Part shown: piece by piece, positions 1 through 39,622 of the stretch
Position numbering within the stretch: position 1 is the stretch's first letter
Layout: each line of letters opens with the position of its first letter
DNA from: Holophagaceae bacterium
GTDB taxonomy: Bacteria > Acidobacteriota > Holophagae > Holophagales > Holophagaceae
Direction of reading: 5' to 3'
Assembly (NCBI GenBank): GCA_025357545.1
Contig: JANXPB010000107.1
Span: forward strand, 1-39,622
DNA: 39,622 bases
Made by a program: the position numbers and the translations under genes
The notes under the pieces: generated by a model
The model's input: the letters and a program-made list of their open reading frames with translations, nothing else
The model's database searches: none
Told to the model about the DNA's origin: nothing

Positions 1-1370
1 AACTCCAGCGGGACTGGTACTTCACCCAGGTGGGCCCGCTGGATCCTAGAGCCCAATCCCTGCCCTTACCCGATGATCTCATGGGCGAACTCATCGCCTA
101 TGTGGTCACCCACGAATGCGGCCATTCCCTCGGTTTCCCCCACAACATGAAGTCCAGCTCCGAGTATCCCTTCGAAAAGATGCGCGACAAGGAGTGGCTC
201 GCCAGGATGGGCCACGTGGCCACCTTGATGGACTACAGCCGCTTCAACTACGTGGTGCAGCCCGAGGATCACATCGATCCGAGCTTGCTGATCCCCAAGA
301 TCGGCCCCTACGACATCTTCGCCGTGCAATGGGGCTACACGCCCATCCCAGGCGCCACATCGCCGGATGACGAAAGGACGACGTTGGATACCTGGGCGCG
401 CAAGCAGGATGATTCGCCCTGGCTGCGCTTCTCCACGCCCGGCGCCTTCGGTTCCGATCCCGGCGAGAACACCGAGGCCGTGGGCGATGCGGATGCAGTT
501 GCAGCCACCACCCTGGGCACCAAGAATCTCCGGCGCGTGGCCGCCATGCTCCTGAAGGTTTCCGAGAAACCCGGCGAAGACAACGAGACCCTGCGCCATC
601 TCTATGGCGCCACCTGGGGCCAGTGGACCCGGGAGCTGAACCACGTGGCGGTGATCGTCGGCGGTTACGATTCCCAGAACAAGCACGGCGGCCAAGCGGG
701 CCCGGTCTTCACGCCGGTGCCCAAGGTCCGCCAGCAACAGGCCGTGAAGTACCTGGAGGGCGCCATTCTCCAGACCCCGGAATGGTTGCTCCCACCTGAA
801 ATCCTGCGCCGCCTCGAGCCCAACAGCGGCTCAGCGCGGCTCCTCAACACCCAGAAAAGCGTGCTGCGGAATCTTCTGGACCGCAATCGCCTGGGCCGCT
901 TGCAGGAGCAGGAAGCGAGCCTGGGTGACAAGGCCTACAGACTTGGCGACCTGTTGGCCGATGTGCGCGGGGGCGTGTTCACGGAGCTGTCCAGCCCCGC
1001 TCCGAAGATTGATGCCCATCGCCGGGACCTGCAACGGGCCTACCTGGAACTCCTCGATGAGCGGCTCAACCACACGGCTCCCGCCCCCATCAACATCCCG
1101 GGCTTCAGTTTCCCCAGCGCCAACCCCCAGGACGACCAACGCGGCGCAATCCGGGCGGATCTCCGGGCCCTGCAAGCTCAGCTCGCCTCCAAACTGCCGA
1201 CCGCCAAAGGAGCATCCAGGGCGCATCTTGAGGACCTCAAGGATCAGATCGCCAGGATCCTCGATCCGAGGTTCGCCAGTGCCGGCGCACCCAGCGGCAG
1301 CTCCATGGGCCGCGGCCGCGCGACCGCCGACGGGACCTGCTGGCCGGGCCTCGACGCAGCCTACGAATAG
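1..1370 (+). CDS. zinc-dependent metalloprotease, DUF4953/DUF5117 type (5' truncated by window edge)
   Basis: The reading frame is open from base 3 to the TAG at 1368-1370, so the gene begins upstream of the window. The zinc site HECGHSLGFPH starts at base 111 and fits the metzincin pattern HExxHxxGxxH, with the two first histidines and the Glu intact. A Met-turn-like LMDYSRFNYV follows about 35 residues later, as in the large secreted zinc-dependent metalloproteases with DUF5117/DUF4953 domains. The EWLLPPEILRRLEP segment and a long helical C-terminal region also match that family. Full-length members are about 800-900 aa with a signal peptide, so roughly half is missing here. Expected role: degradation of extracellular or periplasmic protein. 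The exact substrate cannot be read from the sequence. It converges with the NUDIX gene downstream. Confidence 0.85.
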   Translation, partial: LQRDWYFTQVGPLDPRAQSLPLPDDLMGELIAYVVTHECGHSLGFPHNMKSSSEYPFEKMRDKEWLARMGHVATLMDYSRFNYVVQPEDHIDPSLLIPKIGPYDIFAVQWGYTPIPGATSPDDERTTLDTWARKQDDSPWLRFSTPGAFGSDPGENTEAVGDADAVAATTLGTKNLRRVAAMLLKVSEKPGEDNETLRHLYGATWGQWTRELNHVAVIVGGYDSQNKHGGQAGPVFTPVPKVRQQQAVKYLEGAILQTPEWLLPPEILRRLEPNSGSARLLNTQKSVLRNLLDRNRLGRLQEQEASLGDKAYRLGDLLADVRGGVFTELSSPAPKIDAHRRDLQRAYLELLDERLNHTAPAPINIPGFSFPSANPQDDQRGAIRADLRALQAQLASKLPTAKGASRAHLEDLKDQIARILDPRFASAGAPSGSSMGRGRATADGTCWPGLDAAYE

Positions 1371-1404
1371 CGAGGCCAAGGTCCAGATCAGGTACCGGCG
1401 GCCT

Positions 1405-1425
1405 CCCAAGTGGCCATCGCTTGGG
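1405..1425. terminator. possible bidirectional hairpin between convergent genes
   Basis: A six-base perfect inverted repeat, CCCAAG / CTTGGG with a 9-nt loop, lies in the 105-bp gap between the converging metalloprotease and NUDIX genes. There is no U-tract, so termination is a guess from position only. Confidence 0.25.
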
Positions 1426-1475
1426 GTACTCGCGTCAAAGCAAGGCGCGGATCCCACACCCGCAATCCTGGGCCC

Positions 1476-1919
1476 CTATCGATCCTGGTTGAAGGCCAGC
1501 AGCGCTAGTGGAAAGCGCAGGCCCTGCTGGTAGTCATCCAGGCACTTCAACACCAGGCTGGACCTCGGATTCCCTGCGGCGATCTCCGCGCGCGTCAGCC
1601 AATGGCAGGCCAGGATCTCCGGGTCCCGGGGCACGGCTTCTGCGTCCTCGGGCACTGAGCCCGAAAAGCAGACCCGCGCGTAGTCACGCCCGCCGGCGGC
1701 CCGCAGCTGGTAGATGCCGATGAGGTGCTCCGGGGTGAAGACCGTGCCGGTTTCCTCCCAGGTTTCGCGGACCACCGCCGCCAGGATGGCTTCGCCCGGA
1801 TCCACATGGCCCGCCGGCTGGTTCAACACCCGTCCGGAATCCGGGCCATCGGTCTCCTCGACCAGCAGAAAACGGCCCGAACGCTCGATGATGGCGGCCA
1901 CGGTGAGGGACCAGGACAT
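1476..1919 (-). CDS. nudJ: NUDIX hydrolase, NudJ-like
   Basis: 147 aa. The Nudix box GHVDPGEAILAAVVRE-TWEETG fits Gx5Ex7REUxEExGU except for Thr at the usual hydrophobic position. The surrounding text (LLVEETDG, LNQPAGHVDPGE, RETWEETG, then a C-terminal RSSLVLKCLDDYQQGLRFPL block) resembles E. coli NudJ, which hydrolyses nucleoside tri- and diphosphates and thiamine-pyrimidine pyrophosphate in the cytoplasm. ATG at 1919 is chosen because GGAG sits six bases upstream. The gene follows the cupredoxin genes on the same strand after 77 bp, but a strong hairpin (1933-1960) separates them, so it may be transcribed independently. Substrate within the NUDIX family is inferred from similarity only. 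Confidence 0.85.
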   Translation of the reverse strand: MSWSLTVAAIIERSGRFLLVEETDGPDSGRVLNQPAGHVDPGEAILAAVVRETWEETGTVFTPEHLIGIYQLRAAGGRDYARVCFSGSVPEDAEAVPRDPEILACHWLTRAEIAAGNPRSSLVLKCLDDYQQGLRFPLALLAFNQDR

Positions 1920-1932
1920 GGGCGACTCCGAA

Positions 1933-1960
1933 CAGGGGCACGCCGCCCCCCGTGCCCCTG
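1933..1960 (-). terminator. strong hairpin between the cupredoxin operon and the NUDIX gene
   Basis: A ten-base perfect inverted repeat, CAGGGGCACG / CGTGCCCCTG with an 8-nt loop, lies directly upstream of the NUDIX ribosome site. A second GC-rich palindrome and an A8 run (T8 on the minus strand, 1989-1996) lie just after the stop codon of the preceding gene. On the minus strand the T-run precedes the hairpin rather than following it, so this is not a textbook intrinsic terminator. It could still terminate or attenuate read-through. Confidence 0.45.
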
Positions 1961-1996
1961 ATCATCGCCCGGCCCGCGAGCGCGGCCGAAAAAAAA

Positions 1997-3619
1997 TCAA
2001 GGCAGGACGTGGATGACCCCGGTCATGCCGAATCCACAGTGGGGCTGGCAGAAGAAGGGCACATCCCCTGCCGATGTGGGCGTTATGGTGGCTTCGAAGC
2101 CCGCGCTTTGAACGCCTGTGTTCAGCTGGCCGCCCCCCGCAGGGGTACAAGGGGAGCCGATCACCACGCTATGTCCAGTACCGGCCCAATGGAAGGTGAT
2201 CTGGGTGCCCACGTGCACCGTCAGGGTGTTGGGCACGAACATGAGCCCACCCATTCCCACTTGGATGGTGTTGGGGGGGATGGGTTGGGCCGTGGCCGCC
2301 AGGCTGTGGGCGGCGTTCATGGTGAAGGAGCCCGAGGCCGAGACGGGAGTGTCGTCCAGCTGGACCGCGAGGTTCATGAAGCCAGCCTGCAGTGAGTAGA
2401 TGTAGTCCACCACCGTGCCTTGGACCAAGGCCGCAGTGGCCATCGGCGCTCCCGACACGCCCGTGCCGAGATTCACGTTCAGCGCAAAGATCGGCGCGGC
2501 GCTGAAGTTGGCGGTCAAGGCCAGATCCTGGGTCACGTTACTAAGGGTGATGGGATTGGCGGTGCTGCCCGGGAAACCGCTCCCGGTCCAATTTACGAAG
2601 CCAAACCCGCCCGCGGGCAAGGCCGTAACCGGCGTGGCGCTACCTCCATTCCGAATGGTCTGGGCTGTGGCGCCGCTGATGGTGCCCCCGGAGCCCGCCG
2701 TGAAGGTGACGCTGCGCTGGATCTGTGTCGTGGAGATCGCCAAGGCATGAGAGGCGTTCATGAGGACGGAGCCCGCTGGGGGCACCGCGACGCCATCCAA
2801 CAGGACGATGAGATTCGTGAAGCCCGGCGAGGGGGAATAGTTGTAATCCACTGAGCTTCCCACTGCGACGGTGCGTGTGGCCGCGGGCGTCCCGGTGGCC
2901 CCCGCGTCCAACTGCACGGTGAGGGTGAAGGAAGGCACGTTCACCAGCAAGGTGGCGGGCTGACTGGTGGCGGACCCCACCGAGTTCGCGGCGATGCAGC
3001 GGAAGCGCAGGCCGTTCATCACCGAACTGGTGGCTCCGGTGGTGAAGGTCGCAACCGTTGCCCCCGCCAGATCGGTCCAGAGCGCTCCATCCAGACTGGA
3101 TTGCCATTGGAAGGTAGCCGGGGGGTTGGCATCCGCCGTCACGCTGAAGCTGGCGGGGGTTGGGGCCTGCACTGAGGGCCCCACGGGCTGGGTGCTGATG
3201 GACGGCGCCCACTGCACCGCCAGCACCACGGCGTTAGACGTAGCGACGCCCTGGCTGTTGGTGGCCTTGGCCCGGAACTGGGTGGCGTGGTCGGGCTTGG
3301 CGGGGATGAAGCTGAAGGCTGCGGATGTGGCCCCACTGATGGGATTCCAGACGTTGCCATCTGGGCTGCGCTCCCACTGGAAGGTCGGTGCCGGCGTTCC
3401 CCCTGCTACGGCCGTGAAGGTGGCCACGGCCCCAAGGGTGACGGTGGCCCCGGAGGGCTGACCGGTGAAGGAGGGTGCGACATTGGTGGCTCCACCGCCC
3501 CCGCTGGGAGTTGCATTGCCCCCGCCGCCACCACCGCTGCAGCCCGCCAGCAGGATTCCCAGGCCGAACAGGACCCCGTTCAGGGCACTGAATACGCGAT
3601 TGAATCGCAGTAGGTTCAT
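1997..3619 (-). CDS. multidomain lipoprotein: Ig-like + InlB-type repeats + C-terminal cupredoxin
   Basis: 540 aa from ATG 3619 (GGGGAAG upstream; an in-frame GTG lies two codons earlier at 3625). It is a lipoprotein: the hydrophobic signal ends in LLAGC (Cys27), followed by a Gly-rich linker. Two Ig-like domains of about 90 aa (roughly 45-225) have the FQW core. InlB/bacterial-repeat-like segments follow, including FVNWTGSG...ALTANF. The last 95 residues are a cupredoxin domain with type 1 copper ligands: His in TGHSV, then FFCQPHCGFGM, giving Cys, His (+3) and Met (+8). An extra Cys pair (SPC and HC) may form a disulfide. Expected location is the outer membrane or cell surface, with copper binding or electron transfer. 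It lies 25 bp after the next cupredoxin gene, so co-transcription is likely. Confidence 0.85.
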   Translation of the reverse strand: MNLLRFNRVFSALNGVLFGLGILLAGCSGGGGGGNATPSGGGGATNVAPSFTGQPSGATVTLGAVATFTAVAGGTPAPTFQWERSPDGNVWNPISGATSAAFSFIPAKPDHATQFRAKATNSQGVATSNAVVLAVQWAPSISTQPVGPSVQAPTPASFSVTADANPPATFQWQSSLDGALWTDLAGATVATFTTGATSSVMNGLRFRCIAANSVGSATSQPATLLVNVPSFTLTVQLDAGATGTPAATRTVAVGSSVDYNYSPSPGFTNLIVLLDGVAVPPAGSVLMNASHALAISTTQIQRSVTFTAGSGGTISGATAQTIRNGGSATPVTALPAGGFGFVNWTGSGFPGSTANPITLSNVTQDLALTANFSAAPIFALNVNLGTGVSGAPMATAALVQGTVVDYIYSLQAGFMNLAVQLDDTPVSASGSFTMNAAHSLAATAQPIPPNTIQVGMGGLMFVPNTLTVHVGTQITFHWAGTGHSVVIGSPCTPAGGGQLNTGVQSAGFEATITPTSAGDVPFFCQPHCGFGMTGVIHVLP

Positions 3620-3644
3620 GGGCACTTCCCCAATTGGGATCGCG

Positions 3645-4061
3645 TTACTGGGTCACGTGGATGACGCCGGTCATGCCCAGTCCGCAGTGGGGAGTGCAGT
3701 AGAAAGGCACGTCCCCGGTCACACTGGGCATGACGACGTCCGCGGAAAAGCCTGCATTCTGGACGCCTGTGTTCAAGGTGACGGGTCCGCCTGGCGTGCA
3801 GCCCGAGCCCACCACGACGCTATGACCCCCGGCCGCCCAGGAAAAGGTGACCGTGGCCCCGGTCTTGACGCTGAGGCTGCTAGGGGAGAAGAGGAACCCA
3901 CCGGATCCCACCGAGATGACGTTGGGATTCGGATTGGGATTCGGGGCAGGGTTGGAACTAGAGCCACCTCCACCACAGGAAAGCAGCAACAGAGTGGCCG
4001 CAGGCAGGAGCAAGGCCCGCCGCGAAAGGCAGAAGCCAAGACGATTGGCAAGTCGGTGCAT
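3645..4061 (-). CDS. cupredoxin (plastocyanin-like) lipoprotein
   Basis: 138 aa, ATG at 4061 with GGAG seven bases upstream. The N-terminus is basic-hydrophobic with a lipobox-like LLLLSC followed by GGGG and an Asn-Pro repeat linker. The rest is a single cupredoxin domain: VISVGSGGFLFSPSSLSVKTG start, GGHSV (first His ligand), then FYCTPHCGLGM carrying Cys, His and Met ligands spaced as in plastocyanin. It is clearly paralogous to the C-terminal domain of the gene downstream, sharing LNTGVQNAGF, DVPF and GMTGVIHV. Role: periplasmic or surface blue-copper protein, probably an electron carrier or copper-binding protein. No partner oxidase or reductase is encoded nearby. Confidence 0.88.
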   Translation of the reverse strand: MHRLANRLGFCLSRRALLLPAATLLLLSCGGGGSSSNPAPNPNPNPNVISVGSGGFLFSPSSLSVKTGATVTFSWAAGGHSVVVGSGCTPGGPVTLNTGVQNAGFSADVVMPSVTGDVPFYCTPHCGLGMTGVIHVTQ

Positions 4062-4113
4062 AGAATCTCCAGGGTGGGTAGGCCCAACATGGCAGCTCTG
4101 TGGGACAGGGAAA

Positions 4114-4136
4114 GGTCCGGTGCGAAGAACCGGACC
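4114..4136 (-). terminator. hairpin between first and second cupredoxin genes
   Basis: Perfect eight-base inverted repeat GGTCCGGT / ACCGGACC with a 7-nt loop in the 93-bp gap. On the minus strand it is followed by TTTCCC. The short U-run makes it a weak terminator or attenuator candidate that could set different levels of the first gene and the two after it. Confidence 0.5.
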
Positions 4137-4154
4137 CCTCCGGTCCCAGCAGAC

Positions 4155-4604
4155 TCAATTAACGGTGACGGTGCCCTTCATGGCGCTGGAATTGCAGTGG
4201 GAAGTACAGAAGAAGGCGTAGGTGCCCGGGGTGTTGAAGGTGTGGGTCATCGTGGACCCGGCGCTCTGCAATCCATTGCTGTTGAATTGGCTGTCCGCGC
4301 TGCACCCCGCTCCGGACTCCACAGAGTGGCCGGAGCCCTGCCAGATCCAGGTGACCATGGTGCCCCTGGTGACAGTGAGGGCGACCGGGTTGAAGGCATT
4401 GACCGGGCCACCGGGGTCGCCATAGCCCCCGCCGCCGTTGTTCCCGCCCACGTAGATGGTGTTGGGCAGGAGGGTGGATGAGGACATGGAACTGGACCCG
4501 CCCCCACCCCCGCCGCAGCTGAGCAGGAGGCCCACCGTGCAAACCGGCACCAGGCTCCAGCCTCGGAGACCCTTCATGAACCTCGATGAATGAGCGTTTT
4601 CCAT
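4155..4604 (-). CDS. cupredoxin lipoprotein, first gene of the cluster
   Basis: 149 aa from ATG 4604, chosen because GGAGGC lies five bases upstream; an in-frame ATG at 4652 has no such site. Signal peptide and lipobox-like GLLLSC, then a Gly/Ser linker. The cupredoxin domain has GSGHSVESGAGC (His ligand plus the extra Cys) and FFCTSHCNSSAM, so Cys, His (+3) and Met (+9). The Cys-Met spacing is one residue longer than in its two neighbours, which may alter the copper site. NTIYVGG and FNTPGTYAFFC are typical cupredoxin strands. It faces the MocR-type regulator across a 165-bp divergent gap and probably starts the cluster's transcription. Confidence 0.85.
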   Translation of the reverse strand: MENAHSSRFMKGLRGWSLVPVCTVGLLLSCGGGGGGSSSMSSSTLLPNTIYVGGNNGGGGYGDPGGPVNAFNPVALTVTRGTMVTWIWQGSGHSVESGAGCSADSQFNSNGLQSAGSTMTHTFNTPGTYAFFCTSHCNSSAMKGTVTVN

Positions 4605-4658
4605 AGTCGCCTCCGGAGGTGTTCGCAGTCCTAACATGGCGCCTTCATACACCGATCA

Positions 4659-4706
4659 AAGATCCGATCCCAAGATCCCTGGCCCTCCGGGCTACCCTGC
4701 GATCTT
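4659..4706. promoter_or_regulatory. possible operator repeats in the divergent cupredoxin/MocR gap
   Basis: AAGATCC occurs at 4659-4665 and again at 4672-4678 (13-bp period), and the inverted hexamer GATCTT at 4701-4706. MocR-type regulators usually bind short direct or inverted repeats next to a divergent target gene. The assignment as operator is inference; no clear -35/-10 pair was identified. Confidence 0.3.
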
Positions 4707-4769
4707 GACCGAATCGCCAGAGCGTTGAATGGTGGAACCTGACCTGCCTTCAAAGACCTCGGGAGCGCC

Positions 4770-6248
4770 ATGGCGCAATGGGACTTGGCCATCCATCTGG
4801 ACCGGGAGCGGGAGGAAACGCTCTACCTCCAGATCGCCTCCGCCATCAGCAACGGCATCCGGATAGGGCGTTTCAAACCCGGCGATGCGCTGCCCGGGAC
4901 CCGGGCCCTGGCGGAACTGCTAGGTGTGAACCGCAATACGGCCCTCACCGCCTACCGCGAACTGTCCGCGGAAGGCTGGGTGGTGAGCGAACCGGACCGC
5001 GGCACCTTCGTGGCCCCCAACCCGCCGGTGGACCTGGAGAACACCACCTCCATCGCCGCCGAGGACTCCGGCTCCTGGACCAGTCCCACGCCCATGACCG
5101 AGCCCTTTTACCAACCCCCCGCCATCGACCGGGATGGCTTCCAGCTGCTGCCGGACCTCGCCGACGTGCGCCTTGCGCCCACGGGCAGCATCCACCGCGC
5201 CTACGGCCGGGTGCTGCGGCTGCAGCAGCAGCGGGCCCTCCAGCCCAGCTGGGATCCCCGCGGCCATCTGCAGTTGCGGACCTCCCTCTGCCAGATGCTG
5301 CGCGACCTTAGGGGCATCAGCCTGGAGCCGGGCAATCTCGTGCTTACCCGGGGGCTCATGGGCACCCTGCATCTGGCCTCCAAGGGCCTCTTCACATCGG
5401 GCGACGCCGTGGTGGTGGAAAGCCCCGGCGCCTTCCGCCTGGTGGAATCCTTCCGCGCCGCCGGAGCGAGGCTCATGGCGGTTCCCGTCCACTCCGAGGG
5501 CATGGACCTGGACGCGCTGGAGGAATTGCTCCGACGCGAATCCGTCCGCCTCATCTGCGTCAGCGCCAGCCCCCAGTATCCCACCCACGCGGTGATGGGG
5601 CCCGCGAACCGGCGGCGCCTGCTGAACCTGGCCAAGGCCTACGGCGCGCGCATCCTGGAGTTGGATCTGAGCCTGGGGTTCCACCGGGAGCACAGCCCCG
5701 CGCCAGCCCTGGCCAGCGAGGATACCGAGGGCCTGGTTTTCTATGCCGCCACCCTGGACCAGATCCTGGCGCCGGGCCTGCAAGTGGGCTTCATAGCGGG
5801 GCCCAGCCCCGAGATCAAGACCATGGCGAAGTATCGCCAGCTCATCGACTGGCCCGGCAACCAGCTCCACGAAGCCGCGCTGGAGGAATTGTTCAGGGAC
5901 GGCGAGATCCAGCGCCACCTGCGCCGCATCCGCCGCATCACCGATGAACGGCGCGAGACCATGGTGGACCGCCTGCTGCTGCACCTGCATCCGTTCATCG
6001 GCGTCGACGACCCCCATGAGGGACTTTCCCTTTGGGTCAAGGTGCGGGAACCCGAATTGCTGGACGCCTGGGCAGACCGTTGCGCCACCAAAGGCGTGGT
6101 CTTCTACACCGGCCAGCTCTACGAGTTCCACCACCATCCCCTTCCCTACGTGTGCATGGGCTTCGCCGCCCACGACGTGGAAGAGCAGAACCAGGCCTGT
6201 GAACGGATGGCCGAGGCACTGAAGGAGACCCGGAACGCCGCCCGGTGA
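4770..6248 (+). CDS. MocR/PdxR-type GntR regulator with degenerate aminotransferase domain
   Basis: 492 aa, normal length for the family. Residues 1-85 form a GntR winged helix (LYLQIASAISNGIRIGRFKPG, LPGTRALAELLGVNRNTAL, GTFVAP). Residues 115-490 are a fold-type I aminotransferase domain. Canonical MocR proteins have EDDYDSEF and SFSK motifs that bind PLP. Here the equivalents are LELDLSLGF (around 296-304) and YAATLDQ (325-331) before LAPGLQVGF. The Schiff-base lysine is Gln331, and the Asp and Tyr that hold the PLP ring appear replaced by Leu. Flanking structure is well kept, so this looks like a working regulator with a non-PLP or absent effector rather than a decaying gene. It is divergent from the cupredoxin genes, its most likely targets besides itself. 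Confidence 0.88.
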   Translation: MAQWDLAIHLDREREETLYLQIASAISNGIRIGRFKPGDALPGTRALAELLGVNRNTALTAYRELSAEGWVVSEPDRGTFVAPNPPVDLENTTSIAAEDSGSWTSPTPMTEPFYQPPAIDRDGFQLLPDLADVRLAPTGSIHRAYGRVLRLQQQRALQPSWDPRGHLQLRTSLCQMLRDLRGISLEPGNLVLTRGLMGTLHLASKGLFTSGDAVVVESPGAFRLVESFRAAGARLMAVPVHSEGMDLDALEELLRRESVRLICVSASPQYPTHAVMGPANRRRLLNLAKAYGARILELDLSLGFHREHSPAPALASEDTEGLVFYAATLDQILAPGLQVGFIAGPSPEIKTMAKYRQLIDWPGNQLHEAALEELFRDGEIQRHLRRIRRITDERRETMVDRLLLHLHPFIGVDDPHEGLSLWVKVREPELLDAWADRCATKGVVFYTGQLYEFHHHPLPYVCMGFAAHDVEEQNQACERMAEALKETRNAAR

Positions 6249-6295
6249 GGGGGTGGTCCAGGCTCCTCCTGTAATAGTCTGAATTCGGAGGACCC

Positions 6296-7141
6296 ATGCC
6301 CGCCGATGCTTCCCTGCTCACCAACCTGCCCTTATTTTCGGCCCTGGACGTCGATGAGTGCGCCCTGCTCGCCGAGGCGGTGGACACACGGTCTTTGGCG
6401 GCGGGCGCGGTGCTCTTCAAGGCGGGAGATCCCGGCCAGGCCATGTACGTGGTGGCCAAGGGCCGCATGGAAATCTTTGTCACGGACCTCGCCGGGCAGA
6501 AGATCGTGCTGACGGAATGCGGCCCCGGTGAAGTCTTTGGGGAATTGGCCATGTTGGGCACCGGGCCGCGCACCGCCTCAGCCTTTGCGCTGGTGGACAG
6601 CGAGCTGCTGGAATTGGACCGGGACGATCTGTTGCTTTTGGTGGGCAAAAAACCCGAGGCGGCGTTGCACCTTCTGGGCGCCATGGGCGCCATGACGCGG
6701 AAGGCGGATATGCTGCTGCGGGCACGGGTGGCGCGGAATCCCAGTGAAGAGATCCAGGAAAAGATGACCTTGGTGCAGCAGCTCGCGGATTGGATCGCGG
6801 CCTTCTCCGGCAGCATGTCCTTCCTCCTGCTGAACGCGCTCTGGTTTGGCGCGTGGATCTGGCTCAATGTGTCGGGCATCTGGCGCTTCGACCCCTTTCC
6901 CTTCGGGCTGCTGACGATGATCGTGTCGCTCCAGGCCATCTTCCTTTCCATCTTCGTGCTGCTGGCCCAGAACCGGCAGGCCGCCAAGGATCATGTCCGG
7001 GACGACATCGAATATGAGATCAACGTGAAGGCCGAACTGGAGATCGCCCACCTGCATGAGAAGGTGGAGGAGATCCGCGAGGGCGTGCTGGAGCGCCTGG
7101 AACGGATGGAAGCGCTGCTGGTGGGAAAAGGGAAGGTGTGA
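6296..7141 (+). CDS. cyclic nucleotide-binding domain protein with DUF1003 membrane domain
   Basis: 281 aa; ATG at 6296 with GGAGG upstream. Residues 1-125 form a cNMP-binding domain (LPLFSALDVDE, AGAVLFKAGDPGQAMYVV, then FGELAMLGTGPRTASAFA, which holds the phosphate-binding cassette with Glu and Arg). Residues 140-245 match DUF1003: two transmembrane helices (SMSFLLLNALWFGAWIWLNV and LLTMIVSLQAIFLSIFVLL) followed by QNRQAAKDHVRDDIEYEINVKAE. A C-terminal coiled coil follows. Such proteins are inner-membrane and of unknown biochemical role; cAMP or c-di-GMP sensing is possible but not shown. It follows the MocR gene by 47 bp on the same strand. Confidence 0.85.
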   Translation: MPADASLLTNLPLFSALDVDECALLAEAVDTRSLAAGAVLFKAGDPGQAMYVVAKGRMEIFVTDLAGQKIVLTECGPGEVFGELAMLGTGPRTASAFALVDSELLELDRDDLLLLVGKKPEAALHLLGAMGAMTRKADMLLRARVARNPSEEIQEKMTLVQQLADWIAAFSGSMSFLLLNALWFGAWIWLNVSGIWRFDPFPFGLLTMIVSLQAIFLSIFVLLAQNRQAAKDHVRDDIEYEINVKAELEIAHLHEKVEEIREGVLERLERMEALLVGKGKV

Positions 7142-7216
7142 CCTCGCTAGGCACTCAGGGGTTCCTGCTTTATTTCAACTGACGAAGGGCTAGAGTGGAA
7201 GGCTGAGGAGTCCCCC

Positions 7217-8260
7217 ATGCCGAGCACCAAAGCCTTCGCGGCCGCTTCCGCCACCGCCGCCCTGGCCCCTTTCCAGATCGACCGTCGGGAGGTTGGCCCC
7301 CACGACGTGCACATCGAGATCGCCTACTGCGGCGTCTGCCACTCGGACATCCACCAGGTGCGCGATGAATGGGGCGGCGCCATGTATCCCATGGTGCCCG
7401 GCCACGAGATCGTGGGCCGAGTCACGGCGGTGGGCGGCCATGTGAAGAAGTTCAAGGCCGGCGATCCGGTGGGCGTGGGCTGCATGGTGGACTCCTGCCG
7501 CACCTGCGCCAGCTGCAAGCGGGATATGGAGCAGTTCTGCGAAGCGGGTGGCGCCTTCACCTACAATGGCACCGAGATGGACCGCAAGACCCCCACCTTC
7601 GGCGGCTATTCCGCCAGCATGGTGGTGAACGAGGACTTCGTGCTGAGCATCTCGCCCAAGCTCGATCTGGCCGGCGCCGCGCCGCTGCTTTGCGCGGGCA
7701 TCACCACCTACTCTCCGCTGCGTTATTGGAAGACCAAGAAGGACGACAAGGTGGGCGTCGTGGGACTGGGCGGCCTGGGCCACATGGCGGTGAAGCTCGC
7801 CGCTGCCATGGGCGCCGAAGTCACTATGCTCAGCACCTCGCCTTCAAAAGAGGCCGATGCGCGCAAACTCGGCGCCACGGGCTTCGGCCTCACCTCCGAC
7901 CCCGAAACCTTCACCCGGCTCCGGGGCCATTTCGACCTCATCATCGACACCATCTCGGCGCCCCACGACTACAACCAGTACTTGAGCATGCTGCGGGTGG
8001 AAGGCGCCATGGTGCTGCTGGGCGTGCCGCCCGCCCCCACGCCCGTGGCGGCCACGTCGCTGATCTTTGGCCGCAAAACCCTCTCCGGCTCCCTCATCGG
8101 CGGCATCGCCGAGACCCAGGAGATGCTCGACTTCTGCGCCGCGCATGGAATCGTTTCCGAAATCGAGCTGATTCCCGTGCAGCAGGTGAACGAGGCCTAC
8201 GAGCGGATGATGAAGGGCGACGTGCGCTACCGCTTCGTGCTGGACATGAAAACGCTCTAA
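7217..8260 (+). CDS. zinc-dependent alcohol dehydrogenase, cinnamyl/YahK-like MDR family
   Basis: 347 aa medium-chain dehydrogenase. Catalytic zinc residues are Cys41 (GVCHSD) and His63-Glu64 (PGHE), with a third Cys in LLCAGITTYSPL. The structural zinc loop holds Cys94, Cys97, Cys100 and Cys108. The Rossmann nucleotide-binding motif is VGLGGLGHMAVKLA. This pattern is typical of NADP(H)-preferring aldehyde reductases/alcohol dehydrogenases such as E. coli YahK and plant CAD, which interconvert alcohols and aldehydes in the cytoplasm. The physiological substrate is unknown. ATG at 7217 is preceded by a GAGG-like ribosome site. It stands alone between a membrane protein and a diguanylate cyclase, with no obvious pathway partner. 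Confidence 0.9.
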   Translation: MPSTKAFAAASATAALAPFQIDRREVGPHDVHIEIAYCGVCHSDIHQVRDEWGGAMYPMVPGHEIVGRVTAVGGHVKKFKAGDPVGVGCMVDSCRTCASCKRDMEQFCEAGGAFTYNGTEMDRKTPTFGGYSASMVVNEDFVLSISPKLDLAGAAPLLCAGITTYSPLRYWKTKKDDKVGVVGLGGLGHMAVKLAAAMGAEVTMLSTSPSKEADARKLGATGFGLTSDPETFTRLRGHFDLIIDTISAPHDYNQYLSMLRVEGAMVLLGVPPAPTPVAATSLIFGRKTLSGSLIGGIAETQEMLDFCAAHGIVSEIELIPVQQVNEAYERMMKGDVRYRFVLDMKTL

Positions 8261-8430
8261 GCCAGCGGCCGCGATGCAAGTGTGCTTGAGGCTGGCCGAA
8301 GAGGCAGCCGGGAACGAAGCACCGCGAAGCCGGTTCTTCCCTCATTCCCTGCATCCGCCTTGGGAGCGGAGTGCCTGAGCCCTTGTGCCGCGCCAGCTTT
8401 GGGCGCTGCCGTGCCGCGCGATACCGGGTC

Positions 8431-8454
8431 TATACTTGGGAGACAACCACTCCC
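8431..8454 (+). promoter_or_regulatory. possible -10 element and leader hairpin of the diguanylate cyclase gene
   Basis: TATACT at 8431-8436 resembles a sigma70 -10 box, without a good -35. It is followed by TGGGAG / CTCCCA (8437-8454), a six-base perfect hairpin with a 6-nt loop. The hairpin contains the only Shine-Dalgarno-like sequence before the start codon, so it could limit translation. Inference from sequence only. Confidence 0.3.
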
Positions 8455-8462
8455 AGTGCCCC

Positions 8463-9506
8463 ATGAACGATCAACCCGACTCTTCATCGAACGCGCCGGC
8501 GGCCCTTCCTGTGGCCCGCCTGCTGCAGATCGTCCATTTCCAGACCGAGATCGCCAAGACCCGGCTGAATCTCGCCCACGTGATCGAGCGCTCAGCAAGC
8601 CTCGCCCAATTGCTCACCGGGGCTGATGGCGCGGTGGTTGAGATGGTGGAGGACAAGGAGATGGTCTACCGCGCCGCAACCGGCATCGCCGAGAAGCATC
8701 TCGGCCTGCGGCTCCCGCGGCAATCCAGCCTCTCGGGCCATTGTGTCGCATCGGGCGAGGCGATCTCCTGCCTGGACTCCGAATCGGGTCCCAGGGTGAA
8801 CCAGGAGGCCTGCCGTGCTGTGGGCCTGAGGTCCATGGTCGTGGTGCCGCTGCGGTATGAGAGCACTGCCATCGGTGTGCTCAAGGTCCTGTCCGCCCGC
8901 CCCCACGCCTTCAGCTGCGCGGACACCCAGACCCTCGCGGTGATCTCCGAGGTCGTCGCGGCGGCCATGGCCCACGCGGGAGAGCATGGCGCTCAAGTGG
9001 AAGAGACAAGGTCCCTCTACCTCCGCGCCACGCAGGATCCGATCACCGGCCTGGGGAACCGCGCCCTCTTCGAGGACCGCCTCCACCAGCTGCTGGCCCT
9101 GGCCCGCCGCGCCAAGGAACACCTCGGCCTCGTGATGATGGATATGGACGGCCTGAAGCAGATCAACGACACCCACGGGCATCGGGCCGGTGACGAGGCA
9201 ATCCGCACGTTGGGCCACCGCCTCCGGGCCGCCACCCGGGCCACGGATATTTCCGCCCGCCTGGGCGGCGACGAATTCGGGCTGATCCTGCCCGGCGTGC
9301 AGAACCGGGAATCCGCCCAGCGCACCGCCATCAAAATCGCGGAACAACTGCAGGGGCCCTTCGCCTTCGAGGGCCACGAGCTCACGCTGGGGGTGAGCGT
9401 GGGCCTAGCCGTGTTCCCCGAAGATGCGGAGGTCCAGGAAGCCCTTATCGACGTCGCCGATCAGGCCATGTACGAGGCCAAGCGCGCCCGGAAAGACCAG
9501 CGCTGA
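8463..9506 (+). CDS. GAF-domain diguanylate cyclase (GGDEF)
   Basis: 347 aa from ATG 8463 (MNDQPDSS); the frame is open further upstream but that part is not domain-like. Residues about 40-180 form a GAF sensor domain (GADGAVVEMVE, SLSGHCVASGEAISC, SMVVVPLRYESTAIGVLKV). Residues about 190-345 form the GGDEF domain (DPITGLGNRALFEDRL, MDMDGLKQINDTHGH). The catalytic motif GGDEF (268-272) is intact, and an I-site RATD (259-262) lies five residues before it, so the enzyme should make c-di-GMP from GTP and be feedback-inhibited. No transmembrane segment, so cytoplasmic. The GAF ligand is unknown. A leader hairpin may affect its translation. Confidence 0.92.
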   Translation: MNDQPDSSSNAPAALPVARLLQIVHFQTEIAKTRLNLAHVIERSASLAQLLTGADGAVVEMVEDKEMVYRAATGIAEKHLGLRLPRQSSLSGHCVASGEAISCLDSESGPRVNQEACRAVGLRSMVVVPLRYESTAIGVLKVLSARPHAFSCADTQTLAVISEVVAAAMAHAGEHGAQVEETRSLYLRATQDPITGLGNRALFEDRLHQLLALARRAKEHLGLVMMDMDGLKQINDTHGHRAGDEAIRTLGHRLRAATRATDISARLGGDEFGLILPGVQNRESAQRTAIKIAEQLQGPFAFEGHELTLGVSVGLAVFPEDAEVQEALIDVADQAMYEAKRARKDQR

Positions 9507-9666
9507 GGGTTTGCACCCACGGGGGGGGGCCCAGGTGCCAATCCACTCATCCCAGCCCTTCGCGTTAGATGCGATGAAAATCGCCAGGCTTTGTGATTTT
9601 TCCTTCGGCCCCGCGAATCATGTAGTAACGGCGACCTCACCCCCGGGGCGCGCTTCAAGGGCCTCC

Positions 9667-10176
9667 ATGTCTTCCACCGCCGACCACGACCCCTGCCTGG
9701 CCCTGCTCGACGCCCATAAGGGAATTCTCTACAAGGTGGCGAATGCCTACTGCCCGCGGGCGGAGGATCGCCACGACCTCGTCCAGGAGATCTCCCTCCA
9801 GGTCTGGCGCTCCTATCCCCGCTTCGACGGCCGCTGCAAGTTCTCCACCTGGATGTACCGCATCGCCCTCAATGTGGCCATCAGCTTCCATCGCCAGGAG
9901 CGGGCGCACCACAACCTCCTCTCGGGCGATGAGCACCTGCTGGACCTTCCCGCCCCCAGCGACACCACCCCAACCGCCGACGACATCCAGGCGCTCCATC
10001 GCTTCATCGCAGGGCTCGACGACCTGAACAAGGCCCTCGTGCTGCTTTACCTGGATGACCACAACCACCAAGAGATCGCCGAGATCCTCGGCATCAGCGC
10101 CACGAACGTCGCCACCAAGATCGCCCGCATCAAAGCGCGCCTCCGCCAGGACTTCACGTCCGGCCCTTCCAATTGA
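9667..10176 (+). CDS. ECF-type RNA polymerase sigma factor
   Basis: 169 aa from ATG 9667 (MSSTADHD); the frame extends upstream, but the conserved part begins here. Region 2: LLDAHKGILYKVANAYC, DLVQEISLQVWRSYPRF, FSTWMYRIALNVAIS. Region 4: DLNKALVLLYLDDHNHQEIAEILGISATNVATKIARIKARL with a helix-turn-helix. The length and the lack of regions 1 and 3 fit an ECF sigma factor. The next gene begins within 12 bp of its stop and encodes a membrane protein, the usual place for an anti-sigma factor. It may control itself and the exported proteins downstream. The target promoter is not identifiable here. Confidence 0.88.
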   Translation: MSSTADHDPCLALLDAHKGILYKVANAYCPRAEDRHDLVQEISLQVWRSYPRFDGRCKFSTWMYRIALNVAISFHRQERAHHNLLSGDEHLLDLPAPSDTTPTADDIQALHRFIAGLDDLNKALVLLYLDDHNHQEIAEILGISATNVATKIARIKARLRQDFTSGPSN

Positions 10177-10187
10177 AAGCGCACCCC

Positions 10188-10850
10188 ATGGAACTCGACG
10201 ACTTCAAATCCGCCTGGCAGGCCCTGAATCAGAAGCTGGACCAGCAGACCGCCCTGAACCTCCAACTCCTGCGGGAAAGCCGCGCGGAGAAGGCCCGCCA
10301 CGGCCTGCGGCCGCTGGCGTGGGGACAGGCGATCCAGATGACCCTCGGCGCCCTCCTCATCCTGTTCTCGGCCGGGTTCTGGTCGAACCACCGCCAGGTG
10401 CCGCACCTGCTGTTCACGGGCCTGCTCATGCATGCTTACGGACTGGCCATGGTGCTTTTCGGCGTGCGCATGCAGGTGCTCATCGTCCGCATCGACTTCG
10501 GCGCCCCGGTGCTGGACATCCAGAAGCAGCTGGCCCAGCTCCGCCGCTTCTACGTGGTGGGCGGCCTTTGGATCGGCCTGCCCTGGTGGCTATTGTGGAT
10601 TCCTTTCATGGTGATGGTCTTCGGGAGCCTCGGCGTGGACATCTACGCCCGGGCGCCTCAAATCATCACCATCAATGTCGCCGCCTGCCTGGTCGGGTTG
10701 ATCTTGACCCTTCTCTTCATCTGGTGGTCCAAAGGCCGCCCGAAGCTCGCCAAAATGCTGGAGAATTCCGCTGCCGGCACCAGCCTGAACAAGGCCCAAC
10801 GCTTGTTGGACGAGATCGCCCGCTTCGAGCACCCGGACACTCAGGACTGA
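10188..10850 (+). CDS. four-TM membrane protein, putative anti-sigma partner
   Basis: 220 aa from ATG 10188 (MELDDFKSAWQALNQKL); a TTG at 10173 overlapping the sigma stop is an alternative start. A soluble N-terminal helix of about 45 residues is followed by four hydrophobic segments: MTLGALLILFSAGFW, LLFTGLLMHAYGLAMVLFG, LPWWLLWIPFMVMVFG, and IITINVAACLVGLILTLLFIWW. A charged C-terminal tail of about 40 residues follows. Proteins that begin M(E/D)LDDxKxxW and follow ECF sigma genes are common and often unannotated. No zinc-binding anti-sigma motif (HxxxCxxC) is present. The anti-sigma role is therefore inferred from position and architecture. Confidence 0.8.
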   Translation: MELDDFKSAWQALNQKLDQQTALNLQLLRESRAEKARHGLRPLAWGQAIQMTLGALLILFSAGFWSNHRQVPHLLFTGLLMHAYGLAMVLFGVRMQVLIVRIDFGAPVLDIQKQLAQLRRFYVVGGLWIGLPWWLLWIPFMVMVFGSLGVDIYARAPQIITINVAACLVGLILTLLFIWWSKGRPKLAKMLENSAAGTSLNKAQRLLDEIARFEHPDTQD

Positions 10851-10893
10851 ACCTGACCGGCTCTTCATCCCATTAAAAATCGGGAGAAAACAG

Positions 10894-12078
10894 ATGCTCG
10901 ACTTCCTCCGCACACAGGCGGCCGGCATCGCCTGCCTTGGATTCCTTTGGTCAGGCGCGGCCTTCGCCCAGACTCCAGCAATAACGAAGCCCCAAGCCCC
11001 ACGCTTGTTCCGGATGGTCCGCTCGCCCGAGGTGCATGCGGATGGTCGGGTCACCTTCCGTTTCTACGCCCCCGGCGCCAAGAACGTTTTGCTCGTGCGG
11101 GACGGCGGAACCCCCGTGAAGATGAGCCTCGATGGCAGCGGCGCCTGGAGCATGACGACTGCGCCCCTCTCGCCGGAGTTCTACACCTACTTCTTCGTCG
11201 TGGATGGTGTCCCTACGGCGGATCCGTCCAATACGCTCGCCACGGAAGTCGCCGTGGGGGGGCATGAAAGCATCCTCCACGTGGCCGGGCCGAAGGCCCT
11301 GGCTTGGCAGGCGCGGGATATCCCACATGGCATCCTCCACCGGCACGAGTACAGCTCCACGGCCGTGGCAGAATCCCGCCAGTACTGGGTCTACACGCCA
11401 CCAGGTTTCAACAAAGCCTCACGGAAGAAGTACCCGGTCCTGTACTTGCTCCATGGCGTGATGGAGACCGGCACCGCGTGGATCACGGCGGGACGGGCCA
11501 ACGTGATCCTGGACAACCTGATCGAACGGGGCCAGGCCGAACCGATGCTCGTGGTCTTCCCCCTGGGCTACGGATTCCCCGATTTCCCCGATCGGGTCGG
11601 CGACCTCCTGCTCAATGCCGTGAACCAGCGCGCCGTTATGGGCATCGTCGCGACGACCCTGCTGGAGGAGATCGGCCCCCAGGTGGAGAGTTCCTATCCA
11701 GTGGAAAAGGGCCGCGAGTCGCGCGCCATCGCGGGCGTGTCCATGGGCGGTGCCCAGGCCATGTACATCGGATTGAACCACCCGGACCGCTTTGCCTGGA
11801 TCGGCTCCTTCAGTGCCGCCATTCCCATGTTCGCCGAGGGCTACGGGGCCTTCTTCCCCCAGCTGGCGGCGGCGGTGGATCCGCGCCTCCGCCTGTTCTG
11901 GATCGCCATCGGCACTGAGGACTTTTTGCTCGACTCGAATCGCGAGTTCAGCGCCTGGCTCAAGTTAAAGGGCACCCGGTTCACAAAAATTGAAACCCCC
12001 GGAGGCCACGGATGGTCCGTTTGGCACCGCGACCTCGCGGCCTTCCTGCCGCTGCTTTTCACGTCCACCCGTCACTAG
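10894..12078 (+). CDS. secreted esterase, Fes/feruloyl esterase-like, with N-terminal E-set domain
   Basis: 394 aa; GGGAG lies upstream of ATG 10894. A signal peptide ends near AAFAQ. Residues about 45-130 form an E-set/CBM48-like domain (VTFRFYAPGAKNVLLVRDGG, GAWSMTTAPLSPEFYTYFF). Residues about 135-394 form an alpha/beta hydrolase of the esterase D/CE1 type (YWVYTPPGF, KKYPVLYLLHG). The nucleophile is Ser283 in GVSMGGAQA; the acid is probably the Asp in GTEDFLLD and the base the His in GGHGWSVWHRD. This architecture matches XynZ-type feruloyl/acetyl xylan esterases and enterochelin-esterase-like proteins. It should act in the periplasm or outside the cell on an ester-bearing polymer or conjugate. 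No glycoside hydrolase is nearby to fix the substrate. Confidence 0.88.
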   Translation: MLDFLRTQAAGIACLGFLWSGAAFAQTPAITKPQAPRLFRMVRSPEVHADGRVTFRFYAPGAKNVLLVRDGGTPVKMSLDGSGAWSMTTAPLSPEFYTYFFVVDGVPTADPSNTLATEVAVGGHESILHVAGPKALAWQARDIPHGILHRHEYSSTAVAESRQYWVYTPPGFNKASRKKYPVLYLLHGVMETGTAWITAGRANVILDNLIERGQAEPMLVVFPLGYGFPDFPDRVGDLLLNAVNQRAVMGIVATTLLEEIGPQVESSYPVEKGRESRAIAGVSMGGAQAMYIGLNHPDRFAWIGSFSAAIPMFAEGYGAFFPQLAAAVDPRLRLFWIAIGTEDFLLDSNREFSAWLKLKGTRFTKIETPGGHGWSVWHRDLAAFLPLLFTSTRH

Positions 12079-12159
12079 CGCACCTTGTCACCCCGGTTTT
12101 CTTCAGATCGCTGCCCCCGGCAGTTGATCGCCCACCCGCAACCCTCCTTGGGAGCACCC

Positions 12160-12963
12160 ATGCACCGTTCCATTCTCTTCTCGGCATTTTTGTTGTATGC
12201 GCTGACCGCCTATTGGCCCCTGGCGGGGCAAACGATCGCGCCCAGATCCGCGGCCCAAATGACGGCGGATCAGATCATCGCCCGGCACATCGAAGCCCGA
12301 GGAGGCCTGGCCAAAATCAAGGCCATCCAGTCCCTGAAATCCCTGGGCCACATCAACATCGGCCCCATGGTCCTCGCTTTGAGCATTGAGAACCCGCGGG
12401 GCGCCTTCCGCAGCGACACCAGCCTCCAAGGCATGACCAAGACTGAGGCCTTCGATGGCTCGCACGGCTGGGTCATCGATCCCTTCGCGGGCAAGGGCCC
12501 CCAGGCAGAAGCCGAACCCATGAGCCGCGACCAGCTCAAGCAGGTGGGCTTGCAGATGGATTTCGACGGCCCGCTGGTGGGGTACCAGGCCAAAGGCCAC
12601 CGGGTGGCCTTGATGGGCCTGGAGCACGTGAATGGCGTCGAGGCCTACTGCTTGAAAATCTCCCTGAAGAATGGCGACGAACTTAGGTCCTTCATCGACA
12701 CGACAACGTTCATGGAGATCAAGGCCACCAACAAGGCCGTAACCCAGGGCAAGGAAGTTGAAGTTGAAACCAGGCTTAGCGACTACCGACCCGTGGACGG
12801 CGTGCTGCTGCCCTTCGCCCTCGAGATCACCCCCAAGGGCCAGCCCCAAGGCTTGCAGATCCTCCTGGACACGGTGGAAGCCAACACCCCCATGGATGCC
12901 TCGCGCTTCAAAATGCCCGCCAGGAGGGCCCAGCCCCCAAAGGAAACTCCCGGCCACCCTTGA
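12160..12963 (+). CDS. exported protein, outer-membrane lipoprotein-sorting (LolA/LolB-like) type
   Basis: 267 aa from ATG 12160, chosen because GGGAG precedes it. Signal peptide MHRSILFSAFLLYALTAYW, probable cleavage after PLAG or QTIA. After TADQIIARHIEARGGLAKIKAIQSLK the protein has the repeated beta-strand pattern of the LolA-like fold: EAFDGSHGWVIDPFAG, NGVEAYCLKISLKNGDELRSFID, EVEVETRLSDYRPVDGVLLPFALEI. Proteins of this kind are widespread in Acidobacteriota next to peptidases and are annotated as outer membrane lipoprotein-sorting protein without known function. It lies between two secreted hydrolases on the same strand. Confidence 0.75.
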   Translation: MHRSILFSAFLLYALTAYWPLAGQTIAPRSAAQMTADQIIARHIEARGGLAKIKAIQSLKSLGHINIGPMVLALSIENPRGAFRSDTSLQGMTKTEAFDGSHGWVIDPFAGKGPQAEAEPMSRDQLKQVGLQMDFDGPLVGYQAKGHRVALMGLEHVNGVEAYCLKISLKNGDELRSFIDTTTFMEIKATNKAVTQGKEVEVETRLSDYRPVDGVLLPFALEITPKGQPQGLQILLDTVEANTPMDASRFKMPARRAQPPKETPGHP

Positions 12964-13057
12964 TCCAGCACCTTATCGGTGCGGGTGAGTGCGAGGCACC
13001 CTCGATGGGGCCCGCCCGGTCCATGGCCAGTACACTCATGTTTTCCCCGGAGTCCTG

Positions 13058-15280
13058 ATGAATTTCGTACCGAGCATGGCCGCGCTAGCGACCTTGATTG
13101 CCCGGCCGGGTGCCGCCCAGACTTTCGAGGCACCCAGGAGTCCAGAACCCCCGGCCATGGCCGCCTTGGCCCAGCAAGTGCTGGAAAAAGTGAACGAGCA
13201 GGACCCCGAAAAGGCCTTGGATCAGCGCTTCCGGCTGCAGGTCGCAGCCCAGGATTACTCGGCGGCCCTGGTGTCCATGCAGACACTTCGAGCCCTGCGG
13301 AAGAACCAGGAACCCTTGCGCGCCACGGCCACCCGCCAGCACGAACTCTACGCTCGGACCCAGCTCTCGGAACAGAGCGGTACGGGCCATAACGAAGCTC
13401 TCGCCGGAGCTTTCAATGCGATGGTTCAGGGCATGGACGACCCCACGGCCTACCAGTTCGCCCTGTCCCTGAAAGGATCTGTGGAAAACGCCGCGAAGGC
13501 CCTGCAATTTGCCTTCGCGCCCCTGGCGGAAAAGCGGAACCTCACCCTGACCGAAGCTCTGGACCTGCTCAGGGCCTACGAGACCCAGCTTGTGACAGCC
13601 CGCCTCCAGCCTAAAGCTGCCGCGCTCATGGCCGAAGAAGAGGGACGGCGCTACCTCATCGACGAGGAGGTGCGCATCCACACACGGGATGGCGCCACCG
13701 TCTGCGCCGTCGTGGTGCGGCCGCACTCCGCCGCCAAGCTCCCCACGGCCTTCGAATTCACCATCTATGCCAACGAGTCCAACCGGGGCGAGGCCTTGCA
13801 CTCCGCTTCGCAGGGCTTCGTGGGCGTGGTGGCCAATACCCGCGGCAAACGCGGGAGCCCCGGCGCCATCGAGCCCTACGAACACGATGGCGCCGACGCG
13901 GCGGAGGTCATCGATTGGATCAGCCGCCAAGCCTGGAGCGATGGCCAGGTGGGCATGTACGGCGGTAGCTACGACGGATTCACCCAGTGGGCCGCAGCCA
14001 AGCACAACCCGGGCAGCCTGAAGTCCATCATGCCCTCGGTGCCGGTGGCCCCCGGCATCGACTCCCCCATGGAAGGCGGCATCTTCCAGAGCTACCAGTA
14101 CAAGTGGATCCCCTACGTCACGAACAACCCCCTGCTGGACGAAGCGGGCTACAACGACTGGGGGCGCTGGAATGGCCTCGACTGGTCCTGGTTCGAGAGC
14201 GGCCGCCCCTACCGCGAACTTCCCGATTTGGATGGCAAGCCCAACCCGCTCTGGCTGCGCTGGCTCAGCCACCCCGCCTATGACGCCTACTGGCAGGCCA
14301 TGACTCCACAACGCGGCGAGTTCAGCCGCATCGGCATCCCTGTGCTCACGACGACAGGCTATTACGATGGCTGCTCCCTCAGCGCGCTCCACTACTTCAC
14401 CGAACACACCGCCCAGAGGAAAGGCGCCGAGCACTACTTCCTGATCGGGCCCTATGACCACATCGGAGGCCAGCGCGGATCCCAGGACCAGCTGCGGGGC
14501 TACCGCATCGACGAGGCCGCCCGCATCGATATCGAGGCCCTGCGCTACCAATGGCTGGACTACACCCTGCGTGGCGGACCCAAGCCGGCGCGCTTGAAGG
14601 GCATGGTCAACTACGAAGTCATGGGGGCCAACCTGTGGAAGGCCGCTCCGTCAATCGAAGCCATGGCGAATGGCAGCCTCAAACGCTACCTGACGCCCAC
14701 GCGCTCGGGGGAGGCCTTCCAGCTCACGGCGCTGCCGGTGAAGGGCGCCACCTTCCGCCAGGAGGTGGATCTGACGGACCACAAGGTGCTGCAGTTCGGC
14801 GCGCCGGCCCTGATCCAGGACAAGAGCTTGGACGCCACCCACGGCTTCGCTTTCGCCACCGAGCCGCTGGAGTCGCCACTCGAATTGAGTGGCTGCTTCG
14901 CCGGGGAACTGCGCTTCACCACGAACAAGAAGGACCTGGATCTGGCCATGGGCCTCTATGAACTGACCGCCGACGGAGATTACCTGCTGCTCTCCACCTA
15001 CCTGGGACGGGCGAGCTGGCGGAAAAAAGACCCAGCCCGCCGGTTGCTCATACCTGGGAAGCCCACCGTGCTGCCCTTCCGCAGCGGACGGCTCACCAGC
15101 CGCCGCCTGGGGAAGGGCAGCCGTCTGGTCTTCGTGCTGAGCATCCCCCGGCAGCCCCGCATGCAGATGAACCACGGCAGCGGCCAGGACGTCAGCGGTG
15201 AATCCAGAACCGACGCCGCTGTCCCCTTGGAGATCACGTGGAGCGGGGAGAGTTTCGTGTCCCTGCCGGTGTGGCGGTAG
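13058..15280 (+). CDS. CocE/NonD-family (X-Pro dipeptidyl-peptidase-like) secreted hydrolase
   Basis: 740 aa from ATG 13058 with GGAG six bases upstream. A short signal-like N-terminus ends near PGAAQ. Residues about 25-205 are an alpha-helical extension not part of the hydrolase. The S15/CocE core follows: IHTRDGATVCAVVVRP, GFVGVVANTRGKRGSPG, then the nucleophile Ser304 in GGSYDG, Asp437 in TTGYYDG and His468 in GPYDHIGG. The C-terminal jelly roll (from about 550, FQLTALP to the end) is the usual XPP_C domain. Members cleave acyl, glutaryl-7-ACA or X-Pro peptide bonds; the substrate here cannot be told. The helical N-terminal extension is typical of acidobacterial and Bacteroidetes secreted members. 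Confidence 0.9.
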   Translation: MNFVPSMAALATLIARPGAAQTFEAPRSPEPPAMAALAQQVLEKVNEQDPEKALDQRFRLQVAAQDYSAALVSMQTLRALRKNQEPLRATATRQHELYARTQLSEQSGTGHNEALAGAFNAMVQGMDDPTAYQFALSLKGSVENAAKALQFAFAPLAEKRNLTLTEALDLLRAYETQLVTARLQPKAAALMAEEEGRRYLIDEEVRIHTRDGATVCAVVVRPHSAAKLPTAFEFTIYANESNRGEALHSASQGFVGVVANTRGKRGSPGAIEPYEHDGADAAEVIDWISRQAWSDGQVGMYGGSYDGFTQWAAAKHNPGSLKSIMPSVPVAPGIDSPMEGGIFQSYQYKWIPYVTNNPLLDEAGYNDWGRWNGLDWSWFESGRPYRELPDLDGKPNPLWLRWLSHPAYDAYWQAMTPQRGEFSRIGIPVLTTTGYYDGCSLSALHYFTEHTAQRKGAEHYFLIGPYDHIGGQRGSQDQLRGYRIDEAARIDIEALRYQWLDYTLRGGPKPARLKGMVNYEVMGANLWKAAPSIEAMANGSLKRYLTPTRSGEAFQLTALPVKGATFRQEVDLTDHKVLQFGAPALIQDKSLDATHGFAFATEPLESPLELSGCFAGELRFTTNKKDLDLAMGLYELTADGDYLLLSTYLGRASWRKKDPARRLLIPGKPTVLPFRSGRLTSRRLGKGSRLVFVLSIPRQPRMQMNHGSGQDVSGESRTDAAVPLEITWSGESFVSLPVWR

Positions 15281-15282
15281 CG

Positions 15283-15301
15283 GCCTGGCCCCGGACCAGG
15301 C
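15283..15301. terminator. hairpin between convergent CocE and DinB-like genes
   Basis: GCCTGG / CCAGGC with a 7-nt loop, directly after the CocE stop and before the end of the converging DinB-like gene. There is no U-tract. Position between convergent genes is the main argument for termination. Confidence 0.4.
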
Positions 15302-15308
15302 GCTGGAA

Positions 15309-15803
15309 TCAGACCTGCCGGTCCGCGCCCGCCCAGGCGTTGGCGGTGCCGATCTCGGCGCCGCAGGCCTTGGCATAGAGGAAGAGCTGGAGCTTGTAGG
15401 CCGTCAGCCATTTGAAGGGGCCGTTGAGGATCGCGAGGCCCAGCGTCGTGGTGCCGCGCCCCCCGGGCAGCGGCGCTGCCTGGGTCTCCAGCGCAGCTTC
15501 GTTGAGGCCCACGAAGAAGGCCTCGATGCTAGCCTTTTGGCGTTCCATCTCGGCGGGGAAATCCGCGGCGGCCATGTCCGCCACACGTTCCGAGAATTCC
15601 GCAAAGCGCTTCCAGTCGGCCTCGGCCATGCAAGTGAGGCCCGCGATCCCGCAGATGGCCAGGTAGCGGAGCAGTTCGAGGGTCGAGCGCTGTTTGTCCG
15701 TTGGGCGGTAGTCCAGCGCCCCCGCCGGGAGCTTGGAGTGCAGATGCACGCAGATGTCGCATTCGCGGAGCATGGCGGCCGAGAGCTGGTCTTTGGTGAT
15801 CAC
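15309..15803 (-). CDS. DinB-like (DUF1993-type) four-helix protein
   Basis: 164 aa when started at GTG 15803 (GGAG five bases upstream). The frame is open further upstream, but that part overlaps the small membrane protein gene and is not protein-like. The sequence runs MLRECDICVHLHSKLPAGALDYRPTD, LLRYLAICGIAGLTCM, KASIEAFFVGLNEAAL, then LGLAILNGPFKWLTAYKLQLFLYAKACGA. The pattern of a His near the N-terminus, the YRP motif and a late hydrophobic helix fits the DinB/YfiT fold, often a metal- and thiol-dependent transferase. The classical three-His metal site is not fully visible, so the enzymatic role is uncertain. Cytoplasmic. Confidence 0.72.
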   Translation of the reverse strand: MITKDQLSAAMLRECDICVHLHSKLPAGALDYRPTDKQRSTLELLRYLAICGIAGLTCMAEADWKRFAEFSERVADMAAADFPAEMERQKASIEAFFVGLNEAALETQAAPLPGGRGTTTLGLAILNGPFKWLTAYKLQLFLYAKACGAEIGTANAWAGADRQV

Positions 15804-15916
15804 AAGGACTCCATCTATTGCGAGGCCCAGTTTGGCCGCTGGCGCCCCCCGCTGGCCCATGCCCTCAGGATCGAGCTGGCCACCGGTTCGTCCAGGGCTT
15901 CCAGGGCGCCCGCCGC

Positions 15917-16117
15917 TTACTTGCGGTCGATTTCGATATTCTCTTTGGTGCCACTGCGGGAGACCGCAAGCATGATGCCGATGCCGAGCACCATGACGAC
16001 ACCGATGATGGTCCAGGTGGTGCCGATGCTTTCCAGCACACCCATTTTCCACAGGGCGGCCAGCACACCGCCCACGAGGACCATGAATCCAATGAGATAT
16101 AAACCAGTCCATTTCAT
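15917..16117 (-). CDS. 66-aa two-helix membrane protein
   Basis: Starts at ATG 16117 with a near-perfect Shine-Dalgarno AGGAGGC five bases upstream. It has two hydrophobic helices, LYLIGFMVLVGGVLAALW and TTWTIIGVVMVLGIGIMLAV, and a short charged tail ending NIEIDRK. It resembles small inner-membrane proteins of the superinfection/phage-shock-accessory size class but has no recognised family. The DinB-like gene follows on the same strand, about 113 bp downstream. Function unknown. Confidence 0.72.
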   Translation of the reverse strand: MKWTGLYLIGFMVLVGGVLAALWKMGVLESIGTTWTIIGVVMVLGIGIMLAVSRSGTKENIEIDRK

Positions 16118-16425
16118 GGATGCCTCCTGGGGGACGTTCCCATTGGAGGGTAGCGGGATATTTGGCGCTGCGGACCGCGGGAATTCCCGCCCAGCCACCT
16201 TGCGGCGCCTGGGCGGGTTGGTGAGATCAGTGGAGGAATCGTTTCTGGCGCCCAACTGACATTTTGAGCCATGCAGCCCACCCGGAATTGTGGATGCCCA
16301 GCGTCAACCTGAAAGCTCGATGGGGCTGGACTTCCGGCCCCCTGTACCCCGAGCCAACCACCCCTGCTTCATCCCCCTGATCCGCCGGGATTGAACGGAT
16401 CAGCGTGAAGGCAGGCCCTGCCGCT
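16118..16425. other. 308-bp intergenic stretch
   Basis: No convincing gene. It holds the promoter side of the 66-aa membrane protein gene and the downstream side of the Ig/propeller lipoprotein gene. The only structure noted is the inverted repeat at 16378-16402. Confidence 0.6.
16378..16402 (-). terminator. inverted repeat downstream of the Ig/propeller lipoprotein gene
   Basis: Perfect seven-base arms TGATCCG / CGGATCA separated by 11 nt, starting 24 bp after the stop codon at 16426. There is no U-tract. It could be a terminator or a protein-binding palindrome. Confidence 0.35.
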
Positions 16426-18284
16426 TCAATAGCTCTGGTAGTCAAGTCCATAGCCTTTGAACACCACGGCTCCGACAACCTTGTCGGGTACGGCGGTGAC
16501 GGTGCCGCTCAAGGCGCTGGCATTGTAGAAGATGCGGACATCGGTGGCGGAATCCGCCCAGAAATAGAGCCGGTCCCCGTTATCCAGGATCAGGTTCTCG
16601 GCCGACCCGAGGGTGTAGCGGAAGGCCGAGGACGTATCCCCCGAAGCGATGGTGCCACTCAAGGTGCTGGCGTTGGCGAAGCTGAAGAGGTTGAAGCCTC
16701 CGGGTGAACTGCTCCGGCTGGACAGGTAGAGACGGTTGTTCGCGGCATCCACCGCCATCTTCCGGATGTCGAAGCCCATGAAGGTAATGACCCGGCTGGG
16801 AGTGGAGGCATTGGTCAGGGTCGTGGCGCCGTCGAACACCGTCACCACCGGGCCGGTGCTTGAGTTGGTGTAGATGCGGTTGTTGACCACATCCAACCCC
16901 ATCCAGCTCACCGAGGCAGCGACCTGCGCCGCGGGGACCACGGCGCCATTGAGGGTGCTCGCGTTGGCCAGGGCGAGCAGCTTGGCGCCGCCCAGGAAGG
17001 CGCCCAGGTAGAGGCGGTCGTTGGAGGAATCCACCGCGAGGCCGGAGAAGCTGTTGGCACCGGCGATGGTGATGACGCGGTCCGGGGCCACGTTGCCCGA
17101 GACCGTGTCGGTGTTGTGCCAGACCAGGATGGAATCGGGCAGCAGCACATAGACCATCTTCCGGGTGCGGTCCACCGCCACGGTGTCCGTAGAGCCCCCG
17201 CTGAAAGTACTGAGCTGGGTGTTGGAGCCTGAGATCGTCCGCGGCGCGGCGATGCTGCCGATGTTCAGCGCATCATCGGTGATGCGCAGGGTATTGTCGC
17301 CCCAACTCATGGTGAAGAGGCGGATCTTGGGCAGGGTGGCCGTGACCTTGAGGTTCACGGTGGTGGTATGGGTGAGGGTGCCGTCCGTACCGCTGATGAT
17401 CAGGCTGTAAGGCCCGGGCGCCACGAGCGCCGGAACCGTGAGGCTGAGGGTTCCCACCGTGGCCGAAGCCGCCACGGTGCCCGTGCCGGTGAGGCCCTGG
17501 ACATTGGCCGGCACGCTCAAGGTGATCGCCGTCGTGTGCCCATTGGAGCGCGTGAGGTTGATGGCGGAGGCGCCGCTGGTGCCGGCGGTGACGGTGGTGG
17601 GGCTCGTCAGGATTTGGAAGTCCGGAACCGGCGTCGCGGTCACCGTCACGTTGCAGGAGGCGGAGCGGGTGAGGGTGCCATCGGTGGCATTGACGTTGAG
17701 TGCGTAGGTTCCCGCCACCACCGCCCCCGACACGGTGAGGTTGAGGGTGCCCGTGGTGGCGGAGACGCCCAGGGTGCCGCTGCCGGTGATGCCTTGGGCG
17801 TTGGTGGGCACCGCGAAGGTGATGGCCGTGGTGTGGCCATTGGTGCGGTTGGCGGAGATGGCGGCGTTGCCGTTGGCGCCCGCGACGATGCTGGTGGCCG
17901 CCACGGTGAAATTGAAGTCCGGCACAACCATGACCGTGAGACTGGCTGCATTGCTCAGCACGCTCCCCGCCCCGTTGCTGACATTCACCGTGAACTGGGC
18001 ATTGTTGTCAGCGCTCGACGTGGCCGGGGTGGTGTAGGAGGGTGCGGCGGCCCCTGGAATATCCGTGCCGTTCTTCCGCCACTGGTAGGCGAGGGGGCAT
18101 CCCCGGTGGCGGTCACGGAGAAGGTGGCCGGCGCCGGGGCCGTCACGGCCTGGTTGGCCGGCTGAGTGGTGATGGTGGGCCGCACTGGCGTGGGGGTAGA
18201 AGAGGTGCTGCCGCCCCCGCAGGCCAGAAGGACCAGGGTGAAGCAGGCCAGAAGAAGGGACCCGAAGGGGAAGATCCGACACAT
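16426..18284 (-). pseudogene. lipoprotein with Ig-like repeats and beta-propeller, frameshifted near 18093-18097
   Basis: Read from ATG 18284 (GGAG six bases upstream), the protein has a lipoprotein signal ending LVLLACGGGS and begins an Ig-like domain (TITTQPANQ, ATFSVTATGDAP). At the G5 run 18093-18097 (C5 on the coding strand) the frame breaks. The expected continuation LAYQWRKNGTDIPG lies in the next frame and runs without stops to 16426. Adding one G gives 619 codons. The rest holds two tandem domains of about 90 aa that share NGHTTAIT and GTL-LTV blocks. A propeller-like C-terminal half follows, with repeated NNRLYL/NDRLYLG, FANASTL and ITF motifs. Expected location: outer membrane surface. 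It may be a sequencing error or a true frameshift. Confidence 0.8.
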
Positions 18285-18513
18285 AGGAGGCTCCATGGAG
18301 GCTCAGTTCCCAGTGCCCTTCCCGGATCCAGGAAAGTATGGGAGCACTCTCCTCATTTCCCCTTGGACCAGTTGCGTGGAAAGCCTTCCCAGTTACCACC
18401 GGGTCCCGCGGTTCCCCAGGCGATTCGCCCCTGAATTTGGCGCGTTGGCGTCACTTTTCAAGTGGATCTGAGGTGAATGACCTAGCTTCAAGCCTTATCC
18501 AAGGCGAGGTGTT

Positions 18514-20337
18514 ATGTCAGACGGGCCACGAGCACCCTTCAAGGAGAGATCGGTCGGAGTTCAGGAATATCCCGGGCGGAGTGGCAACTCCGGCCTGGCG
18601 GGCTTCTTCGCCACCTTAATGTGGGCCAGCGGGCCTTTCGTCGCCCAGGCCGCGGCGATGCAAGCCCCGCTCAGCTCTCCGGCTCCCGCTGTGCCCGTTC
18701 CACCGACCCTCCCGGGCGCCATGACCCAGGTGCAGAGCGGCCACTTTGAGGCTGCCCGGGACCTGCTGCTGGTCATCACCAAGGCTCAGCCCAAAAATCC
18801 GGTGGCCTGGCGGCTGCTCGGCTCTTGCGGCTTGAAACTAAAGGACTACCCCGGCGCCATTGAGGCCTATGCCAAGGCCCTGGCCCTGAATTCCCAAGAC
18901 GCCACGGCCCTCTACAACACTGGCGTGGCCTACGCCCTGCAACAGAAAAAGGACGAGGCCTTCCGTTTCCTCACCCAGGCCAAGGCCACCCATCGCATGG
19001 ACATGACCACCGCGAAAACCGATGCGGATCTTGAAGGGCTGCGCCCAGACCCGCGCTTCGAGGGCCTACTGCCCAAACCCGAAGACTACGCCCATCCCTT
19101 CGTGGAGCCCGTGAAGATCCTGCGGGAATTCGATGGGGAAGGCCCCAACGACCAATTCGGCTGGATCGCCCGGGACCTCGGCGACGTGGATGGCGATGGC
19201 GTCCACGACTTCGTGACCTCGGCCCCCACCAAGGCGATTGGGGGCGCTGCGGCGGGTCGGGTCTACGTCTATTCCACAGGCAAGAACAAACTGCTCTGGT
19301 CCGTGGACGGCCAGCCCGGCGACAACCTGGGCAACGGCATCGAGTGCGCCGGCGACACCAACCACGATGGCATTCCCGACGTGGTGGCGGGCGCACCCGG
19401 CGGGCCCGAGACCATCGGCCAAGCCTACATCTACTCCGGCAAGGATGGTCAGCAATTGCACGCCTTCAAGGGCGAACACAAGGGCGACAGCTTCGGCCAG
19501 CACGTCGCCACCGCCGGGGACGTGGACCAGGATGGCTACGCGGACGTCATCATCGGCGCGCCGGGGAACAACGCGGGCGGCGCCGCCGCAGGGCGGGCCT
19601 ACGTCTACTCCGGCAAGGATGGCCACCTGCTGCTGACCCTCACAGGCGAAAGGGCCGGGGATGCCTTCGGCAGCACCGTGGGCGGGGCCTCCTGGGGCGG
19701 CACCCGCACCTTCCTCATCGTGGGGGCCCCGGGGGCCGGGCCCCGCCACACGGGCCGGGTCTATGTCTACGACAGCCTCTCCGGCATGCCCAAATTCGTC
19801 ATCGATTCCGACGAGACCGGCAACGCACTGGGGGGCATGTTCGTCTCGGTGCTGGGCGACGTGGACGGCGACGGCGTACCGGACATCTACGCCTCGGACT
19901 GGTCCAACACCGCCAAGGGCCGCTCCACGGGCCGCGTGTACGTGCATTCCGGCAAGGATGGCCACCGCCTCTTCACCTTTACCGGTGAAACCGCGGGCGA
20001 GGGCTTCGGCACTTGCCCCGCGGTGGTGGGCGATGTGGACGGCGACGGCCACGCGGATCTCCTGGTGGGAGCTTGGCAATTCGCGGGTGCGGCCCTCTCC
20101 GGCGGCAAGGTCTACCTCTATTCCGGCAAGGACGGCCATCTGATGCAGACCTACACCGGCCGCACCCCCGGCGACACCCTGGGCTTTGACGCCGTGGGCT
20201 TGGGGGACGTGGACGGCGACGGCATCGTGGACTTGCTGCTCACCTCCGCCTGGAGCAGCGTCCACGGCTTTCAGTCCGGGCGGGTGTTCGTGGTGTCCAG
20301 CGGAGTACGGCCGCCCAGGAACCCTTCCCCACGCTAG
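18514..20337 (+). CDS. exported TPR protein with seven-bladed FG-GAP (integrin alpha-like) propeller
   Basis: 607 aa. A hydrophobic stretch at 26-47 (GLAGFFATLMWASGPFVAQAAA) suggests export, with an unusually long 25-residue N-region. Residues 65-165 are TPR repeats (AMTQVQSGHFEAARDLLLV, NPVAWRLLGSCGLKLKDYPGAIEAYAKAL). Residues 214-597 form seven FG-GAP blades of about 55-58 aa. Blades 1-3 and 5-7 carry calcium-loop motifs such as DVDGDGVHDF, DTNHDGIPDV and DVDQDGYADV. Blade 4 has lost its loop (GGASWGGTRTF). Seven blades make a closed propeller as in integrin alpha chains. YxxSGKDG recurs in four blades. Likely a calcium-stabilised surface adhesion or scaffold protein. ATG 18514 has GAGG upstream. 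Confidence 0.87.
   Translation: MSDGPRAPFKERSVGVQEYPGRSGNSGLAGFFATLMWASGPFVAQAAAMQAPLSSPAPAVPVPPTLPGAMTQVQSGHFEAARDLLLVITKAQPKNPVAWRLLGSCGLKLKDYPGAIEAYAKALALNSQDATALYNTGVAYALQQKKDEAFRFLTQAKATHRMDMTTAKTDADLEGLRPDPRFEGLLPKPEDYAHPFVEPVKILREFDGEGPNDQFGWIARDLGDVDGDGVHDFVTSAPTKAIGGAAAGRVYVYSTGKNKLLWSVDGQPGDNLGNGIECAGDTNHDGIPDVVAGAPGGPETIGQAYIYSGKDGQQLHAFKGEHKGDSFGQHVATAGDVDQDGYADVIIGAPGNNAGGAAAGRAYVYSGKDGHLLLTLTGERAGDAFGSTVGGASWGGTRTFLIVGAPGAGPRHTGRVYVYDSLSGMPKFVIDSDETGNALGGMFVSVLGDVDGDGVPDIYASDWSNTAKGRSTGRVYVHSGKDGHRLFTFTGETAGEGFGTCPAVVGDVDGDGHADLLVGAWQFAGAALSGGKVYLYSGKDGHLMQTYTGRTPGDTLGFDAVGLGDVDGDGIVDLLLTSAWSSVHGFQSGRVFVVSSGVRPPRNPSPR
19435..20135 (+). repeat. DNA-level repeats inside the FG-GAP gene
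   Basis: TCCGGCAAGGATGG occurs at 19435-19448, 19609-19622 and 19948-19961, and with one change (GACGG) at 20122-20135. The spacings are 174, 339 and 174 bp; 174 bp equals 58 codons, one propeller blade. This points to blade duplication with recent sequence similarity. Confidence 0.8.
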
Positions 20338-20411
20338 ATCCTCCGGCCCGGCCCGGGACCATGGCGGCTCCCGGGCCAAGCCAGCGGAGGCGGTCCCTGA
20401 CCGCCAAGCAT

Positions 20412-20525
20412 TCACTTCATTTCGGCCTGTGCCCAGCGTTCACCTCGCATATTGTCGTCATTGGTCGGCCAGAAGGATGTGTCGATCAAAAATCCCCAAA
20501 GCATGAACTGAACAAAATCGTACAT
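20412..20525 (-). CDS. possible 37-aa small protein
   Basis: ATG at 20525 is preceded by GGAGG six bases upstream, one of the better ribosome sites in the window. The peptide begins MYDFVQFMLWGFLIDTSFW and ends in a charged tail (ERWAQAEMK). The first half is hydrophobic enough for a membrane or amphipathic helix. No family is recognised. It sits downstream of the AT-rich island when read on the minus strand, so that island could serve as its promoter. Short length makes chance plausible. Confidence 0.4.
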   Translation of the reverse strand: MYDFVQFMLWGFLIDTSFWPTNDDNMRGERWAQAEMK

Positions 20526-20726
20526 TGTGTGCCTCCACCCGAACGGCCCGCACCGAAGGCGAGCCTGAGCTGCAGGCCTGGGTTCCCTTTCGGGGCCGGA
20601 CCGATCGTCCCGCGCCATCCGAACATATGGCGGACCTAGCCGCGCACGTGGTGCTCCTGGTTCCAGCGGCCAAAACTGGCCACCACCAAACAGCACATTC
20701 TGCACCGATGAATAAATCTTTCATTT

Positions 20727-20742
20727 AAAGGTTTTAACCTTT
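20727..20742. repeat. AAAGGTT / AACCTTT palindrome
   Basis: Perfect seven-base arms with a TT centre in the AT-rich island. It may be a regulator binding site; hairpin formation with a 2-nt loop is less likely. Confidence 0.5.
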
Positions 20743-20749
20743 GCCCATG

Positions 20750-20813
20750 AGAGGTATAAATCGAATTAAATCATAATGATCGTGATACATCATCATTTCG
20801 ATTTATGACCTCT
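20750..20813. repeat. 64-bp inverted repeat in the AT-rich island
   Basis: The left arm AGAGGTATAAATCGAA (20750-20765) pairs with the right arm TTCGATTTATGACCTCT (20797-20813) with one bulged base. The interior is also partly self-complementary (ATCATAATGAT ... ATCATCAT). It lies 51 bp before the CPBP protease start. Candidate operator, structured leader or small RNA; which one cannot be decided from sequence. Confidence 0.65.
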
Positions 20814-20864
20814 GTAAACACTTTCCTGCGCGCTTCGTAGCTCTAGATCACCTCGGAGTTCCCT

Positions 20865-21755
20865 TTGCAAACGATCTTCTTCAATCAGGACCAGCGCCTG
20901 CGTAACGGCTGGTGGGCGCTCGGTTTCGTGCTGCTGGTCGCGGCCATTGGGTATGGAGCCGGGTTTGCCATCCGGGGGGTAACCCGGTTGGGGGCTTCCA
21001 AGGCATGGTTTGAACCGGCGGCCTTCCTCATCACGCTACTGGCCACGTGGATCTGCCTGAAGCTCCGCAAAGAACCCCTCACCGGAGTCGGGTTTGCGCT
21101 GGACCGGCGCTGGTGGCAGGAACTTGGTTGGGGCACTGTCGCAGGTGCCGCGGTGATGCTCGCGGCGGCGGGCCTGGCTTGGGCCGCCGGGGGCGTCCGC
21201 TTCGAACTGGACCCGCTGCGCAGCTTGAAAACCCTCAGCTACGGTTTCTACATGTTCCTGTTCGTGGCCTGCTTCGAGGAAAACGCCTTCAGGGGGTTTC
21301 TCTTCCAGCGGTTGCTGGACGGCACCGGTATGTGGGTCACCCAGATCGCGCTGGCGCTGTTCTTCGCCTTCGCCCACTGGGGGAACCCTGGCATGCACGG
21401 CGCCACCAAGGCCTGGGCTACGGTCAACATCGCCCTGGCCTCAGTGTTCCTGGGCCTGGCCTACCTCCGCACCCGCAGCCTGGCCCTGCCCATCGGCATC
21501 CACCTGGGCTGGAACTGGACCCAGGGCAACGTCCTGGGCTTCGGCGTCAGTGGCAATGCCGAGCATGGCTGGGTGCGCCCTCTCTTCCAAGGCAAGGCCG
21601 AGTGGATCACCGGCGGCAGCTTCGGCCTGGAGGCCGGCATCTGCGGCGTGGCGGCCGTGCTGATCGGCATAGCCCTGCTCTGGAAGTGGAAGGGCTCCGC
21701 CGGCGCGGCGGCCCAGGTACAGCCCTCGGATTCATGGGTGGCCGAAACGGCCTGA
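20865..21755 (+). CDS. CPBP-family intramembrane metalloprotease
   Basis: 296 aa; TTG start at 20865 with GGAG upstream. Six to eight hydrophobic segments. The three CPBP (ABI/Rce1-like) motifs are present: EENAFRGFLFQRL with Glu138, Glu139 and Arg143; FAFAHWGNPG with His171; and HLGWNWTQG with His213 and Asn217. These form the glutamate- and histidine-based active site of the family, whose members process or protect membrane proteins and peptides in the inner membrane. The C-terminal tail (GSAGAAAQVQ) is soluble. The upstream AT-rich region with inverted repeats probably holds its promoter and suggests specific regulation. Confidence 0.9.
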   Translation: MQTIFFNQDQRLRNGWWALGFVLLVAAIGYGAGFAIRGVTRLGASKAWFEPAAFLITLLATWICLKLRKEPLTGVGFALDRRWWQELGWGTVAGAAVMLAAAGLAWAAGGVRFELDPLRSLKTLSYGFYMFLFVACFEENAFRGFLFQRLLDGTGMWVTQIALALFFAFAHWGNPGMHGATKAWATVNIALASVFLGLAYLRTRSLALPIGIHLGWNWTQGNVLGFGVSGNAEHGWVRPLFQGKAEWITGGSFGLEAGICGVAAVLIGIALLWKWKGSAGAAAQVQPSDSWVAETA

Positions 21756-21892
21756 GCAATGGACCGAAGACCCCCAAGAGTTCGGCCAGCGCGCGTGGAG
21801 CAGGGTTGGGAGCCGCGCCGAACTCGGAGGGCCGCCCGCGGCCAAGGGAGCGCCCCGGGCGGTGCCTTCGCGCAATGCGAGGCTCCCGTGGC

Positions 21893-22770
21893 TCAGTAAT
21901 TGTTCCCGGCATGAACGCCGGTGGTGGCGTAACCGCCGCCGAGAGTTTCCACCATGTTGTTGCCGAACTTGGTGTACAGGTTGTTGCTGGTCAGATTGCC
22001 TGTGACGATGCGGTTGTCCATGACGTGGCCGTTCATGCAGCTCGGCGTGATGGTGATGCCGCTGCCGGGAGAGTAGAATCCGGCGTCGCCGGCGTAGTCC
22101 ACCACGCAGTTTTTGACGGTGAAATAGTTGCAGGCGTTGAGGTAGATGCCGTTCACCGAGGCCCTGGCGATTTGGCCCACGTTGGTCTCCAGCACCCGCA
22201 CGTAGTCGGAGTTCTGCACGTAGACGCCGAGGCCGTGCCGCCCACCAGGCTGTTCATGCTCACGTTCTTCAGCAGCACGCCGGAGCCCCCGTTGACGTAG
22301 ATGCCCATGGGCGTCGACGGACCGGCCGCGTCGGGACCGGTGATGGCGAGGTCCTGCAGCACGATGTTGCGGTTGGGGCGGCTCGCGGGGCTGAAGGAGC
22401 CAAACGAGATGCCCGCCATGAAGCCGGTGGGCGTGCCGTTCAGGACCGTGATGTTTTTGTGGTTGGTGGTGGTGACGCCTGCAGTGAAGACGCTGGTGGC
22501 GGTGCCTGCAGAGCTCAGCCGGCAGCCGTTGAGGTCCACGATGACGCCGTCGGCGGCGATGGTGATGGCGCTGTAGCCGCCCACGGGCAGGACGAGGTCG
22601 TTGGCGAGGTAGTAGCAGCCCGGCGTGGAGATCGAGTACGGCACCGCGTTGATGGGCGTGCCCGTGGCCCCCGCGGCCACCGGCATGGCGATGCCGAGGA
22701 GGGCCACGGCCAGGAATGCGAGATGGAGGCCGCGGCGCAGTTTCCAAAGGGAGCGTGGAAGGGTGGTCAT
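21893..22770 (-). pseudogene. exported right-handed beta-helix protein, frameshifted near 22233
   Basis: From ATG 22770 the protein has a signal peptide (LHLAFLAVALLGIAMPVAAGA). Beta-helix rungs follow: ITIAADGVIVDLNGCRLSS, NITVLNG, NIVLQDLAITG, GVLLKNVSMNSL. At about 22233 the frame is lost. The next rungs, GLGVYVQNSDYVRVLETNVG, IYLNACNYFTVKNCVVDYAG and HVMDNRIVTGN, continue one base out of phase to the TGA at 21893. Adding one C (plus strand) to the CC at 22233-22234 restores a protein of 292 aa. The family (pectate-lyase-like or NosD-like parallel beta helix) includes polysaccharide-binding and carbohydrate-active proteins. No lyase catalytic motif is evident. Either a sequencing error or an inactivated gene. 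Confidence 0.8.
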
Positions 22771-23304
22771 GGGAATCCTTTAATTCGGCCCCTCCGCCAA
22801 AGCGCGAGGGACGGGGTGGGGTTTCCTAGAAGCTAGGGGCCTTGCCCCCCGCCCGGTAGAACCGCTTTCACAACTTCGTGGTGGACCAGTGCGCGTCCCA
22901 CCGCGCCATGGCGCCTTTCGCTAGACTCGGTCACCCCTTCCTCCGGGGACAACCTGGGCTTCGTCGGGGGCTTCAATAACGTCCTGACCACTCTGCCTAT
23001 GTCCGCCGGCACCCGCTATTCCATAGTGCTGGACGACCAGGGCAATATGCGCTGCTATGACCACAACCTGGATCCCCACGAGGGCACCTACTGGTCGGCG
23101 ATGGAGACCCACAAGGCGGAAGCCACCTTGACGATTCGACCAGGCCCTCCGCCTCCGGAAAGTCGAACGAGCATGGCAGTTCTGGGATCCATTGAACCGA
23201 GGTCATGCCGTTTCAGCTCGAGATCCTAAGTCCTTCCCGTTGTTCAATTCCAGTGAATCCGAGTTCAACCCTGGCTGATATTTTTTCCCTGCGCCGGGGG
23301 GCCC
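22771..23304. other. 534-bp stretch with a possible coding remnant
   Basis: Between two frameshifted minus-strand genes. A plus-strand frame at about 22924-23229 reads like real protein in its middle (see the remnant entry); the rest shows no gene. There is an AT-richer patch with a T6 run near 23280 just downstream of the metallo-beta-lactamase-like gene end, which might act in termination on the minus strand's far side. Confidence 0.5.
22924..23229 (+). pseudogene. possible 3' remnant of an unrecognised gene
   Basis: An open frame without its own convincing start reads SSGDNLGFVGGFNNVLTTL, MSAGTRYSIVLDDQGNMRCY and DHNLDPHEGTYWSAM before it degrades into low-complexity Pro/Ser/Arg text and stops at 23227-23229. 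The middle looks like natural protein (balanced aromatic, Asp and Gly residues), the ends do not. I do not recognise the family. It could be a remnant of a secreted or repeat protein, or chance. Confidence 0.3.
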
Positions 23305-24139
23305 CTATCGCCCGCCCAACTCGGCCTCTGCTTTGGCTTTGAAGTCCGCTTCACAGGCCGCTACGGCCGTGGCATAGCCACTGGGATCCTCGTAATTCCC
23401 CGCCGCGTGTTTGGCCACCAGGCCGCACTGGGAGACATGGGCCACCACCCACACGTCTGGTTCGAGGGCCTTCAGCCGCTGGAAACTGCGGGTCAGATCC
23501 GCCACGATGCCGGGATATTTGGGGTTCTTCAGGGGCATCACCACGGTGGGCAGATTGGCAAAGAGCAGCGTCAATTCCCGTCCTCCCTGGTGGATGGCCA
23601 TGCGGTAGCTCACACTGCCTGGCGTGTGGCCCGGGGGTGGCGATCACCGTCAGGGCCACATCCCCTAACGTGATGACCTCGCCATCCCTCAGCATGTGGT
23701 CTACCTTCACCGGCATGAAGGACGCCATGCCACCAGGGTCCGCGCCACCGCCACTTTCCAGCAGTTGGGCGCCAGCGTTGGTGGCAAAAACCTTGGCGCC
23801 CGTGATCTTTTGCATTTCCGCGAAGCCGCCCACGTGGTCGTAGTGCGCCTGATTGGTCAGCAGGATTCGGATGTCCTTGGGATCAAGGCCCAGCGCGCGG
23901 ATGCTCGCCGTGATCAACGGCGGTGAATCCGCCAGGCCGGTGTTGAGGAGGATATGCCCTCTGGAAATCGTGATGAGGTAGCAGCCCAGTTCCGCCGTGC
24001 CCACGAAATAGACATTTCGGACGATGCGGTAAGCCGGGGCGGGCTTCGACCATTCCGGCGGCGTGCCGGCGGTCGCCGGACCCGAAGCGAGGCCCGGCTC
24101 CAGCAAAATCATCAAACCGAGAAGGGCGCGTTTGAACAT
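23305..24139 (-). pseudogene. subclass B3 metallo-beta-lactamase-like protein, frameshifted at 23633-23637
   Basis: From ATG 24139: signal peptide, then the B3 pattern GCYLITISRGHILLNTGLAD, LGLDPKDIRILLTNQAHYDH, and IATPG. At the G5 run 23633-23637 the frame shifts; removing one base gives GHTPGSVSYRM and the rest of the protein (277 aa). Metal ligands in the restored protein are Gln97, His99, Asp101, His102, His171 and His234. These match B3 positions 116, 118, 120, 121, 196 and 263. The first His is Gln, as in GOB-type B3 enzymes. The family hydrolyses beta-lactams with zinc in the periplasm; other substrates are possible. As sequenced, the product would lose two ligands and be inactive. 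Confidence 0.85.
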
Positions 24140-24250
24140 GAGACAGCAGGTTAGCGGGCCCCACCAAGGATGAGAACCCTGGAAACTCCCGCACCCGCTT
24201 TCGGAGGCCGCGCCCCGGAGCGAGGGTCGCCCGAAGCTCAGGATTCGCTC

Positions 24251-25042
24251 TCAGTCCACGTGCAGGAGCGAGCGCTGCGGGTCGCTGAAGATCAAATCCT
24301 GGGCGCTGAGCTGGAGCGTCCTGGGCCGCTCACCCGCCAGCCGCAACCAGATCGCCCACGTGCGCTGCTGGGGGCGCCCGTCGAGGATGACCGTGCCGCG
24401 AGCCACCAGTGCCAGCCTCCCCGTCGGCGGCACGGTGAGCTTGAAGCTGCCGGCCGCGTCGGTCACGGTGGTCATGCCGGAGCCCGCGGGAAAGTCCGCG
24501 AAGGCCTTCGCCTCCCAGTCCTCCATATGGCTTCTTGCAGCCGCCACCCGTGGCCGCATGTCCACCACGCGGTCCACCTTGGGCAAAGGATGGTAGGTGG
24601 CCAGGCCTTTCGCGCCCTCCTCGCCTTTGTCGATGAGCGTCTTGTCCACCAGCGCCTCGGCCTCTTTCGCGCTATGCCTTCCTGGGTCATAGGTGAAATA
24701 CCAGTACACGGTGTCCTCGGTCCGCACGGGTTCCCAGATCTCGATGTCCTCGACCCGGGCGAAGATCTGCGGCTCGACCGTGTCGAAGGCATGCCCCACC
24801 ATCGCCCGGTTCGATTCGACGTAATCCTGGCGCAATGCAGCGAAAGCGGGGGCGTGTTTGGCGCGGACTTGAGCCAGGTACGGGGCGAGGTCCTTTTCGG
24901 GTACGACCATAACCGTCACGCCGGCCACCGGTTTCCCGACGATGATGGTGCCTTCGAGAGTCGAGGTCCGGCACCCGACGAGCAAGGCCAGGCCGATCAA
25001 GACAAGGCAGAGCTTTGATCCGTGGAGTGATCGGATGCACAT
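24251..25042 (-). CDS. lipoprotein of unknown function
   Basis: 263 aa from ATG 25042; GAGG lies upstream, and the frame beyond it is not protein-like. The lipobox is LLVGC (Cys24). A short beta-rich stretch (STLEGTIIVGKPVAGVTVMVV) follows, then a helical middle (LAPYLAQVRAKHAPAFAALRQDYVES). A C-terminal segment, VTDAAGSFKLTVPPTGRLALVARG, resembles a carboxypeptidase-regulatory-like (transthyretin-type) beta sandwich. I do not recognise the family. It should be anchored in the inner or outer membrane facing the periplasm. It precedes the metallo-beta-lactamase-like gene on the same strand by about 110 bp. Confidence 0.75.
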   Translation of the reverse strand: MCIRSLHGSKLCLVLIGLALLVGCRTSTLEGTIIVGKPVAGVTVMVVPEKDLAPYLAQVRAKHAPAFAALRQDYVESNRAMVGHAFDTVEPQIFARVEDIEIWEPVRTEDTVYWYFTYDPGRHSAKEAEALVDKTLIDKGEEGAKGLATYHPLPKVDRVVDMRPRVAAARSHMEDWEAKAFADFPAGSGMTTVTDAAGSFKLTVPPTGRLALVARGTVILDGRPQQRTWAIWLRLAGERPRTLQLSAQDLIFSDPQRSLLHVD

Positions 25043-25175
25043 GGGGATTCGCCTCAAGGGGTTGTGGTCCCGAAAGGGTGCACCGCCCGCTGTCCGGCGC
25101 AGCACCTGCGCCAAGCGAAGGCCGGGAATCCGGCAAGGATGTCCCCCGGTTGGTTTGAACCGAGTGGCTCCGGGT

Positions 25176-25571
25176 TCATCCGTGGTGGATTTTGTATGCC
25201 TCGGGGACACCTCCCGCCGACAGCAGTTCCAGCGCCCGCTCCGGGGGCCGCGCCACCACAGCCTTGTCGCCACGCACGACGATGGGGCGCTCCATGAGGA
25301 TCGGGTGGGCCAGCAGTGCCGCGAAGGCTTCGTAGTCCGTCAGCTCCCGACCGCCGTACAACTCAATAAACAGCGCCTCGCCCCGACGCAGCAACTGCCC
25401 GGGCTTCATCCCCAATTTCCCCAGCAGCTCCCGCAGCTCGTCCGCCGTGGGTGGCGTTGTCAAGTAGTCCACCACTTCCATCGCCACTCCCCGCTCCGCC
25501 AGCAGCGCGCAGGCCGAATTGCTCTTGGAGCAGTGAGCGTTGTGGTAGATGCGGAACGATTCAGCAGCCAT
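25176..25571 (-). CDS. arsC: arsenate reductase, ArsC (glutaredoxin-dependent) family
   Basis: 131 aa from ATG 25571. It matches the E. coli-type ArsC/Spx family: IYHNAHCSKSNSACALL with the catalytic Cys followed by Ser, VVDYLTTPPTADELRELLGKLG, LLRRGEAL (Arg60 equivalent), HPILMERPIVV (Arg94) and ARPPERALELL (Arg107). These arginines bind arsenate in the plasmid R773 enzyme, so arsenate reduction to arsenite is the best guess. However, several chromosomal members of the family have no arsenic role, and no arsB, acr3 or arsR gene is nearby. It begins 4 bp after the doxX stop, so the two are one operon. Confidence 0.88.
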   Translation of the reverse strand: MAAESFRIYHNAHCSKSNSACALLAERGVAMEVVDYLTTPPTADELRELLGKLGMKPGQLLRRGEALFIELYGGRELTDYEAFAALLAHPILMERPIVVRGDKAVVARPPERALELLSAGGVPEAYKIHHG

Positions 25572-25575
25572 GGCC

Positions 25576-25992
25576 TCAGGCCCTGAACAGGGGCTGGTAG
25601 CGGTCCCGGTGGAAGTAGGCGAGGAAGCCATTGGCGAGGACCAGGAACACTGCCAAGGGGAGGCCTTCGGGGCCCAGGAACACATGCACCAGCAGGATAT
25701 TCACGATGATGGGCGCGATCAGCACCGCGGCCAGGGGCACGAAGCGGCCCGACAGGAAGGCCAGGCCGCAAAGCAGCTCGATGACCTTCACGGTGGGCAT
25801 GAGGTAGCGCGACGCCTCGATGCCATCGTTGAATACTTTCATGGCGCCCGTGAGCGGCGGCGGCGTGAAGAGCTTGAACAGGTAGGTGACCGACGCGAAC
25901 ACGAAGAGCAGCCCCATGAGGCTGCGCACCAGGATCATCGCGATCTTCAGGCCTTTGCCGGGGGTGGGGACCGGGGCGGTTTCTGCATTCAT
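25576..25992 (-). CDS. DoxX-family membrane protein
   Basis: 138 aa from ATG 25992 with GGAG six bases upstream. Four hydrophobic helices: IAMILVRSLMGLLFVFASVTYLF, LMPTVKVIELLCGLAFLSG, FVPLAAVLIAPIIVNILLVHVFL, and LPLAVFLVLANGFLAYF. The RSLMGLLFVFAS and IELLCGLAFL blocks fit DoxX/DoxD-like proteins, which accompany thiosulfate, thiol or redox enzymes. Its partner here is arsC. Inner membrane; role unknown. Confidence 0.85.
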   Translation of the reverse strand: MNAETAPVPTPGKGLKIAMILVRSLMGLLFVFASVTYLFKLFTPPPLTGAMKVFNDGIEASRYLMPTVKVIELLCGLAFLSGRFVPLAAVLIAPIIVNILLVHVFLGPEGLPLAVFLVLANGFLAYFHRDRYQPLFRA

Positions 25993-26005
25993 CGTGGGCT
26001 CCAAA

Positions 26006-26153
26006 GCGTGGGTGGAGGCTCTGTGAAGGAAGTCAGGCTCCATCGTAATCGCGTCTCAGGATCGTCTGCCCGGGATTCTGCGGTGCCTCTTCGGCTTGCA
26101 TTGGATCGAAGAACAATCGCGGAGGCACGCTAGGCACAGAGGCCCACCCACGC
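26006..26153. repeat. imperfect inverted repeat spanning the doxX / DUF4386 divergent gap
   Basis: The left arm GCGTGGGTGGAGGCTCTGTG (26006-26025) pairs with the right arm CACAGAGGCCCACCCACGC (26135-26153): ten plus seven matching bases around a small internal mismatch. The arms lie 109 bp apart in the divergent gap (doxX starts 25992 on minus, DUF4386 26221 on plus). Possible paired operator sites or the ends of a small mobile element; no target-site duplication was seen. Confidence 0.55.
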
Positions 26154-26220
26154 CTCCTAAACCCGTCGGACCGGAACACCGTATCTCAGCGCAACGCATT
26201 GAAAATCCAAAGGGGAAGCC

Positions 26221-26922
26221 ATGCCTTCACTGCAAAAGAACGCGCGGGTCGCGGGCTGGCTGTACCTCGTGCTGACGGTCCTCGGGATCATGAATCTCAT
26301 GTACATCCCCGCCAAGCTGTTCGTGAAGGAGAACGCGGCGGCCACGGCCCGGAACATCCTCGCCTCGGAATCGCTCTTCCGGTTCAGCATCGCCAGTTCA
26401 CTGGTGTCCGTGGTGGTCTTCCTTTTCCTCGTCCTGGCGCTCCACAGGCTATTCAAGGAAGTGGATCAGCCGCTCGCCTTGCTTATGGTTGTCCTGGTGC
26501 TGGTGCAGGTCCCCATCGGCTTCATGGACGGGGCGATCCAGCTTCTGGTCCTGCTGCTGGCGCGAGGCGCGGAGTTCCTGTCGGTGTTCGATCAGCCGCA
26601 GCGGGAAGCCCTGGCCATGCTGTTCCTCAAGCTGAGCAACCAGATGACCATCGTTTCCGAGATTTTCTGGGGCCTCTGGCTTTTCCCCCTCGGGCTGCTG
26701 ACCTGCCGCTCGGGCTTCCTGCCCCGCTTCCTGGGCGTGTGGCTGCTCATCAACGGCGTCGCCTACGTGGCCATGAGCTTCGTCGGGATGATGGCTCCCC
26801 AACACATGGATCTGGTCTCCAAGATCACCTTCCCCGCCCTCCTCGGAGAGATGGCCTTCATGCTCTGGCTGGTGATCCGCGGCGCGCGGCCCCGGCCCGA
26901 GGCGGACACCGTCCCAGCCTGA
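26221..26922 (+). CDS. DUF4386-family membrane protein
   Basis: 233 aa. The pattern matches DUF4386: NARVAGWLYLVLTVLGIMNLMYIP, ASESLFRFSIASSLVSVVVFLFLVLALHRLF, LLMVVLVLVQVPIGFMDG, EIFWGLWLFPLGLLTCRSGFLPRFLGVWLLINGVAYV. Six transmembrane helices are expected. The family is inner-membrane and of unknown function. It begins at ATG 26221 with GGGGAAGCC upstream. Neighbours (DoxX/ArsC divergently, DUF418 downstream after 200 bp) give no clear role. Confidence 0.88.
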   Translation: MPSLQKNARVAGWLYLVLTVLGIMNLMYIPAKLFVKENAAATARNILASESLFRFSIASSLVSVVVFLFLVLALHRLFKEVDQPLALLMVVLVLVQVPIGFMDGAIQLLVLLLARGAEFLSVFDQPQREALAMLFLKLSNQMTIVSEIFWGLWLFPLGLLTCRSGFLPRFLGVWLLINGVAYVAMSFVGMMAPQHMDLVSKITFPALLGEMAFMLWLVIRGARPRPEADTVPA

Positions 26923-27122
26923 GGCAGGGACGCGGCAACGCCTGGCGGGAGGATTCCATGGCATCCGCCGGTCGCGCCCGGCGACTCGCCGATCTCTTGC
27001 CCACGGCCGATTCGCACGCCGCATAGTCTACCTATCGCACGTCATTCGCCGCCCGCCGACCCCATCCCACTGTCCGCGATCCTCCCTTCCTGAATGCCGG
27101 GAGGGCCCTGCCTGGAACTGCC

Positions 27123-28379
27123 ATGACCGTTGCGCCTGATGCCCCGCCCACGCTCCAACCGGTCGCCCCGGCCGCCCGCCTCCTTCAGCTCGACGTGATG
27201 CGCGGCCTCGCCCTCCTGGGCGTGCTGCTGGTGAACCTCGACGTCTTCAGCGGCGTGTTGTGGGCCCGGGACGCGAAGCTGGCCGTTCCCTTGGGCTGGG
27301 GGGGCGGCATCGCCGAAGCCCTGGTGCGCGTCCTCCTGGAGGGCAAGGCCGCGGCGCTGCTGGGCCTGCTCTTCGGCGCGGGCCTCGTCATCCAGATGGA
27401 GAGCGCCGACCGCGCGGGCCGCGGCTACACCGCCTTCGCCCTGCGGCGGGTGGGCGCCCTGGCCCTCTTCGGCCTCGCCCACAGCCTCCTGCTCTGGAAC
27501 GTGGACATCCTCCTGGACTACGCCCTCATCAGCCTCCTGGTGCTGCCCTTCCTCCGCCTGCGGCCTTCGCGGATCCTCTGGTCCATCCCCCTCCTGCTGG
27601 CCGTGTCGCTGCTCATCGCCCTGCCCTTCCTGCCCCTGCTGCGCGGCCTCGAGCAGGATCCCGCGGGCTTCTACCGCCTGGGCCTCCAGCACTACGGCGC
27701 CGGCACCTGGCTGGAGGCCCTGCGCTACCGCGCCTGGGAGTTCGTCCACGTCCTCGGGCCCCAGCGCCTCACCAGCCGGCTGCCGGCCCTCCTGCCCTTC
27801 TTCATCCTCGGCGTGTACTTCTGGAAGAAGGGCTTCCTTTCCGAACCTGACCAGCACCTCCGCACCTTGCGCATTCTCTTCTTCGCCTGCTTCGGCCTCG
27901 GCCTCCTCGCCAACTTCCTGCCCCAGCCCGCCCTGCACGCCGCCGTGGCCGGGATCCCCCAGCCCTTCCGGATGCTCATCAAGCTGACGGCCTTCTTCGC
28001 CCGGCCCGCCCTCACCGTGGGCTACGCCGCGGGCATTCTGCTGTTGCTCCGGCGCGGCGCCGGCCGCCGCCTCCTGGGCCTTTTCGCGCCCCTGGGGCGC
28101 ATGGCCCTCACCCAGTACCTGCTCCAGTCCGTGGTCTGCACGTGGGTGTTCAACGGCTACGGCCTGGGCCTCTACGGCAAGGTCTCCGTCAGCGCCGGCC
28201 TCCTGGGCGGCCTCGCATTCTTCGCCCTCCAGGTATGGAGCAGCCGCCTCTGGCTGCGGCATGTCTCCATGGGCCCCGCCGAGTGGGCCTGGCGGCGCCT
28301 GAGCTACGGGGCGCGGCGACGGGGCTCCGCCATCCTGCTCACCGAACTCGGATACCCGAAGGCGGTCGGCGAAGACTGA
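27123..28379 (+). CDS. DUF418-family membrane protein
   Basis: 418 aa with about ten transmembrane helices. The N-terminal LDVMRGLALLGVLLVNL is the DUF418 signature. Other conserved parts are LEGKAAALLGLLFGAGL, GALALFGLAHSLLLWNVDILLDYALI, the C-terminal GRMALTQYLLQSVVCTWVF and LQVWSSRLWLRHVSMGPAEWAWRRLSYG. These proteins resemble acyltransferase-3-like membrane enzymes, and the substrate is unknown. The segment is very GC-rich in third positions. It is followed after 82 bp by the GntR/ABC operon, which has its own promoter. Confidence 0.9.
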   Translation: MTVAPDAPPTLQPVAPAARLLQLDVMRGLALLGVLLVNLDVFSGVLWARDAKLAVPLGWGGGIAEALVRVLLEGKAAALLGLLFGAGLVIQMESADRAGRGYTAFALRRVGALALFGLAHSLLLWNVDILLDYALISLLVLPFLRLRPSRILWSIPLLLAVSLLIALPFLPLLRGLEQDPAGFYRLGLQHYGAGTWLEALRYRAWEFVHVLGPQRLTSRLPALLPFFILGVYFWKKGFLSEPDQHLRTLRILFFACFGLGLLANFLPQPALHAAVAGIPQPFRMLIKLTAFFARPALTVGYAAGILLLLRRGAGRRLLGLFAPLGRMALTQYLLQSVVCTWVFNGYGLGLYGKVSVSAGLLGGLAFFALQVWSSRLWLRHVSMGPAEWAWRRLSYGARRRGSAILLTELGYPKAVGED

Positions 28380-28403
28380 AGAAACTTGGGCGACGGAAGG
28401 CTC

Positions 28404-28451
28404 TTGACAGGGTCGAAATCGGGCTTACTGTATCTATCTTACATATACAGT
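28404..28451 (+). promoter_or_regulatory. promoter and operator of the GntR/ABC operon
   Basis: A consensus -35 TTGACA (28404-28409) is followed after 16 bp by TACTGT (28426-28431), a fair -10. An inverted repeat with perfect arms ACTGTAT / ATACAGT (28427-28451, 11-bp spacing) overlaps the -10 and the likely start site. YtrA-type GntR regulators typically bind such TGTAT-rich palindromes near their own promoter, so autorepression is likely. The leader is only about 20-25 nt and has no good Shine-Dalgarno. Confidence 0.75.
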
Positions 28452-28461
28452 TGGCCCACCC

Positions 28462-28842
28462 ATGAAGATCCTCCTCTCCAACTCCTCGCCCCAGCCGATC
28501 TACGAGCAGATCCTCCGCCAGGTGCGCACCCAGATCCTGGCGGGCGATCTGAAGGAGGGCGAGGCCCTGCCCTCCATCCGCAAGCTGGCCCAGACCCTCC
28601 AGATCAGCGTCATCACCACCAAGCGCGCCTACGACGAGCTGGAGCGCGAAGGCCTCATCGACACCGTGGGCGGCAAGGGCACCTTCGTCGCCTCCCCCAA
28701 CGCCGAGTTCCTGCGGGAGAAGCGCGTGCGCGCCGTGGAGGAGCACCTCTCGAAGGCCATCGCCGAGGCCCACGGCTCCGCCATCCCGCCCAAGGAATTG
28801 CGGCGCATGTTCGAGCTGCTGCTGGAGGCGGACCATGAGTAG
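28462..28842 (+). CDS. GntR-family regulator, YtrA subfamily
   Basis: 126 aa, the short YtrA form with no large effector domain. Winged helix: SPQPIYEQILRQVRTQILAG, EGEALPSIRKLAQTLQISVITTKRAYDELEREGLI, GGKGTFVA. A C-terminal helical segment of about 45 aa (VEEHLSKAIAEAHG, ELRRMFELLLEA) serves for dimerisation. It overlaps the next gene by 8 bp. YtrA proteins repress ABC operons and respond to cell-wall antibiotics or envelope stress in Bacillus. The palindrome at 28427-28451 is the likely binding site. Confidence 0.92.
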   Translation: MKILLSNSSPQPIYEQILRQVRTQILAGDLKEGEALPSIRKLAQTLQISVITTKRAYDELEREGLIDTVGGKGTFVASPNAEFLREKRVRAVEEHLSKAIAEAHGSAIPPKELRRMFELLLEADHE

Positions 28843-29716
28843 TCCGCTGCTGCGCATCGACGGCCTCGCCAAGCGCTTCCCCGAATTCGAGCTCAAGAGC
28901 GTCTCCTTTGGCCTGCCGGCGGGCCTGCTCATGGGCCTGATCGGCCCCAACGGCGCCGGCAAGACGACGCTCCTCAAGGCCATCCTCGGCCTCGTGAAGC
29001 CCGACGCCGGCATGATCACCTTCCAGGGCCGCGACCTCGCGCGGGAAGGCGCCGCGCTGCGCGCGCGCATCGCCTACGTCTCCGACGAGCCGAAGTTCAT
29101 GCCGGGGGTGCGGCTGCGCACCTTGAAGGAAGTCCACGCCTCCTTCTTCCCCGCCTGGGACGAGGCCCGCTGGAAGTCCCTGATGGCGGACTTTGGCCTC
29201 GATCCCCAGAATAAGTCCGACACGCTGTCCCTGGGCCAGCGCACCCGTTTCGCCCTCACCCTGGCGCTGTCCCGGGACGCCGAGCTGCTCGTGCTGGACG
29301 AGCCCACCACGGGCCTCGACCCCGCCTTCCGCCGGGAGCTGCTCGCCCGCCTCGCCGCCACCCTCGACGATCGCCGCGCCATCCTCTTCAGCACCCACAT
29401 CACCTCCGACCTGGAAGTCCGCGCCGACCTCGTCACCCTGCTGCGGGACGGCGAAGTGGTCTTCAGCCACAGCCAGGACGCGCTGCGGGACAGCTGGGGC
29501 GTCGTGAAGGGCGGCCTCGATCTGCTGGAGACCGATGGCAGCAACGGCTTCCAGGGCCTGCGCACGAACGCCCACGGCTTCGAAGGCCTCACCGACGACG
29601 TCGAGTCTGCCCGTCGCCGCTACGAGGGCCGCGCCCTCGTGGAGCGCGCCAGCCTCGAGGACATCCTCGTGTTGCTGGGGCGGCGCCGGCCCGAAGGGAA
29701 ACCCCATGCTGCTTGA
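28835..29716 (+). CDS. ABC transporter ATP-binding protein (YtrB-like), first pair
   Basis: 293 aa. Walker A GPNGAGKTT (37-45), signature LSLGQ (131-135, variant of LSGGQ), Walker B LLVLDEP (151-157) with D-loop GLD, and H-loop STHITSD. A C-terminal extension of about 80 aa after the ATPase core is typical of YtrB-type exporters. The ATP-driven subunit pairs with the permease that begins inside its 3' end. It overlaps the regulator gene upstream by 8 bp. Substrate unknown; antibiotic or envelope-stress export is inferred from the operon type. Confidence 0.92.
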   Translation: MSSPLLRIDGLAKRFPEFELKSVSFGLPAGLLMGLIGPNGAGKTTLLKAILGLVKPDAGMITFQGRDLAREGAALRARIAYVSDEPKFMPGVRLRTLKEVHASFFPAWDEARWKSLMADFGLDPQNKSDTLSLGQRTRFALTLALSRDAELLVLDEPTTGLDPAFRRELLARLAATLDDRRAILFSTHITSDLEVRADLVTLLRDGEVVFSHSQDALRDSWGVVKGGLDLLETDGSNGFQGLRTNAHGFEGLTDDVESARRRYEGRALVERASLEDILVLLGRRRPEGKPHAA

Positions 29717-30341
29717 ACTGCTGAGGCGCGACCTGAGGCTGCACTGGGGCTCCCTGGTGGTGCCGATCCTCATCCTGGGGATGGGGCTGGGGGCCGTTGT
29801 GATGGCCGACGAAGGCACCCGGTTGACGGGCCTGATCCTGGAGACCTCTTTCCTCATTCCCATGCTCCCCGTGATCATCCACCAGCGGGAAAGCGCCAAG
29901 GGGACCCTAGGGGACCTCCTGGTGCTGCCCGTGTCCCGGGCCGCCGTGGTGCGCCTGCGCTACGCCGAAGTCCTGTTCTTCACCGGCGGCCTGCTCCTCC
30001 TCGCCCACGCCGCCGTGTGGGTGGAATTGAGCGTGGCCGCGCGCCATCCCATCCCCATGAGCGTCATGTCCCGGGACCAGTTCCTCGGCGTGGGCGTGCT
30101 CCTGATCTTCTGGTTCGCCTACCCCATGCCCCTGTTCCTGGGCTGGGGCATGAAAGGGCTCGTCGTCGGGTACGGCTCCCTGATCACCCTCGTAGTCACT
30201 CTTGCGATGACCGAGACGGACCTCCACCGCTTCATCGATGCCTCGATGGCCCGCCCCGTCGCGATGGCCCTGGTCCTCGCGGGCCTCTTCACCCTCTCCT
30301 ACCTGCTTTCCCTGAAGTTCTTTTCAAGGAGGGACTTCTGA
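29706..30341 (+). CDS. ABC-2-type permease, first pair
   Basis: 211 aa from ATG 29706, overlapping the ATPase gene by 11 bp. The start MLLELLRRDLRLHWGS is typical of ABC-2 permeases. Six hydrophobic segments follow, including SLVVPILILGMGLGAVVM, VLFFTGGLLLLAHAAVWVEL, LGVGVLLIFWFAYPMPLFLGWG and VAMALVLAGLFTLSYLLSL. It should form the membrane channel for the first ATPase. It is followed directly by AAGGAGGG and the second ATPase gene. Confidence 0.88.
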   Translation: MLLELLRRDLRLHWGSLVVPILILGMGLGAVVMADEGTRLTGLILETSFLIPMLPVIIHQRESAKGTLGDLLVLPVSRAAVVRLRYAEVLFFTGGLLLLAHAAVWVELSVAARHPIPMSVMSRDQFLGVGVLLIFWFAYPMPLFLGWGMKGLVVGYGSLITLVVTLAMTETDLHRFIDASMARPVAMALVLAGLFTLSYLLSLKFFSRRDF

Positions 30342-30343
30342 CC

Positions 30344-31219
30344 ATGGCCAACCTCCTCGAACTCCGCAATCTCTCGAAGTCCCACGGCGCCTTCAACCTC
30401 CGGGACGTGGACCTGGCCGTGCCGGCCGGCACCATCACCGGCCTCATCGGGGCCAACGGCGCGGGCAAGTCCACCCTGCTCAAGCTTGTGCTGGGCCTCC
30501 TGCCCCTGGATGGCGGCGAGATCCGGCTCTTCGGCGAGGACGCCCGCCTGGGGGGCGCGCGCCTGCGCCAGCGCATCGGCTTCGTGCAGGAGAGCCCGAC
30601 CCTCTTTCCCCTCCTCCGGGTGGATGAGCTGGGCGAGGTGGTGGCGCCCTTCTATCCCCGGTGGGACCGCGCCACCTACCGCCGTATCTGCGACGCCTTC
30701 GAGCTGCCGCGGAAGACGGCCTTCGCGAGACTGAGCCAGGGCAGCCGCATGAAGGCGGCCCTCGCCCTCGCCCTCAGCCACGAGGCCGAGCTGCTCCTGC
30801 TGGACGAACCCACCTCCGGCCTGGATCCCCTCATGCGCCGCGACCTGCTGGACCTGCTCCTGGAAGTGATCCAGGACGAGGGGAGGGCCGTGCTCTTCTC
30901 CACCCACATCACCTCGGACCTGGAGCGCGTGGCGGACCACGTGGCCATCCTCAAAGCGGGCCGCCTGGTCCTGGCGGGGGCGAAGGACGACCTGCTGGAA
31001 TCCTGGGCCCTCGTGAGGGGCGGCGAAGAACTCCTGGAAGGCCCTCTCAAGGACCGCTGCCGCGGCGGCGAGCGCACGGAGCTAGGCCTCACGCTCCTCT
31101 GCGAAGGTGCGGGGAGCCTCGCCTCCCTGCTGCCTGACGGCGCCCTCCAGGAACGTCCGAGCCTGGAGGACCTGGTCTATTTCCACGACCGGGGAAAGGA
31201 GTCCCTATGCGCCCGCTGA
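30344..31219 (+). CDS. ABC transporter ATP-binding protein, second pair
   Basis: 291 aa from ATG 30344; ribosome site AAGGAGGG at 30326-30333. Walker A GANGAGKST (36-44), signature LSQGSRMK (130-137, variant), Walker B LLLLDEP (150-156), H-loop STHITSDLERVADH. It has the same C-terminal extension as the first ATPase (LLESWALVRGGEELLEG, compare LRDSWGVVKGGLDLLET), so the two ATPases are paralogues from duplication. It overlaps the last permease by 13 bp. Confidence 0.92.
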   Translation: MANLLELRNLSKSHGAFNLRDVDLAVPAGTITGLIGANGAGKSTLLKLVLGLLPLDGGEIRLFGEDARLGGARLRQRIGFVQESPTLFPLLRVDELGEVVAPFYPRWDRATYRRICDAFELPRKTAFARLSQGSRMKAALALALSHEAELLLLDEPTSGLDPLMRRDLLDLLLEVIQDEGRAVLFSTHITSDLERVADHVAILKAGRLVLAGAKDDLLESWALVRGGEELLEGPLKDRCRGGERTELGLTLLCEGAGSLASLLPDGALQERPSLEDLVYFHDRGKESLCAR

Positions 31220-31866
31220 TCCGCATGGCCTGGGCCACCAGCCGGCGCCTCCTGCTCCTGATGTCGCCGCTCCTGGCCTTCTACCTGGCTCTGATGGTGG
31301 TCCACCAAGTCACGAAGCGTGGGACCGACATCCCCGCCATCGCGTTCACATGCATGTTCATGCTCATCATCGTGTCCACCTTCCAGGGCCTGACCTTCGA
31401 CGTGGAGGGCTTCATGGCCTCCCTGCCCGTCACCCGGGCGCAGCTCGTGCGGACCAAGTACCTCCTCAGCTTCCTGGGGCTCCTGGCGGGCCTCGCCCTC
31501 ACCCTCGCGGTCGCGGGCCTGGCCCACGCCCTGGCCCCAGGCCGCGCGGCCGCCCCGACGCCCGAGGAGCTCCGGTCCGCTGTCGCGCTGGCGTTGGTCG
31601 ATGCCTTCGGCCTCTTCGCGTTCCTGCCTTTCGTGCACGCCTTCGAGCCGTCCAGGGGCATCCTGGCCTTCTCCCTCGCGGCGATCCTCGCCCTGGCAGC
31701 CAGCCTGGCGGGATGGGGACTGGATGGCGCCGCGGACCTCTTCCGCTTCTTCCAGCGCGTCCTGGCGCAGCCCGCGCCCGCCCTGGGGCTGATCGGGGGC
31801 CTTCTGGCTTTCGGCCTTCTGTCCCTGAGCCTCTCCACCTGGGCCTACGCCCGCCGGAGCTTCTGA
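31207..31866 (+). CDS. ABC-2-type permease, second pair
   Basis: 219 aa. Six hydrophobic helices: LLLLMSPLLAFYLALMVV, IAFTCMFMLIIVSTFQGLTF, LLSFLGLLAGLALTLAVAGLAH, AVALALVDAFGLFAFLPF, ILAFSLAAILALAASLAGWG, and ALGLIGGLLAFGLLSLSLSTW. The cytoplasmic loop FDVEGFMASLPVTRAQLVRTKYL has the SLPVTR(A/Y)xxVxxKY motif of ABC-2 permeases. Last gene of the operon; the plus-strand operon ends by overlapping a small minus-strand frame. Confidence 0.88.
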   Translation: MRPLIRMAWATSRRLLLLMSPLLAFYLALMVVHQVTKRGTDIPAIAFTCMFMLIIVSTFQGLTFDVEGFMASLPVTRAQLVRTKYLLSFLGLLAGLALTLAVAGLAHALAPGRAAAPTPEELRSAVALALVDAFGLFAFLPFVHAFEPSRGILAFSLAAILALAASLAGWGLDGAADLFRFFQRVLAQPAPALGLIGGLLAFGLLSLSLSTWAYARRSF

Positions 31867-32033
31867 GCCGCATACCAGAGCGCCGGCACCGTCGTGTCGT
31901 GGATCTCGGGAAGCTTCACGTCGCGGCCGCGGAAGGTGCCTTTGTTGGAGAAACGCAGAACGCCCAGGTAGGGACTCACCGAAGGGTCCATCCACACGGT
32001 GATGCGGCCGCCGCTATGGTCCCCCCGCCTCAT
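31845..32033 (-). pseudogene. possible C-terminal gene remnant downstream of aconitase
   Basis: A 62-codon frame whose codon use is like that of neighbouring genes. After a basic start it reads RITVWMDPSVSPYLGVLRFS, NKGTFRGRDVKLPEIHDTTV and PALWYAAQKLRRA. It looks like the end of a beta-rich protein rather than random sequence. It has no Shine-Dalgarno and overlaps the permease end by 22 bp. I do not recognise the family; a truncated gene is the best guess. Confidence 0.4.
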
Positions 32034-32067
32034 CGCGGCGCTGGGGCCGCGTTAGGGGAGGGATACT

Positions 32068-34323
32068 TTACTTGCCCGATTTCTGACCCATGAGGTTGAG
32101 CGCTGAACCCGCCTTGAACCAGCCGATCTGCCCCTCGTTGAACGTGTGGTTCAACGTGATGCGGTCCTCGGTGCCGTCCGTGTGGGTGGCCACCATGGTG
32201 AGGGGCACGCCGGGCTGGAAGGCGGTGAGGCCGAGAATGGACACGCGGTCGTCCTCCTGCAGCTTGTCGTAATCGGAAGGGTTGGCGAAGGTGAGGGGCA
32301 GCATGCCCTGCTTCTTCAGGTTGGTTTCGTGGATGCGGGCGAAGGACTTGACGATGATGGCGCGGCCCCCCAGGAAGCGGGGCTCCATGGCGGCGTGCTC
32401 TCTGGAAGAGCCTTCGCCGTAGTTCTCATCGCCGATGACCACCCAGCCTTTGCCCGCGGCCTTGTAGGCCCGGGCCGTGGCGGGCACTTCGCCGTAGACG
32501 CCCGTGAGCACGTTCTTCACGGAGTTCACGTTGCCGGTGAAGAAGTTCTGGGCGCCGATGAGCAGGTTGTTGCTGATGTTGTCCAGGTGGCCCCGGTACT
32601 TGAGCCAGGGGCCCGCCATGGAGATGTGGTCGGTGGTGCATTTGCCCTTGGCCTTGATGAGGATGGGCAGGTCCGTGAGATCCGTGCCTTCCCAGGCCTT
32701 GAAGGGTTCCAGCAATTGCAGGCGGCTTGAGGTCGGATCCACCTTCACTTGGACGCCGCTGCGGTCCTCGGGGGGCGCCTGGTAGGTGGCCACGCCCTTG
32801 TCGAAGCCGCGTTTGGGCAGCTCATCGCCGAAGGGCGAAGTGAGCTTGAAGCCTCTGCCGTCAGCGCCTGTCAGTTCATCGGTTTCGGGATTGAAGGTGA
32901 GCCGCCCCGCCAGCGCGAGGGCCGTGACGATTTCGGGAGAGGCCACGAAAGCATGGGTGTCGGGGTTGCTGTCGTTGCGGGCGGCGAAGTTGCGGTTGAA
33001 GCTCGTGATGATGGAGTTTTTTAAGCCCTTGGCGACGCCGTGGCGCTTCCACTGGCCGATGCAGGGGCCGCAGGCGTTGGCCATGACCACGCCGCCCACC
33101 TCGGTGAACGTGGCCATCTGGCCGTCCCGCTGAATGGTGGCGCGGATCTGCTCGGAACCCGGGCTGATGGTGAATTCGGATTTGGCCTTCACACCATGGT
33201 TCAGGGCCTGGCGCGCCACGTTGGCGGCGCGTTCCATGTCCTCGTAGCTGGAGTTGGTGCAGGAGCCGATGAGGCCGACCTTTAATTCTTCGGGGTAGCC
33301 CTTCTCTTTCACCGCCGCGGCGAATTTCGACAGGGGCCAGGCCAGGTCGGGGGTGAAGGGGCCGTTGATGTGGGGCTCCAGCGTGTCCAGGTCGATCTCG
33401 ATGACCTGGTCGTAGGTGGCGCCCTCATCGGCCCGCAGGTTGGCGGCGAAGCCTTCCGCCAGGGTGGCCAGCTCGCCGCGTTCGGTGGCGCGCAGGTAGT
33501 CCGCCATGCGGTGGTTGAAGGGGAAGAGGCTCGTGGTGGCGCCGATCTCGGCGCCCATGTTGCAGATGGTGCCCATGCCCGTGCACGAGATGGAATCCAC
33601 CCCCGTCCCGTAGTACTCCACGATGGCGCCGGTGCCGCCCTTGACCGTAAGGATGCCCGCCAGCTTCAAAATCACGTCCTTGGGGGAAGTCCAGCCCTTG
33701 AGCTTGCCGGTGAGCTTCACGCCGATGAGTTTCGGCGCCTTCAGCTCCCAGGGCAGGCCCACCATCACGTCCACCGCGTCCGCGCCGCCCACGCCGATGG
33801 CCACCATGCCCAGGCCGCCGGCATTGGGCGTGTGGGAATCGGTGCCGATCATGAGGCCGCCGGGGAAGGCGTAGTTCTCCAGCACCACCTGGTGGATGAT
33901 GCCACTGCCGGGCTTCCAGAAGCCGAGCGCGTACTTTTCGCAGACGCTGTGGAGGAAGTCGTAGACTTCGCGGTTCTCGTCCACGGCCCGGGCCAGGTCC
34001 TTCTCGCTGCCCACCTCCGCCTGGATCAGGTGGTCGCAGTGGACGGTGGAAGGCACTGCGGCCTCGCTTCGGCCGCTGGACATGAACTGCAGGAGGGCCA
34101 TCTGGGCCGTGGCGTCCTGCATGGCCACGCGGTCGGGCCGCAGGTCCAGGTAGGAACTGCCCCGCACGATCTCCTGGCCGGCGGCATCATCCAGATGGCC
34201 GTAGACGATCTTCTCGGCCAGGGAGAGGGGCCGGTTCAGGCGCGCGCGCACCACCTTCAAGTTGGCGTCCATCTTCGCGTAGACGGAGCGGACAAACTCA
34301 GGGCTGGATTCGATGCGGGCCAT
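32068..34323 (-). CDS. acn: aconitate hydratase, mitochondrial (ACO2) type
   Basis: 751 aa from ATG 34323 (GGGAG upstream). It matches mitochondrial-type aconitase rather than bacterial AcnA (about 890 aa) or Acn[59 protein letters not shown], and the 4Fe-4S cysteines in [10 protein letters not shown] and ACGPCIGQW. Substrate-binding residues appear in NRNFAARND and [22 protein letters not shown]. The enzyme converts citrate to isocitrate in the TCA cycle in the cytoplasm. ACO2-type aconitases occur in Bacteroidetes, Acidobacteria and relatives. It is divergent from the SulP transporter gene. Confidence 0.95.
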
Positions 34324-34459
34324 GCGGTCTCCCAGGACAAAGAGCCAAAAGGCCAGTTTATCGCCGCCGGGGCCCCCGCTTTGGGAAAGTTGCTGAGACC
34401 CAGGGCACAACCCCACCCCAAGTGACACGGGCCCGCCTGGCTTCCACTTTGTTCAAAGC

Positions 34460-36292
34460 ATGGCCCGAACCCACGACCCCGATAGCTCCCAGGGTGTGCC
34501 GCTCTCCCAGCTTCCCGCCGCGGCGCTGAGGGCGGTGTTGAAGGAAGGCTACGGCTTTGAACAGTTCAAGAAGGACGCCATGGCGGGCTTCGTGGTGGGC
34601 GTCGTGGCGCTGCCCCTGGCCATGGCCCTGGCCATCGCCGTGGGGGCGCCGCCCCAGCAGGGCCTCTACACCGCCATCGTGGCGGGCTTCATCTCCGCGG
34701 TCTTGGGGGGCTCGCGGCTGCAGGTGGTGGGGCCCACGGCGGCCTTCATCGTGCTGCTGGCGCCCATCCAGGCCCATGACGGCCTGGGGGGGCTGCTGAT
34801 CACGGGCCTCATGGCGGGCCTGATCCTCATCGCGCTCGGCCTGCTGCGCCTGGGCAGCCTCATCGAGTTCATCCCCCATCCGGTCACCACGGGCTTCACC
34901 GCGGGCATCGCGGTGGTCATCGGCACCTTGCAGGTGAAGGACGCCCTGGGCCTGCGTGTGGAGCACCTGCCGGAGCACTTCGTGGAGCGCGTGGCGGCCA
35001 TGGCGCGGGCCCTGCCCACGGCCTCGCTCTGGGAGGGGCTGGTGGCGCTGCTGACCCTGGGCATCCTGCTGGTGCCCCGCCTGCCCAAGCGCACCCTCAT
35101 CCGCGTGCTGCCCAAATTCCTGCGGCCCATCCCCGCCCCGCTCATCGCCCTGCCCTTCGTGGCCCTCGGCGCCTACCTGCTGACCCGCTACCTGCCCGGC
35201 TTCCATGTGGAAACCATCGGCAGCCGCTTCCAGACCATGGTGGACGGCCACCTGGTGCGCGGCGTGCCACGCCTGCCGCCCCTGCCCATGTGGCCCTGGC
35301 ACGCCCTGGGGCCAGGCGGCGGCCCCATGGACCTGAGCTTCGGGCTCATCCGGCGCCTGCTGCCCGGCGCCTTCGCCGTGGCCATGCTCGGGGCCATCGA
35401 ATCCCTGCTGTCGGCGGTGGTGGCGGACGGCATGGCCCGCACCAAGCACGACCCCGATGCAGAACTGCTGGCCCTGGGCGTTTCCAACGTGGTGGTGCCC
35501 TTTTTCGGCGGCATCTCCGCCACCGGCGCCATCGCCCGCACCGCCACGAATTTCCGCTCCGGGGGCCGCACGCCCTTCGCGAGCATGATCCACGCGGTGA
35601 CCCTGCTGCTCATCGTGCTGCTGCTGGCGCCGCTCATCGCCTACGTGCCCATGGCGAGCCTGGCGGGCCTGCTGCTGCTGGTGGCCTGGAACATGTCCGA
35701 GGTGGACCACTTCTTCCACACGGTGCGGGTGGCGCCCCGCAGCGACGTGGCGGTGCTGCTGACCTGCTTCTTCCTGACGGTGCTCTTCGACATGGTGGTG
35801 GCCGTGGGCGTGGGTGTGGTGTTCGCCTCGCTGCTCTTCATGCGGCGCATGGCCCACACCACTCAAGGCGATCTATCGCTGGGGGACCGCGGCACCCTGC
35901 CCGGCACACTGCCCCCGGGCGTGGCCATCTACGATATTTCCGGCCCGCTCTTCTTCGGCGCCGCCGAGCGCGCCATGGGCGCCCTGCGCTCCATCGACGC
36001 CGGCACCCGGGCGGTGATCTTCCGGCTGGAGGAGGTCCCCACCATCGACGCCACCGGCCTCGTGGCCTTCGAGAGCGCCATCCTGGAACTCAACCGCCAT
36101 GGCATCCACACGGTGCTGGTCGGGCTCCACGGCCAGGCAGCCCAGGCCATGCGGAAGGCCGGCGTGGAGGAGGCGGAGGGCCGGCTCTCCATCTGCCCCG
36201 ACATGGTCGAGGCCTTCCGGGTGCTAGGCGTGCCCGTGGGCAGCGCCCCCCGCAGAGCCCGGCCCAAGGGCTCCTTGCGCATCCACTTTTAA
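34460..36292 (+). CDS. SulP-family anion transporter with STAS domain
   Basis: 610 aa. The SulP core has about 12-14 transmembrane segments: DAMAGFVVGVVALPLAMALAIA, GLYTAIVAGFISAVLGGSRLQVVGPTAAFIVLLAP, FIPHPVTTGFTAGIAVVIGTLQVKDALGL, AMLGAIESLLSAVVADGM, NVVVPFFGGISATGAIARTATNFRSGGRTPFASMIHA. Residues about 480-580 form the STAS domain (GVAIYDISGPLFFGAAERA, FRLEEVPTIDATGLVAFESAI). SulP proteins carry sulfate, bicarbonate, nitrate or dicarboxylates with protons or sodium. The substrate here is unknown. No carbonic anhydrase or sulfate-assimilation gene is adjacent. Confidence 0.93.
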   Translation: MARTHDPDSSQGVPLSQLPAAALRAVLKEGYGFEQFKKDAMAGFVVGVVALPLAMALAIAVGAPPQQGLYTAIVAGFISAVLGGSRLQVVGPTAAFIVLLAPIQAHDGLGGLLITGLMAGLILIALGLLRLGSLIEFIPHPVTTGFTAGIAVVIGTLQVKDALGLRVEHLPEHFVERVAAMARALPTASLWEGLVALLTLGILLVPRLPKRTLIRVLPKFLRPIPAPLIALPFVALGAYLLTRYLPGFHVETIGSRFQTMVDGHLVRGVPRLPPLPMWPWHALGPGGGPMDLSFGLIRRLLPGAFAVAMLGAIESLLSAVVADGMARTKHDPDAELLALGVSNVVVPFFGGISATGAIARTATNFRSGGRTPFASMIHAVTLLLIVLLLAPLIAYVPMASLAGLLLLVAWNMSEVDHFFHTVRVAPRSDVAVLLTCFFLTVLFDMVVAVGVGVVFASLLFMRRMAHTTQGDLSLGDRGTLPGTLPPGVAIYDISGPLFFGAAERAMGALRSIDAGTRAVIFRLEEVPTIDATGLVAFESAILELNRHGIHTVLVGLHGQAAQAMRKAGVEEAEGRLSICPDMVEAFRVLGVPVGSAPRRARPKGSLRIHF

Positions 36293-36325
36293 ACCCGGAA
36301 ATTCCACCCGAGGCCGAAACCCTGA

Positions 36326-36403
36326 GGGAGCAGAGAGGGCCCCAGGTGTGGCTCCCAAATGGTGGCACCTTCGCACCGGCGCCTGTAGACCCGTGGCGAA
36401 GGT
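36326..36403 (+). other. tandem hairpins in the SulP-ribH gap
   Basis: GGGAGC / GCTCCC (36326-36356) and ACCTTCGC / GCGAAGGT (36367-36403, perfect eight-base arms) lie in tandem in the 272-bp gap. They may be a terminator for the SulP gene or a structured ribH leader. The sequence does not match the FMN riboswitch (RFN element) as I know it. Confidence 0.4.
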
Positions 36404-36564
36404 TGCGCTGATGCCGCGTGCACGGACACCGGCTTTCCCAGGCATTCCAGGCCTTTTCCGCCAGGGCGGCCTTGGGCCGGAGGGCGCCAACCCCCACCCG
36501 GCCTTCAGGGGTCCGCCGATCCGTGATAGGCTCATCGGTTCGAACCACCTTGCGGGGGGTACCA

Positions 36565-37041
36565 ATGGGGATCTTTGAGGGCCAGTTGCGCGTGGACAAG
36601 GGCGACCGCTTCGCGCTGGTGGCCGCCCGCTGGAACGACTTCATCGTGGACCGCCTGGTGGGCGGCGCCACGGACTGCCTGCTCCGCCACGGGGGCTCTG
36701 AATCCCAAATAGATCTCATCAAGGTGCCCGGCAGCTTCGAGCTGCCCCAGGCGGCGCTGCTGGCGGCGAAATCCGGCAAATACGCCGGCATCGTGGTGCT
36801 GGGCTGCGTCATCCGCGGCGGCACCCCCCACTTCGACATGATCGCGGGCGAAGTCACCAAGGGCACCGCCCAGGTGGCACTGCAGACCGGCGTGCCCACG
36901 GTCTTCGGCGTCCTCACCGTGGACAGCGTGGACCAGGCCATCGAGCGGGCCGGCACCAAGATGGGCAACAAGGGCTGGGAATCGGCCTCGGCGCTCATCG
37001 AGCTGGTGGATCTGACCCGCGCCTTCGGGAAGAAGAAGTAG
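36565..37041 (+). CDS. ribH: 6,7-dimethyl-8-ribityllumazine synthase
   Basis: 158 aa from ATG 36565 (GGGGGG-rich site upstream). Characteristic blocks: [54 protein letters not shown] with the catalytic His, [22 protein letters not shown] and [15 protein letters not shown]. It condenses 5-amino-6-ribitylamino-uracil with 3,4-dihydroxy-2-butanone 4-phosphate in riboflavin synthesis, usually as a 60-mer or pentamer. Its stop codon touches the nusB start, so the two are co-translated. Confidence 0.97.
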
Positions 37042-37530
37042 ATGGGCGTCCGCCGCCGGGGCCGGGAATACGCCCTGCAGATGCTCTACGCCATGGACAT
37101 GACCGGCTACCTGCCGGATCAGGTCTTCGCGGGCTTTTCCGCCATCCAGGATCTGAACCGGGACGCCTTCTACTACGCGCGCCGCCTGGTTGACGGCATC
37201 CACGGGCAGCTGGAGGAGATCGACCGGGTGCTCCAGAAGTACGCCGAGCACTGGAAGATCCACCGCATGGCGGTGGTGGACCGGAACCTGCTCCGGCTGG
37301 GCCTCTACGAGCTGATGTATCTGAAGGAGATCCCCTTCCCCATCGTCATCAACGAGGCCCTGGAGATCGTCAAGGAGTTCAGCGACCACGAGGGCACGCA
37401 GTTCCTCAACGGCATCCTGGACGCGGCCCGGAAGGAATTCCGCGCCGAGGAGAACGAGTCCCTGCACAGGCGCGGAAAAGTACCAGCCCTACCTCCGCTG
37501 CCCAAGCCCGAAGCCCCCGAGGCCACGTGA
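37042..37530 (+). CDS. nusB: transcription antitermination factor NusB
   Basis: 162 aa, starting directly after the ribH stop. All-helical NusB fold: GVRRRGREYALQMLYAMDMTG, FYYARRLVDGIHGQLEEIDRVL, WKIHRMAVVDRNLLRLGLYELMYL, IPFPIVINEALEIVKEFSDHEGTQFLNGILDAARKE. NusB binds boxA RNA with NusE (ribosomal S10) in rRNA antitermination. The ribH-nusB pair is conserved in many bacteria. The C-terminus has a 20-residue Pro-rich tail beyond the usual end. Confidence 0.97.
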   Translation: MGVRRRGREYALQMLYAMDMTGYLPDQVFAGFSAIQDLNRDAFYYARRLVDGIHGQLEEIDRVLQKYAEHWKIHRMAVVDRNLLRLGLYELMYLKEIPFPIVINEALEIVKEFSDHEGTQFLNGILDAARKEFRAEENESLHRRGKVPALPPLPKPEAPEAT

Positions 37531-37612
37531 CCAAGACCCCCTGCGCTATGCTTCCTGCCTTCCCTGCCCAATCCTTCGTCCCTTCCAGGACCCAGAAACT
37601 GGAGACCCCAGC

Positions 37613-38230
37613 ATGAGTGCCCGGAAAAAACCCAGCAATCCCAAACCCGCCGCCCCCGCCGTTCGCAAGGTGCCCATGCCCAGGAACCCCACGCCCAACC
37701 ACGCCACCCCGGCCGGCCCCATCGGCCTTGAAGAGATCAAGTCCCTGATCGCGTTGGTGAGCAAGGAACCCTTCCAGGAATTCGAATTCGAAGCCGGGGA
37801 CATGAAGTTCCGCATCCGCAAGGACAGCATCCACGCTCCGGCCACCCAGGTCACCTACGCTCCGAATCAAACCTCGTCCCCCTACGGTTCCCCCGTCGGC
37901 CACATGGTGTCGGCCCAAGCCGCCCCGGCCCCCGCCTCGCCCAGCCAAACCCAGGCCGCCGACCCCGCCGCCGCCCAGGACGAGCCGGGCATCCACTACA
38001 TCACCAGCCCCATCGTCGGCACCTTCTACCGCGCCTCGAACCCCAGTTCGCCGTCCTTTGTGAGCCCCGGGGACCATGTGCGCCCGGGCCAGACCCTGTG
38101 CATCGTCGAAGCCATGAAGCTCATGAACGAGATCGAGAGTGACATCACCGGCGAGATCGTGCGGGTGTTGGTGGAGAACGGCCAGCCGGTGGAATACGGC
38201 GAACGGCTCTTCGCTGCGCGGATCAGCTAG
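37613..38230 (+). CDS. accB: acetyl-CoA carboxylase biotin carboxyl carrier protein
   Basis: 205 aa. A basic, Pro/Ala-rich N-terminus of about 35 aa precedes GLEEIKSLIALVSKEPFQEFEFE, the conserved N-terminal part of AccB. An Ala/Pro linker follows, then the biotinyl domain: ITSPIVGTFYRASNPSSPSFV, VEAMKLMNEIESD with biotinylated Lys169, and GQPVEYGERLFAARI. It carries carboxybiotin between AccC and the carboxyltransferase in the first step of fatty-acid synthesis. The accC gene begins 3 bp after its stop. The N-terminal extension is longer than in E. coli (156 aa). Confidence 0.96.
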   Translation: MSARKKPSNPKPAAPAVRKVPMPRNPTPNHATPAGPIGLEEIKSLIALVSKEPFQEFEFEAGDMKFRIRKDSIHAPATQVTYAPNQTSSPYGSPVGHMVSAQAAPAPASPSQTQAADPAAAQDEPGIHYITSPIVGTFYRASNPSSPSFVSPGDHVRPGQTLCIVEAMKLMNEIESDITGEIVRVLVENGQPVEYGERLFAARIS

Positions 38231-38233
38231 CCC

Positions 38234-39622
38234 ATGAGCGCCGCCATCAAGCGCCGTGTAGTGCCAAGGCCCGCCGCCCTCAGCGAGGAACCGCCCTTCA
38301 AGAAGGTGCTCATCGCCAACCGCGGCGAGATCGCCCTGCGGGTCATCCTGGCCTGCAAAGAGCTGGGCATCTCCACCGTGGCGGTCTATTCCGAGGCGGA
38401 CCGCAACGCCCTGCATGTGCGCTTCGCCGATGAAGAGGTCTGCATCGGCCCCGCTCCCTCGGCCAAGTCCTACCTCAACATCCCCCAGGTCATCGCCGCG
38501 GCGGAAGTCACCGGCGCCGAGGCCATCCACCCGGGCTACGGCTTCCTGAGCGAGAACGCCCACTTCGTGGAAGTCTGCCAGGCGTGCGGCATCAACTTCA
38601 TCGGGCCCAACCCCGAGATCATCCGCAAGATGGGCAACAAGGCCCAGGCCAAGGCCACCATGCTGGAGGCCGGCATCCCGCTGATGCCCGGTTCCGACGG
38701 CATCATCGAGACGGTGGAGGAAGCGCTGGAGACCGCCGAGCGCATCGGCTATCCGGTCATCGTGAAGGCCTCCGCCGGGGGCGGCGGCCGCGGCATGCGC
38801 ATCTGCAACCACGCCGAGGAGCTGCCGGAGCTCTACCACACCGCCCGCAGCGAAGCCAAGATCGCCTTCGGCGACGACGCGGTGTACATGGAGAAGTACC
38901 TGCTGGAGCCGCGCCACATCGAAGTCCAGATCATGGGCGACCTCTACGGCAACATCGTGCATCTGGGCGAGCGCGAGTGCTCCATCCAGCGGCGCCACCA
39001 AAAGCTCATCGAAGAGAGCCCCAGCGGGGCCCTTTCGCCGGAGCTGCGCCAGCGCATCTGCGACATGGCCGTCAAGGCCGCGCGGGCCGTGGGTTACTTC
39101 AACGCCGGCACCATCGAGTTCCTGCTGGACAAGCGTGGCGACTTCTTCTTCATGGAGATGAACACCCGGGTCCAGGTCGAACATCCCGTGACAGAGATGG
39201 TGACGGGCATCGACATCGTGAAGGAGCAGCTGCGCATCGCCGCGGGCCAGAAGCTCACCTTCACCCAGGAGCAGGTGGTGCAACGGGGCCACGCCATCGA
39301 GTGCCGCATCAATGCCGAAGACCCGTGGAAATTCACTCCCTGCCCCGGCCGCATCACAGCCCTCAATTTCCCTGGTGGCCCCGGCATCCGGGTGGACACC
39401 GCCATGTACCAGGACGCCGTCATCCCGCCCACCTATGATTCCATGGTGGCCAAACTCATCGCCTACGGAAACAACCGCACCGAGGCCCTGGCACGGATGC
39501 GCCGAGCACTGGACACATTGGTAATCGAAGGCGTGAAAACCACAGCCCCCCTGCACCGCAAGATCATGGATCATCCCGATTTCATCTCTGGCGGTTTCAG
39601 TACCAAGTGGATGGAAACCTTC
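38234..39622 (+). CDS. accC: acetyl-CoA carboxylase biotin carboxylase subunit (3' end beyond window)
   Basis: The frame from ATG 38234 is open to the last base (463 codons). It carries an N-terminal extension of about 21 aa ([19 protein letters not shown]) before the usual [20 protein letters not shown]-grasp features follow: [76 protein letters not shown]. The C-terminal domain includes ECRINAEDP and [11 protein letters not shown]. It carboxylates biotin on AccB using ATP and bicarbonate. Since AccC is about 450 aa, only the last few residues are missing. It is in an operon with accB. Confidence 0.96.

Follow-up and report, generated by a model that had tools for sequence, protein, structure and literature searches.

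The AT-rich island of the window (the whole stretch of 39,622 nucleotides analysed here) may be lineage-specific regulatory DNA that lies directly upstream of a conserved ECF-type promoter driving a CPBP/Rce1-like protease gene. We hold this reading with about even confidence. The sequence-only reading had offered three options, namely an operator for a dimeric regulator, a structured RNA or the trace of a small mobile element. Regulatory DNA fits best because the long inverted repeat ends at the base immediately preceding the conserved ECF-type promoter. The features discussed below are collected in Table 1.

Table 1. Features in and around the AT-rich island (positions in the window; a dot marks features without a strand)
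Feature	Position	Strand	Remarks
Possible 37-aa ORF	20412..20525	-	GGAGG before ATG
AT-rich island	20700..20813	.	114 bp, GC 0.32; found in own genome only
Imperfect short palindrome ATGAA-N7-TTCAT	20708..20724	.	weak stem-loop
Palindrome AAAGGTT-TT-AACCTTT	20727..20742	.	16 nt
64-nt inverted repeat	20750..20813	.	16-pair arms, one bulged G, 31-nt loop
ECF-type promoter box GTAAAC-N16-CGTA	20814..20839	+	conserved place in relatives; fits AAC/CGT rule
CPBP/Rce1-like intramembrane protease gene (PF02517)	20865..21755	+	TTG start

Composition and inverted repeats of the island

The abrupt AT-rich segment that had been described in a GC-rich window proved to be the most AT-rich stretch of that window. 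GC content per 100 nt reaches its minimum of 0.29 at 20711 in 10-nt steps (0.28 at 20707 in 1-nt steps), while the second-lowest place in the window stands at 0.47 and the window mean is 0.66. We also scanned a sample of the organism's own genome (232,542 bases, made up of the window and 14 of 20 sampled stretches; the other six consist mostly of N and were excluded). GC per 100 nt was 0.42 or lower at 16 places in this sample, and 0.29 or lower at two, one of them the island itself.

Another AT-rich island of the same genome (L103:4428) contains a 36-nt repeat with perfect 14-nt arms (4481-4516) shortly ahead of the TetR-family gene at 4544, and this repeat is likely the operator of that gene. 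Its presence implies that AT-rich islands with repeats are normal in this genome, and it speaks for the regulatory reading. Taken alone, the island studied here is an ordinary kind of feature.

Folded on the plus strand, the island forms three consecutive stem-loops: a weak one at about 20708-20724, the 16-nt palindrome and the 64-nt inverted repeat. The last of these had been described as a 64-bp inverted repeat whose 16-base arms match with one bulge, and this description holds. Its arms, AGAGGTATAAATCGAA and TTCGATTTATGACCTCT, score 13, which makes it an outlier against dinucleotide shuffles (maximum 10; 0 of 150 reached 13). The fold z of the repeat region is -3.95 on the plus strand and -5.04 on the minus strand, with equally good folding in 0 of 200 shuffles. 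Additionally, a perfect 10+10 arm pair with a loop of at most 45 was attained in 15 of 2000 shuffles of the island. In real sequence the repeat is uncommon, neither unique nor extraordinary: seven repeats scoring at least 13 (loop of at most 45), this one included, were counted in the 232,542 bases, so that equal or better ones occur about once per 33 kb.

Two other elements of the earlier description were present in the sequence and turned out to be weak. Of 2000 dinucleotide-shuffled versions of the island, 131 contain a 7+7 palindrome with a loop of at most 4, the type of the 16-nt one, and the pairing inside the 64-nt repeat, which had been noted as a partly palindromic interior, was matched by 253 and 632 of 2000 shuffles. 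Both thus lie at chance level. The island is also enriched in five-base arms: we counted 8, a number reached by 14 of 2000 shuffles, with sub-arms of the longer palindromes included in the count. Two tiny peptides are readable within the hairpin.

These figures bear on the view that the island is AT-rich intergenic filler without function, its inverted repeat having arisen by chance or by replication slippage. We regard this as unlikely. It would agree with the genomic frequency of comparable repeats and with the chance-level palindrome and interior pairing, but it does not account well for a score that no shuffle reached, for the rarity of the perfect arm pair among shuffles or for a repeat that abuts the promoter box exactly.

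Inverted repeats were also seen elsewhere. One of 65 nt (3670-3734, score 12) lies within a minus-strand ORF of the window (3645-4061), and in the same genome AATCCGTGTGAATCCGTGG-like repeats are clustered at L104:4880-5760, along with long inverted repeats.

The putative promoter box and the protease gene

The assignment of the gene next to the island as a CPBP protease was confirmed by a domain search (PF02517, E 6.1e-17). Its best named match, 71% identical, belongs to a MAG of the Holophagaceae; next come Geothrix strains and variously labelled MAGs. Viral copies of the gene were searched for and none was found. On the other side of the island, the upstream TPR and FG-GAP protein terminates at 20337.

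The promoter box beside the repeat had been overlooked in the sequence-only reading. It begins 51 nt ahead of the protease start codon, and the final base of the inverted repeat directly abuts its first base. The general rule for ECF sigma-factor promoters, as given in PMC4153023, places AAC at -35 and CGT at -10. The box carries both and, like such promoters, combines them with a 16-nt spacer and a conserved place before a membrane-protein gene.

For the comparison with relatives we selected 15 loci and read both strands. Besides the window, 10 of the 14 relatives examined carry TAAAC-N16-CGTA at -51 or -52, which amounts to a fixed place before orthologous genes; it is absent at the protease gene in four. 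Seven relatives of this comparison belong to both genome collections, and three of the ten that bear the box (L005, L007 and L008) are close to one another. A count over 205,608 bp, both strands, in 25 named loci (the 26th, L058, is from Bacteroidales and was left out) gave seven occurrences of the pattern, every one at this place. These seven are in genomes already counted among the ten, so they add specificity and no further conservation. In the neighbouring genus, recognised as Geothrix because L036, L039 and L040 are identical in sequence to genomes in it, the stricter form GTAAACGATCN12CGTA was present once each in 8 of 47 genomes (reversed control 0), and all eight places lie 51 nt ahead of a match to the protease gene.

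In a sample of 192,920 bp of the own genome, read on both strands, TAAAC-N16-CGTA had 0 occurrences. Over the whole genome, in a search limited to the exact and 1-mismatch forms, the exact GTAAAC box was found once, as compared with 4 times for the reversed control, and the 1-mismatch form 5 times, as compared with 14. These counts lie below the control, so no regulon is visible, and the box is significant by its conserved place only, not by rarity. In this respect it is unlike ECF sigma-factor promoters: the exact box is a single site per genome, and we did not find several sites that include the promoter of the sigma-factor gene itself.

A wider survey took plus-strand loci only and read 44 of 56 (all but L005, L006, L010, L017-L020, L023, L025, L027, L029 and L032). 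Among them, 25 entries, duplicates kept, have an identity under 54% and represent paralogs or distant relatives; none of these has TAAAC-N16-CGTA, and six of the 25 carry the looser CTCAAC-N16-CGTA. The latter lies upstream, at a similar place, in the distant CPBP relatives L043, L045, L050, L016, L021 and L030, and may represent a variant form of this promoter.

We also asked whether the promoter-leader region folds as a conserved RNA. An alignment of nine sequences gave a fold of -0.4 kcal/mol with compensatory change in 0 of 6 pairs; the sequences were drawn from box-carrying genes, and the invariant columns partly reflect that choice. With no conserved leader structure in this alignment, we prefer to read the box as a DNA promoter.

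The island does not belong to the conserved promoter-protease unit. Its sequence was found in no relative examined (own genus, class and the ten box-bearing relatives). The 99 nt preceding the box have a GC content of 0.59-0.72 in these ten, as opposed to 0.30 here, and a fold z between -2.49 and +1.62, as opposed to -5.02 here; some relatives, L013 and L007 among them, have their own GC-rich stems before the box. The protein of the closest relative is only 71% identical, so the absence of the island there gives no date for it. In one Geothrix MAG, the orthologous protease gene is preceded by an 80-nt stretch with a GC content of 0.225 (L035:3732-3811), which adjoins a diverging ORF; by eye this stretch is unlike the island in sequence.

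Searches for copies and for an RNA

A genome search for further copies, which had been proposed as a check on the island, matched only the island itself in the 3,273,613 bases (239 contigs) of its own genome. The same was true of five genomes of the genus. In 93 genomes of the class we obtained the island and four matches of 24-31 bp, all four inside long open frames. Phages and plasmids gave no match, and the island was not found in viral contigs, where one exact pattern was tried. At up to 2 mismatches the 16-nt palindrome occurs only once in the own genome. The arm pattern occurs there without mismatches only at this place; with 2 mismatches it occurs at 12 other places, and the reversed control at 35.

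One of the class matches (29 bp; single-genome E 6.4e-4) falls inside a phage-integrase-family gene (PF00589) of the genome G005. Translated in that gene's phase, the match reads KLLAFAHE in G005 and KVLTFAHE in the window. We count this match as chance because 93 genomes were searched.

These results concern above all the main rival of a regulatory reading, an inert insertion or relic peculiar to this lineage (for instance a very small non-autonomous element or AT-rich foreign DNA) that happens to lie just upstream of the promoter. We consider it possible, with a distinctly lower probability than regulatory DNA. An insertion would explain the abrupt AT-rich composition, the long inverted repeat and the absence from every relative examined. 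Against it stand the lack of any further copy in the own genome, the genus, the class, phages or plasmids, the flanks of the repeat, which differ by eye (CATG before, GTAA after) and show no target-site duplication, and the existence of the other AT-rich islands in the genome sample.

Like MITEs and REP-like elements, the island is short and has terminal inverted repeats. Unlike them, it is single copy, with no target duplication seen and no relatives found. With no copies in the own genome, genus, class, phages, plasmids or viral contigs (one pattern), a mobile-element family was rejected. An attC-like or dif-like site was also rejected, by eye, since the hairpin lacks such core sites at its flanks.

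A structured RNA would take the form of a minus-strand hairpin transcript, serving for example as antisense RNA or as the 37-aa ORF's leader. The possible small minus-strand ORF pointed out earlier does exist as an ORF (20525-20412) with a ribosome-binding site, and the minus-strand fold of the repeat, together with a weak minus-strand sigma-70-like site at 20818-20789 (1 found, 0.3 expected), would suit such a transcript. We nevertheless judge it improbable. No Rfam family matched at its gathering score, the best over the island being SurC with 21 bits where 80 are needed, and a known RNA was rejected on this ground. An intrinsic terminator (a G+C-rich stem followed by a T run) was rejected too, with 0 found in 20340-20900. 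The ORF has no Pfam family and no relative beyond itself in 77 family genomes (best other E 0.10), so a conserved small ORF was likewise rejected, and no relative carries the hairpin sequence.

Candidate regulators and possible control of the protease gene

Regulatory DNA, the reading we prefer, may act in more than one way. An operator for a dimeric regulator, including one with a single site, is possible. A simple operator is disfavoured because the palindrome and the arm are single copy and because no regulator gene adjoins the island among the domain-searched ORFs. The palindrome, unique at up to 2 mismatches, does not recur near a regulator or co-regulated genes. The two arms of the 64-nt repeat have their centres about 47 bp apart, which does not resemble a simple dimer site.

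UP-like contacts or upstream regulators act at AT-rich repeats that end just before a -35 element. Like UP elements and upstream operators, the island places AT-rich DNA and inverted repeats right before the -35 element; unlike them, it is not conserved in relatives and is without a known binder. We suppose that the box would be in use as an ECF promoter for the protease gene. The AT-rich repeats might then be bound by a regulator or, in UP-like fashion, by the alpha subunit of RNA polymerase, and so modulate the promoter. Alternatively, they might bend or melt the DNA to the same effect. A bolder version, in which the inverted repeat would be a lineage-specific DNA/RNA switch (a cruciform or loop-forming site) controlling an ECF-type promoter dedicated to the CPBP protease gene alone, seems to us a long shot.

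The box resembles the sigma-W type. The window contains an ECF-like sigma-factor gene with Sigma70_r2 and Sigma70_r4_2 domains (9424-10176), 10.6 kb from the island. Sigma70_r4_2 is the usual region 4 of ECF factors; it has 8 matches in the own genome, 7 of them over the curated cut-off and one of these seven in the window gene, with a profile that also matches archaeal controls. The ORF that follows the sigma-factor gene (10173-10850) has no Pfam family, looks by eye like a membrane protein and is perhaps its partner. The 160 nt that precede the listed start of the sigma-factor gene, whose true start may be further in, hold no AAC-N15-18-CGT box, and no link between this gene and the protease promoter was seen. 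A literature search, with subscription papers mostly outside it, found nothing on the protease promoter or on a link between CPBP proteases and a sigma factor.

Of more use than the island is the conserved ECF-type box next to it, which would tie the CPBP/Rce1-like protease of the Holophagaceae to control of the envelope-stress type, apparently through one site per genome.
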